DNA of 60,127 nt, taken from contig CAKZPS010000010.1 of the NCBI GenBank assembly GCA_937139415.1, positions 1-60,127 on the forward strand, read 5' to 3'. The notes below the pieces were generated by a model. It was not told the DNA's origin, did no database searches, and saw nothing but the letters and a program-made list of their open reading frames with translations. Each line of letters begins with the position of its first letter. Within the stretch, counting starts at the first letter, position 1. Of this stretch, positions 1 to 60,127 are shown piece after piece. This DNA is from an uncultured bacterium. GTDB taxonomy: Bacteria; Atribacterota; Atribacteria; Atribacterales; Caldatribacteriaceae. A program made the position numbers and the translations under genes.

Positions 1-115
1 AATTGTATAACAAACACTGGATGGCGAGGTCTCTTCATTTCTTTATCCTGGAACCCCTACGATAAGTTTACACTAAGGGTGGAAAACTTGACCTCGTTTC
101 GCTTCTCGCCCGGGG
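1..115. other. Window edge, non-coding region downstream of hisIE
   Basis: No convincing coding frame is seen in this short stretch between the window edge and the stop codon of hisIE. The minus-strand his operon ends at 116, so this is its 3-prime flank. I do not see a strong GC-rich hairpin followed by a T-run here. Confidence 0.4.
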
Positions 116-778
116 CTATTTCTTTTTCGCAGCGTGTCTTCGGGAGAGTTCCTCCATCACCTCGTAGAAGGAGAGTCCTTGGTTCTTTAAGAGGACCAAG
201 AGGTGATAGAGGAGATCGGCCACTTCCCAGCGGAGGTGTTCGGGGTTGGTCTTGTCGTTGAGGGTAGCGAGAATCACTTCGGTGGTTTCCTCGGCTACTT
301 TGCGGAGGATCTTCTCTTCTCCCTCCTCAAGCAGTTTATTGGTATAGGAATTCGGTTGAGGATGCCGGGCACGTTCTTCAATCACCTCAAAGAGCTCTTG
401 TAAAAAGGCTGAGAGCGCGTAGGGAGGGTATTCGTCTCCGGAGAGAGTGGGCTGGGCGTCGATTTTTTGGTGGAAACAAGAGAAAAACCCGGTATGGCAA
501 GCCACCCCCTCTTGATCCACCTGGATGAGCAGAGTATCTTGGTCGCAATCGAGGTACATACCCCGGACTCGTTGGGTGTGACCGCTCGTTTCTCCTTTGT
601 GCCAAAGGGTTTGACGGCTCCGACTATAGAACCAAGTGGTACCAGTTTCTAAGGTTTTATAGAAAGCCTCTTCGTTCATGTAAGCCATCATGAGCACCTT
701 ACCACTCCTCACATCTTGAATGATGGCAGGAATGAGTCCCTGGGTGTCTTTTTTGAGGGTTTCCCAGATGGAGTTCAT
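116..778 (-). CDS. hisIE: Bifunctional phosphoribosyl-AMP cyclohydrolase / phosphoribosyl-ATP pyrophosphatase HisIE
   Basis: Catalyses steps 2 and 3 of histidine synthesis: removal of pyrophosphate from PR-ATP and ring opening of PR-AMP. The 220-residue protein has an N-terminal HisI domain (about 1-110) with the metal motif CDQD near residues 78-81 and the cysteines of ACHTGFFSC near 94-101. The C-terminal HisE domain (about 118-210) has ERA, the SYT..L element and KVAEE. The start at 778 is chosen because homology begins there and it forms a TAATG junction with the hisF stop; the open frame runs further upstream to 1075 but only as a shadow of hisF. Last gene of the his operon in this window. 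Family assignment is secure. Confidence 0.96.
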
Positions 779-1557
779 TAGTCCTCTGTCCTCACTGGTA
801 TACCTCTTTTTTTGAGGAAAGTCTTCGCCTCGGGAATGGTCGAGTAACGGTAATGGAAGAGGGAAGCGACTAAGGCAGCATCGGCTTTTCCCTCTTGGAG
901 AACCGCGGCGAGGTGTTCTAACTTGCCCGCTCCGCCCGAGGCAATGACCGGAATGTTTACCTTCTCGGCTATTTTGCGGGTTAAGCTGATGTCGTAGCCT
1001 GATTGCGTGCCATCGGTATCCATGCTGGTTAAGAGGATTTCGCCTGCTCCTAATTTTTCCACCTGTTGTGCCCACAGGATGGCGTCTTTTCCCGTAGGGG
1101 TTCTCCCCCCGTTAATGAATACCTCCCAGTAACTGCGATGGGTGATACGGTCCCAGGTTCGCTTGACGTCGATGGCTACCACCACACATTGACTCCCAAA
1201 CTTTTCAGCGAGTTCAGAAACAAGGTTAGGGTTGAGGACGGCTTGGGTGTTAATCGACGCTTTGTCAGCACCGGCCTTGAGGAGTTTACTCACATGCTCG
1301 GCGCTCCCGATACCGCCACCCACAGTGAAAGGAATGGTGAGCACTTCAGCGACTTTTTCGGCCACGTGAATCATGATTTCCCGTTGTTCGTAGGAAGCGG
1401 TAATGTCGAGAAAGACCAATTCATCAGCCCCTTCTTGTTCGTAGCGTTTGGCCAACTCTACCGGATCACCAACGTCTTTAATGTCCTCAAAGTGGATTCC
1501 CTTAACCACTCGTCCTTCTTTGACATCGAGACAGGGGATAATTCTTTTGGCTAACAC
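778..1557 (-). CDS. hisF: Imidazole glycerol phosphate synthase cyclase subunit HisF
   Basis: TIM-barrel subunit that uses ammonia from HisH to convert PRFAR to imidazole glycerol phosphate and AICAR in the cytoplasm. It is 259 residues, normal for the family. Both catalytic aspartates are visible: Asp11 in [13 protein letters not shown] and Asp130 in VVAIDVKR. The phosphate-binding loops FTVGGGI and VIASGGAG are intact. The start is GTG, with a GGAGGG element just upstream lying in the end of hisA. It overlaps the next gene, hisIE, by one base, which suggests translational coupling. Confidence 0.98.
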
Positions 1558-1560
1558 TTT

Positions 1561-2286
1561 CTATTCCCTCCGTAGGATGGTAATGACCTCTTGCAGGGTG
1601 AGTGTCCCTGCATACAATGCCTTGCCCAAGATAATCCCTTCCACTCCCGGTATTTCCTTCAATCGTTCTATGTCTTCTCGACGGCTCACACCTCCGGCAA
1701 GAAGAATTGAGACGCCACTTTCTTGTAAGAATTTTTGGATCACCTCTGTTCGGATTCCGGAAAGAGTTCCATCTTGGTCGATATCGGTGAAAATGAAGTA
1801 TCGGACACCCTTTTCTCGAAGCCTGCGGGCAAAGGGCGCAGCCCGTAGGGGAGTTTCTTCCGTCCATCCTTGGATGGCGAGATATTCTCCCCGCACATCC
1901 AGGCTCACCGCTAAGCGGTCTGGTGCGATGTGTAACATCTCTTCAAACACCTTCGGATTTTTGACCACCACACTCCCCACGACCACCCGTTCTGCACCCA
2001 GGGACAAATAGTGTTCAAAAACGGTACGATCACGGATGCCTCCTCCCACTTCTACCGGTATAGAAACGGTGCAGATAATCCGTTCGATGGAAGAGGTGTT
2101 CATTGGTTGCCCCATCTTGGCGCCCTCTAAATCGACGACGTGGAGAAAGGGCGCACCTTCGCTCTCCCATTTTTTCGCCACTTCTTCCGGGGAGGAATGG
2201 AAAACCGTAACTCGCCGGTAATCTCCTTTTTCCAGCCGAACCACTTGGCCTTCGATAATGTCAATAGCAGGGATGGGCAAAATCAT
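1561..2286 (-). CDS. hisA: ProFAR isomerase HisA
   Basis: Isomerises ProFAR to PRFAR, the substrate of HisF. It is a 241-residue half-barrel-repeat TIM barrel paralogous to HisF. The general acid/base pair is present as Asp9 in the motif PAIDIIEG and Asp130 in VSLDVRG. The phosphate loop VEVGGGIR is intact. I place the start at the ATG at 2286, which overlaps the hisH stop as ATGA. The longer frame to 2331 adds 15 residues with no family match. Confidence 0.97.
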   Translation of the reverse strand: MILPIPAIDIIEGQVVRLEKGDYRRVTVFHSSPEEVAKKWESEGAPFLHVVDLEGAKMGQPMNTSSIERIICTVSIPVEVGGGIRDRTVFEHYLSLGAERVVVGSVVVKNPKVFEEMLHIAPDRLAVSLDVRGEYLAIQGWTEETPLRAAPFARRLREKGVRYFIFTDIDQDGTLSGIRTEVIQKFLQESGVSILLAGGVSRREDIERLKEIPGVEGIILGKALYAGTLTLQEVITILRRE

Positions 2287-2891
2287 GCAGGTAAGCTCTT
2301 CACCCAATTTTCTAAGAATTTCATGCCCCATTGAGCGCTCTTTTCAGGATGGAACTGTACACCCCAGAGATTGTCAGTATTGACAACGGCAGGAATGACC
2401 ACATTGTAATTGCAGATGCCCACCACACAAGTTTCATCTTCGGGGATGACGTAGAAAGAGTTCGCAAAGTAGAAGAAACGTCCCTGGGGTATTTCTTGGG
2501 TGAAGGGGGTGACTCTTTTGAAGTACACCCGGTTCCACCCGATATGGGGAATTTTGGCGGTAGGCGGGAGCTTCCGAACTTCTCCAGAGAGAAAGGTCAA
2601 GCCCTTTTTGCGTGGTGATTCTTGACTCCGCTCGAAGAAAAGTTGCAAGCCTAAACAAATACCTAAAATGGGTCTCCCTTCGAGGTACATATCTCGCAAG
2701 GCACCCACTAAATCCATTTTTTCCAGGTTATCCATGGCTTCCCCAAATGAACCAACCCCTGGGAGAACAACCGCTTTTGCTTGCAGGAGAGTGTCCCGCT
2801 CTTTGGTGATCACTGTTTCTTTTCCCAATCGTTGTAATGCCTTGGAAACACTATGTAAATTTCCGATGCCGTAATCAACAATGGCGATCAT
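2283..2891 (-). CDS. hisH: Imidazole glycerol phosphate synthase glutaminase subunit HisH
   Basis: Class I glutamine amidotransferase that feeds ammonia to HisF. It is about 202 residues long. The nucleophile is Cys79 in GICLGLQLFF, the His/Glu pair is in GVQFHPEKS, and the N-terminal VDYGIGNLHSV motif is typical. I favour the ATG at 2891 because AGGAGAGG sits about six bases before it; a GTG at 2897 is also in frame. It follows hisB by a short gap and overlaps hisA by four bases. Confidence 0.97.
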   Translation of the reverse strand: MIAIVDYGIGNLHSVSKALQRLGKETVITKERDTLLQAKAVVLPGVGSFGEAMDNLEKMDLVGALRDMYLEGRPILGICLGLQLFFERSQESPRKKGLTFLSGEVRKLPPTAKIPHIGWNRVYFKRVTPFTQEIPQGRFFYFANSFYVIPEDETCVVGICNYNVVIPAVVNTDNLWGVQFHPEKSAQWGMKFLENWVKSLPA

Positions 2892-2903
2892 TCTCACCCT
2901 CTC

Positions 2904-3500
2904 CTATAGAGTTCCTTTGGTTGATGGAATAGTTTCCCCTTGAATGGTACCGGCTTCGGCCAGCGCTCTTCCCATTGCCTTAAAGAGCGACTCCAAACAA
3001 TGATGAACATTTTTCCCCCACCATATTTTAGCATGAAGGGTAATTTTTGCGCTATAGGTGAAAGCCCGCAGAAATTCTTCCACGAGCTGGGTTTCAAAAG
3101 ACCCTATTCGGGTATCCAGCGTTGGTGTCTCGTAGACAAGGTAGGGGCGACCGCTTAAATCCACGGAAACCATGCTGAGGACTTCATCCATAGGGATAAA
3201 AACGGTAGCAAAGCGCCTAACCCCCTTTTTCTCCCCTAAACATTCTGCCAAAGCCTCTCCCAGGACAATTCCTACATCTTCTACGGTGTGATGGTCGTCA
3301 ACTCGCTCACTATCACCTTGGGCATGTACGGTGAGATCCCATCCGGCGTGAAAGGCCAGGCTTTCCAAAAGGTGGGGAAAGAAGGGAATGGCCATATCAA
3401 TTCTTATGTTTCCTTTCCCCTCTAAGGACAAAAGTACCTCGATGTGGGTTTCTTTGGTGATCCTTCGCTTTTGGGCTTCTCTCTTCGGCAAGTGATTCAC
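2904..3500 (-). CDS. hisB: Imidazoleglycerol-phosphate dehydratase HisB
   Basis: Dehydrates imidazole glycerol phosphate to imidazole acetol phosphate. It is a monofunctional 198-residue enzyme. Metal-site motifs DDHHTVED and GKNVHHCLE are present, as are SGRPYLVYE and the C-terminal IPSTKGTL. One oddity is that the usual FFDHML or FLDHML element reads FFPHLL, so the Asp is Pro while the His ligand is kept. The GTG start overlaps the stop of the upstream TPR gene (GTGA), with AGGAAGAAGAG before it. hisG, hisD and hisC are not in this window. Confidence 0.95.
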   Translation of the reverse strand: MNHLPKREAQKRRITKETHIEVLLSLEGKGNIRIDMAIPFFPHLLESLAFHAGWDLTVHAQGDSERVDDHHTVEDVGIVLGEALAECLGEKKGVRRFATVFIPMDEVLSMVSVDLSGRPYLVYETPTLDTRIGSFETQLVEEFLRAFTYSAKITLHAKIWWGKNVHHCLESLFKAMGRALAEAGTIQGETIPSTKGTL

Positions 3501-4618
3501 CTCTCTTCTTCCTGATGATTCATGTTCGCAAGGAGCTCTTCAAGCTGAGTACTGGAGAGAATGATACCCTGCCATTCCCATCCGTAGAATCCTTCATTGA
3601 TCACTAAGTAGAGAATGTTATACTCTGGGTCTCCCCAGTTATCGATGCGAATAACCCACTCGTCATTTTTGAGAGAAGCTTGGTGGGAAACTTGCAGGTG
3701 AGGCGAAGAGGCGAGGTGTTGAGTGAGATAATCACGGGCACGGGAAAAAGTATCGATCTCGAATTCGCTAAAGTTTACCCCCGCCCAGAAGTCTCCTCTC
3801 TTGGCCAAGCGCTCCAAGGCTTTTATGTCTCTCTTCTCGAAGGCGGCGACGAGTTTTTTGGCCAAGGCGTCTCTCTCTTTTTCTGCGCCTTGAGGTTTTT
3901 CGGTGAGATACTGGGTGCGCAGTTGTGCCCAGCGACGGTAAAATTCGTCTTGGGTTTTTTGGCTGACTTTTTTGTATTGTTCAATAGCTTGTGAGGCGTT
4001 TTTCATGCGTTCATGGCAAAAAGCAATTTCCATCATGATTCGTGCTTGGTCCTCTTCGTCGGTACAAGAGAGTACTTTTTGGTACGCAGTGATAGCTTGT
4101 GCATAGTCTTTTTTCGCATGCTGCCAGAGATACGCGAGGTCTTCTTGAGCTTGACAACGGAGTTCATAAGGGTCCTCTAAATCTCGGGGGTAACTTTCGA
4201 TGAATTGGCGAAGGAGGGCAATGGCTTCGTCGACCTTGCCTTGTTCCTCTTTGTCTTTGGCAATCCAATAACGGTAGAGATATGCCGAGGGAGTGTGGGG
4301 AAATTTTTTGATGTAAGTTTCAAGGGTTGTGACGGCTTTTTCTCTCTCCCCTTTTTCGGAGTATATCCGGTAGAGAAGCTCCACCACATGTGCGAGGCGT
4401 TCTTCGTCTTGTTCGTGCAAAAGTGGTTCAAGGAGGGTAATGGCTTTTTCGGTGTCTCCTTCTTCAAGGAGGAGTTCTGCGTAGTCAATGGCATCGAGCG
4501 CCAAGGTATTCCCCCACAAGGAGCCGAAGAAACCTAAGCACCCCACGAACACGATAACCTTCCAAAAACCATACTCCACGCCAAGACCTCGTTTTGGGTA
4601 AAAAAAGCGGTTTTTCAT
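3497..4618 (-). CDS. TPR-repeat protein with N-terminal membrane or signal segment
   Basis: Unassigned protein of 373 residues. Residues of about 17-41 form a hydrophobic stretch ending near TLALDA, which looks like a signal peptide or membrane anchor. Residues of about 45-235 hold several tetratricopeptide-type helical pairs, for example around EEGDTEKAITLLEPLL and DYAQAITAYQKVL. The last 130 residues (KKLVAAFEKRDIKALERLAKRGDF and onward, then an aromatic-rich part) look like a separate globular domain. TPR proteins usually scaffold other proteins; the partner is not known. It shares a GTGA overlap with hisB, so it is probably co-transcribed with the his genes even though the roles look unrelated. 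Confidence 0.75.
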   Translation of the reverse strand: MKNRFFYPKRGLGVEYGFWKVIVFVGCLGFFGSLWGNTLALDAIDYAELLLEEGDTEKAITLLEPLLHEQDEERLAHVVELLYRIYSEKGEREKAVTTLETYIKKFPHTPSAYLYRYWIAKDKEEQGKVDEAIALLRQFIESYPRDLEDPYELRCQAQEDLAYLWQHAKKDYAQAITAYQKVLSCTDEEDQARIMMEIAFCHERMKNASQAIEQYKKVSQKTQDEFYRRWAQLRTQYLTEKPQGAEKERDALAKKLVAAFEKRDIKALERLAKRGDFWAGVNFSEFEIDTFSRARDYLTQHLASSPHLQVSHQASLKNDEWVIRIDNWGDPEYNILYLVINEGFYGWEWQGIILSSTQLEELLANMNHQEEER

Positions 4619-4633
4619 GGCTTACATCCCTCT

Positions 4634-5413
4634 TTACCTACGATGCGCTCCTCTTTCAAGCATACTGTGATTTTGTGATTCTCGCAAGGGAAAAGGACAA
4701 AAAACTGTGATATTTTGGGTAAGAGTTGTAAGGGCGAGAGAGAGTAAAGAGAAAAGTCTCCGAGAGCGAGGAAGAAGAGGTTTTACCTCTACGATGTCCA
4801 TGCCGACGAGTATGCATCCTGGTCGCTTGAGAACCTGAGAGAGCTGGGAAAACACGGTTTTGAGCCTTGAGAAGGTCATGGTTTTTTCGGTGGGAAAGTG
4901 GGCGTATTGAGGAAAGCCGAAATCGATGTCCCAGGAGAGGTAATAGAAACCTCGGGGGAGATGGGCAAAGATTTCCAGGTTTTCTCGAGGAGAGAAAACG
5001 AGAAGCCGTGACTCTGGGAGAGAGCCTTTTTTGAGGAGGTGGAGGAGAAAATTTCCTCGATGTACCTCGTGAGGACTGTGGTCATGAGGAAAAATGTCGA
5101 GATGGGCATCAAGGACGAGGAGGAAGAGTTCTTTCCGAGGGAAGAAGAAGTGCAACATTTCGTAAACTCCTCCGGTCAGAGCATGGTCTTCACTGAAGAG
5201 GAGAAAAGGGAAGAGATTGCGCGAGAGCAAAGAGTAACCGACTCCTTGGCCGGTTTGAAACCAACTCTCTTCAGGCGAGAAGGAGAACACCTGCGGACAA
5301 GAGAAACGTTCGGCGAAGTAAAGAGCGATTTGGTTGAAAAAACGTTTCCCGGATGGCGAAGCGACCGTCCCAATCGCTTTCCAGAACCCCGAAAGAAGAG
5401 GAATCTTTTTCAA
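4634..5413 (-). CDS. Arginase/agmatinase-fold (ureohydrolase superfamily) protein
   Basis: A divergent member of the arginase/deacetylase superfamily, 259 residues. The usual binuclear-metal ligands can all be placed: His77 in SEDHALTGG (normally GGDHS), Asp102, His104 and Asp106 in LDAHLDIF, and Asp162 and Asp164 in LSWDIDFGFP. Glu209 in MDIVEVKP matches the conserved late Glu. The substrate loops differ strongly from arginase and agmatinase, so it may hydrolyse another guanidine or amide. The start is TTG with AGAAGGTG upstream. The C-terminal tail (about 240-259) is degenerate. The ornithine/lysine-type decarboxylase gene lies at 16 kb and is not adjacent, so no pathway is claimed. Confidence 0.7.
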   Translation of the reverse strand: MKKIPLLSGFWKAIGTVASPSGKRFFNQIALYFAERFSCPQVFSFSPEESWFQTGQGVGYSLLSRNLFPFLLFSEDHALTGGVYEMLHFFFPRKELFLLVLDAHLDIFPHDHSPHEVHRGNFLLHLLKKGSLPESRLLVFSPRENLEIFAHLPRGFYYLSWDIDFGFPQYAHFPTEKTMTFSRLKTVFSQLSQVLKRPGCILVGMDIVEVKPLLPRSRRLFSLLSLALTTLTQNITVFCPFPLRESQNHSMLERGAHRR

Positions 5414-5481
5414 CCTCTTGCACCTTCTTTCGCTTACCAGTAATATAGAACATATGGCGGAAAAGGCAAAGGGGGGAGAGT

Positions 5482-6156
5482 ATGATTGGAAGTGTAAACT
5501 TTTGGCACGAATTGCGTTGGAGTGGGGAATATGTGGCTCGAAATCCAGAGCTCATTGTTCCTACCTTGCCCTCGGCATTCCTCATTGCGGTGGCCAATCA
5601 TTTGGTATGGCGGAGGAGCCTCTCTTGGATTACCGCTTTTTTCCAATGGGGAGTGAGTGTCATAGTGGTGATTTTAGGAATTCTCCTTGGGTTTTTAGCT
5701 CTGGGACTCGTGATTGCCTTGGTGTGGGATGGACAGTACCGAGAAAGAGTTCATTTTCAAAGGGCTTGGCGTATTTTTTCCCTGCGTTTTGCCGATATCT
5801 TAATCGTCGCTTTGATGGTGGGATTTTTGGTGAGTTTTTTCTCCGTGTTTTTCGTATTTCCGGGCCTTGTGTTCGGCTTTTTACTCATGTTCACTCTTCC
5901 TATCGTGATCATCGAGGAAGAGGATGCTTTTTCAGCGATTCGTCGCAGTTTTCAACTCTCTCTGGAAAACTTGGGGGAGTCTTTCACCTTCTTAGTGGTG
6001 GTGCTCTTTTTAGGCGTGATGGGGTATTTACTCTTCTGGCTTTTTGGTTTCGTTCCCTATGCAGGAGTAGTTATTAACACTTTTCTTGGTGGGGTTATTT
6101 TGACCTATACCTTTACCTTTTTGACCCGTTTCTACCTTGCACTGGCTCGCCTTTAA
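5482..6156 (+). CDS. Polytopic membrane protein, GPDPase-membrane/DUF975-like
   Basis: A 224-residue integral membrane protein with about five or six hydrophobic segments. Around residues 140-165 it has the pattern PIVIIEEEDAFSAIRRSF, typical of the membrane domain shared by DUF975-like and glycerophosphodiesterase-membrane-domain proteins. In those families the acidic-arginine stretch lies between transmembrane helices. No enzymatic motif is visible. GGGGGGAGAG lies directly before the ATG. It converges with the next gene, and their stop codons overlap. Confidence 0.65.
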   Translation: MIGSVNFWHELRWSGEYVARNPELIVPTLPSAFLIAVANHLVWRRSLSWITAFFQWGVSVIVVILGILLGFLALGLVIALVWDGQYRERVHFQRAWRIFSLRFADILIVALMVGFLVSFFSVFFVFPGLVFGFLLMFTLPIVIIEEEDAFSAIRRSFQLSLENLGESFTFLVVVLFLGVMGYLLFWLFGFVPYAGVVINTFLGGVILTYTFTFLTRFYLALARL

Positions 6157-6929
6157 AAAGAATCGAGGTTCAAAGTCATCCTGTCGCGGGCGGCGATGAC
6201 GGGAATGCCTGTTTTCTCGGTAAGCTTCTCGGCGATTTCCCAAGGTTTCGCCTGAAGCATGGTCATGCCAAAGTGGGTGAGGATCGCCAAGCGAGGACGA
6301 ATGTTTTCAATGAGAATACGGGCGTCCTCTACCGAGAGGTGGAGGAGCTCAAGGTGCTCGGCGGGTTTCAGGCGCATGGTGTGAATGATGAGACAGTCAC
6401 TCTTTGCGTAAGCCTCAAAGAGCTTTTCGGTGAAGAGGGTATCTACCACCAAAGATACCGTGCCCTGAGGGAAAGAGAAAGAGAAGCCATACGTTTCGGT
6501 GGTGTGTTCATGGCGTAAAGGTGTGGTAAAGGAAATGTTCCCAACCCGGTACTGACCCCCTGTTTCTAAGAAGACAATCTCGTTCAAGAATTCCCGGAGA
6601 TAAGAGAAGAGAATTGGTTCCCCTTGGAGCGCCTCGCGGGGGAGAAAAACGCTTCCCCGTTTTTTCGTGCCCCCTTGAGTCATGGCTTCTACCATGATGT
6701 TGAGGTCGTTAGCGTGGTCGAGGTGGCGGTGGGAGACGAGGATGGCATGGAGATCGGGGGGGTTGAGCGGAGGGCGACTGCTTACCGCCCTCACCAATGC
6801 TCCTGGACCGGGATCGATATGGATATGGGTACCTTGGAAATGGATCCATATTCCCCCGGAAGCACGGAGTTGCCGTGAGACCACAAAACGTGCTCCTGCC
6901 GTTCCCAGAAACTTGAGAAAGTTGTCCAT
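6153..6929 (-). CDS. Metallo-beta-lactamase-fold hydrolase
   Basis: A 258-residue MBL-fold protein of the RNase Z/PhnP-like branch. The metal motif is SHRHLDHANDLN (HxHxDH). Later metal ligands are probable in LRHEHTTETYG, VVDTLF and ILTHFGMTM. The N-terminus FLGTAGARF resembles the FLGTG start of this branch. The substrate could be a cyclic phosphodiester or nucleic acid; the sequence does not decide. The gene is divergent from the THEP1 gene, 40 bases away. Confidence 0.85.
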   Translation of the reverse strand: MDNFLKFLGTAGARFVVSRQLRASGGIWIHFQGTHIHIDPGPGALVRAVSSRPPLNPPDLHAILVSHRHLDHANDLNIMVEAMTQGGTKKRGSVFLPREALQGEPILFSYLREFLNEIVFLETGGQYRVGNISFTTPLRHEHTTETYGFSFSFPQGTVSLVVDTLFTEKLFEAYAKSDCLIIHTMRLKPAEHLELLHLSVEDARILIENIRPRLAILTHFGMTMLQAKPWEIAEKLTEKTGIPVIAARDRMTLNLDSF

Positions 6930-6969
6930 TTGCGGTTACTATATCGAAAGAGAAAGGGGATTGTAAAGG

Positions 6970-7491
6970 GTGCGGATCGTAATTTTAGGAAGACCCGGAG
7001 TGGGGAAAACCACGCTGGTCAAAAAGGTGGTCGCCTCTTTTCCAGGCTGTTTTCGGGGGTTTTACACCGAGGAAATTCGGGATCGAGAACGGTTGGGATT
7101 TGCCATCGTGACTCTTTCAGGGAAGAAGGGTATATTGGCCCATAGAGAAGGTGTTTCGCCCTTTGAGGTGGGACGATACAAAGTGTTTGTTCGTGACTTT
7201 GAAGCCCTGGTTTTACCCGAGCTCGAAGAAGCGTTTGAAAAGCGAAAACCTCTCCTCGTCGATGAAGTGGGCAAGATGGAACTCCTCTCTTCGGCTTTTG
7301 CACAATGGTTCCACAAGGCATGGTACTCCGCTTTACCGATAGTGGTCACTTCTTTTTTCCCTCCCCTTCTCCAAGTAGCCCATTACTGGGAAGGAGAAGG
7401 GGTACGAAAATTCGTCCTTCATCCTCACAATCGGACTGCCGTTACCGAAACTCTTTTTGCCCTTCTCGCCTCTCAAGGGAGGCGTACCTGA
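6970..7491 (+). CDS. THEP1-type nucleoside-triphosphatase
   Basis: A 173-residue P-loop NTPase of the THEP1/NTPCR family. The Walker A is GRPGVGKTT at residues 7-15, GFYTEEIRDRERLGF follows at about 29-44, and the Walker B-type element LLVDEVGKMELLS is at about 95-107. These are hallmark THEP1 motifs. The family hydrolyses NTPs slowly and its cell role is unclear. It is common in archaea and thermophilic bacteria. The start is GTG. Its 3-prime end overlaps the convergent HD-GYP gene by 19 bases. Confidence 0.88.
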   Translation: MRIVILGRPGVGKTTLVKKVVASFPGCFRGFYTEEIRDRERLGFAIVTLSGKKGILAHREGVSPFEVGRYKVFVRDFEALVLPELEEAFEKRKPLLVDEVGKMELLSSAFAQWFHKAWYSALPIVVTSFFPPLLQVAHYWEGEGVRKFVLHPHNRTAVTETLFALLASQGRRT

Positions 7492-8588
7492 CTCTGGAGG
7501 GTAATTTCTTCTACGATGGTGAGTACCAGGGACTGAGAGAGGTCGATTTCTGGGGAAAGGATGAGCTTTCCATCAGGAAGGTACTCGCGGATCTGGACGA
7601 AAGGCCGAAAAGGGAGAACGGGATTGAAACGACTCACCACTGCTTCTTTACCGTTTGATAATCGCACGACGTCACCCACTTGATAAGGAGAGAGATGACT
7701 CACAAAGGCCAAAACCACCCGTTCGCTGAGCTTATATCCAGAATTCCCCATCAGGTACTCTACTACTTCAGAAATGGGTAAGGCCTTGCGATAGGGACGA
7801 TCGGAAGTGAGGGCTTCATAAATGTCGGCAACGGCGGTGATTTGAGAGAAGATCGAGATTGCTTCTTCTCCCAGATGGAAGGGATAACCACTGCCGTCAA
7901 TTTTTTCGTGATGTTGCAAAGCGATAATTTTCGCCCAATCGTTGAGATGGGTTTGCTGATCGAGAATCTTTTTGGCTGTGAGGGGATGTTTTTGGATGAT
8001 CTGGAATTCTTCCTGGGTCAAGGCGGTAGATTTCCGTAGGATTTCGGGGGGAATACTCAGTTTTCCGAGATCGTGGAGGAGTGCTCCTAAGCCAAGGAGG
8101 GCGATTTCCGTTTCCTTGAGTCCCAAGAATTTGCCGATAAAGGTAGCGATGATGGCTACATTGAGAGAATGGGTGAAGGTGAAGTCATCGTGTTTCTTGA
8201 GTTGAACGATGGGGATGACGATTTCTTGATGGGCACGAACCTCCTCAACAATGGTGTGTATATCGCGCTCTAAGGGTTCGATGGTGGTTGGTTTCACCTC
8301 GATGAGTGATTTAACAACATTCTGTAAATCATCCAAGGTTTTTTGCTTCGTTTCCCAAGAGATGTCGTGAGAGGCAACCGATGCTTCTTCTCGCTCTTCG
8401 ACGATTTCTAAAAAGACGTATTCCATTCCTCGAGCTCGAAGCCGATCGAGGAGAGCTTCAGTGATTGGTCTTCCCTTATTCAGTAAGACGTGCCCCTTTT
8501 CGTCGAGGAGCGTGCCGACGAGCACTTCCCCAGTCTCAAGTTGGTTGAGAGCTATTTTTTCGGTACGTATACCCTGCAGTTTACCCAT
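7473..8588 (-). CDS. HD-GYP domain protein, probable cyclic-di-GMP phosphodiesterase
   Basis: A cytoplasmic 371-residue protein. The N-terminus (about 1-60, with GEVLVGTLLDEKGHVLLNKG) is the short beta domain often found before HD-GYP. The catalytic domain (about 125-305) carries HDLGK, HHEKIDGSGYP and the following RPYRKALP. The C-terminal segment YQVGDVVRLSNG is a common tail. Family members degrade cyclic-di-GMP. No GGDEF protein is in this window. The gene lies one base after the upstream zinc alcohol dehydrogenase gene on the same strand, so the two are probably one transcript. Confidence 0.92.
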   Translation of the reverse strand: MGKLQGIRTEKIALNQLETGEVLVGTLLDEKGHVLLNKGRPITEALLDRLRARGMEYVFLEIVEEREEASVASHDISWETKQKTLDDLQNVVKSLIEVKPTTIEPLERDIHTIVEEVRAHQEIVIPIVQLKKHDDFTFTHSLNVAIIATFIGKFLGLKETEIALLGLGALLHDLGKLSIPPEILRKSTALTQEEFQIIQKHPLTAKKILDQQTHLNDWAKIIALQHHEKIDGSGYPFHLGEEAISIFSQITAVADIYEALTSDRPYRKALPISEVVEYLMGNSGYKLSERVVLAFVSHLSPYQVGDVVRLSNGKEAVVSRFNPVLPFRPFVQIREYLPDGKLILSPEIDLSQSLVLTIVEEITLQSQVRLP

Positions 8589-8589
8589 C

Positions 8590-9624
8590 TCAGCTCTCCC
8601 GTATACGGAGTACTTTCGCCCCTCGGATGATTCCTGCTTTGAGTTCTTGAAGGGCTCGATTGGCCTCTGACAAGGGAAAGGTCTCTACTGTGGGCCGGAG
8701 AGGGATGGACACAGCCACCTCAAGAAATTCTTCCACGTCGCGGCGGGTGACGTTGGCCACACTCTGGATGGTTTTCTCCATCCACAGGTCTTGGGCGTAA
8801 TCGAGTTTTGCCAAAAACTCCCGGTCGGTTACCTCTTTACGAATAGCATTGATAATCAGCCTTCCTCCTCGCTCTAAACGGCGGAGCATCATCACCACCG
8901 GTTTCCAGGCCGGAGTAGTATCGATTACGAGTTGCGGAGAGCGGGGCGGGAGGTCTTCGAAATCCCCTGCCCATAGGGCGCCTAAGTCAAGGGCAAAAAG
9001 GCGTTCTCTCTCACTGCGGGTGAAGACAAGGAGGGGAGAGTGAGGATAGAGGTGACGGGCGGTTTGTAAGACGAGATGAGCCGAGGCCCCGAAACCAGAG
9101 AAAGCCAGAACTTCACCATCATGGAGATTGCCTAAGCGAAGGGCTCGATACCCTACTGCCCCGGCACAGAGGAGAGGGGCAGCTTCTTCGTCGGAGAAAG
9201 AGGCGGGGATAGGGTAGGCGAACGGTTCTCTAACCACGGCGTACTCTGCATATCCGCCGTGAGCATCTCGCCCGGTAGCCTTAAACTGGGCACAGAGATT
9301 TTCTCTCCCTTCTTGGCAGAAACGACATGCTCCGCAGGATGAGTGGATCCAGGCGATTCCCACCCGGTCTCCCACCGCAAAACGAGTAACTTTCTTTCCT
9401 TTCTCTACCACCTTTCCCACGATCTCGTGTCCCAACACGATAGGAAAGAGAGAGGGTGGAGTACGACCCTCAATTTCATCGAGCTCAGTCCGACACACGC
9501 CACATACCGATACCTCGACGAGAATTTCCTCTTCTTTTAAGGAAGGAAGGGGGAGGTGGAGAAGAGTAAGTGGTGTGGGATTTTCACGCATATCCTGAAC
9601 ACAAGGCAAAACCATCGCTTTCAT
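8590..9624 (-). CDS. Zinc-dependent alcohol dehydrogenase
   Basis: Medium-chain zinc alcohol dehydrogenase of about 344 residues. The catalytic zinc ligands are in VCGVCRTELDE and GHEIVG. The structural zinc cluster is CGACRFCQEGRENLC. The Rossmann-fold region reads SGFGASAHLVLQTA, a form typical of the subgroup with GFGASAH in place of the usual GxGxxG. It interconverts an alcohol and aldehyde with NAD(P); the substrate is unknown. I choose the ATG at 9624 because AGGGGG is six bases before it; an ATG at 9630 is also in frame. Confidence 0.92.
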   Translation of the reverse strand: MKAMVLPCVQDMRENPTPLTLLHLPLPSLKEEEILVEVSVCGVCRTELDEIEGRTPPSLFPIVLGHEIVGKVVEKGKKVTRFAVGDRVGIAWIHSSCGACRFCQEGRENLCAQFKATGRDAHGGYAEYAVVREPFAYPIPASFSDEEAAPLLCAGAVGYRALRLGNLHDGEVLAFSGFGASAHLVLQTARHLYPHSPLLVFTRSERERLFALDLGALWAGDFEDLPPRSPQLVIDTTPAWKPVVMMLRRLERGGRLIINAIRKEVTDREFLAKLDYAQDLWMEKTIQSVANVTRRDVEEFLEVAVSIPLRPTVETFPLSEANRALQELKAGIIRGAKVLRIRES

Positions 9625-9835
9625 AGGCATCCCCCTTTCATTGTACTATTTTGGAGCAGGAGGGAAAAGAGGTTCATGCAATCGATTTTTATGAATAAAC
9701 TTCGGCATCGAGGGAAACGGTTCTCTCTTGCGACGGGGCTTTTGAGAGGAAGGTAGTCGCTCATTCTCTCTACAAGTGGAAGGAGATGTTCCAAGTTGAG
9801 GGAATAAACGGGCGATTTTTTGGTCATTACCTAAC

Positions 9836-11191
9836 ATGAAAAGAGGAATAAGGTATGAGTGCATTCTTTTATTGACCACCCTTTTCCTCCTTACACTGGG
9901 GGGTGAGGTTTCCTTCGCTTCTTCCCGAACTCTCTTGTGGGTTCAGCTTCGGGATATCCCCGAGGTGGGTGCCGTAGAGTGGGGTTTAGCGAGTTTTGTG
10001 AGGCGGGCGCTGCGAGAGGCACAAAGGAGAGAGGTGGAATGGGTAGTCTTTGAGATTGACACCCTTGGCGGCCGAGTGGATGCGATGCTTTTCATCAAAG
10101 ACCTCATCTTTCAATCCCCCTTGCGAACCGTGGCTTTCGTGAATTCCAAAGCCTGGTCGGCAGGGGTATTTGTGGCGCTCTCCTGTGAAAAGATTTTCAT
10201 GACTCCCGATGCGAGCATGGGGGCGAGCGAACCTCGCCCCTTAGGAGAGGGAGAGAAGCCCGATCCGAAGACGGTATCGGCCCTTCGGGGGCAAATCGAA
10301 GCCTTAGCCCAGGCACGAGGTCGAAACCCACGGGTTTTTGCCGCCATGGTGGATCGGAGCGTGGAAATCGAGGAGTTGAAGGAAAAGGATACCCTCTTGA
10401 CCCTTTCCGCGTACCGGGCCCTGGAATGGGGCGTTATCGACGGAATTTCGGCAAACGAGCGAGAACTCCTTGAGAAGTTGGGTTTTGAGGGAGAAATGAT
10501 CCGGCTTACCCCCTCCTGGTCTGAGACTTTGGCTCGATTTTTGACCCATCCGGCGATCGTTCCCTTACTCCTCTTACTCGCTTTTGGAGGAATTTTCCTT
10601 GAAGTGATGACTCCTGGTTTTGGGGTGCCCGGCGTGGTGGGGATCGTGGCCTTCCTCCTCTTTTTCGGTGGGCGATATGTAGCTGGTTTGGCAGGATGGG
10701 AGCCTCTTTTACTCTTTTCGGTGGGGGTGATATTGCTGGCTGTAGAATTATTGGTTCTTCCTGGCTTTGGGGTGGTGGGAATCTCGGGGATTGTTGCCTT
10801 AGCCCTTTCTCTGTACTTGGTGCTCCGACCGACTCGCCTTCTCTTTCGCGAGGTGGTTTTCTTTGAGATACTCTTTTACCTTGCCCTCATGGGAGGAGTA
10901 TTCCTCATAGGTCTTTTCTTTCTGCCCAATAACCCCATCTGGAAGAAATTGGGGTTACAAGCACAGAGCCCTCCCCAGGGCGAAGAGGGTTCGTCGCCGT
11001 ATGCTTTCCTCGTGGAGAAAGAAGGGGTAGCGAAAACCATCCTGCGTCCGGCCGGAGTAGTGGAGATAGAGGGGGAGCGCTACGATGTTTTGAGTAGCGG
11101 AGAATTCGTTCGGGTGGGCGAATGGGTGGTGGTTCAAGAAGTACGGGGGAACAAAATTTTGGTCCGCAAGAAGGAAGGGGGAGAAAAATGA
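9836..11191 (+). CDS. nfeD: NfeD-type membrane serine protease
   Basis: Long-form NfeD, 451 residues. It has a signal segment (about 9-28) followed by a ClpP-fold protease domain (about 30-240) with the motif [10 protein letters not shown] and the nucleophile Ser108 in [12 protein letters not shown]. Next are four or five transmembrane helices (about 220-365) and a C-terminal NfeD/OB-fold domain (about 385-445, [16 protein letters not shown]). Known relatives cleave hydrophobic stomatin C-termini and act with flotillin-like proteins. The stop overlaps the start of floA as ATGA, and the pair is the usual nfeD-floA operon. Confidence 0.93.
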
Positions 11192-12162
11192 GCTTCGGGG
11201 CTTATCTCTTTCCGGCGGTGGTGATCCTCATCGTGGTAGTGGTTTTCTTCACCTTGGTGCCCCTTGGTTTATGGATTTCAGCCTTGGCGGCAGGAGTACG
11301 AGTGAGCATTCTCACCCTCATCGGTATGAAGTTGCGCAGGGTTCCTCCGGCGCAGATTATTCTTCCTTTCATCAAAGCGACCAAGGCCGGTCTCAAGCTC
11401 GACATTGCCGCCTTAGAAGCTCACTACCTGGCGGGAGGAAACGTGGATCGGGTGGTCATTGCGCTCATTGCTGCTGAGAGGGCTAATCTCCCCCTCTCTT
11501 TTCAAAAGAGCTGTGCCATTGACTTGGCCGGTCGAAATGTGCTCGAAGCGGTGCAAATGAGTGTCCTTCCTAAGGTGATTGAAACTCCGATTGTGGCTGC
11601 GGTAGCGAAAGACGGGATTGAGCTCAAGGTGAAGGCTCGGGTAACGGTTCGTACCAATATTGATCGCTTGATCGGGGGAGCTACCGAAGCGACGGTTATC
11701 GCCCGAGTAGGGGAAGGAATCGTCACTACCATCGGTTCTTCTCAGAACCATAAGGAAGTTCTCGAGAACCCCGATGCTATCTCCAAAACCGTTCTCGATA
11801 AAGGCTTAGATACGGGGACGGCGTTTGAAATCCTCTCCATCGATATCGCCGACATCGACGTAGGGGAGAATATCGGGGCGAGACTACAAACCGATCAGGC
11901 CGAAGCCGATAAGCGGGTTGCTCAAGCCAAAGCCGAGGAACGCAGAGCGCTGGCCATTGCTCGGGAACAAGAGATGAAAGCTTATACTCAGGAAATGCGC
12001 GCCAAAGTGGTGGAAAGAGAAGCTGAAATTCCCCAGGCCATTGCCTTTGCTCTGCGGGAGGGAAAGTTAGGAGTGCTCGATTACTACGCTCTCCAAAATC
12101 TCCAGGCGGATACCGAGATGCGAAAAAAGTTAGGAGGGGAGGGAAAAAAAGAGAATGAGTGA
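11188..12162 (+). CDS. floA: Flotillin-like protein FloA
   Basis: Membrane-microdomain scaffold of 324 residues. The N-terminal hydrophobic segment (about 8-35) is followed by the FloA signature ([13 protein letters not shown], then the SPFH-like region) and an Ala/Glu-rich coiled region [21 protein letters not shown] near 230-265. The start at 11188 is fixed by the ATGA overlap with nfeD; the frame opens 66 bases earlier without homology. Its partner is the NfeD protease just upstream. Confidence 0.95.
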
Positions 12163-12343
12163 TGACGAGAATTTGATCTCTAAAATCACCCAAGATTTTT
12201 CTTCCTTTTACCTCTTTTATGAACTCTTTTCTCTGCCGGTAGCGCGGAAAAGGCACCCCTTTTTCCGCCTCCATCCGGTAAAGCCATTGTCAATACAGTT
12301 TTTCCCCACTCTTACTTTAGAAGAGATGCGCAAGGGTCTTTAA
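12155..12343 (+). CDS. Small ORF coupled to floA, unknown
   Basis: Open frame of 62 codons whose ATG overlaps the end of floA. A strong AGGAGGGGAGGG element lies about ten bases upstream. The product begins [15 protein letters not shown] and ends [10 protein letters not shown], and I recognise no domain. It ends ten bases before a terminator hairpin, so it fits inside the floA transcript. Coding status rests on the overlap and ribosome-binding site only. Confidence 0.35.
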
Positions 12344-12353
12344 AAGGGGGAAG

Positions 12354-12379
12354 CCTCCCCATCTTTCAAGATGGGGAGG
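12354..12379. terminator. Hairpin terminator between floA unit and convergent mcp
   Basis: Perfect inverted repeat CCTCCCCATCT / AGATGGGGAGG with a four-base loop, placed between two convergent genes. The T-run is modest on either side (CTTCCCCCTTTT on the minus side), so it may serve both directions. Confidence 0.7.
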
Positions 12380-12385
12380 AAAGGC

Positions 12386-14578
12386 TTATATTTGGAATAC
12401 ACTCACCGTCTTCTGCAATTCTTCCGCTAATTTGGCCAGTGACGAAGTAGCGGAGGTGATTTCCTCGAGAGAAGCACTCTGTTCCTCGGTTGAAGCGGAT
12501 ACTTCTTCGGAGGAGGCGGCGTTTTCTTCGGCCACGGCGGCGATAGAAGCCGCCTTTTCAGTGATTTCGTTAATTGAGGTGGTTATTTGTTCTACGGCTT
12601 CAGCAACTTGAGTTGTAACTGTGGTATTTTCTTCCTGTACCCGCGAGAGTTCTTTTTGGGCTTGGTCGAGGATATAGGCAGAAGAGGCGATTTGTGCGAT
12701 ATTTTCAATCACTTTTTGAATGGATTGCAGAATTTGATCGAAACTTTGCGCCACAATCTCTCCCTTTTCAACACCTGCCTGGACTTCCCCTTGGGCACTT
12801 TCCATATTTTTCACAACCATTTGGGTATCTTGTTGAATTTCGTTAATTAAAGAGGCAATCTGCTGTGCCGCTTGAGCCGAACCCTCGGCAAGTTTACGTA
12901 CTTCCTCTGCAACCACGGCAAAGCCCCTTCCTGCCTCTCCTGCTCTTGCTGCTTCAATAGCAGCGTTTAAGGCGAGAAGATTGGTTTGTTCGGCAAATCC
13001 CGAGATTACATCCACGATCTTGCTGATTTCTTGAGAGCGCTCCTCTAAGGTAGCGATACTCTGAGCTACTCCCTGGGTGGCTTGGGAAATAGCAGTAATT
13101 CCATTCATGAGCATTTGGAGAAGTTCTTGTCCTCTGAGGGTTTCTTTTCCTGCTTCTTCACCAGTTTGGGTGGCCTTATCGATTTCTCCTCTGATACGGA
13201 GTAGGGCTTGGGTGTTGACCTCTAAGCTGTTTTTCATGGTGGTATTCAGATGTTCCAAGTTTTCTTTGGTTTTCTGTCTCACGTTTTGAGCCATTTTGGC
13301 AATACCTTCAATGTGCAGACTCAAGGTTTGTAATTCCTCTCCTTGACGATTAGAGCCCTCGGCAACCTGCGTCATAGTTTTGGCGATTTCTTGGGTGATT
13401 GCAGATACCTCTTCAACGGCAGCCGAGAGTTCTTCACTTGCAGTAGCAAGCTGGGTAGAAACGCTGAGCGTATTTCCCACCAATTCGTGGAAATTCTTCA
13501 CCATGCTTTGGAAGGAATTGACTAAAAGACCAACTTCGTCTTGACTCCGACGCTCCTCGAAAGTGATACGAAGGTCTCCTTGAGATGCTTTTTGCAGAGC
13601 TTGGGCAACTTTTCGAATCGGTAAAGCTAAGGAAGAAGCGATTTGAAGCGAGAAGAGTACTACTGCAACGACGGTAACGGCTGCGAGTATCAAAATGAGT
13701 CGGATCATCTTGACCACCGGTTCACGGAGTTCGGCAAGAGGGGCAACTGCAGCGATGCGCCACTCTTTGAAGTTTACTTCAGAAAAATGTCCGTATGGTT
13801 TAAGAGTTTGGAAAAAGACAATACGTTCTACTCCTTGAAAAGAGTACCGGAGCACTCCCTCCTTATTTTTAGTAAGTTTCTCGTCAATCTGCTGTAAGCT
13901 TGACTCTACTGCAGCAAGACTTTTCCCAACCAAATTTTGATCAGGGTGAAGAATAATCATTTTTTTCGCAGCATCATAGAGATAGGGGTAGCCAGTTTTG
14001 AGAATGTGGATGTCTTCCGCAATATTCTGATAAAATTTCTCTAAGTCGAGCCGGGTAGTGACTACTCCTTGCAATTGTCCTTCTTGATCGTATACCGGTG
14101 TGCTACAATTAATCACGTACGCTCCGAGATCGATGGATTTACGGATGTCAGAGAGGTAAGTTTTTCCTTCTTTGGCAGAGGCTTGGAACCATTCCGTTTG
14201 GCTTTTATCTTCACCGAGATTGTTTCCGTGGGAGTCGGCTACTTGCACTCCTTGACTGTTGGCAAAAGAAGCAGAGGAAAAGAGCGGGTTCCTTTCTATG
14301 AATTCCCTAAGTATGGTAGATTTTGCCTCATCACCCGAGGTTTTTCCTAAGGATTCAGAGAGGAGCAAGGTTGCCTCAGTCACGTCATGAAGAGTTTTCA
14401 TCACATACTTTCCCAGACTTGCAGTCAAATTTCTTCCGTTTTCTAATTCTCTTGCGGTGATGGTTTGGTCGAAACGAGTAATTCCACTGTATACGACGAT
14501 CAAAAATGGTATTAGAGCAAAAACCAGAAAGAACGCCAAAAATTTCCCACGCAAATCTAAACTGATGGTTTTAGCCAT
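12386..14578 (-). CDS. Methyl-accepting chemotaxis protein with Cache sensor
   Basis: Transmembrane chemoreceptor of 730 residues. TM1 is at about 9-32 and a periplasmic dCache-type sensor spans about 35-300 (with [19 protein letters not shown]). TM2 is at about 305-330, followed by HAMP ([20 protein letters not shown]) and a long signalling helix bundle. The conserved hairpin tip is intact: [32 protein letters not shown] and onward, given here only as a region near residues 520-560. The start at 14578 has AAAGGAGGA upstream; the frame extends upstream without homology. No che or flagellar genes are in the window. Confidence 0.93.
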
Positions 14579-14998
14579 TTGTTTATCCTCCTTTTCGTGG
14601 CATTGACTCCTGTATGACAGGTAGTTAATGATCTTTTTCCTTGATATTCGTTTCTTGTGAAGGTAGCGCAAAATGATAGCGCCAGAGAATGTTTTATGAA
14701 TCCCTTGATTGGATTTTCCGAAATGGGGATCGTCTCGTTAGGGTAAGCTCATTCAGTCAATTTCTATTTACTCCATAGGAGGTGTTTGTCGAGAAAAGAG
14801 TAAAAAGGCTTATCCGCATCCATCGAAGATTGTTTTTCCCTTCGGAATGGGAGAGAAAAGAATATAGAAGACGCGAGAGGAAGTTTGAGCGCTGGAGTTG
14901 TAGGGTTGCTCATTTAAGGTTGGGTAATACCAGGTGTTGCCGTAAAGTTGTCGATCCTGTGATAAGTCAGGTGATGAAAGTTTTTGGGTCATTCTCCT

Positions 14999-15268
14999 TC
15001 ACACCCCTTCCAAGGTTTTTTCTAATATATCGGCATTTTTGACAATTTCTTTAGAGGTAAAGAAGGAAGATTGTTCAATTCTTGCTTCTTTCTCCCACCA
15101 ACCAATGAGATCGGCTTGATGCAGGGGTAAAACGAAAAACGCAAGGCAGGGAGGGTGCTCCCAGGAGAGGAGAGACAATTTTTCCCGAGGGACACACACC
15201 CATGAAGCGAGTACTCTTTCACCGAGAACGGAGTTTTTCGGGGTTCTGTTCCTTCGCTCTCCTGTGTA
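14999..15268 (-). pseudogene. Possible gene remnant
   Basis: Open minus-strand frame of about 89 codons bounded by a stop at 15269-15271. Its conceptual product has protein-like composition, for example WVCVPREKLSLLSW, FFVLPLHQADLIGWWEKEA and SKEIVKNADILEKTL. A GTG at 15199 would give 66 residues. I do not recognise a family. It could be the 3-prime end of a decayed gene or a small real gene. Confidence 0.22.
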
Positions 15269-15282
15269 TTATTCGATATCGC

Positions 15283-15315
15283 ATTTTTGCCTATTTTTGG
15301 GGATGAGGCAAAAAT
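15283..15315. repeat. Perfect 10-base inverted repeat
   Basis: ATTTTTGCCT and AGGCAAAAAT are separated by 13 bases. It lies in the gene-poor region and could be an operator or a weak hairpin. It is not next to an obvious gene end. Confidence 0.5.
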
Positions 15316-15479
15316 GGAGTGATTTGTCCATAAGTACCGTTCCATAAAGAGCACTTCTGTCGAAAAAACGACTCTCCATCGTAACTACTTGGAGAAAAAG
15401 TACTTCTTAAGGATTAGAATAAAAGAGGAGAGGATGAATCTCTTTTCCTTTTCGCCGAGGAATTGGGAAACAAAGACCC

Positions 15480-16046
15480 CTATTTATAGTTCACCACTTT
15501 TTCTTTCGGTTTCCGGGGTGAGGCAGAAGACACAGCATCCACCTTTTCATCTACTCTCCCGATGCGTAAGAGTGCAATCACCCGGTAACCTTCGGGGATA
15601 TCCAGTTCTTGGCGGATCCTCTCTACATTCCCTACCGGGCTTGTGTAGATACGGGCGCCTAATCCCAGACTTTGGGCAGCAAGGTACATGTTTTCTACTG
15701 CCAGGGCGCAGTCAAAGTCAACGTTGATTCCCTCTCTTTCTCCATCTTCCCCCGAGACGATAATAATGAGGTTACCTTTAGGAATTCCTCGCATGATCTT
15801 TCCTACGAGTTCTACATCTCTCACCACGGTGAATTTCCAGGGCTGAAGGTTTCGTGCGCTGGGGGCTTTAATCCCTGCTTCAATGATTTGTTCCAATGCT
15901 TCCTCGCTCACTTCTCCACTCGAAAAAGCGCGGGCAGAGTAACTCTTGAGGATTAAGTCTACAACGCTATTTTGTGCTTGAGATGGGAAAGGAGCAATCG
16001 TAACAATCATTGCTAAGATGGATACTAAAAGAATAGCTTTTTTCAT
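15480..16046 (-). CDS. Nitroreductase-family protein with signal peptide
   Basis: FMN-dependent nitroreductase fold, 188 residues. The first 25 residues form a clear signal peptide (KKAILLVSILAMIVTIAPFPSQAQ). The FMN-binding start of the mature domain is SYSARAFSSGEVS, then IKAPSARNLQPWKFTVV, and near the C-terminus the LGLGARIYTSP element. It is short compared with typical members. The start at 16046 is chosen because AAGGAGG sits seven bases upstream; a TTG at 16052 is also in frame. Export of a nitroreductase is unusual; see findings. The reductant and substrate are unknown. Confidence 0.85.
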   Translation of the reverse strand: MKKAILLVSILAMIVTIAPFPSQAQNSVVDLILKSYSARAFSSGEVSEEALEQIIEAGIKAPSARNLQPWKFTVVRDVELVGKIMRGIPKGNLIIIVSGEDGEREGINVDFDCALAVENMYLAAQSLGLGARIYTSPVGNVERIRQELDIPEGYRVIALLRIGRVDEKVDAVSSASPRKPKEKVVNYK

Positions 16047-16232
16047 CTCCAAACCTCCTTAGGTCCTTTTTTCACACTATATATTATCACCTCTTTTGTT
16101 TCGATAGTTCCCGGGGGAGAAGGAAACTATTGGTCCTCAATCGAGTAAGCTCCTTTTCTTTTGAACGTTCATGGGGAGTGAGGCGCTGAGGAGCGAAATT
16201 TTTTCCTAAGATTTTTTCCCAATGTATTGAAA

Positions 16233-17465
16233 ATGATGGGGGAAATGCATATACTTCACACGAACTCCATAACTGCGGAGTTACTCCTTGAGGGCGTAGG
16301 TGATTTTAGGGCGATGGAAAGAAGAGCAAGGGTCTTAGAGAAAACTATTCCGGTGAGTGAAGAGCTGGTTGTCAATTTGGTGAAACGATATGGGACACCT
16401 CTTTTCCTTATTTTGGGGGAAAGGATAGCGCGCAACTACGCTGCCTTTCAAGAGTTTTTCCCTGGGGTAGAGATTTTTTACGCCGTGAAGGCTAATCCTC
16501 ATCCCCTGATTTTAGAGATGCTTGCCCGGTGGGGATCCTCGTTTGATGTTGCCTCAGCGCAAGAAATCGCCCTCATTTTAGAGCATGGAGTAGCGGCAGA
16601 ACGAATGATTTTTGCCAATACCATTAAGAAGAAAGAGGCTCTGCAGTACGCGCGAGAGAAACATATCCGCCTCCTCACCTATGATAATGAAGCAGAACTC
16701 TATAAAATCCGTACCTTTTACCCTGAAGCGGATTTAGTATTGCGCCTCAAGGTTCCCACTTTGGGGAGCCGCATCGACCTCTCCTATAAGTTTGGTGTCG
16801 AACCGGAGGAAGCAATGTATCTCTTGCGTTTGGCGAAGAGTTTGGGTCTTCGTACCGTGGGGTTGAGCTTCCATGTCGGTTCTCCCTGTCATAACCCTGA
16901 TAACTACCGTCGTTCCTTAGAGATGGTGAAAGTCATCCTCAACGACAGCGCGCGGGAAGGCATTTCTCTCTCTCTGGTGGATATTGGAGGGGGATTTCCG
17001 CTCCATACCTACTATGCCGAGGGAGAAGAAGCCAGCGTGGAGTACATGGGTGAAACCGTCTATCCCCTCCTCAAGCCCTTCATGGCCCGAGGGTATCGAG
17101 TCATTGCCGAACCGGGCCGAGGAATTGTGGGGAATGCTTGTCTTCTGGTGACCAGAGTCATTGGCAAGGCAGTCCATTCGGGGAGAGTCTGGTATTACCT
17201 GGATGACGGATTGTATGGAACTTTTTCCGCCATTCCCTTTGATAAAGCGAGTTTTACCTTTCACACCCTTCACAATGGAGAAGAAAAGATCCCTTGCGTT
17301 TTGGCAGGGCCGACCTGTGATTCTCTCGATGTGATTGCCGAAGGAGTCTTCTTGCCCTCCTTAGAGATCGATGATTTGATTCTCGTCCCTAACATCGGAG
17401 CGTACTCGCTCGCCTCGGCGACCAACTTTAACGGTTTTGAGAAACCGAGGGTACTCGTGGTGTAG
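16233..17465 (+). CDS. Ornithine/lysine-type (group IV, alanine-racemase-fold) PLP decarboxylase
   Basis: Fold-type III PLP decarboxylase of about 410 residues. The PLP lysine is in FYAVKANPHP, the phosphate-binding elements are DIGGGFP and EPGRGIVG, the catalytic cysteine is in GPTCDSLDVI, and the C-terminal aromatic loop is GAYSLASATNFNGF. These match ornithine/lysine decarboxylases better than diaminopimelate or arginine decarboxylases. The expected product is putrescine or cadaverine. The start is uncertain: no good ribosome-binding site precedes the ATG at 16233, and an ATG at 16314 would give a family-typical 383 residues. Confidence 0.88.
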   Translation: MMGEMHILHTNSITAELLLEGVGDFRAMERRARVLEKTIPVSEELVVNLVKRYGTPLFLILGERIARNYAAFQEFFPGVEIFYAVKANPHPLILEMLARWGSSFDVASAQEIALILEHGVAAERMIFANTIKKKEALQYAREKHIRLLTYDNEAELYKIRTFYPEADLVLRLKVPTLGSRIDLSYKFGVEPEEAMYLLRLAKSLGLRTVGLSFHVGSPCHNPDNYRRSLEMVKVILNDSAREGISLSLVDIGGGFPLHTYYAEGEEASVEYMGETVYPLLKPFMARGYRVIAEPGRGIVGNACLLVTRVIGKAVHSGRVWYYLDDGLYGTFSAIPFDKASFTFHTLHNGEEKIPCVLAGPTCDSLDVIAEGVFLPSLEIDDLILVPNIGAYSLASATNFNGFEKPRVLVV

Positions 17466-17467
17466 TG

Positions 17468-17476
17468 TGATATAAT
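17468..17476 (+). promoter_or_regulatory. Extended -10 promoter of the sufCB operon
   Basis: TGATATAAT, a perfect extended -10 (TGnTATAAT), lies in the short gap after the decarboxylase stop and about 27 bases before the sufC start. No good -35 hexamer is seen, as is usual for extended -10 promoters. Confidence 0.6.
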
Positions 17477-17502
17477 GAAAGTACCCTGTGCTGAAGGTGA
17501 AG

Positions 17503-18243
17503 ACCGTGTTGAAAGTTGAAAAGTTGCACGTGGCGGTAGGTGAACATTTGGTTCTCCAAGGAGTTGACTTAGAAATCCACGATGGAGAAGTCCACGTACT
17601 TCTCGGACCGAATGGGGTAGGGAAGACCACTCTCCTCATGGCTATTATGGGTGTTCCGGGGTATGAGGTGGTTTCCGGAAAAATCCTCTTCCAGGGAGAA
17701 GATCTCGTTCCCCTATCGATGGAAGAGCGGGCAAAAAGAGGGATCGGTATGGCGTTTCAGAAAATGCCTCCGGTACGGGGAATTTCTTTGCAGACCATGG
17801 GTGAAATCATCCTCAAAACTCATGGGCACGATGGGACGGTACATCTTGAAGAAGAAGCGGAACGGCTGAACTGTTCCTATCTCCTTCCTCGCGAGATCGG
17901 TATCGGTTTTTCCGGTGGGGAGGCGAAACGGGCTGAACTCTTGCAACTCCTCTGGCAACGCCCCTTATTTTCTATGGTTGATGAGCCCGAATCCGGAGTG
18001 GATCTCGACAATATCACCCTGGTTGGTAAAGCCTTGCGGGAGCTCTTTGAGCGGGAGCAGGTGAGGACCAAGAAGCGTTCTGGTCTTGTGATCACCCATA
18101 CCGGGTACATTCTCGAGTACTTGAACGCCGATCGGGGACATGTGCTCATGGAAGGACGGATTGTTTGTAGCGGAAACCCCCGAGACCTTTTCGAAGACAT
18201 TCGGGTCAAAGGGTACGGTGAATGTCTGAGGTGTGAACGATGA
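17503..18243 (+). CDS. sufC: Fe-S cluster assembly ATPase SufC (SMS-type)
   Basis: ABC ATPase of about 246 residues that drives the SufB scaffold. Walker A is LGPNGVGKTTLL, the signature is the SufC-specific GFSGGEAKRAELLQLL, and the Walker B is SMVDEPESGVDLDN. The Q-loop is MAFQKMPPV. It lacks a transmembrane partner and is followed by a single SufB/SufD-family gene with a four-base overlap, the minimal SufCB (SMS) arrangement common in archaea and anaerobic bacteria. The start may be GTG 17503 or TTG 17506, both after AAGGTGA. Confidence 0.93.
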   Translation, partial: TVLKVEKLHVAVGEHLVLQGVDLEIHDGEVHVLLGPNGVGKTTLLMAIMGVPGYEVVSGKILFQGEDLVPLSMEERAKRGIGMAFQKMPPVRGISLQTMGEIILKTHGHDGTVHLEEEAERLNCSYLLPREIGIGFSGGEAKRAELLQLLWQRPLFSMVDEPESGVDLDNITLVGKALRELFEREQVRTKKRSGLVITHTGYILEYLNADRGHVLMEGRIVCSGNPRDLFEDIRVKGYGECLRCER

Positions 18244-19487
18244 GTGGAGTGGAAGACACGCTTCGCGAAATTCGCGAGAGGGCAGAAAAAGCCCTTGAGA
18301 AAAAGGCTCCTCTGGGACCGGATGTCGATTTGACCCGTTTCTATGAGTGTTCACCGCAAGAGCGCTTGGGGAGCTTAGAAGAGATTGCTGCCCAGTTACG
18401 TGAGGCGGCATTGTACGCAGGGGTAGAGTTCGAAGCACCCGGAGCGGGAACGTATCTCCAGGTGGATCGTTCGGCGGTGTATGAGCGGGTCATTAAGCCC
18501 TTCGAGGGGAAATTGGAAATTATGACCGTGCGTCGGGCACTTGAATTGTACCCCGAACTCGTCACCCAGTATTGGTGGAAACTCGTGCCGGTTGACGCCG
18601 ATAAGTACGCCGCCTTTACCGAGCTCTGTTTTACCGAAGGCTATTTCATCCGGGTTTTTGCCCACCAGAAGGTGGAGATTCCTCTCCAGGCTTGCCTTTT
18701 GGTTTCCGAAAGATCTCGGGTACAGAGTGTGCATAACTTGGTCATCCTGGAGGAGGGAGCGGAAGCGAATATTGTCACCGGGTGTGCTTCGGTGAGAGGA
18801 GTGGATGAGGGTGTTCATATTGGGGTGAGTGAGTTTTACCTCGATCGGAATGCACGACTCACGTTTACCATGGTGCACAACTGGGGGGAGCGCTTCCACG
18901 TCCGTCCTCGTACCGCAGTGCACATGGAAGAAGGGTCTTTCTACAGTAGTACCTATGTCCTTCTCAAACCTATAGCTTCTCTGCAAACCTTTCCGCAGGC
19001 TCTTTTGAATGGCAGAGATGCTAACGCTCAATTTCAGAGCATTATTTTTGCCAAGGGTGATTCGGTTATTGATATCGGTTCAACCGTGGTCTTGAGAGAA
19101 CAAGGATGTCGGGGTAATTCCATCTCCCGGGTATGTGCTATAGAGAACGCCGCAGTGTACACCCGAGGGAGGCTTATCGCTTACCACAACGACACCCAAG
19201 CGCATCTTGAGTGTAAAGGAATTCTCTTTTCTCCTCAGGCGAAAATTATTTCCATTCCCGAACTTGAGGTTCACGGCGCACCGCAGGCGCGCTTGTCCCA
19301 CGAAGCAGCAGTGGGTCCCTTAGAAGAAGAAACCATTAATTACCTGAGAGCACGAGGTTTGAGCAAGGAAGAGGCTCTGTCGCTTCTCACTCGAGGATTT
19401 TTGAATGTGGATATTCCTGGTATTCCCCTTGCTTTGAAACGGTATATCGAGGAAATTGTAGCCATGACCTCGCGCGATGTATTGTAG
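18240..19487 (+). CDS. sufB: Fe-S cluster scaffold SufB (SMS-type SufB/SufD family)
   Basis: Beta-helix scaffold on which Fe-S clusters are built, 415 residues. The C-terminal core reads HLECKGILFS, then PELEVHGAPQARLSHEAAVG, INYLRARGLSKEEAL and the ending GF motif. The Cys in ECKGIL occupies the position of the essential SufB cysteine. There is no separate sufD, sufS, sufE or sufU nearby, so the sulfur source is not evident here. It overlaps sufC by four bases (ATGA). Confidence 0.93.
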   Translation: MSGVEDTLREIRERAEKALEKKAPLGPDVDLTRFYECSPQERLGSLEEIAAQLREAALYAGVEFEAPGAGTYLQVDRSAVYERVIKPFEGKLEIMTVRRALELYPELVTQYWWKLVPVDADKYAAFTELCFTEGYFIRVFAHQKVEIPLQACLLVSERSRVQSVHNLVILEEGAEANIVTGCASVRGVDEGVHIGVSEFYLDRNARLTFTMVHNWGERFHVRPRTAVHMEEGSFYSSTYVLLKPIASLQTFPQALLNGRDANAQFQSIIFAKGDSVIDIGSTVVLREQGCRGNSISRVCAIENAAVYTRGRLIAYHNDTQAHLECKGILFSPQAKIISIPELEVHGAPQARLSHEAAVGPLEEETINYLRARGLSKEEALSLLTRGFLNVDIPGIPLALKRYIEEIVAMTSRDVL

Positions 19488-19489
19488 GG

Positions 19490-19732
19490 GTGTTTTTGGT
19501 GGGGGTTCAGGCGTACATCTTGATCCAGGTTCAGGCGGGGAGAGCGCAAGGCATTAAAAAGGAGTTAAGCCAAAGCCCCTACTTTTTGCGTATTGACCGG
19601 GTTATGGGACCTTTTGACCTAATTGCTTTGGTCGAAGTGGAGAGCAATCAGGAAATCGGTGAAATAGTGTTAAAAGAGATTCAATCTCTAAGTGGAGTCA
19701 AAAGAACGCTCACCTGTCCTGTTATTCCTTGA
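19490..19732 (+). CDS. Stand-alone RAM (Lrp/AsnC ligand-binding) domain protein
   Basis: A protein of about 77-80 residues matching only the C-terminal RAM domain of Lrp/AsnC regulators: QAYILIQVQAGRAQGIKKEL, the turn GPFDLIALVEV and the end GVKRTLTCPVI. There is no DNA-binding helix-turn-helix. Stand-alone RAM proteins form rings and bind amino acids or modulate full-length Lrp proteins. Start uncertain among GTG 19490 and GTG 19499. It sits between sufB and the LexA-like gene. Confidence 0.85.
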   Translation: MFLVGVQAYILIQVQAGRAQGIKKELSQSPYFLRIDRVMGPFDLIALVEVESNQEIGEIVLKEIQSLSGVKRTLTCPVIP

Positions 19733-19742
19733 GAAAAGGGCG

Positions 19743-20348
19743 ATGGAAAACCGAAAACGCATCTCTCCCAAGGGAGAAGAAATACTCTTTTTTCTCGAAT
19801 GGTACATTCAAAAGAATGGATACCCCCCCACCGTGAGAGAAATCGGTGAAGCCGTCGGTTTAGCTTCTTCATGTAGTGTTCATTACCATCTGCGGAAATT
19901 AGAGGAACAGAATCTCATTCGCCGCACCCCGGGTAAACCCCGGGCTATTGAACTCAATGTCCATCAAATGAATTTTCAGTTGGAAAAGGAAGTAGTGTTT
20001 CTTCCCTTTTTAGATAAGCTCTCCTTCACCAAAAGAGGCCTTGAGGTGGGGAATGCGGAAAAATTCTTCTTGTTCTCCCGTTCGCTCCTTGAGGATGAGG
20101 AATGTTTTGTTTTCCGGGTGAGAGACGATAAATTCCAAGGGTGGAATATTTTGCCTGGGGATTATCTCATCGTGGCCAAGAAGGATTCAGGATGTGCAGG
20201 GAGTCTCATGTTGGTGTGGGAAGGAGAGAAGGTTGGCGTGCGAAAGGTAGGAGAGAACGGAAGATTGATGATGGAGCCTGAATCATCTTCTCCTTGGGAT
20301 GCGTCAATGGTGGTAGGGAAAATTGTTGGCGTGTGGCGAAAGCTATAG
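19743..20348 (+). CDS. lexA: LexA-like repressor without recognisable autocleavage residues
   Basis: A 201-residue LexA-type protein. The N-terminal winged helix (about 1-65) is typical: YIQKNGYPPTVREIGEAVGL, SCSVHYHLRKLEEQNLIRR. The C-terminal S24-like domain is recognisable from FRVRDDKFQGWNILPGDYLIVAKK near 124-147. The GDSM serine position is Lys130, and the expected Ala-Gly cleavage site near 85-100 is not seen (PFLDKLSFTKRGLEVG). The catalytic lysine strand reads GEKVGVRKV, with Lys168 not clearly aligned. It is therefore probably a repressor that cannot cut itself, or one of different output. The preceding neighbour is the RAM protein. Confidence 0.8.
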   Translation: MENRKRISPKGEEILFFLEWYIQKNGYPPTVREIGEAVGLASSCSVHYHLRKLEEQNLIRRTPGKPRAIELNVHQMNFQLEKEVVFLPFLDKLSFTKRGLEVGNAEKFFLFSRSLLEDEECFVFRVRDDKFQGWNILPGDYLIVAKKDSGCAGSLMLVWEGEKVGVRKVGENGRLMMEPESSSPWDASMVVGKIVGVWRKL

Positions 20349-20360
20349 GGGTGATAGAAA

Positions 20361-20777
20361 GTGGTGGTGACCCAGGAACTTCGTCTTTCTACTTCCGGAC
20401 ATACCGAGATTATGAAAATCACCGAACAGGTGCGCGAGTTACTCCGTGGTTCTTGCCTCCGTCAGGGTGTGGTGTGTCTCTTTGTGCCGGGGAGTACCGC
20501 ATCGATTACCACTATGGAATTCGAGCCGGGTCTCATCGAGGATTTGCGTCGGGCATGGGAGAAAATTGCCCCCGTTCACGGAGAGTACGCACACAATGCC
20601 CGCTGGCATGATGGCAACGGTTATGCCCATGTTCGGGCGAGTCTCGTTGGTCCTTCACTCGTCGTTCCTTTTGTCGACGGAGAACTGCTCCTCGGTACTT
20701 GGCAGGATGTGGTTTTCATCGATTTCGACAATCGGTCCCGCGATCGGCGGATCATCGTGCAAATCGTGGGGGAGTGA
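20361..20777 (+). CDS. YjbQ/UPF0047 family protein
   Basis: A 138-residue single-domain protein. Family elements are visible: YAHNARWHDGNGYAHVRASLVGPSLVVP, then DGELLLGTWQDVVFIDFDNRSRDRR. The usual HTTA motif reads PGSTASITTMEFEPGL, a variant I associate with archaeal and thermophile members. Some relatives have weak thiamin phosphate synthase activity; the true role is not settled. GTG start with several GTG choices. It lies four bases before the Fe-alcohol dehydrogenase start. Confidence 0.88.
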   Translation: MVVTQELRLSTSGHTEIMKITEQVRELLRGSCLRQGVVCLFVPGSTASITTMEFEPGLIEDLRRAWEKIAPVHGEYAHNARWHDGNGYAHVRASLVGPSLVVPFVDGELLLGTWQDVVFIDFDNRSRDRRIIVQIVGE

Positions 20778-20780
20778 GCC

Positions 20781-21914
20781 ATGGCAGATACTTTTCTTTT
20801 CCGTCTTCCTCGAGAGATTTACTTTGGGAGTGGTCAAGGGAAGAGAGTGGGGGAGCTCGTACAGCGTTTCGGTGGGAAAGCCTTGGTCGTTACCGGAAAG
20901 CACTTTACCAAAAAGTACGGTATTTTAGATGAAGTCCTTGATTCTTTGCGTTCTGCCTCGGTCGAAGCGATAGTGTTTGACCAAGTGGAACCGGAGCCTT
21001 CCCTTGCTACCGTGGATCGCGGCCTTCGTTTGAGTTACGAAGAGAATTGTATCATGGTCATTTCCTTAGGAGGAGGGAGTGTCCTCGACTGTGGGAAAGC
21101 CATTGCCGGAGTGTGGGGAAACGGGGAGAGTGTCGTGCCTTATTTTACGAGCGGAAGTCAAGTTTCCCGTCCCGGATTGCCTTGGATAGCCATGCCTACC
21201 ACCGCCGGGACCGGCTCAGAAATGACCAATAACGCCGTACTCACTGACTATGAACATAACCTCAAAAAGAGCGTGCGTAGTCCCTTGTTCATCGCTACCA
21301 TGGCGATCATCGATCCTCTCTATACGCATTTTATGGACCGGTATTTAACGGCGGTAAGCGGTATCGATGCCTTAGTACAGGCGATCGAAGCCTATACCAG
21401 TCCTCGCGCCAATCCCATGACTGATTTTTTAGCCTTGGAGGCAACAGAAACCCTTTGGAGATATTTACCGCTTGCGGTTGAGGAAGGGAGTAACCCTGAG
21501 TATCGGAAGCAGATGGCCTTAGGGAGTATGGTGAGCGCCATGGCTTTTGCCAACACTTCTTCCGGTCCGGTTCATGGATTGGCGCATATGGTTGGTCCGG
21601 ATTTTCACATCGTTCACGGGGAGTCCTGTGGTCTCTTATTTCCGCCGGTAGCCCGTTTCAACGCCCAGATTCTTCGGGAGCGCTACATCCGTTTGGCGCA
21701 GGTTACGGGGTATGATACGGTGGAGGGATGGATTGAGGCTTTCGAACAACTTTTACGGCGCATTGGTTTGCGGACTCGATTGCGTGATTTCGGGAGGCGC
21801 AAGGAAGAGTTGCAGGCGGTAGTACGAGAAGAACGAATCGGACCCAATATCCGGGAGAATCCCCGTGCGATGGGTAAAAAAGAGTTAATCATGCTCTTAG
21901 AAGAAGTGTGGTGA
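20781..21914 (+). CDS. Iron-containing (group III) alcohol dehydrogenase
   Basis: NAD(P)-dependent dehydrogenase of 377 residues. The N-terminal Rossmann-like half has the GGGSVLDCGKAIA motif, and the metal half has SGIDALVQAIEAYTS, GPVHGLAHMVG and FHIVHGESCG, which supply Asp and three His ligands. The start ATG has GGGGGAGTGAGCC upstream. The substrate (alcohol, butanol, lactaldehyde or semialdehyde) cannot be told from sequence. It forms a tight series with the following cupin gene. Confidence 0.93.
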   Translation: MADTFLFRLPREIYFGSGQGKRVGELVQRFGGKALVVTGKHFTKKYGILDEVLDSLRSASVEAIVFDQVEPEPSLATVDRGLRLSYEENCIMVISLGGGSVLDCGKAIAGVWGNGESVVPYFTSGSQVSRPGLPWIAMPTTAGTGSEMTNNAVLTDYEHNLKKSVRSPLFIATMAIIDPLYTHFMDRYLTAVSGIDALVQAIEAYTSPRANPMTDFLALEATETLWRYLPLAVEEGSNPEYRKQMALGSMVSAMAFANTSSGPVHGLAHMVGPDFHIVHGESCGLLFPPVARFNAQILRERYIRLAQVTGYDTVEGWIEAFEQLLRRIGLRTRLRDFGRRKEELQAVVREERIGPNIRENPRAMGKKELIMLLEEVW

Positions 21915-21925
21915 GGAGGAATACC

Positions 21926-22261
21926 ATGGAATGGGTACGAGAGGAAGAGAAGGCTTTTCGTGAGGGAGATTGGGGGATTAAGTATCTCTTTCGGGGTCCC
22001 CGCCTCGATTGGGGAATCGTGTATCTCAAGCCGGGGACCAATATGGGAGCTCACTACCACGAGGAGGTGGAAGAAACCTTCTTCATTTTGGAAGGGAAGG
22101 GGATTCTCAAGGTGAATGGTCAAGAGATTCCGGTGGAGAGAGGAATGGCGTTTCGGCTCGAGCCTCACGAGAAGCACGATCTCTTTGCTCCTTGTGATTC
22201 TTCCCTAAAAGGCATTTTCATCAAGGTTCCTTACCTTCCGGAGGATAAGATCAATTGCTGA
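21926..22261 (+). CDS. Small single-domain cupin protein
   Basis: A 111-residue cupin. The first cupin motif is GAHYHEEVEETFFILEGKG, the second is GMAFRLEPHEKHDLFAP. His/Glu ligands for a divalent metal are present. Function unknown; small cupins often bind or isomerise sugars or act as metal-sensing domains. GAGGAGGAATACC precedes the ATG at 21926. The end overlaps the next gene. Confidence 0.88.
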   Translation: MEWVREEEKAFREGDWGIKYLFRGPRLDWGIVYLKPGTNMGAHYHEEVEETFFILEGKGILKVNGQEIPVERGMAFRLEPHEKHDLFAPCDSSLKGIFIKVPYLPEDKINC

Positions 22262-23142
22262 GGCGAGGAAAGCTCCTTGAAGAGGTTGCTTGGTCGCTTT
22301 ATGAGCGCTTGAAGCACTGTGATTTGTGTCCTCATCAGTGCGGAGTCAACCGCGTGCAGGGGGAGAGGGGTTTTTGTCGTGGGGGAGTGCACCCACGTAT
22401 AGCCAGTGCTCATCCCCATTTTGGGGAAGAAGCTCTCCTCAGCGGGAGGAGGGGTTCGGGAACCATCTTTTTTGCGGGGTGCAGCATGCGGTGCGTATAC
22501 TGTCAGAATTACTCGATTAGCCACGAGGACGAAGGAGAGGAAGTGAATATCGAGGTTTTGGCGCAAGTCATGCTCCAACTCCAAAGAGAGGGGTGTCACA
22601 ACGTTAATTTGGTCACCCCGACGCATTTTCTCCCCCAAATTTGTTTGGCTCTCTTACAAGCAGAGCAGCAGGGGTTTCGTCTCCCCGTGGTATACAATAC
22701 CGGTGGCTATGAACGGGTGGAAATTTTACAAACCTTGCGTGGGGTAGTGGATATTTATCTCCCTGATATGCGTTATGCTAAAGACGAAAGTGGTCAAAAG
22801 TATTCGGGAGTCCATTCTTATCCCTTTTTCAATCGGAAGGCGATCCAAGAAATGTTCGCTCAAGTGGATGGGGTACAGTGCAATGAAGAGAATGTTGTGG
22901 AGAGAGGAGTCATTGTTCGAATACTCCTCATTCCTCCTCTCCTTGAGGAAGCCAAGGAGAACTTGCGGTTTTTGGCTGAGCAAGTTTCCCGAGACGTTCA
23001 TATTACTCTGATGCGTCAGTATCACCCTGCGTACCGTGCCCATGAATATCCAGAATTGAATTGTTTCGTCGATCGGCAAAGGTATAGAGAGGTACTCCAT
23101 TACGGGCTAAAATTGGGTTTAAAAAACTTGATTCTCCAATGA
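22255..23142 (+). CDS. PflX-type radical SAM protein (pyruvate-formate-lyase-activase-like)
   Basis: A 295-residue radical SAM protein of the PflX (COG1313) group. It has an N-terminal cysteine set CDLCPHQCGVNR...GFC (about residues 22-42) and the radical SAM cluster motif GCSMRCVYCQN. The later parts YLPDMRYAKD and RQYHPAYRA are typical of the group. The target is unknown; relatives resemble glycyl-radical-enzyme activases but usually have no partner nearby. The TTG start has GGAGG upstream and overlaps the cupin gene. Confidence 0.88.
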   Translation: MLRRGKLLEEVAWSLYERLKHCDLCPHQCGVNRVQGERGFCRGGVHPRIASAHPHFGEEALLSGRRGSGTIFFAGCSMRCVYCQNYSISHEDEGEEVNIEVLAQVMLQLQREGCHNVNLVTPTHFLPQICLALLQAEQQGFRLPVVYNTGGYERVEILQTLRGVVDIYLPDMRYAKDESGQKYSGVHSYPFFNRKAIQEMFAQVDGVQCNEENVVERGVIVRILLIPPLLEEAKENLRFLAEQVSRDVHITLMRQYHPAYRAHEYPELNCFVDRQRYREVLHYGLKLGLKNLILQ

Positions 23143-23155
23143 AGGAGGGAGGAAT

Positions 23156-23677
23156 ATGGAAGAAATTTTGCGACAGGTCGCTGAGCTCATGGCGGTTTCT
23201 GCTCGTACTGCGCCGAAGGCGGGGGGCAAAGATTTTGTTACCACGAAGATATTGGTGAAAGATGAAGTGCAAAAATTAGGCGAAGCAATGGTACAATATG
23301 GAGAGGAAAGGGGAATTCGGGGTTTTGTTCGTGACGGTCAGAACGTGTTGAATTCCCAAGTGGTGCTTCTCATCGGTATTAAAGATGCGCAGGTTATGGG
23401 TTTAGACTGCGGGGGGTGCGGTTTCGATACCTGCAAAGAACTCGTGCCTCAGGAGAAGCGAGAATTTAAGGGTCCACAGTGTATGCTGCGGCTCTTAGAT
23501 TTGGGGATTGCTTTGGGATCGGCGGTGAAAACGGCATCGCTCTTCAATGTGGATAACCGCATTATGTATCGGATTGGCGTAATAGCGCGAAAGTTGGAGA
23601 TTTCGCAGGATGATATCGTGATGGGTATTCCCATTTCGGCATGGGGGAAAAATATTTATTTCGATCGCAAAGAGTAG
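23156..23677 (+). CDS. DUF2148 ferredoxin-domain protein
   Basis: A 173-residue DUF2148 protein. The diagnostic cluster-binding element GLDCGGCGFDTCKEL is at about residues 81-95, and ARTAPKAGGKDF is near the N-terminus. The family is found mostly in anaerobes and archaea and is thought to bind an iron-sulfur cluster. It follows the PflX-type radical SAM gene by 13 bases with AAGGAGGGAGG before the ATG, suggesting co-expression. Confidence 0.88.
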   Translation: MEEILRQVAELMAVSARTAPKAGGKDFVTTKILVKDEVQKLGEAMVQYGEERGIRGFVRDGQNVLNSQVVLLIGIKDAQVMGLDCGGCGFDTCKELVPQEKREFKGPQCMLRLLDLGIALGSAVKTASLFNVDNRIMYRIGVIARKLEISQDDIVMGIPISAWGKNIYFDRKE

Positions 23678-23687
23678 AGGTGAATGC

Positions 23688-24584
23688 ATGGGAGCGTTTC
23701 GGATTCAGGATATTATCGGGTTAATCCTGGCGATTCTCATTGTGGCAATTTTGGTGAGCATTATTTTAATCCTCCGAGAAAGTGCCCGTGAACGGAGACG
23801 ATGGGTAGATGAAGAAGAGGAAGAGGAGGGAGGGAAGGAGAGAAAGAGGCAGTTTTTCACGAAACCTTGGGAAGCGCATCGAGGGAAGAGCGAAGCATCG
23901 TTGGAAATAGAGGCAAAGAAGCGATGGAGCTCCCTACCACGCGAGCGCAAGGAAAGGGATTGGCGAGAAATAGGAGGAGAAGAAGGTATTGAAGAAGTGG
24001 TCGAAGAAGTAGTGAAAGAAGAACGGGTCATTCAAGAAGAGAAAGTGACGAAAAGTGTTTTTTCTGAAGAACAGGTTGAGGAAAAAGAGAAGATTCCCAA
24101 GGGGAAAGAGCCTAAGCAGGTCATTTTGGAACGCGCTCTTCGAAAAATCGAGGGATGGGGAGTCGATTTTGCTAAGCTCAAACCGGTGATTACCGAGGAC
24201 ATGTTGGTTTTTTCTCCTCTCCTTTGGGAAGTGAGGGGAGAGGTCCGTTCGGGCAAGGAATTAGGCGAGATCGTAGTGCATACCGTCTTTCGAACCATCC
24301 CGGGATACTCAGGCGAAGAGATCGTCGAACGGTATCGTTCGGGTGATGTTTCCATCGTGGAAAAGTTAGAAGCGAGGATTCGGACCCCGGAAGGACGTGA
24401 TTTTCTCGTGGCAACCCTAAGTTTGGACTACTTTCACATTCCCGAATTGGAAAGGGAAGTGAAAAAGGGTAATTTAGACCGGGAGGAATACGAGCTTTTA
24501 CGAGCCTTGAAGTTTGTCGATCGTGTTACCAAGAAAGAATTTGCCCGTACGGTGTATGCCCAAATCATGAGTGAGGAGGATTGA
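23688..24584 (+). CDS. Membrane-anchored protein with charged linker and unknown C-terminal domain
   Basis: Unrecognised, 298 residues. One transmembrane helix (about 8-29), then a very charged Glu/Lys/Arg-rich linker (about 30-150), and a compact alpha/beta-looking C-terminal domain (about 150-298, with VHTVFRTIPGYSGEEIVERYRSG and LSLDYFHIPELEREV). The positive-inside rule would put the linker in the cytoplasm. It follows DUF2148 by ten bases with AGAGGTG before the ATG. No function is claimed. Confidence 0.75.
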   Translation: MGAFRIQDIIGLILAILIVAILVSIILILRESARERRRWVDEEEEEEGGKERKRQFFTKPWEAHRGKSEASLEIEAKKRWSSLPRERKERDWREIGGEEGIEEVVEEVVKEERVIQEEKVTKSVFSEEQVEEKEKIPKGKEPKQVILERALRKIEGWGVDFAKLKPVITEDMLVFSPLLWEVRGEVRSGKELGEIVVHTVFRTIPGYSGEEIVERYRSGDVSIVEKLEARIRTPEGRDFLVATLSLDYFHIPELEREVKKGNLDREEYELLRALKFVDRVTKKEFARTVYAQIMSEED

Positions 24585-24596
24585 TGGGGAAAAAGG

Positions 24597-24773
24597 GTGT
24601 TACCGGTCCTTCATTTCCCGAGTCGTAAGCGGAGAGCTTGGAAAAAGGTGTATTGGATTCTTTTCTTGGTGAGTTGGGCTATTGTCCTCTTCCTATACCT
24701 CTTAGGAAGTTTCTTCTCCGATAGGCTTGTTTCCTTTGCTTGCACGGTGATACCACCTCTCTCTGTGTTATAA
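24597..24773 (+). CDS. Small single-pass membrane protein
   Basis: Open frame of 58 codons with a GTG start. The product begins VLPVLHFPSRKRRAWKK and then has a hydrophobic run YWILFLVSWAIVLFLYLLG followed by a short polar tail. A basic N-terminus followed by one transmembrane helix is a plausible small membrane protein. It lies between two membrane-protein genes. The ribosome-binding site is weak (GGGGAAAAAG). Confidence 0.4.
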   Translation: MLPVLHFPSRKRRAWKKVYWILFLVSWAIVLFLYLLGSFFSDRLVSFACTVIPPLSVL

Positions 24774-24774
24774 T
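24769..24774 (+). promoter_or_regulatory. Candidate -10 box upstream of the coiled-coil/LysM gene
   Basis: A perfect TATAAT lies 32 bases before the TTG start of the coiled-coil gene. It overlaps the stop codon of the small ORF. No good -35 at 16-18 bases is seen. Confidence 0.4.
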
Positions 24775-24805
24775 CTTGGCAAAGGATTTGAGGGGAGGTG
24801 GTTCT

Positions 24806-27487
24806 TTGAAAACATGGTTGTCACTCCTTGTAGCCATTGTGGCGATTATCTTCGCGGTGGTGGTATTTTGGCAGGTTTCTCATTTGGGAAGTCAATTTCA
24901 GGGAGCGCAAACGCGGTTTGAGACCATAGAAAAACGTGTAGGAGGAGTCGAAGAAACCATTCAAGGATTTCCCGCCGATTTTTCCCAGTTGCGAGAAAGG
25001 TTGAGCGCCATTGAGGGGCAAACGGCTCGACTTGAAGAGATGGAATCACTGGTACAATCGGTGGATGAGAGAGTGGACTCATTGTCGTCTTCTTTGAAAG
25101 GTATTGAGGAGAAGCAGAAAAATCAGGAGGAGGTCCTTGCGAAGACTCAAACGCAGGTTGAGTCTTACCGCGAGACATTGAGCAATTTAGAGAAGGTCAC
25201 CGCAGAGAATCGATCGGTAATAGGCACCTACGAGAAGCGAGTGGAGGAACTGGCTGGTACGGTGCGCGCTCTCTCTACGCAGGGGAAAGAGCAGGCTGAA
25301 ACCATGACTCAACTCGGCGAGCTTTTGCAGTCTGCCTTGCGCTCGATAGAGAATCTCCAGGGACAGCTCACTGCAATGGAAAAAAGAGTGCAATCCCAGG
25401 GAGCGGCAATGGAGAAAATGAGAGAGGAGTTCACCGCTCTTCGCCAATTGGAAGAGGATGTCCGACTCTTGCGCCAAAACTTTGACCGTTTGAACGTTGA
25501 CCAACGTTTTTCTGCCCTCTTACAGTACTTTGATGCCAAAACGAAAGACCTTATCGCTCTGTGGGAAGAAACCGAGAAGAAGCTCGAGGAAGAACGGGCT
25601 TCCCAGGAAGCTTTCGAACAGATCCTCCGAGAACAAGTATCCAAACTCGAGAACGCTTTGGAAGAAGCCAAAAAAGAGGTGAACGCGCTTCGGGAAGGAT
25701 TGGAGAGGAGGATGGAGCTCTTCTCCTCTTCTCTTACTCAGGTTGAAGCACTCTTACAGGAGAAGATGAAGGAATGGGAAGGACTCAAAGAGCGGTTAGA
25801 GAGTGTCGAGAAGGGTTCTTTGGAGTGGCAGGAGACGGTTCGAGTTTTGGAAGAAAGCGTAGGAACACTTCAAAAGGGGATCGAGGAACGTTTACACAAT
25901 TTTGAAAATTTCCTCTCCACCCAATCACAGCGCTTAGAAGAAGTGACCAAAACGGCAAGTCTTGCTATGGGCGATTTGGAAAAGAGGATTCTCCTCCTTG
26001 AAGATGAGTTTTTGAAGAATAAAGAGGCGGTAACCAATATCGAAGGACGTTTGCAAGAGAGCACTACTACACTTGAGGAGTTGTATCGCGAGATTAGTGT
26101 CGCTCAGGGTAAGATTGCTTCTTGGGAGGAGAGGCTTACAGGGTTAGAGGGTACGGTTGGAACTTGGAAGACCCAGCTTGAAGAGATCGAGAAGGACTTA
26201 GCGCAAGTGGTCCAATTGCTCCCCGATAGAGCGAAGCTCGACACCTTAGAGAAAGAAATGACTTCGTTACTCGCCGAAAAAGAAGAATTGAAAGTGCAGC
26301 TTGGTTCTCTTTACGCCGAAAGGGAAGCTCTCAAGCAGGAACTGGAGGGGAGAAAGAAAGATATTGAAGCATTAGGGAAACGGGTCGAAGAGGCTGAGAA
26401 AGGAACGGTTAGGGCTCGGGAAGAAGTCTTGGAGGTATGGAAAGACCTCTATCCGGTGCTTGAAACCCAAAAGGGATTAGAGGAGAAGTTGGTGAACCTC
26501 GATACCCAGATTCAATCTTTAGAATCAACCCTCACAGCCCTGGAGGAAAAAATGAATGCTCTCCTTCAAGCAACTGGTGAAGAGTTAAAACGTCTCACCG
26601 AAAAAGTCCTGGCCATTGAAGAGAATATCCAAGCCCTTGCAGTTCGAGAGACGCCGATTCCCGAAGGGGTCCAAACACTTGTCGAAAGCGTGAGGGAACA
26701 AGTTAAGACGCTGGCGGGTCGGTTGAGCGAGATAGAGGAATTCTCGCAGAATTTTCTTCGCTTAGATATTACCACCAAAGTTTCAGCATTGGAGGAGAAA
26801 CTTGCGCAAATAGAAGGGAAAATCGAAGATGTCATCGAAGATTATCAAGTAACCCTACCGGAGATAAACTCGCTCAAAAGCATGATTGAGGAGCTGCGTC
26901 AGGGGAAGAAGGAAATTGAACAACGTATCGATTCGCTCTTTCAAAAAGTGGAGGAAAAAGCAGAAATAGAAACTATAGTTGGCGATGTCGAGAGTCTTAA
27001 GGAGAAGAAAGAGGAATTGCGTCAAGAGATCGAGAACTTAGCTCGGGAGAGAATGGAATTAGAGGAAGAACTGCGCAAGAAAGAGTCTGAAATCGAAGTT
27101 ATGGGTCAAAAGCTTGCCGAACTCAAGGAGAAAGAGGGATCGATTGAAGAGATTCGATCCTTAGAGAAAGCGCGTCTTGAAGCACAAGAAGAGGCACAGA
27201 TTCTCTCCGAAAAACTGAAAGAACGGGACGATCGGATTGAAGCCCTGGAGAGAGAAAACGAACAGCTCTCCGCGCAACTTGAGGAGGCGGAGAAATACAC
27301 CTCTTACGTAATCCTCCCCTGGGATAACTTATGGAGCATTGCCCGACGCTATTACCGTGATGGTCGAAAATGGAGAGCCATCATGGAGGCCAATAGAGAT
27401 GTCATTACCGATCCCCAAAAGCTGCAACCGTATGTCGAGATTCGCATCCCTCGTGAACCCATCGATCAAGATTGCCCTGCGAAATGA
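24806..27487 (+). CDS. Membrane-anchored long coiled-coil protein with C-terminal LysM
   Basis: An 893-residue protein. An N-terminal transmembrane helix (about 5-27) is followed by about 800 residues of nearly continuous Glu/Lys/Gln/Leu-rich heptads. The last 55 residues form a LysM-type domain: YVILPWDNLWSIARRYYRDGRKWRAIMEANRD in the region 835-866, then QPYVEIRIPR. LysM binds peptidoglycan in most proteins. The domain order suggests a tether from the inner membrane to the wall or across the periplasm. The TTG start is chosen from GGGGAGGTGG; the frame opens earlier. Not a recognised family. Confidence 0.8.
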   Translation: MKTWLSLLVAIVAIIFAVVVFWQVSHLGSQFQGAQTRFETIEKRVGGVEETIQGFPADFSQLRERLSAIEGQTARLEEMESLVQSVDERVDSLSSSLKGIEEKQKNQEEVLAKTQTQVESYRETLSNLEKVTAENRSVIGTYEKRVEELAGTVRALSTQGKEQAETMTQLGELLQSALRSIENLQGQLTAMEKRVQSQGAAMEKMREEFTALRQLEEDVRLLRQNFDRLNVDQRFSALLQYFDAKTKDLIALWEETEKKLEEERASQEAFEQILREQVSKLENALEEAKKEVNALREGLERRMELFSSSLTQVEALLQEKMKEWEGLKERLESVEKGSLEWQETVRVLEESVGTLQKGIEERLHNFENFLSTQSQRLEEVTKTASLAMGDLEKRILLLEDEFLKNKEAVTNIEGRLQESTTTLEELYREISVAQGKIASWEERLTGLEGTVGTWKTQLEEIEKDLAQVVQLLPDRAKLDTLEKEMTSLLAEKEELKVQLGSLYAEREALKQELEGRKKDIEALGKRVEEAEKGTVRAREEVLEVWKDLYPVLETQKGLEEKLVNLDTQIQSLESTLTALEEKMNALLQATGEELKRLTEKVLAIEENIQALAVRETPIPEGVQTLVESVREQVKTLAGRLSEIEEFSQNFLRLDITTKVSALEEKLAQIEGKIEDVIEDYQVTLPEINSLKSMIEELRQGKKEIEQRIDSLFQKVEEKAEIETIVGDVESLKEKKEELRQEIENLARERMELEEELRKKESEIEVMGQKLAELKEKEGSIEEIRSLEKARLEAQEEAQILSEKLKERDDRIEALERENEQLSAQLEEAEKYTSYVILPWDNLWSIARRYYRDGRKWRAIMEANRDVITDPQKLQPYVEIRIPREPIDQDCPAK

Positions 27488-27502
27488 AAGGGAGGAATGG
27501 AC

Positions 27503-28018
27503 ATGGATCTTAACGAAGCCATGGAGAGCCGAAGGAGCGTCCGAAAATTTCGTGCCGAAGAGGTTGCTGAAGAGGACTTGCGAGAAGTTTTGAATGCTGC
27601 TCGTCTTGCTCCCTCGGCAAATAATCTTCAGCCTTGGAAATTCGTCGTCGTCAAGGCGGAGAAAAAGCGACGGCTTCTCGCTCAAGCTTGCTTTGGACAG
27701 GAGTTTATTGGGGAAGCGCCGGTTGTGATCGTGGCCTGTGCGACTTCTCGGGGTGGTTGTATTGGTAATTACATGGAGAGTTGGCCGGTTGATGTAGCCG
27801 TTGCCGTTACCCATTTGGTATTGGCTGCGTGGGGGAAGGGTTTAGGAACGTGTTGGATTGGTGCCTTTGATGAAGAGCGGGTCAAAGAGGTTTGTTCTAT
27901 TCCTCATGAGGTGCGAGTGGTAGCGGTATTACCATTGGGGTATCCCTTAAAACTTCCTCAGGCTACCCCGCGTCGGCCCTTGGAGAAAATCTTTTGCGAG
28001 GATGTGTATGCGGAATAA
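27503..28018 (+). CDS. Nitroreductase-family protein
   Basis: FMN-dependent nitroreductase-fold protein, 171 residues, cytoplasmic. Visible motifs are MESRRSVRKF at the start, ARLAPSANNLQPWKFVVV and WGKGLGTCWIGAF, then LPLGYP. It resembles the exported protein at 15480-16046 in its APSA.NLQPWKF motif, but has no signal peptide. The ATG at 27503 has GGAGG seven bases upstream. The substrate is unknown. Confidence 0.92.
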   Translation: MDLNEAMESRRSVRKFRAEEVAEEDLREVLNAARLAPSANNLQPWKFVVVKAEKKRRLLAQACFGQEFIGEAPVVIVACATSRGGCIGNYMESWPVDVAVAVTHLVLAAWGKGLGTCWIGAFDEERVKEVCSIPHEVRVVAVLPLGYPLKLPQATPRRPLEKIFCEDVYAE

Positions 28019-28029
28019 GGGGGAGAAAG

Positions 28030-28257
28030 GTGGGGATTATTCGGTTAGAAGTTGACGATGTGCTCTTTTTGAAGAAGGCACATCCCTGTGGGAGTCATGA
28101 GTGGAAGGTAGCGAGAATTGGTGTAGATATCGGCATCCGGTGTCTGCGCTGTGGTCGCTTTGTCATGGTTCCCCGGCGGAAATTAGAAGGTAAAATTCGC
28201 CGTATCAACCGTCGGGGAGTTTCTCTTTTACCTCACGAGAGTATGCTTGAGGTGTAG
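28030..28257 (+). CDS. DUF951 small zinc-ribbon-like protein
   Basis: A 75-residue protein of the DUF951 family, with the hallmark DDVLFLKKAHPCGSHEW followed by GIRCLRCGRFVMVPRRKLE. Three cysteines could bind a metal. The GTG start at 28030 is chosen from GGGGGAGAAAG and from homology. DUF951 next to ychF is a common pairing in Firmicutes and relatives. The role is unknown. Confidence 0.9.
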   Translation: MGIIRLEVDDVLFLKKAHPCGSHEWKVARIGVDIGIRCLRCGRFVMVPRRKLEGKIRRINRRGVSLLPHESMLEV

Positions 28258-28258
28258 C

Positions 28259-29356
28259 GTGGGCTTACAAGTCGGTATTGTCGGGTTACCAAATGCGGGA
28301 AAGACCACGCTCTTCAACCTCTTAACCCGAGGGCAAGCAGAGGTTGCTGGTTATTCATTTTCCACCATTGATCCGAATCTCGGGATGGTTGAGGTTCCCG
28401 ATGAGCGTTTAAAAGTTTTGGCCCACATTCTCTCTCCACCTCAGGTGGTTCCTGCCACGGTTGAGTTCGTAGATGTAGCGGGCTTGGTAAAGGGAGCAAG
28501 TCGTGGCGAAGGACTGGGCAATCAGTTTTTGAGTGTTATCCGTTCGGTCGATTTAGTCTTAGAGGTCATTCGTTTCTTTCGCGACGAACGGGTGCCCCAC
28601 GTGATGGAGACGGTCGATCCGCAAAGAGATCGAGAAATTATCGATTTAGAGCTCATTCTCTCCGATTTGGAGATTGCCGAAAAACGTTGGGAAAAGGTCA
28701 GGGATTTAGCCAAAAAAGTGAAAGACGAGCGAATCAAAGGAGAGGAGGAATTATTGGCCAAGTGTCTTGCCTTTCTTCGACAAGGGGTGCCATTGCGTCG
28801 TGTTCCTTTGACCCCGGAAGAGCGAGAAATGCTCAAGCCGTACCAGTTTATTACCATAAAGCCCTTAGTATACGTGGCGAACCTTGATGAGCGTGAAGAG
28901 TCAAAAGAGCGCTTTGTCGATGCGCAAAGAGAGATGGCGCAGGAAGGTGCGGTGCTTTTGCCGGTTTTCTCCAGGTTAGAAGAAGAATTGCGAGATTTCT
29001 CGGAAGAAGAACGTAAGGTATTTTTGCAAGAATTCGACATTGAGGATACCGGATTATCGTTGGTAGTTAAAACTGCTTACCATCTTTTGAATCTCATTAC
29101 TTTTTACACCTTTGGAGACAAAGAATTACGGGCACGAGAATTGCTCCGGGGGAGTAAAGCACCCCAAGCGGCAGGAAAAGTGCATAGCGACATGGAAAAG
29201 GGATTCATTAAAGCTGAGGTGATTCATTTCGCCGATTTGGTCGCGGCAGGTTCCTTAGAGAAAGCTCGTCAGAGTGGGTACCTCCATCAGGAGGGAAGGG
29301 ATTACGAAATCCAGGATGGAGACTTAGTGCATTTTCGCTTCGTTCCCCCTCACTGA
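28259..29356 (+). CDS. ychF: Ribosome-binding ATPase/GTPase YchF
   Basis: A 365-residue Obg-family P-loop protein. It has GLPNAGKTTLFN near residues 9-20, FVDVAGLVKGASRGEGLGNQFL and the nucleotide-specificity segment YVANLDE. The C-terminal TGS domain is present: FYTFGDKELRARELLRG and the end GDLVHFRF. YchF binds ribosomes and prefers ATP. GTG start one base after the DUF951 stop, so translation is probably coupled. Confidence 0.95.
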   Translation: MGLQVGIVGLPNAGKTTLFNLLTRGQAEVAGYSFSTIDPNLGMVEVPDERLKVLAHILSPPQVVPATVEFVDVAGLVKGASRGEGLGNQFLSVIRSVDLVLEVIRFFRDERVPHVMETVDPQRDREIIDLELILSDLEIAEKRWEKVRDLAKKVKDERIKGEEELLAKCLAFLRQGVPLRRVPLTPEEREMLKPYQFITIKPLVYVANLDEREESKERFVDAQREMAQEGAVLLPVFSRLEEELRDFSEEERKVFLQEFDIEDTGLSLVVKTAYHLLNLITFYTFGDKELRARELLRGSKAPQAAGKVHSDMEKGFIKAEVIHFADLVAAGSLEKARQSGYLHQEGRDYEIQDGDLVHFRFVPPH

Positions 29357-30567
29357 GGGAGGCTTTGTTTACGGGTATACCGTTCTTGGGTGTACCATTG
29401 TCCAAAGAGTTTTCCTTCTTGCGCTAAACGACCGATCACTTTTTTGAGCCGTGGAGAGAGAGGGGTGCCGGTTTCTCTTGCCCAGCGAGTTCCGGGAAGA
29501 GGCATGAAGGTGTGAGCATGGATGAGCGCTCCCATCTCGGCGAGGGTGAGGATGGTGATGATGGTCTCTTCCACGTCTTCTTCGGTTTCTCCCGGACAAC
29601 CGAAGATGAAGTCAACTTTGGCTTTGAATCCTGCTCTCAAGGAGAGTTCAGTGGCTTTAAGGATATCGGCTTTTTGGTGTTGTCGGTGCATACGGGTTAA
29701 GAGACGGTCGCTTCCTGATTGAGCACCAATAACTAAATTATCGTTGTCAACGTATTCGCGCAGGAGTTGAAGTGCTTCCCAGGAAACGAATTCCGGTCGA
29801 ATCTCCGAGGGAAAAGAACCGAGGAAAATCCGTCCCTTTTTCCCCATCAATCGACGGAGTTCGGCGAGGAGAGTGGTGAGTACCGCGAGTTGTGGTGTTC
29901 TCCCATCGGGGGAGCCATAACCGAGGGCATTCGGAGTGATGAAGCGGAGGTCGAGGAGATTTTTGGTTTTCATGATTCGCACTGCTTCAAGAATGTTTTC
30001 TATGCTGCGATGGCGAACGGTGGTTCCAAAAAGCGTAGCTGTCTGACAGAAGGCACATTGGAAAGGACAACCCCGCGTGATTTCGATCGGTCCGAAAATC
30101 CCTAAGGAGTGAGGAAAGGGGAGAAAGGCGTCGAGATCAACCGGAGAAGGAGTGAGGAGAGGAGGAAACGAGGAGAGTTCACCTTCTATGAAGGCTTGAA
30201 CAATGTGGAGGATGGCTGCCTCTCCTTCTCCCTTAACTGTAAGGGAGGTCAAGTCGGCAAAATCTTCTGGACAAGCGCTGAGATGCGGTCCCCCTCCACA
30301 CAAAAGGAGATTCGGACGAAGCGTTTTGATCGCCGAGAGCACCCTTTGCTTCTCCTCTCTTTCGGGAGTGGCGCTGGAAAAAAGGAGGAGAAGGGGATCG
30401 GGGAGGGTGCGTACGTAATTTTCGAGCTCGATCGGGTTCGTAGCGAGGAAGAGGTTTACTTTTTCCTCCATCTTTGCTTGGGCTAATGACCCCATCAGGG
30501 CATTAAAACTCAGACGGTTCTTGCGGCTATACCACAAAAGGAGGTTCGGTTTTCGGAGTACTCTCAT
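29350..30567 (-). CDS. B12-binding-domain radical SAM protein, MJ1487-like
   Basis: A 405-residue protein. The N-terminal half resembles a B12-binding Rossmann domain (LLLFSSATPE, LLLCGGGPHLSACPEDF, VKGEGEAAI). The radical SAM motif follows as TRGCPFQCAFCQT, and GAQSGSDRLLTRMHRQH and FIFGCPGETEEDVEETI are typical of the SAM core. The class is often a methylthiotransferase or methylase, but this subgroup is uncharacterised. It converges with ychF, overlapping by seven bases. Confidence 0.88.
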   Translation of the reverse strand: MRVLRKPNLLLWYSRKNRLSFNALMGSLAQAKMEEKVNLFLATNPIELENYVRTLPDPLLLLFSSATPEREEKQRVLSAIKTLRPNLLLCGGGPHLSACPEDFADLTSLTVKGEGEAAILHIVQAFIEGELSSFPPLLTPSPVDLDAFLPFPHSLGIFGPIEITRGCPFQCAFCQTATLFGTTVRHRSIENILEAVRIMKTKNLLDLRFITPNALGYGSPDGRTPQLAVLTTLLAELRRLMGKKGRIFLGSFPSEIRPEFVSWEALQLLREYVDNDNLVIGAQSGSDRLLTRMHRQHQKADILKATELSLRAGFKAKVDFIFGCPGETEEDVEETIITILTLAEMGALIHAHTFMPLPGTRWARETGTPLSPRLKKVIGRLAQEGKLFGQWYTQERYTRKQSLPQ

Positions 30568-30654
30568 AGAGAGTATTCTATCATCACTTGGGGAGAGAGG
30601 AGAAGGTTTTTGTGTTACAATGAAAAGACTTGAAAGGAAGGAGTTTCGGAGGCC

Positions 30655-31977
30655 ATGAATAGGAAAAAGAACGAGGAGGAACTGCGCAAACCTTTTATAG
30701 AGGCCTTAGCGCTTCACCATCTCTACCGTGGAAAGATCGAAGTGACCCTTAAATGTCCGGTACGGAGTTATGATGATTTCGCTCTGTGGTATACTCCTGG
30801 CGTAGCGGAGGTGTGTCGGAAGATTGCCGAGGAGAGAGAGCTCTCCTTTCGTCTCACCAACCGTTGGAATTCGGTGGCGGTGGTTTCTGACGGTTCCCGA
30901 GTTTTGGGTTTAGGGAATATCGGTCCCGAAGCAGCTTTGCCGGTAATGGAGGGGAAGGCGCTTCTTTTTCGTTATCTTGGCGGGGTAGACGCCTTTCCTT
31001 TGTGTGTGCGTGTAAAACATCCTGAGGAACTCGTGGAGTTTGTTGCCACGGTTGAGCCGAGCTTTGGGGGTATTAACCTCGAGGATATTGCTCAGCCAGC
31101 TTGTTTTCAGATTCTTGAGGATCTCAAGAAGCGCCTCACTATTCCCGTGTGGCATGACGACCAACAGGGAACGGCCTTGGTGGTTTTGGCCGGTCTTTTG
31201 GGAGCGCTCGAAGTGGTGGGGAAGGAGAAAGAAAAAGTTCGGGTGGCACTCATTGGAGCGGGAGCTTCTAATATTCGTATTGCCCATCTTTTCATCAAGG
31301 CGGGAATAAAGGCTGAAAATATCGTGCTTTGTGATAGTAAAGGAATTCTCCATCGGAATCGGGAGGACCTGGTGAACCATCCGTGGAAATGGGAACTCTG
31401 TCAGGTTACCAATGGAGTAGGCCTCACCGGAGGGAAGAAAGAGGCCATTGCCGGGAGTGATGTTTTGGTGGCTTTGTCCACCCCGGGACCTGGGGTGATT
31501 CAACCAGAGTGGATTCGACAGATGAACCGTGATGCCATTGTCTTCGCCTGTGCCAATCCTACCCCGGAAATTTGGCCGTGGGAAGCCCAGGAAGCGGGAG
31601 CGCGGATTGTGGCCACTGGTCGTTCTGATTTTCCCAACCAAATCAATAATTCCTTGGGATTTCCCGGCCTTTTCCGAGGAGTGTTGAGTGCCCAAGCACG
31701 GGCGATTACTGACGATATGTGTGTTGAGGCAGCACGGGCTTTGTATCATTTCGCTCGCGAGAGGAATTTGCGGGAAGACTACATTATCCCTCGAATGGAG
31801 GAATGGGAGGTATATATTGCGGAAGCGAAAGCGGTAGCTTTGAAGGCCAAAGAGGATGGATTGGCGCAGCGTTCTTTTACTCCTCAAGAGATTGAGAGAG
31901 AGGTTGCTGGAGTGATTGAGCGGGCACGAGCTATGGTTCATCAGGCGATGAGAGAAGGATACATTGTCCTTCCTTGA
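30655..31977 (+). CDS. NAD(P)-dependent malic enzyme
   Basis: Oxidative decarboxylation of malate to pyruvate and CO2. The 440-residue protein is the short bacterial form without a phosphotransacetylase tail. Motifs: YTPGVAEVC, GNIGPEAALPVMEGKA, PSFGGINLEDI, WHDDQQGTA, the Rossmann GAGASNIRIA and FACANPTPEIWPWEA. TACAAT at 30616-30621 is a possible -10 box upstream. The following fumarase genes share the malate substrate. Confidence 0.95.
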   Translation: MNRKKNEEELRKPFIEALALHHLYRGKIEVTLKCPVRSYDDFALWYTPGVAEVCRKIAEERELSFRLTNRWNSVAVVSDGSRVLGLGNIGPEAALPVMEGKALLFRYLGGVDAFPLCVRVKHPEELVEFVATVEPSFGGINLEDIAQPACFQILEDLKKRLTIPVWHDDQQGTALVVLAGLLGALEVVGKEKEKVRVALIGAGASNIRIAHLFIKAGIKAENIVLCDSKGILHRNREDLVNHPWKWELCQVTNGVGLTGGKKEAIAGSDVLVALSTPGPGVIQPEWIRQMNRDAIVFACANPTPEIWPWEAQEAGARIVATGRSDFPNQINNSLGFPGLFRGVLSAQARAITDDMCVEAARALYHFARERNLREDYIIPRMEEWEVYIAEAKAVALKAKEDGLAQRSFTPQEIEREVAGVIERARAMVHQAMREGYIVLP

Positions 31978-31989
31978 GGAGGGAAAAGG

Positions 31990-32832
31990 GTGCGTATCAT
32001 TCGGGTTGAAGAAATTATCCAGGGAGTAGATCGAGCCCTCTTAGAGCTCAATGTACGGGGGAGTCAAGGCTTACCCGAGAAGATGTTCTCCGCCTTGGAG
32101 AGGGAAGAAAGTGCTCTCGGTAGGGAAATGCTTACCGAGATGATTGAAAATTATGCCGTTGCTGAGGAACGGAAAATTCCTCTCTGTCAGGATACGGGGA
32201 TGGTTATGGCCGAAATAGAGTTGGGCTGTGACGTGTATATTGAAGGTGGCAACATAAAAGAAGCCTTAGATGAAGCCATTCGTCGGGCGTATGGACGGGG
32301 ATATTTTCGGAAATCGATGATTTCCGATCCCTTTTTTGGGAGAAACACCCAAGATAACACTCCTGGTTTATACTTCTTCGATGTGGTGGAAGGCGAGAGG
32401 TTGCGCATCGATCTTCTCGTCAAGGGGGGTGGGTGTGATAATGTCAGTACCCTGGAAATTCTCGAACCCGGAAGCACGGTAGAAGAAGTGGAGAGATTTA
32501 TCCTCCGGACCTTAGACCGGAAAGCCCCCTTAGCATGTCCGCCCATTATTGTCGGGATAGGGATTGGAGGGAGTGCTTTGTATGCACTCTTTTTAGCCCA
32601 TAAAGCCCTTTCCCGTCCCCTGGGAAGTGAACATCCTGACCCTCGCTATCGGGAACTGGAGAAACGGTGGTTGGAGAAGATTAATAATTTAGGGATCGGT
32701 CCACAGGGGGTAGGAGGGCGGGTTACTTGTCTTGAGGTTCGTGTGGCCACTTACCCCTGTCACATCGCCAGTTTTCCCGTAGCTTTGGCCTGCAGTTGTC
32801 ATGTGTTTCGCCAGAAAACTTTGTGGTGGTGA
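31990..32832 (+). CDS. Class I fumarate hydratase, alpha subunit
   Basis: The Fe-S-binding subunit of two-subunit class I fumarase, 280 residues. It has PLCQDTGMVMAEIELG, an Fe-S cysteine in CQDTG, GGGCDNVSTLEIL, and a third in ATYPCHIASFPVALACSCHV. The enzyme interconverts fumarate and malate. L-tartrate dehydratase belongs to the same family, so the substrate is inferred from the malic enzyme neighbour. GTG start after GAGGGAAAAGG. Confidence 0.93.
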   Translation: MRIIRVEEIIQGVDRALLELNVRGSQGLPEKMFSALEREESALGREMLTEMIENYAVAEERKIPLCQDTGMVMAEIELGCDVYIEGGNIKEALDEAIRRAYGRGYFRKSMISDPFFGRNTQDNTPGLYFFDVVEGERLRIDLLVKGGGCDNVSTLEILEPGSTVEEVERFILRTLDRKAPLACPPIIVGIGIGGSALYALFLAHKALSRPLGSEHPDPRYRELEKRWLEKINNLGIGPQGVGGRVTCLEVRVATYPCHIASFPVALACSCHVFRQKTLWW

Positions 32833-33413
32833 GGAAAGTGACCGGACGAGAATTTATTTTGAAGGCCCCTTTCACGGTGGAGGAAGTCACTATGCTCGAG
32901 ATCGGGGACACAGTGGCCCTCAGCGGGGAGATATATGTAGCACGGGATGCCACGCACCGACGGATGCTCGAAGACTGGCGAAAGGGAAAAGAGCTTCCCA
33001 CCCCTTTATTGGGGAGTGTCATATACTACGCCGGTCCTACTCCTACACCTCCTCAACAGATCGTGGGATCTGTTGGACCGACCACAAGCCGCAGGATGGA
33101 TCGATACATGGCCTTCCTTTTGGAACAAGGAGTACGAGCCACCATAGGTAAAGGAGAACGAAGTGCGGAGGTAAAAGAATTATGTGCAAAGAAGAAGGCA
33201 GTCTATTTCATCGCTTGTGGTGGTGCGGGAGCGTATCTTGCCAGTTTCGTGATGAAAAAGGAAATTTGTGCCTATGAGGATTTGGGAGCGCAGGCTCTTT
33301 TGCGCTTATGGGTACGGGATTTTCCGCTTGTCGTGGCCTATGATACCCGTGGGGGAGACCTTTTTGAGCAAGGGAGAAGCGCTTTCCGTCAGGTTACCTT
33401 TGATGAACCATAG
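32829..33413 (+). CDS. Class I fumarate hydratase, beta subunit
   Basis: Small subunit of the same hydratase, about 194 residues. The family core is clear: GDTVALSGEIYVARDATHRRM, IYYAGPTPTPP, GPTTSRRMDRY, IGKGERS and IACGGAGAYLA. I place the start at the GTG forming a GTGA overlap with the alpha subunit; an ATG at 32796 would add residues without homology. It must pair with the alpha subunit to form the active site. Confidence 0.93.
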   Translation: MRKVTGREFILKAPFTVEEVTMLEIGDTVALSGEIYVARDATHRRMLEDWRKGKELPTPLLGSVIYYAGPTPTPPQQIVGSVGPTTSRRMDRYMAFLLEQGVRATIGKGERSAEVKELCAKKKAVYFIACGGAGAYLASFVMKKEICAYEDLGAQALLRLWVRDFPLVVAYDTRGGDLFEQGRSAFRQVTFDEP

Positions 33414-33428
33414 AGAGGGGGTGAAAAG

Positions 33429-34271
33429 ATGTTCTGGAATATTGTTTTTCTCTTGCTCCTCTTGAGTTTCTACTTACCGGTTTTGCAGAAACGTATTCTC
33501 GAACAGCAACGATTTGCCGCCATTCGTAATCTGGAGAGAAAACGTCGTTCCCGAGTTATTGTGCTCATCCACCGCCAAGAATCGGTGAGTTTTTTGGGTT
33601 TACCGGTAGCGCGATACATTAACATTGAAGACTCGGAAAAAGTTTTGCGGGCTATTCATTTGACCCCCAAAGATATGCCCATCGACCTTGTCCTCCATAC
33701 CCCTGGAGGACTGGTGTTGGCCGCTGAACAAATTGCTTGTGCTTTGAAGCGTCATGAAGCGAAAGTAACAGTCTTTGTTCCCCACTATGCCATGTCGGGA
33801 GGAACACTCATTGCTTTGGCTGCGGATGAGATTGTGATGGATCCTAACGCGGTTTTAGGCCCGGTGGACCCGCAAATCGGTACCATGCGCGGACAGTATC
33901 CGGCGGTTTCGATCTTAAAAGCCTTGGAAGAACCTAACCCGAATCGAGATGATGAGACCCTCATTCTGGGAGATGTAGCATGCAAAGCTATAAACCAGGT
34001 ACGCCAAGTCATTTTGAATTTAGTGAAAGATACCATGCCTTCGGATAGAGCCGAGGAACTGGCTACCGTTCTCTCCGAGGGAAGGTGGACACACGATTTC
34101 CCGCTCACCATCGAGACCCTGCAGGAGTTGAGTTTACCGGTCCGAGAGGGGTTGCCAGACGAAATCTACGAGCTCATGGATCTCTACCCCCAACCCTTGG
34201 CGCAGCGGCCATCGGTAGAATACATTCCTTCGCCGTATCGTCCTTATCGTCGACCTGCGGTGAAAGAGTAG
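33429..34271 (+). CDS. SDH-family Clp-fold serine protease, membrane-anchored
   Basis: A 280-residue protein with an N-terminal transmembrane helix (about 3-18). The Clp/crotonase-like fold has LVLHTPGGLVLAAEQIA near 87-103 and the nucleophile Ser123 in YAMSGGTLIALAADEIV, followed by GPVDPQIG. It matches the SDH (serine dehydrogenase proteinase) group. Substrates unknown. AGAGGGGGTGAAAAG precedes the ATG. It is the second Clp-fold membrane protease in the window, after nfeD. Confidence 0.9.
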   Translation: MFWNIVFLLLLLSFYLPVLQKRILEQQRFAAIRNLERKRRSRVIVLIHRQESVSFLGLPVARYINIEDSEKVLRAIHLTPKDMPIDLVLHTPGGLVLAAEQIACALKRHEAKVTVFVPHYAMSGGTLIALAADEIVMDPNAVLGPVDPQIGTMRGQYPAVSILKALEEPNPNRDDETLILGDVACKAINQVRQVILNLVKDTMPSDRAEELATVLSEGRWTHDFPLTIETLQELSLPVREGLPDEIYELMDLYPQPLAQRPSVEYIPSPYRPYRRPAVKE

Positions 34272-34295
34272 ACTGTCAGATAGAGGAGATGGAGA

Positions 34296-36410
34296 ATGGG
34301 TAAAAAACTTGTTCTTACCGAAAAACCCAGTGTTGCTAACGATATTGCTCGAGTCTTGGGACAATTCACCAATCACAAAGAGTATTTAGAAGGGGAGAAT
34401 TACATCATCACTTGGGCGCTGGGACACTTGGTGACCCTGGCTGAGCCTGAGGACTATGAGAAACGCTTGAAATCGTGGCGCCTGAATCTCCTCCCCATCA
34501 TTCCGGAGAACTTTTTCTTGAAACCCATTCCGGGGGCAGAGAAACGTTTAGAGGTGATTCGGAAACTCGCCACTCGTAAGGAGGTAGAAGGGTTAGTCAA
34601 CGCCTGCGATGCAGGACGAGAAGGAGAGCTCATTTTCCGTTACATTTACGAATTCTTGGAGCTCGATAAACCGGTATGGCGACTGTGGCTCTCCTCTATG
34701 ACCCGGGAGGCGATTGTACAAGCATTCCGAGAACTCAAGGTTGCTGAGGAGTATGAGCTCCTCGCCCAGGCTGCCCGTTCTCGCTCCGAGGGAGATTGGC
34801 TCGTGGGAATTAACGGGACACGAGCTTTCACCACCCGTTATAAAATTCTCCTTTCGGTGGGAAGAGTCCAGACGCCGACCTTAGCCATTCTTGTTCATCG
34901 CGAGCGGGAAATTCAGCAGTTCCAACCGGTTCCCTACTTCGAGGTTTTCGCCACCTTTTCTCTTCCCCAGGGTCATTACACCGGAAAATGGCATAATGGA
35001 GAAGATCGTCTCTTCGAGAGAGAGAAAGCGCAAGGAATTATCGATCGGGTTGCAGGGAAGAGAGGAGTGGTGGTTCATTTCACCGAGCAAAAAACTGCCG
35101 AGGCCCACCCCCTTCTCTACGATTTGACCGAGCTCCAGAGGGAGGCCAACCGCCTCTTTGGGTATTCGGCGCAGAGGACTCTTGACCTTGCCCAAAGACT
35201 CTATGAGCACTACAAACTTATCACCTATCCACGGACGAGCTCTCGTTACCTTTCCAATGACTTACTGGGGCAAGTCGAAAAATCGTTAGCTATGCTTGAT
35301 CGGTGTGGTTTTCATGATTTTGTGGCCTCGATTACGGCGTTAGAGCATCTCTCCGACCGGAGGATCTTCGACCGGAGTAAAGTTTCTGACCATCATGCTA
35401 TTATTCCTACCGGAGAAGAGATTGCCTGGGAAGAACTCCCCGAAGCGGAGAAGAAAATTATGGATTTGGTGGTGCGGCGCTTTATAAGCGTGTTTTACCC
35501 TGAGGCGATATGGATGCATCGGGCCATCAAGACCGAGGTGGAGGGAGAAAAATTCGTGAGTAAGTCGAAGGTGCTTTTAGAGGCAGGATGGAGGAAGCTC
35601 TACCGGAGCGAAGAGGATCAGGAAGAGTACCTTCCGCGGGTGGAAGAGGGAACCGAAGTGGGGGTAGAGCGAGTGTGGATGGAGAAAAAGGAAACCAAAG
35701 CACCTCCACGGTATACCGAGGCGACTCTTCTCTCGGCCATGGAAGGAGCCGGTCGCTTCGTAGAAGACGAAGAGTTGCGGGAGATCCTCAAAGAGAGTGG
35801 TATTGGTACCCCTGCTACTCGTGCAGCCATTATTGAACGTTTGATCGAGGTAGGGTACGTGGAGCGGGAGGGGAAAACCCTTTTCCCAACTCCTAAGGGG
35901 ATGGAGCTCATTCATCTTGTAGAGAGTATCCCCGTTTCCGAATTAGCTTCTCCCCAGCTCACCGGAGAGTGGGAAAAGAAACTAAACCTCATAGAGAGGG
36001 GAGAGTTTTCTCGGGAAAATTTTATGAAGGAAATCCGTGATTTGAGCATCGAGATTGTGGAGAAGGTCAAAACCCAGGAAGTAGGAGACGTGAGAGCCAA
36101 GATGAACTCGGCGGTGGGGAATTGCCCCTTGTGTGCAGCCCCGGTGTACGAAGGGAAGAAGAGTTTTTTCTGTTCACGTTGGAAGGAAGGATGTTCTTTC
36201 TCGGTGTGGAAAAAAATTGCCGGAAAGACCCTCACCCGCCGTCAGGTCCAGAAACTGCTCACCGAAAAGCGCACCGGTCGTATTGCCGGTTTTCGTTCTC
36301 GTCAGGGGAAACGCTTTGCAGCCTCGCTCGTTTTGGGTGAAGATGGAAAGGTGGTGTTCGACTTTACCCGGGAAATAGAGCCTCAGTCAGTTGATGGAGA
36401 GAAAAAATAA
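34296..36410 (+). CDS. topB: DNA topoisomerase III (type IA)
   Basis: A 704-residue type IA topoisomerase. The Toprim domain starts VLTEKPSVANDIARVLG and has the acidic motif CDAGREGELIFRY. The catalytic Tyr is at about residue 311 in ITYPRTSSRYL. VSDHHAIIPT and GIGTPATRAAIIERLIEVGYV are typical. The C-terminus has one zinc-ribbon-like set (CPLCAAPVYEGKKSFFCSRW) and a short topo C-repeat. The family relaxes negative supercoils and decatenates. Confidence 0.95.
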   Translation: MGKKLVLTEKPSVANDIARVLGQFTNHKEYLEGENYIITWALGHLVTLAEPEDYEKRLKSWRLNLLPIIPENFFLKPIPGAEKRLEVIRKLATRKEVEGLVNACDAGREGELIFRYIYEFLELDKPVWRLWLSSMTREAIVQAFRELKVAEEYELLAQAARSRSEGDWLVGINGTRAFTTRYKILLSVGRVQTPTLAILVHREREIQQFQPVPYFEVFATFSLPQGHYTGKWHNGEDRLFEREKAQGIIDRVAGKRGVVVHFTEQKTAEAHPLLYDLTELQREANRLFGYSAQRTLDLAQRLYEHYKLITYPRTSSRYLSNDLLGQVEKSLAMLDRCGFHDFVASITALEHLSDRRIFDRSKVSDHHAIIPTGEEIAWEELPEAEKKIMDLVVRRFISVFYPEAIWMHRAIKTEVEGEKFVSKSKVLLEAGWRKLYRSEEDQEEYLPRVEEGTEVGVERVWMEKKETKAPPRYTEATLLSAMEGAGRFVEDEELREILKESGIGTPATRAAIIERLIEVGYVEREGKTLFPTPKGMELIHLVESIPVSELASPQLTGEWEKKLNLIERGEFSRENFMKEIRDLSIEIVEKVKTQEVGDVRAKMNSAVGNCPLCAAPVYEGKKSFFCSRWKEGCSFSVWKKIAGKTLTRRQVQKLLTEKRTGRIAGFRSRQGKRFAASLVLGEDGKVVFDFTREIEPQSVDGEKK

Positions 36411-36428
36411 AAGAGCATCGGTAACCCA

Positions 36429-36457
36429 ACGACAGAACGGAGAAAATTAGATATAAT
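36429..36457 (+). promoter_or_regulatory. Candidate promoter upstream of murA
   Basis: -10 TATAAT at 36452-36457 with a 17-base spacer from ACGACA (four of six matches to the -35 consensus). It lies 34 bases before the murA start and after topB, at the head of the envelope gene run. Confidence 0.55.
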
Positions 36458-36491
36458 TGAGCTGAAGAAATTCCATTATGTGGAGAAGGCT

Positions 36492-37754
36492 ATGGCGAAA
36501 TTCCGTATTTGGGGAAACCGTCCCCTCCAAGGTGAAATTACCGTTGGTGGTTCAAAAAATGCCGCCCTACCCATTTTAGCGGCGACCCTTCTCACCGAAT
36601 CACCTTCTACTATTCACAATGTTCCTGATTTGCTCGATGTGCGAACCATGATCATGGTGTTAGAGAGCTTAGGTGCACGGGTTGAAACCGTAGATCGAGG
36701 AAGCTATACCATTTATCCCCAACAGTTGAAACCACTCGAACCTCCTTATGAACTCATTCGCAAGATGCGCGCTTCGTTTTTGGTCACTGGACCTTTACTC
36801 GCTCGTTTTGGAAAGGCACAAGTTCCACTTCCCGGGGGTTGTGCCATCGGTTCCCGTCCTATCGATCTCCACCTCAAAGGATTTGCCCACCTCGGGGTCG
36901 AGGTGTCGATGCGCTCAGGGTATATTGAGGGCTGGGCAGAGAAAGTACACAGTGGGGAGGTGTATCTCGATTTCCCCAGTGTCGGTGCCACCGAAAATGT
37001 GATGATGCTTGCCGCCACCATTGAGGGAGAAACGGTAATCGCCAATGCGGCCCGCGAACCAGAGGTAGTGGATCTCGCTCACTTTCTCTCTTTGATGGGA
37101 GCAGAAATTAGCGGTGTGGGGAGCGATACCGTAGTGGTCCGGGGTCGGAAACACCTTGAGGGGTGTTCTTATACCATTATGAACGACCGCATTGAGGCGG
37201 GGACGTTCTGTGTCGCTGCAGCGATCACCAAAGGAGAGGTTATCGTGCGGGGAGTGGAATACGCTCTCTTGCGTTCGGTACTCACTAAGTTGGAAGAAGT
37301 TGGGGTACAGGTGGAAAAGATTGACGAATACGATGTGCTGGTGGCCATGAAGGAAAGGCCTCACGCGACCAATATCAAAACCATGCCCTATCCGGGATTC
37401 CCTACCGATATGCAAGCTCAGTTCATGGCTCTTTTGTGTCTTGCTGATGGAGTCAGTGTGATTACCGAAACGGTGTTTGAGAGCCGTTTCGCCCATGTGG
37501 GGGAATTAGAGCGCATGGGAGCCAAGGTCCAAGTTGAGGGGCGGAGTGCGGTGGTGATGGGCGTAGAGCGCCTCACCGGAGCCATGGTGACTGCCACCGA
37601 TTTACGAGCCGGTGCAGCGCTGGTTCTTGCCGGGTTGGCTGCCGAAGGGATGACCGAAGTAAACGGTGTTGGACACATTGATCGAGGGTATGAACGTTTA
37701 GAGGAGAAATTAGCTTCCTTAGGTGCGTCGATAGAACGTGTGAGCGATGAGTAG
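36492..37754 (+). CDS. murA: UDP-N-acetylglucosamine 1-carboxyvinyltransferase MurA
   Basis: First committed step of peptidoglycan synthesis, adding enolpyruvate to UDP-GlcNAc. It is 420 residues. Lys22 is in GGSKNAALP and the catalytic Cys117 is in PGGCAIGSRPIDLHLKGF, so it should be fosfomycin-sensitive by family rule. The start at 36492 follows GGAGAAGGCT. It is followed directly by mreB, which fits co-expression of wall synthesis and shape genes. Confidence 0.97.
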   Translation: MAKFRIWGNRPLQGEITVGGSKNAALPILAATLLTESPSTIHNVPDLLDVRTMIMVLESLGARVETVDRGSYTIYPQQLKPLEPPYELIRKMRASFLVTGPLLARFGKAQVPLPGGCAIGSRPIDLHLKGFAHLGVEVSMRSGYIEGWAEKVHSGEVYLDFPSVGATENVMMLAATIEGETVIANAAREPEVVDLAHFLSLMGAEISGVGSDTVVVRGRKHLEGCSYTIMNDRIEAGTFCVAAAITKGEVIVRGVEYALLRSVLTKLEEVGVQVEKIDEYDVLVAMKERPHATNIKTMPYPGFPTDMQAQFMALLCLADGVSVITETVFESRFAHVGELERMGAKVQVEGRSAVVMGVERLTGAMVTATDLRAGAALVLAGLAAEGMTEVNGVGHIDRGYERLEEKLASLGASIERVSDE

Positions 37755-37765
37755 GAGGAGTTTGT

Positions 37766-38782
37766 ATGTGGAATAGGCGATTGGGTATTGATTTAGGAAC
37801 GGCAACGACGTTGATTTACATGTATGGGAAAGGTATTGTCCTCAACGAACCCTCGGTGGTGGCTGTTGCCAAGAATTCCAACGAGATCTTGGCAGTGGGA
37901 CGAGAGGCCTGGGAAATGATCGGGAAAACCCCAGAGTACATCATTGCTCACCGACCCTTGCGAGAGGGAGTGATCAGTGATTATGAAATTACTCGTCGGA
38001 TGCTTTCCTACTTCATTCAGAAAGTCTGCGGGAGGAGTCTCTTTAAACCGGATATCGTGGTATGCGTTCCTTCCGGGGGTACCGAAGTAGAGAAGCGTGC
38101 CGTTTTAGATGCTGCCTATCATGCCGGGGCACGGAGAGCGTATCTCATTGAAGAACCAATGGCAGCGGCACTGGGTGCGGGGCTTGATATCGTGGGTCCT
38201 TCGGGAAACATGGTCATCGACATTGGGGGAGGAACCACCGATGTGGCGGTATTGTCCTTAGGGGGAGTGGTGGTGAGCCAATCGGTGCGGGTCGCCGGCG
38301 ACAAAATGGATGAAGCCATTATAAGGCACCTGCGGAAAAAGTCGAACCTCATGATCGGCGAAAGGACGGCAGAAATGATTAAAATCGAAATCGGCTGGGC
38401 TATTCCACCCCAAGAGGAAAAGGTGATCCGAGTGAAAGGGCGTGATCTTGTTTCTGGACTTCCCAAAGAGGTTACCATTACTGCTTCCGAAATTTACCGT
38501 TGCCTTGTGGAGCCTCTTTCGGCGATTGTGGAGACCGCTCGGGCGGTGTTAGAACGAACACCACCGGAACTGGCAGCCGACATCGGTGCCAAAGGCATTT
38601 GTCTCACTGGTGGGGGTTCGCTTTTGCGAGGTATTGATGAAATGTTCTCCCGTGCCTTAGGGACACCGGTGTACGTAGCCGATGAGCCCATTTCCTGTGT
38701 TGCTTTGGGAGCAGGGAAGGTGTTAGACCATCTCAAAGCCTTGCGTAATGGATTCCTTTTTACTAAGGAAAGGAATGCATAA
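37766..38782 (+). CDS. mreB: Rod-shape actin MreB
   Basis: Bacterial actin that directs lateral wall growth, 338 residues. Motifs: LGIDLGTATTLIYMYGKGI (phosphate 1), VIDIGGGTTDVAVLSLGG (phosphate 2) and the adenosine motif CLTGGGSLLRGID. GTGATCAGTGATTAT encodes the GVISDYEITRRML element of MreB. No mreC or mreD follows. AGGAGGAGTTT lies before the ATG. Confidence 0.96.
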   Translation: MWNRRLGIDLGTATTLIYMYGKGIVLNEPSVVAVAKNSNEILAVGREAWEMIGKTPEYIIAHRPLREGVISDYEITRRMLSYFIQKVCGRSLFKPDIVVCVPSGGTEVEKRAVLDAAYHAGARRAYLIEEPMAAALGAGLDIVGPSGNMVIDIGGGTTDVAVLSLGGVVVSQSVRVAGDKMDEAIIRHLRKKSNLMIGERTAEMIKIEIGWAIPPQEEKVIRVKGRDLVSGLPKEVTITASEIYRCLVEPLSAIVETARAVLERTPPELAADIGAKGICLTGGGSLLRGIDEMFSRALGTPVYVADEPISCVALGAGKVLDHLKALRNGFLFTKERNA

Positions 38783-38785
38783 TCT

Positions 38786-40393
38786 TTGTCTTGCGTGACG
38801 CGTAGCGTTGTCCTTTTCGTTCTCGCAATAGTGATGGTTTTCACCGTAGCGGGTCCTCTCTCTGCGCGGGTGAGCTATTTCCCCTTCTCGGAAGTGAAAA
38901 AGGGGATGGAGGGGATTGGTAAGACCGTTTTTCAGGGAACCAAGATCGAAGATTTTGCGGTCGAAGTGATCGATGTGGTTCAAGGGAGGAACATTGCCGA
39001 CAGTTACTTCGTGATCCGGGTGAAAGACGGGAAAGTTCAGAGCTTGGGAGGAATTTCGGCGGGAATGAGTGGAAGTCCCATTTACATCAAGGGGCGCATT
39101 GCCGGTGCGTTGGCTTATAACTGGGAGAGTAGGGATAATTTGGTGGGGGTGGTCACTCCTATTGAGGCCATGCTCGCTATTTGGAAGGAAGAAGAAGTCA
39201 TTCTTCCCTTAGAAAAAGCCGGAAGCTCGGTATTTCTCCTCCACGGTTTTCGTGGGAGGGCAGGGGAATTGCTGGCCCAAAACCTTAAGAGTAAATGGTC
39301 TCTCTGCAAGGCTTTTACTCTGCCAAGTTTCCTCTTCGGGGGGAAGAATGCGGGAGAAAAAGGGGCACTCCAGCCGGGGGGTGCCATCGGTATTCAGCTC
39401 CTCACCGGTGATGCAGAAATTATGAGTATCGGGACTCTTACTTTCCGTGACGGGGACCGCATCTTGGCTTTGGGACATCCCTTCTTGCATCGAGGCAAGG
39501 CGAATTATTTTCTTTCTTCGGTGTATGTGAATTTTAGTCTCGAAGGTAAAGATTTCCCTTTCAAGGTGGGGACCTCTCTTGAGACGGTGGGAATGATTGA
39601 CCAAGATCGGGGAACTGGTGTATCAGGACGAATCGGGGTATTTCCCGAAACTACTGAAGTCAAAGTGGCGGTAAAAGAGGGGACAAGAAAAGGGGAGTAT
39701 CGTTTTCTTGCGGTTCGCGATGATGGGATACTCCTTGAAGTCCTCCCCGAAGTTCTGCTCGATACCATCGATCGGACCATCGATAGCCAAATTCCCGGGA
39801 GCGGGAATATCAAGTTACGGATAGAACGGAGTGATTGGTCGCTCGAGGAAGAATTTTTTGTGTGGAGTGATTCGGATATTGCCGATACCCTTTCAGAAAC
39901 GGTGGGTAGGATTTTACAAATTGTACTGGCTAACCCTTATCAGTTCATCGCACCAGAACGCATGACCTTTGATATCGAGATCTTCACCGATATTCAAAGA
40001 GGGTGGTTACTGTCTTGCAAGTTTCCTCGCATTGTGAAGCGGGGAGAGCCGATAGAAGGGCAGATCACCTTTTTCCTTTACCGTCAAGGAGAGCGGAATA
40101 TTCATTTCCCTCTCGTTCTCTCTGCCGATTTTCCGGTTGGAGATGCTGAAATCATGGTCCAAGGGAAGGGGGTAAGCGGGGAAGAGGAAGCATCGCCCTC
40201 TCTTGAGAGTTTTCCTCCAACCTTAGAGGAGTATCTCCGCGTCCAGTTGGATGAGTTCAAGCGCCACGGGGTGAAGGTGGAAGTGGTGGCGAAACAAGAA
40301 ATATCGAGTAATTACACCACCTACTTTATGCAAACCGTGTATCTCCCTATTATTTTGGAAGGAAGTTTCTCTACCAAGGTGTGGGTGAATTGA
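38786..40393 (+). CDS. SpoIVB-type (S55) peptidase-domain protein, exported
   Basis: A 535-residue protein with an N-terminal signal segment (about 6-27). GGISAGMSGSPIYIKG near 88-103 carries the Ser95 typical of S55 peptidases. IGTLTFRDGDRILALGHPF near 215-233 carries the His231-type motif. Related exported proteins occur in several non-spore-forming bacteria. The C-terminal 300 residues contain beta-rich segments without a clear name. Start is TTG 38786 or GTG 38795. It probably acts in the periplasm on envelope proteins; the substrate is unknown. Confidence 0.82.
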   Translation: MSCVTRSVVLFVLAIVMVFTVAGPLSARVSYFPFSEVKKGMEGIGKTVFQGTKIEDFAVEVIDVVQGRNIADSYFVIRVKDGKVQSLGGISAGMSGSPIYIKGRIAGALAYNWESRDNLVGVVTPIEAMLAIWKEEEVILPLEKAGSSVFLLHGFRGRAGELLAQNLKSKWSLCKAFTLPSFLFGGKNAGEKGALQPGGAIGIQLLTGDAEIMSIGTLTFRDGDRILALGHPFLHRGKANYFLSSVYVNFSLEGKDFPFKVGTSLETVGMIDQDRGTGVSGRIGVFPETTEVKVAVKEGTRKGEYRFLAVRDDGILLEVLPEVLLDTIDRTIDSQIPGSGNIKLRIERSDWSLEEEFFVWSDSDIADTLSETVGRILQIVLANPYQFIAPERMTFDIEIFTDIQRGWLLSCKFPRIVKRGEPIEGQITFFLYRQGERNIHFPLVLSADFPVGDAEIMVQGKGVSGEEEASPSLESFPPTLEEYLRVQLDEFKRHGVKVEVVAKQEISSNYTTYFMQTVYLPIILEGSFSTKVWVN

Positions 40394-43300
40394 AGCGGTG
40401 GATTTCTCTTTTCTCTTTTCTCTTCATACTTGCTTTTATAGCTCTCTTCATTGCCTCTGAGAAAGAGCGACTTCTCGAGCTCATGGTGCAAGAGCTTACC
40501 GCTCGTTTGGAGACGTCTTCGGCTCTTGCGGTGAAGATAGACAAAGTGGTATGGCACTTTCCCCTGACGATAGAACTCATCGGTGTGACTGCAAGAGGGG
40601 ACCAATTTGTTTTGTATATCCCTCGAGGAACAATTCAGGGAAGCTGGTCGCTCCTTTTGGGGAAGGGGGATACCCAACCGCTCCGGGTACACTGTGACGA
40701 GATTCAATTGACCTCCCACCAAGAGAATCTCTTAGCGTTTTTATCCTCTTTTCCGTTCTCCTCTCTCCCCCCTTTGGTGGTAACTACCCCGTCCTTGCGT
40801 CTTACCGAATGGAAAGAGATGGGCGCGCTGGCGGTGACCATGGAAAAGGAAAAAGAAGGGTTGTGTTTTCAGGTTAGAGGTGGAACGTGGGAGGCCCAAG
40901 CCTTTCTCCACGAGAGAAAAGACTTAAGCGTGAGGGTGCACCTTTTAGGAAAAGAAGCGTGGTGGGAAGGGAAACTTGATTTTACCGAGAGCATGGTGCA
41001 AGGGAAAGGGAAGTGGAGAGATCGGGAATTCGATTTCCAAGGGCAATTGGCATGGGAGGATAAAAAAATTACCTTTTCCCCCTTTTCTCTCGCCAGTGGG
41101 GGCTGGGTTGTGCGTGGTGAGGGGACCCTTGACTGGCAAAAAGAACCCGGAGTGAACTTACGGGGAGAGATGGTTCCCAAGGGAGGGAAGGAGAGTATTG
41201 CCTTTCGCCTGCAGGGAAAACGTTCGATTTCTTGCGAAGAGTGGAACGGGGTAATTGAAGGGGCACTGGGAGGAGGGAAAGCGCAGTTTCAGGGGGCCTT
41301 TTCTCTTCGTGAGAAGGATTATACCTTTACGGTGAAAGTAGAATCCGCGGCGTTTGCCGGTTTTACTGGTCAGGGAACCATTGAGGGACGGTGGTCAGAC
41401 GAAAAAGTGATGCTTTCTTTCCCTGCTTTTTCCGTGACCCTCTCGGGAGAGGAATTCCCCTTCCAGGGAGAGGGAATTTTGAAAGGTACGGTATGGCTTT
41501 CTCCCTCGGGATGGGAAGGGCAATTGGTCTTCGATGGAGAAGCGTTTTCCTGGGAACAGGTGCACATCTTAACCCCTCATCTTGAAGTGGAATACCGAGA
41601 TGCACGAGCTTCTTTTCGCGGAACGGGTACCTTGTGGGGAGGGAACGTTTCGGTCCGGGGTGCATGGCAAGAAGGGGCTTTGAATCTCCAGGGTGAGGTA
41701 CAGGCATTCCATCTTGAAGAGATACTCGCTTCCTCTTCCCCGGTTTCGGGAACGCTTTCTGGAGAACTGGTAGGGGTATACGATTCGGCCAACGCCTTCC
41801 TCACCCTCACCGTAACCGAAGGGAATCTCAGGTGGAAAGAGTTTGACCTGGGACGCATCGTGGGAGGAACCCTCACCTACCGCAATGGGGTCATCCGAGG
41901 AGAGGGCTTGCGCCTTGAGCAAGGAGGGGGGTATATCGTAGGCGAGGTGGAGCGAGAGGGGGAGCGAATAGGGGTACATTTTCGTATGGAGTCGTACCCC
42001 TTTTCCTATTCTTGGGGAGAAAAGGTCATACAGGCTTCTTGTGATGGGTCGGGCTATCTTGAAGGAGGACAAGACCAGTGGAAGGTGGGAATGTCTATGC
42101 AGTCCTCTTGGGAGCTGGGGGAGACAACGAAGGGTATTTTCGCCTTGCAAGGGGTATGGCAGGACGATACTCTGGCCATTGAGAAATTGTGGTGTGATTG
42201 GGGAGAAGGGAAAATCGATGTTCACGGACGGGTGAAACTCTACGAAGAGGTGGATCTCCAAGGATCGATTACCCATCTTGTCCTTCCCCCCAACGGATGG
42301 GATTGGAGTGGGGAACTCCACAGCCTGGATTTCGTGCTCACTGGGCCATGGAATGGTGCTGCATTTTCCTTTCAAGCGCAAGGGAGTAACTTTGCCTTTC
42401 GTGGAGAGCCGATGGGAGAGGGTCTCACGGTGAAAATGTCCGGGAGACTTCCTCTTCCCCAAAGCTTTGGGGAGGGAATTTCCTGGACCACCCTCTTTCA
42501 TCCCCGCTTCTTTGAGGAAGGCGAGATTCGGGTGAAGGGTATGAATCTCTCTTCGCTCTTCGGGATCGATTTTCTCCGCCGTTACGAGGGAGAAGGGCGT
42601 TCGGACCTCATTCTCACCCTTGATCCTCACCGAGGGAGATGGCGTTTCTTTACTGAAAATCTCTCTCTAACATTGTTAGGGGATTTTACCTGGCACGGTA
42701 CTGTAGAAGGGTGGTACGACGGGGAAACGTTGACGGTGAATGAACTCACCCTAAGCGATACGAAAAACTATTCCACTCTTACCGGACAGGGAAAGATCGC
42801 CCTCGGGGATGAGAAACTCGATCTTCGCCTCCAAGGAGTAGTCAATGGGGTGTTTCCTTGGAAGGAAAGAGAGTGGTTTATTTCTGGTAAAGGGGAAGGG
42901 TCTCTTGTCGTTGGTGGAACGATGAAGATCCCCACTTTTTCGGGAGAGTTTTTGCTGGAACAGGGAGAAATTCAAAAGGGAGGTAAAACTCTGTTCCGTT
43001 GGGGGGATATTCATGCCCGGTGGGAAAATGAGGCCTTAACCGTTCTCTCTGGATGGGGAGAGGTGGGGAATCTCACCGCTCATTTTGGCGGCATGTTGTC
43101 CTCGGAAAATGTTCATCTTCAAGCTACACTTCGGGGGAAAGACATTATTCCTGGCTGGGAGGCAGTGTTCCGAGGAGAGTGGGAGGGCACGGCGACTCTC
43201 GTCGGGAAGTGGGATGCTTTGACCCTCCAGGGGAAACTTGCGCTTCGTGATGGTGTTTTAGATTTGAGTGGTAAGCATTCCTCCTCACCCTTTTCCGGAG

Positions 43301-44037
43301 AGAACTTTCAAGAGGAAATGCAAAAGATTTTCGCTCCGTTCCCTCTCGCCGTGAAACTGGATCTCGAGACAGGAGATACATTGAGGGTGAAGACTCGCTT
43401 CTTAGACTTAGAACTCAAAGGAGCACTCCATGGTGCGCTTGAGGGAGAAAATCTTACCGTGGAGGGAAAATTGGAAGTTGTTCGAGGAGAATACGATCTC
43501 ATTTTCTGTCAATTTCCGCTCCAAGGATCTATCTTCTTTGGAGATTTATTTCCTCTTGAACCACAGTTAGCACTCGAAGGGGAGAAAGAAGTGAACGGGT
43601 ATCGCATTCGTCTCGCCGTCCGTGGTCCTTTAAAGGATTACACCATGACCCTCACTTCAGAGCCCTCTTTGTCCCAGGAACAAATCCTTTCTCTACTCTT
43701 TTTGGGAAATGAGGATGCCTATCTTTCTCTTGATACCCTCAACCTGACGCCTCTCCTTTGGAAAGGACTCCAGTTTTTGTGGGGGAAAAAGGGAGGGAAT
43801 TTGGAGAACATACCCTTTTTCGATCGCCTCGAATTAGACCTTGCCAATTTTTCTCGCCTTACCGTAGAAAAAAGACTTGGTAAAAACATTTCTTTCGGGT
43901 ATACTCAAAAACTAAAGGAGGAGGAAGAATCCTCTCTCCATTTCGCGATCGATTTCAGTCGTGAGTGGTCATTCAAGGGGGAAGTTACCTCGTCGGGTGA
44001 AACAGAGTGGTGGCTCGAGTTTAAAACTAGATTCTGA
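40390..44037 (+). CDS. tamB: TamB/AsmA-like translocation and lipid-transport protein
   Basis: A large 1215-residue envelope protein. A single N-terminal transmembrane helix (about 4-22) is followed by a very long beta-rich repeat region, as in the TamB hydrophobic groove. The C-terminal DUF490 domain is clear: VEGKLEVVRGEYDL, LAVRGPLKDYTMTLTSEP, SQEQILSLLFLG and DFSREWSFKGEVTSSGETEWW. TamB spans the periplasm and helps move lipids and fold outer-membrane proteins. The TTG start overlaps the upstream stop. It is immediately upstream of bamA. Confidence 0.93.
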   Translation: MKRWISLFSFLFILAFIALFIASEKERLLELMVQELTARLETSSALAVKIDKVVWHFPLTIELIGVTARGDQFVLYIPRGTIQGSWSLLLGKGDTQPLRVHCDEIQLTSHQENLLAFLSSFPFSSLPPLVVTTPSLRLTEWKEMGALAVTMEKEKEGLCFQVRGGTWEAQAFLHERKDLSVRVHLLGKEAWWEGKLDFTESMVQGKGKWRDREFDFQGQLAWEDKKITFSPFSLASGGWVVRGEGTLDWQKEPGVNLRGEMVPKGGKESIAFRLQGKRSISCEEWNGVIEGALGGGKAQFQGAFSLREKDYTFTVKVESAAFAGFTGQGTIEGRWSDEKVMLSFPAFSVTLSGEEFPFQGEGILKGTVWLSPSGWEGQLVFDGEAFSWEQVHILTPHLEVEYRDARASFRGTGTLWGGNVSVRGAWQEGALNLQGEVQAFHLEEILASSSPVSGTLSGELVGVYDSANAFLTLTVTEGNLRWKEFDLGRIVGGTLTYRNGVIRGEGLRLEQGGGYIVGEVEREGERIGVHFRMESYPFSYSWGEKVIQASCDGSGYLEGGQDQWKVGMSMQSSWELGETTKGIFALQGVWQDDTLAIEKLWCDWGEGKIDVHGRVKLYEEVDLQGSITHLVLPPNGWDWSGELHSLDFVLTGPWNGAAFSFQAQGSNFAFRGEPMGEGLTVKMSGRLPLPQSFGEGISWTTLFHPRFFEEGEIRVKGMNLSSLFGIDFLRRYEGEGRSDLILTLDPHRGRWRFFTENLSLTLLGDFTWHGTVEGWYDGETLTVNELTLSDTKNYSTLTGQGKIALGDEKLDLRLQGVVNGVFPWKEREWFISGKGEGSLVVGGTMKIPTFSGEFLLEQGEIQKGGKTLFRWGDIHARWENEALTVLSGWGEVGNLTAHFGGMLSSENVHLQATLRGKDIIPGWEAVFRGEWEGTATLVGKWDALTLQGKLALRDGVLDLSGKHSSSPFSGENFQEEMQKIFAPFPLAVKLDLETGDTLRVKTRFLDLELKGALHGALEGENLTVEGKLEVVRGEYDLIFCQFPLQGSIFFGDLFPLEPQLALEGEKEVNGYRIRLAVRGPLKDYTMTLTSEPSLSQEQILSLLFLGNEDAYLSLDTLNLTPLLWKGLQFLWGKKGGNLENIPFFDRLELDLANFSRLTVEKRLGKNISFGYTQKLKEEEESSLHFAIDFSREWSFKGEVTSSGETEWWLEFKTRF

Positions 44038-44056
44038 GGAAGGAGGTTGGACACGG

Positions 44057-45736
44057 TTGAGCACAACTACGCTAAAAGCGTTGTTCATGGCAGTTACCAT
44101 ACTTGCTTCTGTGACCGTTGTTCAGTTAGGTTGGACACAGGGGGTTGCTCCCTCAATTGTAGCCATTCGGGTGGAAGGCAATCAGAATATTGACTCCCGT
44201 TTGATCCTTTCGGCAGTCTCTTCTTCGTTGCGTGAACCTTTCAACGCAGAAAAGATCAAAAGCGATATTAAGGCTATATCGGATTTAGGGTATTTCTCGT
44301 CAGTCTCGGTGGATACCAAGCAGTATCCGGAGGGGGTTGAGGTTATTTTTAAGGTGAAAGAGTTTCCGGTCATTCAGGAGATTCAGATCACCGGAAATAC
44401 TGCTCTGACGGAAGAAGAAATTCGCAAGGCCATGATCATAGCGCCTCTGCAAGTCATGAATTGGAAAATCCTTCAGAGAGATTTGGAGCGCATCCGAGCT
44501 CTGTATAGCGACCAGGGATTTTTGGTAACCGCTATCGAAAATGTGGAATTCGACGAGCAGGGTGTTTTGCGTTTTGAGATTCGAGAGGGAATTGTTGAAC
44601 GTGTTGATTTTGAAGGCTTAGAAAAAACCAAGGAGTATGTATTACGTCGGGAAATAGAGTTGGAACCGCCATTCGTATTTGATATGGCAAGAATCAGGAA
44701 AGACCTGCGTGCCATTTATAATTTGGGCTTTTTTGACGATCTTTCTATGAAACTTGAACCGGGGAGTGACCGTGACCACGTGGTGGTAAAGGTAAAGGTG
44801 GTGGAAAAGAAGACCGGTGAAGCAGGATTGGGGATAGGGTATAACAACGAGAAAGGTTGGCTGGGCTACCTCAAGTATCAAGAATCAAACATTGGCGGAA
44901 ATGCCCAGAAATTGGAAGTACGTTATGAATTTGGTTACCGTACCTTATACCGTATCTCCTTTGAAGAACCATGGCTCTTTGGAACCCCAACCGCTTTCGG
45001 TATCTCCGTATATGACCAGATTGAAAAGAAAAACTATTGGAGAGAACGAGAGATCGTTGGAAAGTACGAAGAAGAGCGCATTGGTGGGCAGATCTATTTG
45101 GGGCGCGAAATCGCCGAAAACTGGAAGGTGAATCTTCGCTATAAGAACGAAGATATTGCCATTCGTACCTTAGAAGGAGAATCCCCGGATGGAGAGGGGA
45201 AAACCATCTCTTTGACCCCTACCGTGGTGTATGACACCCGTGATGACATTTTTAACCCTGATAGTGGTTGGTGGTGCAGTGCGCAGGTAGAATTGGCGGG
45301 AGGGTTTTTAGGGGGTGACTATGACTACACCAAATACATTGTCGATGTTCGTAACTACATTGATACCGGGGAAAGGTCAACCTTGGCACTCCGCTTTTTA
45401 GGAGGCATTGCCGATACCGAGCTCCCCAGTTTTGAGCGCTTCTCCGTGGGTGGGGCAAACACGCTCAGAGGATACGATTTGTACGAGTTTGAGGGAGACA
45501 AAATGTTGGTGCTGAATGTGGAGTATCGTTTCGATGTTTCTAAGGGAACGCAGTTTGTCGTTTTTGGGGATGCGGGATACGCTTGGGCTTTGGATGAAGA
45601 TATTCGCTTCAGTGATATTAAGACCGGTTACGGAGTGGGTTTGCGTTTTGATACCCCCATTGGTCCGATCCGTTTAGATTATGGCATTGGAGAAACAGGT
45701 GCCCAGACCTATGTCAGTATTGGACACACTTTTTGA
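44057..45736 (+). CDS. bamA: Outer-membrane assembly factor BamA/Omp85
   Basis: An Omp85 protein of 559 residues. A signal peptide (about 1-33) is followed by three POTRA domains: IVAIRVEGNQNID, VIQEIQITGNTALTEEEI and VERVDFEGLEKTKEYVL start them. The C-terminal barrel has the lid-loop motif RFSVGGANTLRGYD, the DTPIGPIRLDYGIG strand and ends YVSIGHTF. Three POTRA domains are fewer than the five of enteric BamA. AAGGAGG precedes the TTG start. Together with the upstream tamB and downstream ompH it forms the outer-membrane protein assembly module. Confidence 0.96.
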   Translation: MSTTTLKALFMAVTILASVTVVQLGWTQGVAPSIVAIRVEGNQNIDSRLILSAVSSSLREPFNAEKIKSDIKAISDLGYFSSVSVDTKQYPEGVEVIFKVKEFPVIQEIQITGNTALTEEEIRKAMIIAPLQVMNWKILQRDLERIRALYSDQGFLVTAIENVEFDEQGVLRFEIREGIVERVDFEGLEKTKEYVLRREIELEPPFVFDMARIRKDLRAIYNLGFFDDLSMKLEPGSDRDHVVVKVKVVEKKTGEAGLGIGYNNEKGWLGYLKYQESNIGGNAQKLEVRYEFGYRTLYRISFEEPWLFGTPTAFGISVYDQIEKKNYWREREIVGKYEEERIGGQIYLGREIAENWKVNLRYKNEDIAIRTLEGESPDGEGKTISLTPTVVYDTRDDIFNPDSGWWCSAQVELAGGFLGGDYDYTKYIVDVRNYIDTGERSTLALRFLGGIADTELPSFERFSVGGANTLRGYDLYEFEGDKMLVLNVEYRFDVSKGTQFVVFGDAGYAWALDEDIRFSDIKTGYGVGLRFDTPIGPIRLDYGIGETGAQTYVSIGHTF

Positions 45737-45760
45737 GAAATAGAAAGGAGCGAAAGCGGA

Positions 45761-46339
45761 ATGAAAGCCTATGGCTGGTTTTTTGTGGTGACATTTGCAG
45801 TGATAGGAATATTCGTATTTTCCGGAGTTGGCTTAGCCCAAGCCAAGAAAGCAACCCCTTCACCGACTCCAGCGAAGGGCGAGACTCAAGGCGTTCTTAA
45901 CATGACGATCGGTCTCGTCGATATTAACAAGATTTTTGACAGTCACCCCAATACTCAGAAGGCAGCGGAGATCGAGAAGAAAGTGGTAGAAGAGCTACAG
46001 AAAAGACAGCAAGAATTGAATGAGAGAGGCAAGGGCAAAACCAAAGAGGAGGTTGATCAGTTAGAAAAGGAGATGAATGCCGAGTGGGCACCGGTGCGAG
46101 ACGAAATGCTCAAAGAACGTCAAGCACTCCTCGATGCGCGTTACGCCGACGTCATCGCAGCTATAAAAAAAGTTGCCGAAGAACTGAAGCTCACCTTGGT
46201 GATTCGGAGTGAACTCCGTATTCCTGTCAGTCAGAAAGAACTCTTAGAGATGCCCCTTGTTTTTTATGGTGGTCTTGATATCACCGATAAAGTCATTGAA
46301 GCGATGAAAGGTGTCCTCGGTAATAAGGCCGGACAATGA
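45761..46339 (+). CDS. OmpH/Skp-family periplasmic chaperone
   Basis: A 192-residue exported protein. The signal peptide (about 1-27, ending VGLAQA) is followed by a Pro/Thr-rich linker. The OmpH domain begins IGLVDINKIFDSHP and continues as a charged coiled-coil (EKKVVEELQKRQQELNERG). The C-terminus LELRIPVS-like strand (LTLVIRSELRIPVSQKEL) is present. These chaperones keep outer-membrane proteins unfolded for BamA, which is upstream. Ends overlap with lpxD. Confidence 0.92.
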   Translation: MKAYGWFFVVTFAVIGIFVFSGVGLAQAKKATPSPTPAKGETQGVLNMTIGLVDINKIFDSHPNTQKAAEIEKKVVEELQKRQQELNERGKGKTKEEVDQLEKEMNAEWAPVRDEMLKERQALLDARYADVIAAIKKVAEELKLTLVIRSELRIPVSQKELLEMPLVFYGGLDITDKVIEAMKGVLGNKAGQ

Positions 46340-47361
46340 AGTTGAGAGAAGTTTGCGTTCTCCTACAGGGGTCTCTATGGGGAGACCCCGATTTTGAAGT
46401 GGTCAGCGTTCGTGAACCGGAAGAAGCGGAAACCCATGATTTGACTTTTTTGTATCACAAGAGTCGTTTGGAAGGGGTACGTGTTTCTCGTTCGCAGGCG
46501 GTAGTGACTACCCGAGAACTTGGAGAGAAGTTACCGGAAAAAAATCGGGTGGTGGTAGACAACCCTCGTTATGCTTTTGTCCAAATCATTCCTCGCTTTT
46601 TTCGCTTGATTCCTCAACCCTTCGGCATTCACCCCCAAGCGTGCGTTCATCCTACTGCCCAGCTCGGTTCACGGGTTTCCGTGGGGGCATTTTCGGTGGT
46701 CGAAGAAGGGGCAGTGATCGGTGACGGGACAGTCATTTTCCCCCAGGTGTATGTGGGGAGAGAGGTAGTCATCGGTAAGGAGTGTCTCTTGTACCCTCAG
46801 GTGGTGGTTCTTGAGCGTTGTGTGGTGGGGAATAGGGTGATTCTCCAGAGTGGGGTGGTCATCGGAGGCGACGGTTTTGGCTACGAGTGGTGGGAAGGGA
46901 AGTACCATAAAATACCCCATGTGGGGAGGGTGATCATTGAGGATGAGGTCGAGATTGGAGCGAACACCACTGTGGATCGAGCCACCTTAGGAGAGACACG
47001 TATTGGTGCAGGTTCGAAAATCGACAACTTGGTCATGATCGCCCATAATGTCTTCATCGGAGAAAAGACGATTATCGTGGCGCAATCGGGTATCGCAGGG
47101 AGTGCTCGGATCGGTGATCAGGTCATCATGGGAGGACAGGCAGGGGTAGTGGACCATGGAGTGGTGGGAAAGGGAGCACGTCTTGCCGCCCGAGCGGGGG
47201 TGATCTCGGAGGTTAAAGAAGGAGAGATGGTGTCAGGGTTTCCGGCGCGCAATCATCGTGAGGAACTACGGAGGCAAGCTTTCATTGATAAATTACCCGA
47301 GATGTGGAAGAAATTGAGAGCCTTAGAGGGAAAAATTGCTCAACTTTTCCAGCATGAATGA
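46336..47361 (+). CDS. lpxD: UDP-3-O-(3-hydroxyacyl)glucosamine N-acyltransferase LpxD
   Basis: Third acyl step of lipid A synthesis. It is 341 residues. The N-terminal uridine-binding domain (about 1-95) precedes a left-handed beta-helix of hexapeptide repeats. The catalytic His is in LVMIAHNVFIGEKT; the motif GGDGFGYEW is typical of LpxD. The ATG overlaps the ompH stop. It should work after LpxC, whose gene follows, with an acyl-ACP donor; no fabZ or acpP is nearby. Confidence 0.96.
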   Translation: MKLREVCVLLQGSLWGDPDFEVVSVREPEEAETHDLTFLYHKSRLEGVRVSRSQAVVTTRELGEKLPEKNRVVVDNPRYAFVQIIPRFFRLIPQPFGIHPQACVHPTAQLGSRVSVGAFSVVEEGAVIGDGTVIFPQVYVGREVVIGKECLLYPQVVVLERCVVGNRVILQSGVVIGGDGFGYEWWEGKYHKIPHVGRVIIEDEVEIGANTTVDRATLGETRIGAGSKIDNLVMIAHNVFIGEKTIIVAQSGIAGSARIGDQVIMGGQAGVVDHGVVGKGARLAARAGVISEVKEGEMVSGFPARNHREELRRQAFIDKLPEMWKKLRALEGKIAQLFQHE

Positions 47362-48196
47362 CTTTGTCATGCAAAAAACCATTGCCACTTCCTTCATGGT
47401 GGAAGGTAAGGGATTACATACGGGCGAGGAAGTTAGGGTAACGCTTTTCCCTGCGGCAGAGGATACCGGGATTGTTTTTCAGGTCATTCAGTCCTTTCGA
47501 GAAACACTGATTCCTGCACGTTTCGAGTTTGTTGCAGAAGGGGTCCGTTGTACCGCTCTCGAGAAAGACGGGATTACTCTTTTAACGCCCGAGCACTTAC
47601 TGGCAGCCTGCTGGGGAGCGGGAATTTCTAATCTTTGTGTCCAGGTCCAGGGTCGGGAACTCCCTGGGGGTGATGGTAGTGCCTGGATGTGGTGGGAAAT
47701 TCTCCAGAGGGTTGGCATCAAGGTACAAGAGGCACAGCAACCCATCTTTCCGATATCTCGTGTGATAGGAATAGAGGTGGGTAAACAATCTCTCTTCGCC
47801 TTTCCTGCAGAGAGAATCCAAGTGATTTACCTGCTCGATAGTACTTCCCATGGCGATTTTGCCCAGGTTGTACAATTCAAGGAGGGAGAGGATTTCACTT
47901 CGGTCGCTCGGGCACGAACTTTTGCCTTTGAGTGGGAAGTAGAGAATATTATTGAAAAAGACCTGGGGTTGGGGGTACGGAATGAAGCATTGGTGTTCGG
48001 ACGAAATGGGAGTAGTAACCGACTTTTGCGAGTTCCTCACGAGGCTGGTTTGCACAAGATTTTAGACCTTTTAGGGGATTTAATGCTTTTCGGTCCAAGA
48101 GTGTGTGGAGGCTTTTTGGGAATTCGTTCGGGGCATCGTTTAAACCGATTGATGATCGAGCGTCTTCGAAGGGAGGCTCAAGACTATGCAAATTGA
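47354..48196 (+). CDS. lpxC: UDP-3-O-acyl-GlcNAc deacetylase LpxC
   Basis: Zinc deacetylase and committed step of lipid A synthesis. The 280-residue protein has the zinc and catalytic residues Glu80/His81 in TPEHLLAACWG, His234 and Asp238 in HKILDLLGD, and His261 in RSGHRLN. It matches the E. coli set Glu78/His79, His238, Asp242 and His265. Length is slightly below the E. coli enzyme. The start lies within the end of lpxD (ATGAATGA). Confidence 0.96.
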   Translation: MNDFVMQKTIATSFMVEGKGLHTGEEVRVTLFPAAEDTGIVFQVIQSFRETLIPARFEFVAEGVRCTALEKDGITLLTPEHLLAACWGAGISNLCVQVQGRELPGGDGSAWMWWEILQRVGIKVQEAQQPIFPISRVIGIEVGKQSLFAFPAERIQVIYLLDSTSHGDFAQVVQFKEGEDFTSVARARTFAFEWEVENIIEKDLGLGVRNEALVFGRNGSSNRLLRVPHEAGLHKILDLLGDLMLFGPRVCGGFLGIRSGHRLNRLMIERLRREAQDYAN

Positions 48197-49007
48197 CCCA
48201 ACTGCCCGCATAGCTCAAGGAGCAATCATTGGAGAGGGAGTGGAGATTGGTCCGTATGTGATTGTGGGGGAAAAGGTGAGAATCGGTGCATATACGAAGA
48301 TTGGCGCCTTCGTGGTAGTCGAGGGGCAGGTAGAGGTAGGAGCACATTGTTTTATCGGTTGTCATTCAGTCATTGGTACACCTCCTCAAGATGTTTCTTA
48401 CCGGGGAGAGGAGACCAAAGTGGTGATCGGAGACCGAACTATTCTCCGTGAATTTGTGACCATCCACCGAGCAACCGGTGAAGGCAAGATGACTCACCTT
48501 GGCGAAGACTGTTTCATCATGGCTTATTGTCATATTGCCCATAATTGTTTTCTTGGGAATGGTGTTACCATGGCCAACGCCGCCATGCTTGCCGGATACG
48601 TGGTGGTTGATGACTGGGCTACGTTGGGTGGCCTTGCCGGGGTTCACCAATTTGTGCATGTCGGGAAATTATGCATGGTTGGGGGAATGTCGAAAGTGGT
48701 GATGGATGTTCCTCCGTATACCTTGGTTGACGGTCATCCGGCGCGAATTTTTGGTTTGAACCGGATAGGAATGAAGCGTCGGGGCATTCCAGAAGAGAAG
48801 CGTGAAACGGTCAAAAAAATATATACCATGCTCTATCGGAGTGGCATACCGATTCATAAAGCGCTTGAGGAACTGAAGAAGAGCTCATACGATCCGGCGT
48901 TGGTCGAAGAGATAATCACTTTTTTTACCCAGAGCAAGCGAGGGATAGTTCGTTGGGTTTCTGGGGAGGTCAATAACGTTGAAGAAGATGCTCCTTTTAG
49001 CTGGTGA
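48186..49007 (+). CDS. lpxA: UDP-N-acetylglucosamine acyltransferase LpxA
   Basis: First lipid A acyltransferase, 273 residues. Left-handed beta-helix repeats run through the first 185 residues. The catalytic base is His119 in YCHIAHNC, and GGLAGVHQFVHVGKLCMVGGMSKVVMDVPPY is the usual LpxA stretch (positions about 147-178). It overlaps lpxC by 11 bases, and its end overlaps lpxI by 29. Confidence 0.96.
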   Translation: MQIDPTARIAQGAIIGEGVEIGPYVIVGEKVRIGAYTKIGAFVVVEGQVEVGAHCFIGCHSVIGTPPQDVSYRGEETKVVIGDRTILREFVTIHRATGEGKMTHLGEDCFIMAYCHIAHNCFLGNGVTMANAAMLAGYVVVDDWATLGGLAGVHQFVHVGKLCMVGGMSKVVMDVPPYTLVDGHPARIFGLNRIGMKRRGIPEEKRETVKKIYTMLYRSGIPIHKALEELKKSSYDPALVEEIITFFTQSKRGIVRWVSGEVNNVEEDAPFSW

Positions 49008-49767
49008 AGGGAAAATCCCTCTCCTTGTTTACGAGCGAGCGCGGAAAGAACGAGAGGTTTTGGTGTTGAGCTGTGCTCCGTTGCGAGTAGAAAGGGATTT
49101 GCCTCTTTGCGAATACTTGCCTTCCTTCTCCTTAGGTCACCTGGTTCGCTTCCTCACTACTCACCGGATTGAGGAGATATGTCTGGCGGGGAAAGTACCG
49201 AAAGCGACCCTTTTTGAGCACCATATTTTCGAGCAGGTCATCCGGGAATGGTCTTCTCCGTCTTTTGAGGATCGCGTTTTAGGTGAAATTGTATTGCAAC
49301 GTCTGGAAGAACGGGGCATACGGTGTCTTTCCCCCCTTCTCTTTTTGCGTGACCATTTGATGCCTGCTGATTTCTTTTTCGGTTCCCCCCTCGATGCCTC
49401 CGATTGGTCGGATATTCGCTTAGGAGCGAAAATTGCCCGTTTTTTGGCTGATGCCGAAGTGGGGCAAACGGTGGTGGTGAAGCGAGGTACCGTTTTAGCG
49501 GCAGAGGGAGCCGAGGGAACGGATGAGACCATTCGCCGGGGTTTAACCTTAGCTTGTGGTGGTGGGGCAGTGGTGAAAATGGCCCGTACTCAGCAGAGTT
49601 TTCTCGTGGATATCCCCGCCATCGGCTTACAAACTGTGGAGTTAATCGGTCAGCATAAGGGGAGAGTTCTGGCCGTAGAGAGCGGAAAAACTCTCTTTTT
49701 AGAACGAGAAGAAGCCCTGCGTAAAGCCAAAGAGTATTCGATAAATATCGCCGCTATTACCGGGTGA
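48979..49767 (+). CDS. lpxI: UDP-2,3-diacylglucosamine pyrophosphatase LpxI
   Basis: Hydrolyses UDP-diacylglucosamine to lipid X. This is the LpxI (DUF1009) type rather than LpxH or LpxG. It is 262 residues. The N-terminus LLAGEGKIPLLVYERA and the C-terminal VVKRGTVLAAEGAEGTDETIRR and DIPAIGLQTVE are family hallmarks; the catalytic acid lies in the EGTD region. TTG start after GGGGAGG. Confidence 0.95.
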   Translation: MKKMLLLAGEGKIPLLVYERARKEREVLVLSCAPLRVERDLPLCEYLPSFSLGHLVRFLTTHRIEEICLAGKVPKATLFEHHIFEQVIREWSSPSFEDRVLGEIVLQRLEERGIRCLSPLLFLRDHLMPADFFFGSPLDASDWSDIRLGAKIARFLADAEVGQTVVVKRGTVLAAEGAEGTDETIRRGLTLACGGGAVVKMARTQQSFLVDIPAIGLQTVELIGQHKGRVLAVESGKTLFLEREEALRKAKEYSINIAAITG

Positions 49768-49768
49768 C

Positions 49769-50875
49769 ATGATTCCTCGGCTCTTCCTTTCCTGTGGTGA
49801 CCTTTCGGGAGACATTTATGCCGGAGAAGTCATTCGCTCCCTTCGTCAGAGAGTCCCGCAGGTGGAGATCGTCGCCTTAGGAGGAGAGGCGTGTGCGGAA
49901 AACGGCGCTACCCTCCTTGCCAATACCACGCGAATCTCCACCGTGGGTTTCGTGGAGCTTTTCCGTTCCCTCTCCCAATGGTGGACTATTTGGAAACTGA
50001 CTACTACAACATTGTGCGAACATTCCTTTTCCGTTCTCCTCCTCATCGATAATCCCGGCTTCAATCTTCGCCTGGCTCGTTTTGCTCAAAGCATGGGTCT
50101 GCCGGTCGTGTATTTCGTCCCTCCCCAAGTGTGGGTGTGGGGGAGAAGACGCGGACGCACCCTTGCGCAGTGTGCCGATTGGATTCTCCCCATTTTCCCC
50201 TGGGAGGAAGAGTATTTTCGGGGAGGAAAAGCTCGGGTAGAATGGGTTGGGCATCCTTTGGTGGAACTGTGGCGCGAGCGAGGACAACGAAAAACGAAAA
50301 AGGAAGAATCACTCCTCCTCCTTCTTCCCGGGAGTCGTCGGCAAGAGGTAGAGCGTTATCTTGCGGTGATGCGTCGGTGTTTTGTCCGTTTTCCTTCTTT
50401 CTTCTCTTCTTACCGGTTGGTGGCAGTGGCGGCGTCAGGGGCGCTTTTTTCCATCATCGAGGAGTATTTCCAGGGTTTTCCGGTACTCATTGAAGAGCGA
50501 GAAAAATTACCGTTTCTTCTCGAACAAACCTCTCTGGCTATTTCCTGTGCCGGGACGGTCACTCTCGAAGTTGCCTTGGCGGGAGTGCCACAAATCATCG
50601 TCTATCGTGCTTCACCGCTCACCTTTCTTTTGGGGCGATGGTTGGTCTATGGTCATCTCATTGGCTTACCCAATATTGCCATGGGAGAAGAGGTTTTCCC
50701 CGAACTTGTGCAATACCAATTTTCCCCTGAGCAGCTCACCGCAGCAATGGAGAAACTCGCCACTCCCTTTTATGAGGAGCGGGCAAAAGGAGTAGCCGCT
50801 GCATTACGGATGAAACTCGACAAGGGGAATCCTTTTGCCCGCGTGGCGGAGGTGCTCATGCACTACTTTGGATAA
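49769..50875 (+). CDS. lpxB: Lipid A disaccharide synthase LpxB
   Basis: GT19 glycosyltransferase that joins lipid X to UDP-diacylglucosamine, 368 residues. N-terminal SCGDLSGDIYAGEVI, then LIDNPGFNLRLA, VYFVPPQVWVWG, LLPGSRRQEV and ISCAGTVTLEVALAGVPQIIVYR are all typical. It acts at the inner face of the membrane. It is one base after the lpxI stop. Confidence 0.96.
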   Translation: MIPRLFLSCGDLSGDIYAGEVIRSLRQRVPQVEIVALGGEACAENGATLLANTTRISTVGFVELFRSLSQWWTIWKLTTTTLCEHSFSVLLLIDNPGFNLRLARFAQSMGLPVVYFVPPQVWVWGRRRGRTLAQCADWILPIFPWEEEYFRGGKARVEWVGHPLVELWRERGQRKTKKEESLLLLLPGSRRQEVERYLAVMRRCFVRFPSFFSSYRLVAVAASGALFSIIEEYFQGFPVLIEEREKLPFLLEQTSLAISCAGTVTLEVALAGVPQIIVYRASPLTFLLGRWLVYGHLIGLPNIAMGEEVFPELVQYQFSPEQLTAAMEKLATPFYEERAKGVAAALRMKLDKGNPFARVAEVLMHYFG

Positions 50876-51992
50876 TCGAGGACTTTTGCTCATTACCGTG
50901 AATAGTCCTGGGGAAGTGTACTATGCGCTTTCCCCCTTACTTTCGGCGCTCTCCAACTTGCAAGAGCCCCCGCGGGTATGGGTTTTCCTTCCTCCCTGTC
51001 AATTCGCCACCGGTCGAGAGGGAGGAACGGTGTGGCAGTTGCCTCTCGTAGAGCGCGTGTTTTCGCCTCGGGAAACAGTAACTTACCTTTTGGGATTCTC
51101 GTCTCTACCTCTCGCCCGACGGGGTTTAGTGCTCTTTTTAGGAGGGGACGTTTTCTACGCCGTACTTCTCAAAAAGCGTACCCGCTATCCTCTGTGGGTT
51201 TATGGGAGGGTTCCCCGTTTTCCGGCGTGGGTGGACCGATACTTAGTCCGTTTTCGGCAGGAGTGGTCCTCTTTTCCTGCGGAGAAGAGGGTGTACCTGG
51301 GAGATTTACTGTACTCGGTGGTATTGCAAGAGGTCAAGGCGCACAATCTCTTTCCTCCCGGATTTCCCCGCTTTCTCTTTTTGCCGGGGAGCCGGAAGTT
51401 TGCCTATTCTTCTCTCTTTCCCCTCTTTGGGCAATGGATGGGTGTCTTGCGCGAGAAGTATCCAGAGGCTTCCTTTGCCTTAGGTTTGCCGGGTCATTAC
51501 TCTTTCTGCGATCTCCCTCCTTGCGACTTTTCCTCACTGGGGGTAACAATCCTTTTCGGGATGACCTCCGAACTCCTCAGCGAAGCAGACTGCGTGATTA
51601 CCGTTCCCGGTTCAAACAATTTAGAAATCGTGTATCGGAAAAAGAAAGGAATGGTGGTGTTTCCCATTGCACCGGCGCTCCATGATCTTCCCGTTACTGG
51701 GTTTTTGAGCATAGTAGAAAAATTTCCGTATTGGGGTAAAATGATAAAGCGAGCGTTCCTGTTGCGTGCATTATCTCGGAGGAAGTGGCTGTCGTTACCA
51801 AATATAGTATGGGATCGGGAGATTCTCCCCGAGTTGGTGGGAGAAATTTCCCCGCAATGCCTGGTCCAAAAGGTGGAGGAAGTGTTCCATCGCGGAGAAG
51901 AAGATTTTCGGGAGGAAATTCCTCAAGAAGATGTGGCCTTATCGCTTGCGAGGATGATTGAGGAGGTATTCTATGGAGAAGCGTCGTCATAG
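50868..51992 (+). CDS. LpxB-related glycosyltransferase-like protein
   Basis: A 374-residue protein inside the lipid A operon. It has a GT19/GT-B-like layout: N-terminal VNSPGEVYYALSPLLSALS resembling the start of LpxB, then RFLFLPGSRKFAYSSLFP and the late donor-site-like segment ADCVITVPGSNNLEIVYRKKKGMVVFPI. Similar LpxB-related proteins of unknown role occur in some bacteria. The catalytic pattern of LpxB (GDLSGD) is not fully kept (NSPGE). It could glycosylate or modify lipid A or be a non-catalytic partner. TTG start overlaps the lpxB stop; the end overlaps msbA. Confidence 0.75.
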   Translation: MDNRGLLLITVNSPGEVYYALSPLLSALSNLQEPPRVWVFLPPCQFATGREGGTVWQLPLVERVFSPRETVTYLLGFSSLPLARRGLVLFLGGDVFYAVLLKKRTRYPLWVYGRVPRFPAWVDRYLVRFRQEWSSFPAEKRVYLGDLLYSVVLQEVKAHNLFPPGFPRFLFLPGSRKFAYSSLFPLFGQWMGVLREKYPEASFALGLPGHYSFCDLPPCDFSSLGVTILFGMTSELLSEADCVITVPGSNNLEIVYRKKKGMVVFPIAPALHDLPVTGFLSIVEKFPYWGKMIKRAFLLRALSRRKWLSLPNIVWDREILPELVGEISPQCLVQKVEEVFHRGEEDFREEIPQEDVALSLARMIEEVFYGEASS

Positions 51993-53718
51993 CCTCTTCC
52001 GTTTATTGCAATATTTGCGTCCTTATGGGCGGTATATTGTGGGAGCCCTGTGCATGGCCCTCCTTGGGGCTCTCCTCAACCTTCTCCTCCCTTGGCTTTT
52101 GCGTGACACCATTGACCGGGTGCTTTTGGCGAAAGACTTTCGCTTGCTTGCGTGGATTGCTCTCGGGATTATCTTCATTTTCTTTGTAAAAGGTGTGACC
52201 TCTTACGTGCAGAGTTACTGGATGTCGTTTGCCGGCTTTCGAGCCATTACCAAGCTTCGCTCGGAATTATATCAACATCTCCACTCCCTGTCGGCAGCCT
52301 TTTTTCAAGAGACTCCTTCAGGTGAAGTGGTTTCCCGCATGACTAACGACATCACCATCCTGCAGAATCTCTTCTCTGGGGTGTTCGTCAACATCATTAT
52401 GGATTTACTCATTTTCATCGGTTCCATCGTTTTCCTCTTCTTCATCCATTGGAAATTGGCACTTCTCTCGTTACTCGTTTTCCCCTTGGTGGGAACCAGC
52501 GTCGACTATTTAGGAAAACGGATTCGTGGTTTTTCCCATCTCTTGCAGAGCAAGGCGGCCATCCTCACCGCCTTGGTCGAGCGAACGGTAACGGGGATGA
52601 AGATTATCCAATCCTACGTCAGCGGTCACTATGAGGTAGAAAAGTTTGAACGGGAGAACGAAGTGAACTTCTACCTCGCCATGCGTCAGGCTAAAGCCAA
52701 GGCGATTTTCACTCCTCTTGTAGAACTTTTGACCTCCTGTGGTTTAGTGGTGGTTTTTTGGTATGGAGGGAGGGAGGTCATCCAGGGAAGCTTAACCGCT
52801 GGAGGATTAGTGGCCTTCTTAGGGTATTTGGTGATTGCCTCTTCTCCTTTGTCTCGTTTTTCTTCGGGATTTCAAGCTTTGCAGCAGAGTTTGGCTTCCG
52901 CGGAGCGCATCTTTGAATTTTTAGATACTCCTTCCTTAGTGTGCGAAGATCATCAGGCCATCGAATGGAGTACGATTCGCGAGGGGATTCGCTTCTCTCG
53001 CGTCTCTTTCGCCTATCGCGGTGAGACCATTTTGCGCAATTTCGATCTCTCCATTCGGATGGGGGAGAAGGTGGGTATTGTGGGACCGAGCGGTGCGGGG
53101 AAAACCACGCTCATTAACCTCCTCTTGCGTTTCTACGATCCCGATAGCGGATGTATTGAAATTGATGGTGTCGATATCCGTCGCTTCAAACTTTCTTCGC
53201 TTCGGAATCTCATCGGAGTGGTCTTGCAGGATGCTCTGGTTTTGGGTGGAACGGTGCGGGAAAATATCCTCTACGGGAACCTCGATGCCTCTCAGGAAGC
53301 ACTACACATAGCTTCCAAGAAAGCTCATGCCCATGAATTCATCGTGAATCTCCACAATGGGTACGACACCGACGTGGGAGATCAAGGGGTGCGTCTATCC
53401 GGAGGACAGAAGCAGCGCATTGCCATTGCCCGTGCCCTCTTGAAAGACCCGCCCATTATGGTCTTCGATGAAGCGACTTCGAGCCTCGATCCAGAATCAG
53501 AGCAATATATCCTCCACACCATTTCCCAAATTGGTCGGGATAAGATCGTCATTATCGTGGCCCATTCCCTCCGCATGGTCAAAAACTTAGATCGGATTAT
53601 CCTCCTTGAAGACGGGGAGGTCAAAGGAGATGGGACTCACGAAGAGCTCATACGTTCCAACCCTCGCTACCAGAGGCTCTTTCAGGAGGAAGCTCAAGCA
53701 TTGAGCGAGGCACGGTAG
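51973..53718 (+). CDS. msbA: Lipid A exporter-type ABC transporter MsbA
   Basis: A 581-residue half transporter. Six transmembrane helices lie in residues of about 20-310, followed by an ATPase domain with GPSGAGKTTLINLLLRFYDP, Q-loop VVLQDALV, LSGGQKQRIAIARALLKDPPIMVFDEATSSLD and the His loop IVAHSLR. Its place directly after the lipid A genes supports the MsbA role, though other substrates are possible for this family. AGGAGG is six bases before the ATG. Confidence 0.92.
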   Translation: MEKRRHSLFRLLQYLRPYGRYIVGALCMALLGALLNLLLPWLLRDTIDRVLLAKDFRLLAWIALGIIFIFFVKGVTSYVQSYWMSFAGFRAITKLRSELYQHLHSLSAAFFQETPSGEVVSRMTNDITILQNLFSGVFVNIIMDLLIFIGSIVFLFFIHWKLALLSLLVFPLVGTSVDYLGKRIRGFSHLLQSKAAILTALVERTVTGMKIIQSYVSGHYEVEKFERENEVNFYLAMRQAKAKAIFTPLVELLTSCGLVVVFWYGGREVIQGSLTAGGLVAFLGYLVIASSPLSRFSSGFQALQQSLASAERIFEFLDTPSLVCEDHQAIEWSTIREGIRFSRVSFAYRGETILRNFDLSIRMGEKVGIVGPSGAGKTTLINLLLRFYDPDSGCIEIDGVDIRRFKLSSLRNLIGVVLQDALVLGGTVRENILYGNLDASQEALHIASKKAHAHEFIVNLHNGYDTDVGDQGVRLSGGQKQRIAIARALLKDPPIMVFDEATSSLDPESEQYILHTISQIGRDKIVIIVAHSLRMVKNLDRIILLEDGEVKGDGTHEELIRSNPRYQRLFQEEAQALSEAR

Positions 53719-54218
53719 AGCTCGCGGATTTTGTGGAGGATGGGGCGGTATTCGTTACTTGCGTAATCGCGATACGTGTACTCAAAAGGGTGGAAATCTC
53801 CTCGTTCCCATTTGATGGTGGCTTCGGCAAAAATGCCTTTGCCGATGTATACTCGGTGGGCGAAATTCTTGGTGGTGGCTAAAACGATTTTCCCACCGTC
53901 AAAGTATCCGGGATCGAGATTAATGCGCCTTGCGTGGGAAGAGTCGGCAGTGGTTTTTTCTACTTCGTTCGTGAAGAGCTTGATCTCGGCGAGTTCTCCC
54001 GGGTCGATGAGGTTGCGAAAAACCCAGAAAACTCGCCGTAACCGTTCTCCGATGTCTCGATAGTAGTCGGTGTAGGTGAAGGGAAGAGGAGTGCTTTCCC
54101 ATTCAATTTCCCCCAAGCGTCCAGAGAGCGGTTGACGGACTTGGGCAAGCACCTCTTCGTGTTCGTAGAGAATGGCGATGAAAAGCTTTACTTTTTGTGG
54201 TAACCGGACTTCTCCCAT
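53694..54218 (-). CDS. DUF4416 family protein
   Basis: A 174-residue conserved protein of unknown function. Visible motifs: VKLFIAILYEHEE, PFTYTDYYRDIGERLRRVFWVF, RRINLDPGYFDGGKIVLATTKNFAHRVYIGKGIFAE and the C-terminal YRDYASNEY. DUF4416 is widespread in anaerobic bacteria. It is convergent with msbA, with about 25 bases of overlap at the 3-prime ends. Confidence 0.9.
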   Translation of the reverse strand: MGEVRLPQKVKLFIAILYEHEEVLAQVRQPLSGRLGEIEWESTPLPFTYTDYYRDIGERLRRVFWVFRNLIDPGELAEIKLFTNEVEKTTADSSHARRINLDPGYFDGGKIVLATTKNFAHRVYIGKGIFAEATIKWERGDFHPFEYTYRDYASNEYRPILHKIRELYRASLNA

Positions 54219-54295
54219 TTTCTCACCATCTTCTATTATAAATAGGGATGGAGAAGTGTTACAATAGGGAAAGACAGAAAGGAAGGGATGGATTC

Positions 54296-54772
54296 ATGGT
54301 TTTTCGCTTTTCACCCTCCGAGGTTTTAGAGATGGCGGTAGAATTGGAGCGCCGGGGAATTCAGTTTTACCGGAAGTTGCAGATGAATGCCTCTCCTCGC
54401 CCCAGGGAACTTTTTGCTTTTTTGGAAGAACAAGAGAAGAAACATCTCCAGCTTTTCACCGGTCTGCGCGAGTCTCTGGAGGAGGCATTGACCTGGAGCT
54501 ATGACGAGGAAGCAATGAAGTATCTTGGAACCATCGTGGAAAACGGTATTTTAGGTAAAGTGTTGGGGGATACCCTCCCTTCTTCTTTGACTCTGGAAGA
54601 GGCGATCGAGATTGGGATTCAAGTAGAGAAGGAGAGCGTCCTCTTCTATCAGGGTTTTTATCCCTTGATGAGTGAAACGAAGCACTCAATTCTCGAAGAA
54701 ATTATCGCCGAGGAGAAGCGTCATGTGGTGCAACTCACCGAGTTGAAGAAGGAGTTTTTAGCGAGGGGGTGA
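54296..54772 (+). CDS. Rubrerythrin/ferritin-like diiron protein
   Basis: A 158-residue four-helix ferritin-like protein. Metal ligand patterns are MAVELERRGIQFYRKL, LEEQEKKHLQLF (ExxH), GIQVEKESVLFYQGF and IIAEEKRHVVQL (ExxH). There is no C-terminal rubredoxin domain. Such proteins usually reduce peroxide or store iron in anaerobes. ATG at 54296 after GGAAGGGATGG. It is two bases before the DJ-1/peroxiredoxin gene. Confidence 0.88.
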   Translation: MVFRFSPSEVLEMAVELERRGIQFYRKLQMNASPRPRELFAFLEEQEKKHLQLFTGLRESLEEALTWSYDEEAMKYLGTIVENGILGKVLGDTLPSSLTLEEAIEIGIQVEKESVLFYQGFYPLMSETKHSILEEIIAEEKRHVVQLTELKKEFLARG

Positions 54773-54778
54773 GGATGG

Positions 54779-55747
54779 TTGGGCAGACGCAGGGTGATGA
54801 TTTTTATTGAAAACCAGTATCAGGAATTGGAGTTGTGGTATCCGCTCTTACGCTTGCGAGAGGAAGGTATTGAAGCAAAATTAGTTGGTCCAACCATTGA
54901 AGAAACCTTTTTAGGCCGTCACGGATTTCCTACGCGGGCTGAATTGGTTACTTCTTCGGTGAATGGGAGGGATTTCGATGGAATCATTATTCCCGGTGGA
55001 TTTGCCCCCGATTACTTGCGACGCTTTCCGGTAGTTTTGAACCTGGTGCGGGAATTCTACCAGCACAATAAACTCATCGGAACCCTTTCTCGTGGACCGT
55101 GGGTATTGATATCCGCGGATATTGTGCGGGGGAAGCGAGTTACCGGACTCGTATCGGTGAAAGATGACGTGAATAATGCCGGAGGAGAGTTTGTCGATGC
55201 CCAGGTGGTGGTAGATGGGAATATCATCACCGCTCGAGGCCCCGATGATTTGCCGCTCTTCATGCAAGAAGTTTTACGCTTTTTGTGGCAGAGTTTGATT
55301 CGTTTGGGAGACACCGTACCGGACGGGCGACTCACCGATGCAAGCGGTCATGAAATACTCCTCTCCCAGTGCGTTGCTAAGAAACCGGCGGTGCTCTTCT
55401 TTTTCGATTCGGTGTATAACCCTCGCGCTGTGAATCTCCTCCCTACCTATAATCGGATTGCGGAAGCTGTGCACAATAGAGGGGGTCTCTTCCTCGGCGT
55501 TAGTGCCGATTCCCTCTTTGTTCAGCGGGACTTTCTTGCCCGTTATCCCCTTTCCTTTCCCCTGTATAGCGATATGGGCGGTGAAGTGAGTAAGACTTTT
55601 GGAGTTTTCAAGCCGGAAGAGTCGATTCTGTGGGCGGTGTTCATTGTGGACCGGAATTGTGTACTCCGTTATAGGGAATACTGTCCTGCCGGAGAGATAT
55701 TGACCTTACCCGGCTTTGAGAAACGCTTAGACGCCGTTTTGGGATAG
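54779..55747 (+). CDS. DJ-1/PfpI-type domain fused to a peroxiredoxin-like domain
   Basis: A 322-residue fusion. The N-terminal half (about 4-172) is DJ-1/PfpI-like, with IIPGGFAPDYLRRFP and TLSRGPWVLISADIVRGKRVTG. The usual nucleophilic Cys-His of this fold is replaced by Ser104-Arg105. The C-terminal half (about 175-322) is AhpC/TSA-like, with DGRLTDASGHEI and FLGVSADSLFVQRDFL and SDMGGEVSKTFGV. The peroxidatic Cys position (normally TPxC) reads NPRA, so Ala217. Both halves therefore look catalytically altered. It sits between a ferritin-like protein and a disulfide oxidoreductase. TTG start. Confidence 0.82.
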   Translation: MGRRRVMIFIENQYQELELWYPLLRLREEGIEAKLVGPTIEETFLGRHGFPTRAELVTSSVNGRDFDGIIIPGGFAPDYLRRFPVVLNLVREFYQHNKLIGTLSRGPWVLISADIVRGKRVTGLVSVKDDVNNAGGEFVDAQVVVDGNIITARGPDDLPLFMQEVLRFLWQSLIRLGDTVPDGRLTDASGHEILLSQCVAKKPAVLFFFDSVYNPRAVNLLPTYNRIAEAVHNRGGLFLGVSADSLFVQRDFLARYPLSFPLYSDMGGEVSKTFGVFKPEESILWAVFIVDRNCVLRYREYCPAGEILTLPGFEKRLDAVLG

Positions 55748-55758
55748 GAGGGAAAATT

Positions 55759-56403
55759 ATGTTTTTGCAAGAGCGAGATAAAGAAACCTTGACGAATTTT
55801 CTGCGTGAAAATCTCCTCCACCCGGTGTCGGTGAAATTTTTTACCCAGGAATTGGAGTGTGAAACTTGCCATGATGCCCGACTCCTTCTCCAGGAAGTTG
55901 TAGCTTTATCTCCTCTTCTCAAGCTCGAAGTCTATAATTTCCTACTCGATAAGGAGAGAGTCAATGCCTACGGTATTGATAGAGTTCCTGCCATCGTTCT
56001 CGAAGGGGAGAAGGATTACGGTATTCGTTTCTATGGAATTCCGGCGGGGTATGAATTTTCTGGTTTCGTGGAAACGATGGTATGGGTTTCTCGTCGAACC
56101 ACGGATTGCACCGAAGCTACTAAAGAAGCCCTTCGTACTTTGAGTCAACCAGTTTCTATCGAGGTTTTGGTAACTCCCACTTGTCCGTATTGTCCCCAGG
56201 CAGTAGTTTTAGCGCACAAGATGGCCATGGAAAGTGATTTCGTGCGGTCGGCGATGGTTGAGGCAACCGAATTTCCTCACCTTGTGCAACGGTATCAAGT
56301 GAGAGCAGTTCCCAAAATAGTCATCAATGGAGTTGTCTCTTTTGAGGGGGCGCTCCCGGAAGAGCAATTTTTGACTTGGATACTGAAAGCGACGAACCAA
56401 TAA
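55759..56403 (+). CDS. Protein disulfide oxidoreductase (two-CxxC, PDO-like)
   Basis: A 214-residue protein with two thioredoxin-fold units. The N-terminal unit has CETC at 34-37 and a cis-Pro in RVPAIV. The C-terminal unit has TPTCPYC with Cys142 and Cys145, and a cis-Pro in RAVPKIVING. Such two-domain proteins are common in thermophiles, where they form or reduce disulfides in the cytoplasm. AGGAGGGAAAATT before the ATG. The DJ-1/peroxiredoxin fusion just upstream may be a redox partner. Confidence 0.9.
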   Translation: MFLQERDKETLTNFLRENLLHPVSVKFFTQELECETCHDARLLLQEVVALSPLLKLEVYNFLLDKERVNAYGIDRVPAIVLEGEKDYGIRFYGIPAGYEFSGFVETMVWVSRRTTDCTEATKEALRTLSQPVSIEVLVTPTCPYCPQAVVLAHKMAMESDFVRSAMVEATEFPHLVQRYQVRAVPKIVINGVVSFEGALPEEQFLTWILKATNQ

Positions 56404-56429
56404 AGAGAGAAAGAGAGGAGGAATGTCTT

Positions 56430-57473
56430 ATGGGTAATACCATGAAAGTTGCAGTCATGCAAGGGATTGGGAAAATCACCATCGAAGAACGTCTCATTCC
56501 CATTCCCAAAGAAGAGGAAGTTTTGATTCGGATAAAGAGCGTCGGGGTATGTGGCTCGGATGTTCATTACTTTGTGGAGGGAAAGATTGGAAGTTACGTG
56601 GTGAATCCCCCCTTTGTTTTGGGTCATGAGTGTTCAGGAGAAGTGGTGGAGGTGGGAAAGAAGGTGACCTCACTCCGTCCCGGGGATCGGGTAACCATGG
56701 AGCCGGGGATTCCCTGTGGCAAGTGTGAGTTCTGTCGCTCGGGACGATATAATTTGTGTCCTGATGTGGTTTTTTGGGCGACTCCTCCCATCGATGGTGC
56801 TTTTTGCGAGTATGTTGCCCACCCTGCCTCTTTCACCTACCCAATTGCTCCCCAGGTGAGTTTCGAAGAGGCTGCACTGGTCGAACCTCTTTCGGTCGGC
56901 TTCTATGCCGTACGGAGAGCCAAACTCGAACCCGGCAAAACCGCTCTCGTTTTAGGAAGCGGTCCTATCGGCCTTGTGACCTTAGAAGTACTCTTAGCCC
57001 AAGGAATTACCGAGGTCATCGCGGTAGACATTTTTGATATTCGCTTAAAGAAGGCCAAAGAACTGGGTGCCTCCTTGCTGATCAATGCCCAGAAAGAGTC
57101 GGTGAAGGAAGCGGTTATGGAGTACACCAAAGGGAGAGGTGTAGACGCCGTCTTTGAAACTGCAGGAAGTATTCCCACCGCTCAACTGACGGTAGAGGTG
57201 GTGAAAAAAGGTGGTAAAGTGGTTTTGGTCGGGCTCCCTTCGCAGACCCGTTTCGACCTCGAGATGATGCACGTCATCAATAAAGAGTTAGACATTTTCG
57301 GCATTTTTCGCTACGCTAACACTTACCCCGGGTGCGTAGCTCTCCTCAATTCTGGTCGGGTGAATCTCAAGTCTCTTGTTACCCACCGTTTCCCATTGGC
57401 GCAAACGCAAGAGGCTCTCCAATTTGCCCACGAACATAAGCAGGAAGCGATAAAAGTGGTGGTGCAGGTTTAA
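56430..57473 (+). CDS. Sorbitol/polyol-type zinc dehydrogenase
   Basis: A 347-residue medium-chain zinc dehydrogenase. Zinc sites: VGVCGSDVHYF, GHECSGEV and EPLSVGFYAVRRA for the catalytic metal, and the structural cluster CGKCEFCRSGRYNLC. NAD-binding LGSGPIGLVTLEVL. The glycine-rich NAD fold is followed by Asp in VDIFDIR, which favours NAD. It resembles sorbitol and xylitol dehydrogenases. The ATG at 56430 follows AGAGGAGGAATG. It may serve sugar catabolism with the downstream sugar enzymes. Confidence 0.92.
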   Translation: MGNTMKVAVMQGIGKITIEERLIPIPKEEEVLIRIKSVGVCGSDVHYFVEGKIGSYVVNPPFVLGHECSGEVVEVGKKVTSLRPGDRVTMEPGIPCGKCEFCRSGRYNLCPDVVFWATPPIDGAFCEYVAHPASFTYPIAPQVSFEEAALVEPLSVGFYAVRRAKLEPGKTALVLGSGPIGLVTLEVLLAQGITEVIAVDIFDIRLKKAKELGASLLINAQKESVKEAVMEYTKGRGVDAVFETAGSIPTAQLTVEVVKKGGKVVLVGLPSQTRFDLEMMHVINKELDIFGIFRYANTYPGCVALLNSGRVNLKSLVTHRFPLAQTQEALQFAHEHKQEAIKVVVQV

Positions 57474-57484
57474 TATCCGGATAG

Positions 57485-57519
57485 AAAGGGGAGCACGGAT
57501 CTCCTCGCCGTGTTCCCTT
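57485..57519. terminator. Hairpin between convergent genes
   Basis: AAGGGGAGCACGG and CCGTGTTCCCTT form an imperfect 12-base stem with a nine-base loop in the short gap between the convergent dehydrogenase and epimerase genes. A bidirectional terminator is likely. Confidence 0.65.
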
Positions 57520-57545
57520 GACACCTCACCTTTCCTCTGCGTGGT

Positions 57546-58202
57546 TTATGCCTTCCATCTCTTTTTCCATTCCGCTACCATTTCGGGGATGTTTTCGGAG
57601 ATGAAGAGTTGACTCCCGATAATCACCCTATCGATACCAGCTTCTTTCAGGAGGGGGAGAAGGTCTAAATTGACTCCCCCGTCGATGCCGATAGGAATAG
57701 TATATCCTGAGCGGTCAAACATTGTCCGAGCTTTGTATACCTTAGCAAGGACTGAATATTCAAATTCCTGTCCTCCAAATCCCGGTTCTACGCTCATGAG
57801 GAGGAGGTAGTCAAGATAGGGAGCACAGTACTCTATGGGGGTGACATCTCCGCAGGGACTCAACGCTATACCTGCCTTTTTCCCGTATGCATGGATCTTT
57901 TTGAGAGTGCGGAGGGGATGAGGACAGGTCTCCCATTGGAGGATGATGAGATCGGCTCCTTTTTGGGCAAAGAGGGGGATATACCGTTCTGGTTCAAAGA
58001 TTTCCAAGTGGACTTCAAGGGGGAGGGTGGTGATTTTTCGTAAGTCCTCCACGTTTTTCGGGTTGAAGGCGAAGTTTTCCACATAGTGACCATCCATGAT
58101 ATCCAAATGAATCCAATCCACACCCGCTTTTTCTAAGGTCAAAACCGTTTCTCCCAAATAAGCGGTGTTACACGATAGGAGTGATGCTGAGATATCAATC
58201 AT
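57546..58202 (-). CDS. Ribulose-phosphate 3-epimerase family protein
   Basis: A 218-residue TIM barrel. Metal and catalytic positions are recognisable: SASLLSCNTAYLG, WIHLDIMDGHYVENFAFNP, LEVHLEIFEPERYI, VEPGFGGQEF and IGIDGGVN. The usual VPN and VHLMI forms are changed (VENFAF, VHLEIF), so it may act on another sugar phosphate such as allulose 6-phosphate or a related ketose phosphate. GGAGGAAGATAA precedes the ATG. Confidence 0.85.
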   Translation of the reverse strand: MIDISASLLSCNTAYLGETVLTLEKAGVDWIHLDIMDGHYVENFAFNPKNVEDLRKITTLPLEVHLEIFEPERYIPLFAQKGADLIILQWETCPHPLRTLKKIHAYGKKAGIALSPCGDVTPIEYCAPYLDYLLLMSVEPGFGGQEFEYSVLAKVYKARTMFDRSGYTIPIGIDGGVNLDLLPLLKEAGIDRVIIGSQLFISENIPEMVAEWKKRWKA

Positions 58203-58819
58203 TTATCTTCCTCCTTCAGCGTTGGCCGAGTTCTCAATTCATTCTCCCATTGTATCTCTTTTGAGAAGACAAGAGAATTCTCAAGATGGGTTATCTCTTA
58301 CGGAAGGTTGCCATTCCCCGAGAGACTGATTGTCGAAGGCAGAAGGTTTTGCATCGATAGAGAAAAACTATCATAAGGTTTTCGAAGAGAAACGGGAGTT
58401 TTGCTCTTCACAAAGGGGAGAAATGAAGATCTCGAGAACTGGAAACATCGATTGGTAAGAATTACCTCATGATGTATAATTTTCAATAATAGATTTTCTT
58501 TTCAGAAACATTTATAGAGAATAAGGGACGATTAACATACATGTGGCTATAAAATGAGGTGATAAAAAGTTTTCAACATGTTTTATAAAAAAGCATCGCT
58601 GTCCTCGCGGCCGGTCTTTTAAAATTTTTTTCAAAGTATATTTAAAATTATTGTCCCTCGGTCAATTGGTATAGATATTCCCAGGAAATGAATGGAGATG
58701 GAAAAAATTATCGCTACCATGGTAGGGGGAATCGCGGAATTGAAAGTATCTGATGGAGCATGAATTTTTCTTTCTTCTCGTTGGGGAACCTGTGAAAAAT
58801 GGGATAGAGGTGAAGGAAA
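58203..58819. promoter_or_regulatory. AT-rich intergenic control region
   Basis: About 617 bases with no convincing coding frame, noticeably richer in A and T than the rest. It holds the divergent promoters of the epimerase genes. A candidate promoter is listed separately. A GAGAATTCTC palindrome lies near 58269-58278. The region between the promoter and the next start would give a leader of about 330 bases. Confidence 0.45.
58452..58480 (+). promoter_or_regulatory. Candidate sigma-70-type promoter
   Basis: TTGGTA and TATAAT with a 17-base spacer (four of six, and six of six matches). It reads toward the sugar epimerase gene that starts about 340 bases downstream. Confidence 0.5.
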
Positions 58820-59677
58820 TTGAAGTTGGGAGCCAATACTTTTGTCTATGAAGTAGGTAATATTCCTATTCAACGGGCACTGGAAAGTATTGCCAAAATT
58901 GGGTTTACCTTTGTGGATCTTGCTGCATATGGGTCAGCCGATCCGCGTTCTCTGTCTCGGGAAACGCGTAAAATGCTTGTCAAACAGTTTCGCGATCTCG
59001 GTCTTGTCTCTTCGCAGCTCCTTCTCGTGAATACGCAAGATATTGCCTCTTGCGATCTTTCAAGGCGTAACGAAGTTATGGAGTACATGAAGAGAGCGGC
59101 TGAACTTCAGTTGGAATTAGGTGGAAAGCAAGTTTTGATCTGCTGGGGATGTGGGGTTTACCAAATGGGCATACCAAAAGAAGAAACGTGGATACATTCG
59201 GTTCGTACTATTCAGGAATTCGCTCGTTGGTGTCAATCGCATCACCTGATCGTCGACTTAGAAATGGACCCCCATGTCTATTTCGTGGTCAATAACATGG
59301 AGAAAATGGCCAAGATACTTGAAGATATCAACGAACCGAACGTCTATCCTAATGTGGATATTGGTCACATGTGGCTTACTCGGGAATCACCCATTACGCT
59401 TCTCAAATTTCGCGATCGTGTTATTCATATTCACCTGAGCGAGACGGAAGGTTTTGAACATACGAATAGTATTATCGGTACTGGCCAGGTTGATTTTGTG
59501 AGTTATATCCGACAAATTGAGGCACAAGGGGCACATGAAACCTGCGAGAAACTGAATGAGACATTGGTGGCCGGTATTGAGATGGGTAAACCAGGAGGCG
59601 AAGTAGACGATCCCGAACGGTGGATGCAAGGAGCGTTACGATATTTAAAAGAGATCTTACCAAACTGCACATTATGA
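58820..59677 (+). CDS. Sugar phosphate isomerase/epimerase (xylose-isomerase-like TIM barrel)
   Basis: A 285-residue protein of the AP-endonuclease-2/sugar isomerase superfamily. Metal ligands can be placed: LIVDLEMDPHVYF, NVDIGHMWL, VIHIHLSETEG and GIEMGKPGGE. Members isomerise or epimerise free ketoses such as psicose or tagatose, or inosose derivatives. TTG start after GAGGTGAAGGAAA. It is just upstream of a solute-binding protein gene, which fits a sugar uptake and catabolism locus. Confidence 0.88.
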   Translation: MKLGANTFVYEVGNIPIQRALESIAKIGFTFVDLAAYGSADPRSLSRETRKMLVKQFRDLGLVSSQLLLVNTQDIASCDLSRRNEVMEYMKRAAELQLELGGKQVLICWGCGVYQMGIPKEETWIHSVRTIQEFARWCQSHHLIVDLEMDPHVYFVVNNMEKMAKILEDINEPNVYPNVDIGHMWLTRESPITLLKFRDRVIHIHLSETEGFEHTNSIIGTGQVDFVSYIRQIEAQGAHETCEKLNETLVAGIEMGKPGGEVDDPERWMQGALRYLKEILPNCTL

Positions 59678-59849
59678 GGAGAAATGGAAAATTTTCCCTC
59701 TCTCTTCGAGAGTTTATCGTTCTGATTTTGAGGAGTTTACTTTCTTTACGATTCGTAGGATCATAAATTTTTTTCATAGTGACAGGCTTTCCTTCATTCT
59801 CTATTGAGATTAGTATTTTACTAAATCTGAAATTATTTTCATTTCTTTC

Positions 59850-59877
59850 TTTACTTTTTGGGGAGATAGGGTATCAT
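59850..59877 (+). promoter_or_regulatory. Candidate promoter of the solute-binding-protein gene
   Basis: TTTACT (four of six) and TATCAT (five of six) with a 16-base spacer, about 107 bases before the GTG start. The rest of the 307-base gap after the isomerase shows only a GGAAAATTTTCC palindrome near 59688-59699. Confidence 0.45.
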
Positions 59878-59984
59878 AGGAGTGAAAAATTTTTCAAGAA
59901 AAGGGGGTGAATGGAAAGAGAAGAGATGAGAGCCAGTTTTTTCTTTTCGATTTTCAAGTCGTGCGAAAAGGAGGATAGGGAAAA

Positions 59985-60127
59985 GTGAGGAAGATCATAG
60001 GGTTAAGTTTGATTATAGGGATATTGTGTCTAATCAGCGTAGGTTACGCGGCGGTAGAACTTCGTATCATGACCGTGTGGGGTGGTTTGCAGAAGGAATA
60101 TCTGGATCAGATGTTTGCCGAATATAC
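59985..60127 (+). CDS. Extracellular solute-binding protein, N-terminal part (cut by window edge)
   Basis: The first 47 codons of an exported protein. A hydrophobic signal peptide (KIIGLSLIIGILCLISVGYA) is followed by AAVELRIMTVWGGLQKEYLDQMF, which is the typical start of family 1 ABC-transporter sugar-binding proteins. AAAGGAGGATAGGGAAAA precedes the GTG. The rest lies beyond the window. It probably begins a sugar ABC transporter operon. Confidence 0.8.
   Translation, partial: MRKIIGLSLIIGILCLISVGYAAVELRIMTVWGGLQKEYLDQMFAEY

Follow-up and report, generated by a model that had tools for sequence, protein, structure and literature searches.

LexA ranks with the best-known repressors of bacteria, and its presence is usually taken to signal an SOS response. 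The stretch of 60,127 nucleotides analyzed here (the window) contains a gene for a LexA-like protein that, according to an earlier note made from the letters of the DNA, had lost the machinery for self-cleavage. The questions raised by this locus are whether the protein can still act as a switch for DNA damage, how far such a loss extends among its relatives, and what a LexA that is not cleaved might regulate.

The window protein is a LexA in which the residues for self-cleavage are replaced

The open reading frame of the window protein contains zero internal stops. The protein matches the Pfam family LexA_DNA_bind (PF01726) with 67.4 bits (cut-off 23.7), whereas its Peptidase_S24 domain is borderline and barely recognizable (23.6 bits, cut-off 23.3), and the score for TIGR00498 lexA is 98.5 bits, which lies under the equivalog cut-off of 110.95. 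Matches in the PDB are LexA repressors, that of T. maritima ranking first. A structure was modeled with AlphaFold2 on the alignment and reached a mean pLDDT of 79.8 and a pTM of 0.54, that is, moderate global confidence. The top Foldseek matches of this model are LexA structures, with low whole-chain TM-scores (about 0.4-0.5), as would be expected when two domains are joined by a flexible linker, and single-domain matches of about 0.6-0.9 when normalized by target length. Both the Pfam score above cut-off and the resemblance of the model to LexA structures place the C-terminal domain in the S24 fold.

The window protein was aligned with its relatives from the same order and with 7 cleavable relatives (alignment A1), and the residue columns were counted from this alignment. 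All 7 cleavable relatives possess the catalytic Ser and Lys. In the window protein Lys130 occupies the Ser column, as the earlier note had read from the GDSM motif, and Phe95-Thr96 stand in the columns of the Ala-Gly bond, which had likewise been reported missing. The strand of the catalytic lysine, described as altered (GEKVGVRKV), has Arg167 in the Lys column, and K168 sits one residue past it, where canonical LexA has Arg. The structural check proposed in the earlier note was answered in part: the model obtained with AlphaFold2 and Foldseek is LexA-like, and no Ser is found at the aligned position. As neither Ser nor Ala-Gly is present at the aligned positions, a rebuilt catalytic dyad seems unlikely. 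These replacements argue strongly that RecA no longer triggers self-cleavage, and the claim that the protein would not respond to DNA damage by cleavage finds strong support in its sequence together with the clade-wide pattern described below.

The loss is shared by one clade of the order

Seventeen LexA-like proteins from four families of a single order, the window protein included, make up the degenerate set. Ser is absent from all 17 (the column holds K, G, A, T, R or N), Ala-Gly is absent from all 17, and Lys is absent from 16, the column being occupied by R, E, W or G, with K only in G003. The loss is not a sequencing error, because Ser and Ala-Gly are missing likewise from 16 relatives of the same order, which have open frames; a reading of the window gene as a pseudogene was rejected as well. 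One further copy, in G007 (contig C180:26862-27424), is split over two frames, so that either the assembly is wrong or the gene is broken, and was left out of the set.

In a tree of 30 sequences, which used 15 of the 17 degenerate proteins and no cyanobacterial ones, the degenerate proteins formed one group with support 100/100, apart from the canonical LexA proteins of families f5 and f7; this tree has several long branches and the branching within the degenerate clade is uncertain. The remainder of the phylum retains a cleavable LexA. It is well supported, as far as sequences can tell, that these proteins represent a real cleavage-dead derivative of LexA, under selection and with a single origin in the order. 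Genome profile searches found no full LexA-like protein in genus g8 or in G019. A second canonical-looking type of LexA (AG, GDSM, TVKR) was seen in two genomes of family f7, G042 and G044 (L042:1063-1698:- and L048:1021-1656:-).

Selection has kept the DNA-binding domain and a C-terminal strand

Pairs of proteins within the degenerate clade share on average 66% identity over the DNA-binding domain and 34% over the C-terminal domain; for canonical proteins the two averages are 73% and 75%. Scored by sum-of-pairs, conservation in the clade reaches 3.68 in the DNA-binding domain, where 25 of 65 columns are invariant, and 3.06 in the C-terminal strand. The segments connected with cleavage have drifted in comparison with the canonical proteins: the cleavage loop scores -0.87 versus 2.94, the Ser loop 0.62 versus 4.03 and the Lys strand 0.89 versus 3.96. 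For pairs with computable, non-zero dS, dN was well under dS in both halves of the protein; for G001/G004 the dN/dS values were 0.012/1.43 in the DNA-binding domain and 0.105/0.80 in the C-terminal domain. Such a profile is what one would expect if DNA binding and self-pairing had been kept and cleavage lost, and the conserved C-terminal strand points to dimerization of the window protein.

Among the positions that are fixed in the clade and differ in the canonical proteins are Cys44, Tyr48 and Trp198; Cys44 is present in 17/17 degenerate proteins and in none of the 7 aligned canonical proteins. The earlier note had called the winged-helix half ordinary LexA; this holds for the strong LexA_DNA_bind match but not for Cys44 and Tyr48, which are clade-invariant and do not occur in the canonical proteins compared. 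Both residues lie in the recognition helix, of which 7 of 13 columns are invariant in the clade. Judged by the E. coli LexA-DNA structure, positions 44 and 48 presumably fall where LexA contacts bases, and for this reason the operator of the degenerate clade has likely shifted from that of LexA.

The gene belongs to a conserved metabolic operon

The features of the locus are collected in Table 1. The gene order lysA-sufC-sufB-RAM-lexA-UPF0047-FeADH-cupin-rSAM-DUF2148 is retained in families f1, f2 and f4, although UPF0047 was not found at two f1g4 loci in the synteny comparison. In f3, lexA still lies between RAM and UPF0047 and no sufC or sufB match adjoins. The RAM gene is directly upstream of lexA at each of the order's 14 synteny loci and was present in 25/25 genomes searched, lexA-less ones included; lexA-less genomes (g8, g10) retain it mostly with FeADH close by. 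RAM and sufCB, through which the earlier note had suggested that repression might be relieved, are thus not tied to lexA, because RAM outlives the loss of lexA and lexA outlives the absence of sufCB.

Table 1. Features of the lexA-like gene, its product and the surrounding operon (window coordinates)
Feature	Position	Strand	Evidence
Likely operon promoter, sigma-70-like, TTGAAA-17-TATACT, best of the region (10/12)	16227..16255	+	Similar sites precede lysA in related genera
lysA-like PLP decarboxylase, first gene of conserved operon	16227..17465	+	Profile match, synteny
sufC ATPase	17488..18243	+	Pfam, synteny
sufB/D	18240..19487	+	Pfam, synteny
Stand-alone RAM (Lrp/AsnC ligand-binding) domain protein, 80 aa, no HTH	19490..19732	+	Pfam, synteny
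LexA-like regulator, 201 aa, predicted cleavage-dead	19743..20348	+	ORF translation, Pfam, TIGR00498, alignment, structure model
DNA-binding winged helix (residues 7-71), its recognition helix carrying the clade-specific residues Cys44 and Tyr48	19761..19955	+	Pfam, conservation
Phe95-Thr96, at position of Ala-Gly cleavage bond	20025..20030	+	Alignment
Lys130 codon, at position of catalytic Ser	20130..20132	+	Alignment
Arg167 codon, at position of catalytic Lys	20241..20243	+	Alignment
Conserved C-terminal strand, residues 187-201, Trp198 clade-invariant; putative dimer interface	20301..20345	+	Conservation; interface from known LexA structures
UPF0047 protein	20361..20777	+	Pfam, synteny
Iron-containing alcohol dehydrogenase (FeADH)	20781..21914	+	Pfam, synteny
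Cupin	21908..22261	+	Pfam, synteny
Radical SAM protein (rSAM)	22255..23142	+	Pfam, synteny
DUF2148 ferredoxin-domain protein	23156..23677	+	Pfam, synteny

Promoter-like sites in the region are not more numerous than in shuffles, and the support for the likely operon promoter comes from its recurrence across genera, judged by eye. The listed TTG start of the lysA-like reading frame overlaps the -35 element of this promoter (window 16227-16300), and because of this coincidence the true start of lysA is probably located downstream.

Operator searches

Nineteen genomes were scanned for the Firmicutes SOS box CGAACN4GTTCG, allowing 1 mismatch, and counts were compared with those of a mirrored control. 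Counts exceeded the control only in G004 and G013 and fell short of it in the other 17 of 19 genomes; the dinucleotide make-up of the control differs and the clade's own operator may not match the box. A search over ten operon-promoter regions revealed no shared dyad that stands out, the best one being a 4-base half-site common to 3 genera that was equalled in 7 of 100 shuffles. An inverted repeat resembling ACTCC/GGAGT, just 3' of the operon -10, was rejected as an operator since its spacing varies among genera; to the eye it resembles a hairpin at the 5' end of the mRNA more than a protein operator. At the f1 recA loci that were read, another reading frame lies upstream of recA and no LexA box is evident. 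The operator search proposed in the earlier note has thus returned neither an evident box ahead of the f1 recA genes nor a standout dyad at the operon promoter. Judged solely by the position of its gene, the window protein would control its own operon.

Other S24 proteins and damage control in the order

The earlier note had asked whether a second, normal LexA exists. In the window's genome, a draft of 2.32 Mb that is 96% complete, a profile search found no second LexA_DNA_bind protein, and relatives of the same family also show a single LexA_DNA_bind match each. The genome encodes one other S24 protein, of XRE type (G000 contig C72, L001:1240-1893:+), which has intact PCG, GDSM and ITIKK motifs and is its only cleavable-looking S24 protein. 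Across the order, intact S24 cleavage residues (Cys-Gly, Ser, Lys) occur only in such XRE-type repressors.

Of 18 genomes with a degenerate LexA, one (G018) has a Y-family polymerase (PF00817). Of the 15 genomes with canonical LexA that were read, 10 have one, in each case on the same contig as lexA and within about 5 kb of it; these counts are not phylogenetically independent across genomes. In the LexA-less genus g8, an XRE-S24 repressor adjoins a short S24 (UmuD-like) reading frame and a Y-family polymerase, and a palindrome (TTGCGTTTACGCAA) lies upstream of the repressor. At L091 (G017), the XRE-S24 repressor (1480-2133:-) is divergent from a UmuD-like reading frame (2266-2604:+), with a Y-family polymerase further on.

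What the protein might do

The window protein is probably an ordinary regulator of a metabolic operon and not a switch for DNA damage. RecA-triggered self-cleavage would have been lost once, in the ancestor of the order, and the protein would have been retained as a stable dimeric transcription regulator with a non-SOS role. With Cys44 and Tyr48 at base-reading positions, it would bind an operator unlike the Firmicutes SOS box, and it would regulate its own operon. Relief would come from a ligand, a partner, a modification or dilution, with no involvement of cleavage, and any cleavage-based damage control that persists in the order would fall to XRE-S24 (HdiR/CI-like) repressors. We infer the target, the relief signal and the handover of damage control to XRE-S24 proteins, and regard this reading as a whole as reasonably probable. 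Against it count the Lys that G003 still has in the Lys column, the lack of any operator or regulon in the box scan and the dyad search, and the moderate global confidence of the structure model.

A more specific version, in which a single event converted the LexA of the order into a re-specified regulator of an Fe-S/redox operon, with relief through oxidation of Cys44 or through RAM and with XRE-S24 proteins taking over damage control, appears doubtful. Its redox component, by which oxidation of Cys44 would block DNA binding and so couple the Suf/FeADH operon to the redox state, is by itself unlikely. The occurrence of Cys44 throughout the clade and in none of the aligned canonical proteins makes a thiol switch possible, the operon encodes Fe-S assembly and redox enzymes, and the non-cleavable LexA of Synechocystis has been linked to redox-responsive expression in a 2006 paper, as relayed by PMC4759255. 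However, the recognition helix is highly conserved overall, so base reading may be all that Cys44 does; another invariant Cys was not seen in the clade, and f3 keeps lexA without an adjacent sufCB.

That the RAM protein acts as a ligand-dependent antirepressor or co-regulator, much as Tum acts on the repressor of phage 186, is quite improbable. The constant place of its gene immediately upstream of lexA would agree with such a partnership, and the phage offers a parallel, since its CI repressor has an S24 fold without the canonical active site (PMC12984324) and the antirepressor Tum binds the repressor and stops it from binding the operator (PMC3121763), but the retention of RAM without lexA in g8 and g10 indicates a lexA-independent role.

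A permanent, LexA3-like super-repressor that holds DNA-repair genes constitutively off would be compatible with the retained LexA DNA-binding domain, yet nearly all carriers are without a Y-family polymerase, no box is evident upstream of recA in f1, the SOS-box pattern is not enriched and the gene sits inside a metabolic operon, all of which makes this explanation very improbable. The least probable explanation is a decaying relic with no function left, for although the C-terminal domain evolves fast and the gene is gone entirely from genus g8 and G019, the frames are open in 17 genomes, both halves are under purifying selection and the dimer-strand positions are invariant.

Comparison with known systems

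The preferred reading, a LexA-derived dimeric regulator outside the SOS response, can be set beside several described repressors. A literature search, which covered part of the literature, found no paper linking LexA with Atribacterota or Atribacter and none on the present clade. Canonical LexA proteins (f5, f7, E. coli, T. maritima) share with the window protein the winged helix, the S24-type fold and a C-terminal strand of the GKxxG type; they possess Ala-Gly, Ser and Lys and are cleavable, whereas the window protein lacks all three. Canonical lexA genes in the phylum are often found near a Y-family polymerase gene, whereas the degenerate lexA lies in a metabolic operon. Phage 186 CI is similar in its S24 fold without a canonical active site but is a phage protein with another DNA-binding domain and a known antirepressor. 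HdiR, UmuDAb and the non-canonical LexA of Bacteroidetes are non-LexA S24 repressors of other lineages that can run a damage response (PMC8565304), as the XRE-S24 proteins may do here; they stay cleavable and resemble the XRE-S24 protein on C72, not the window protein.

By analogy, the closest precedent for the window protein is LexA from Synechocystis sp. PCC 6803, which has neither Ala-Gly nor the catalytic Ser and for which control of many non-SOS genes has been described (PMC7567884, PMC4759255). Both proteins belong to the LexA family, carry the LexA DNA-binding domain and have lost Ala-Gly and Ser. The papers name the loss of only these two elements, whereas here Lys is also lost in 16/17 proteins, and the present loss is order-wide, with one apparent origin, in a gene located in a Suf/FeADH operon. 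The C-terminal GVWR of the clade matches the MGVWR end of a Synechocystis LexA peptide in PMC7567884, which might reflect shared ancestry or coincidence.

A search with the DNA-binding domain would label the members of this clade lexA, yet self-cleavage is apparently gone, so the gene name is no proof of SOS competence. In this clade one can trace how a damage switch seems to have turned into another kind of regulator, and the phylum also holds cleavable relatives with which to compare it.
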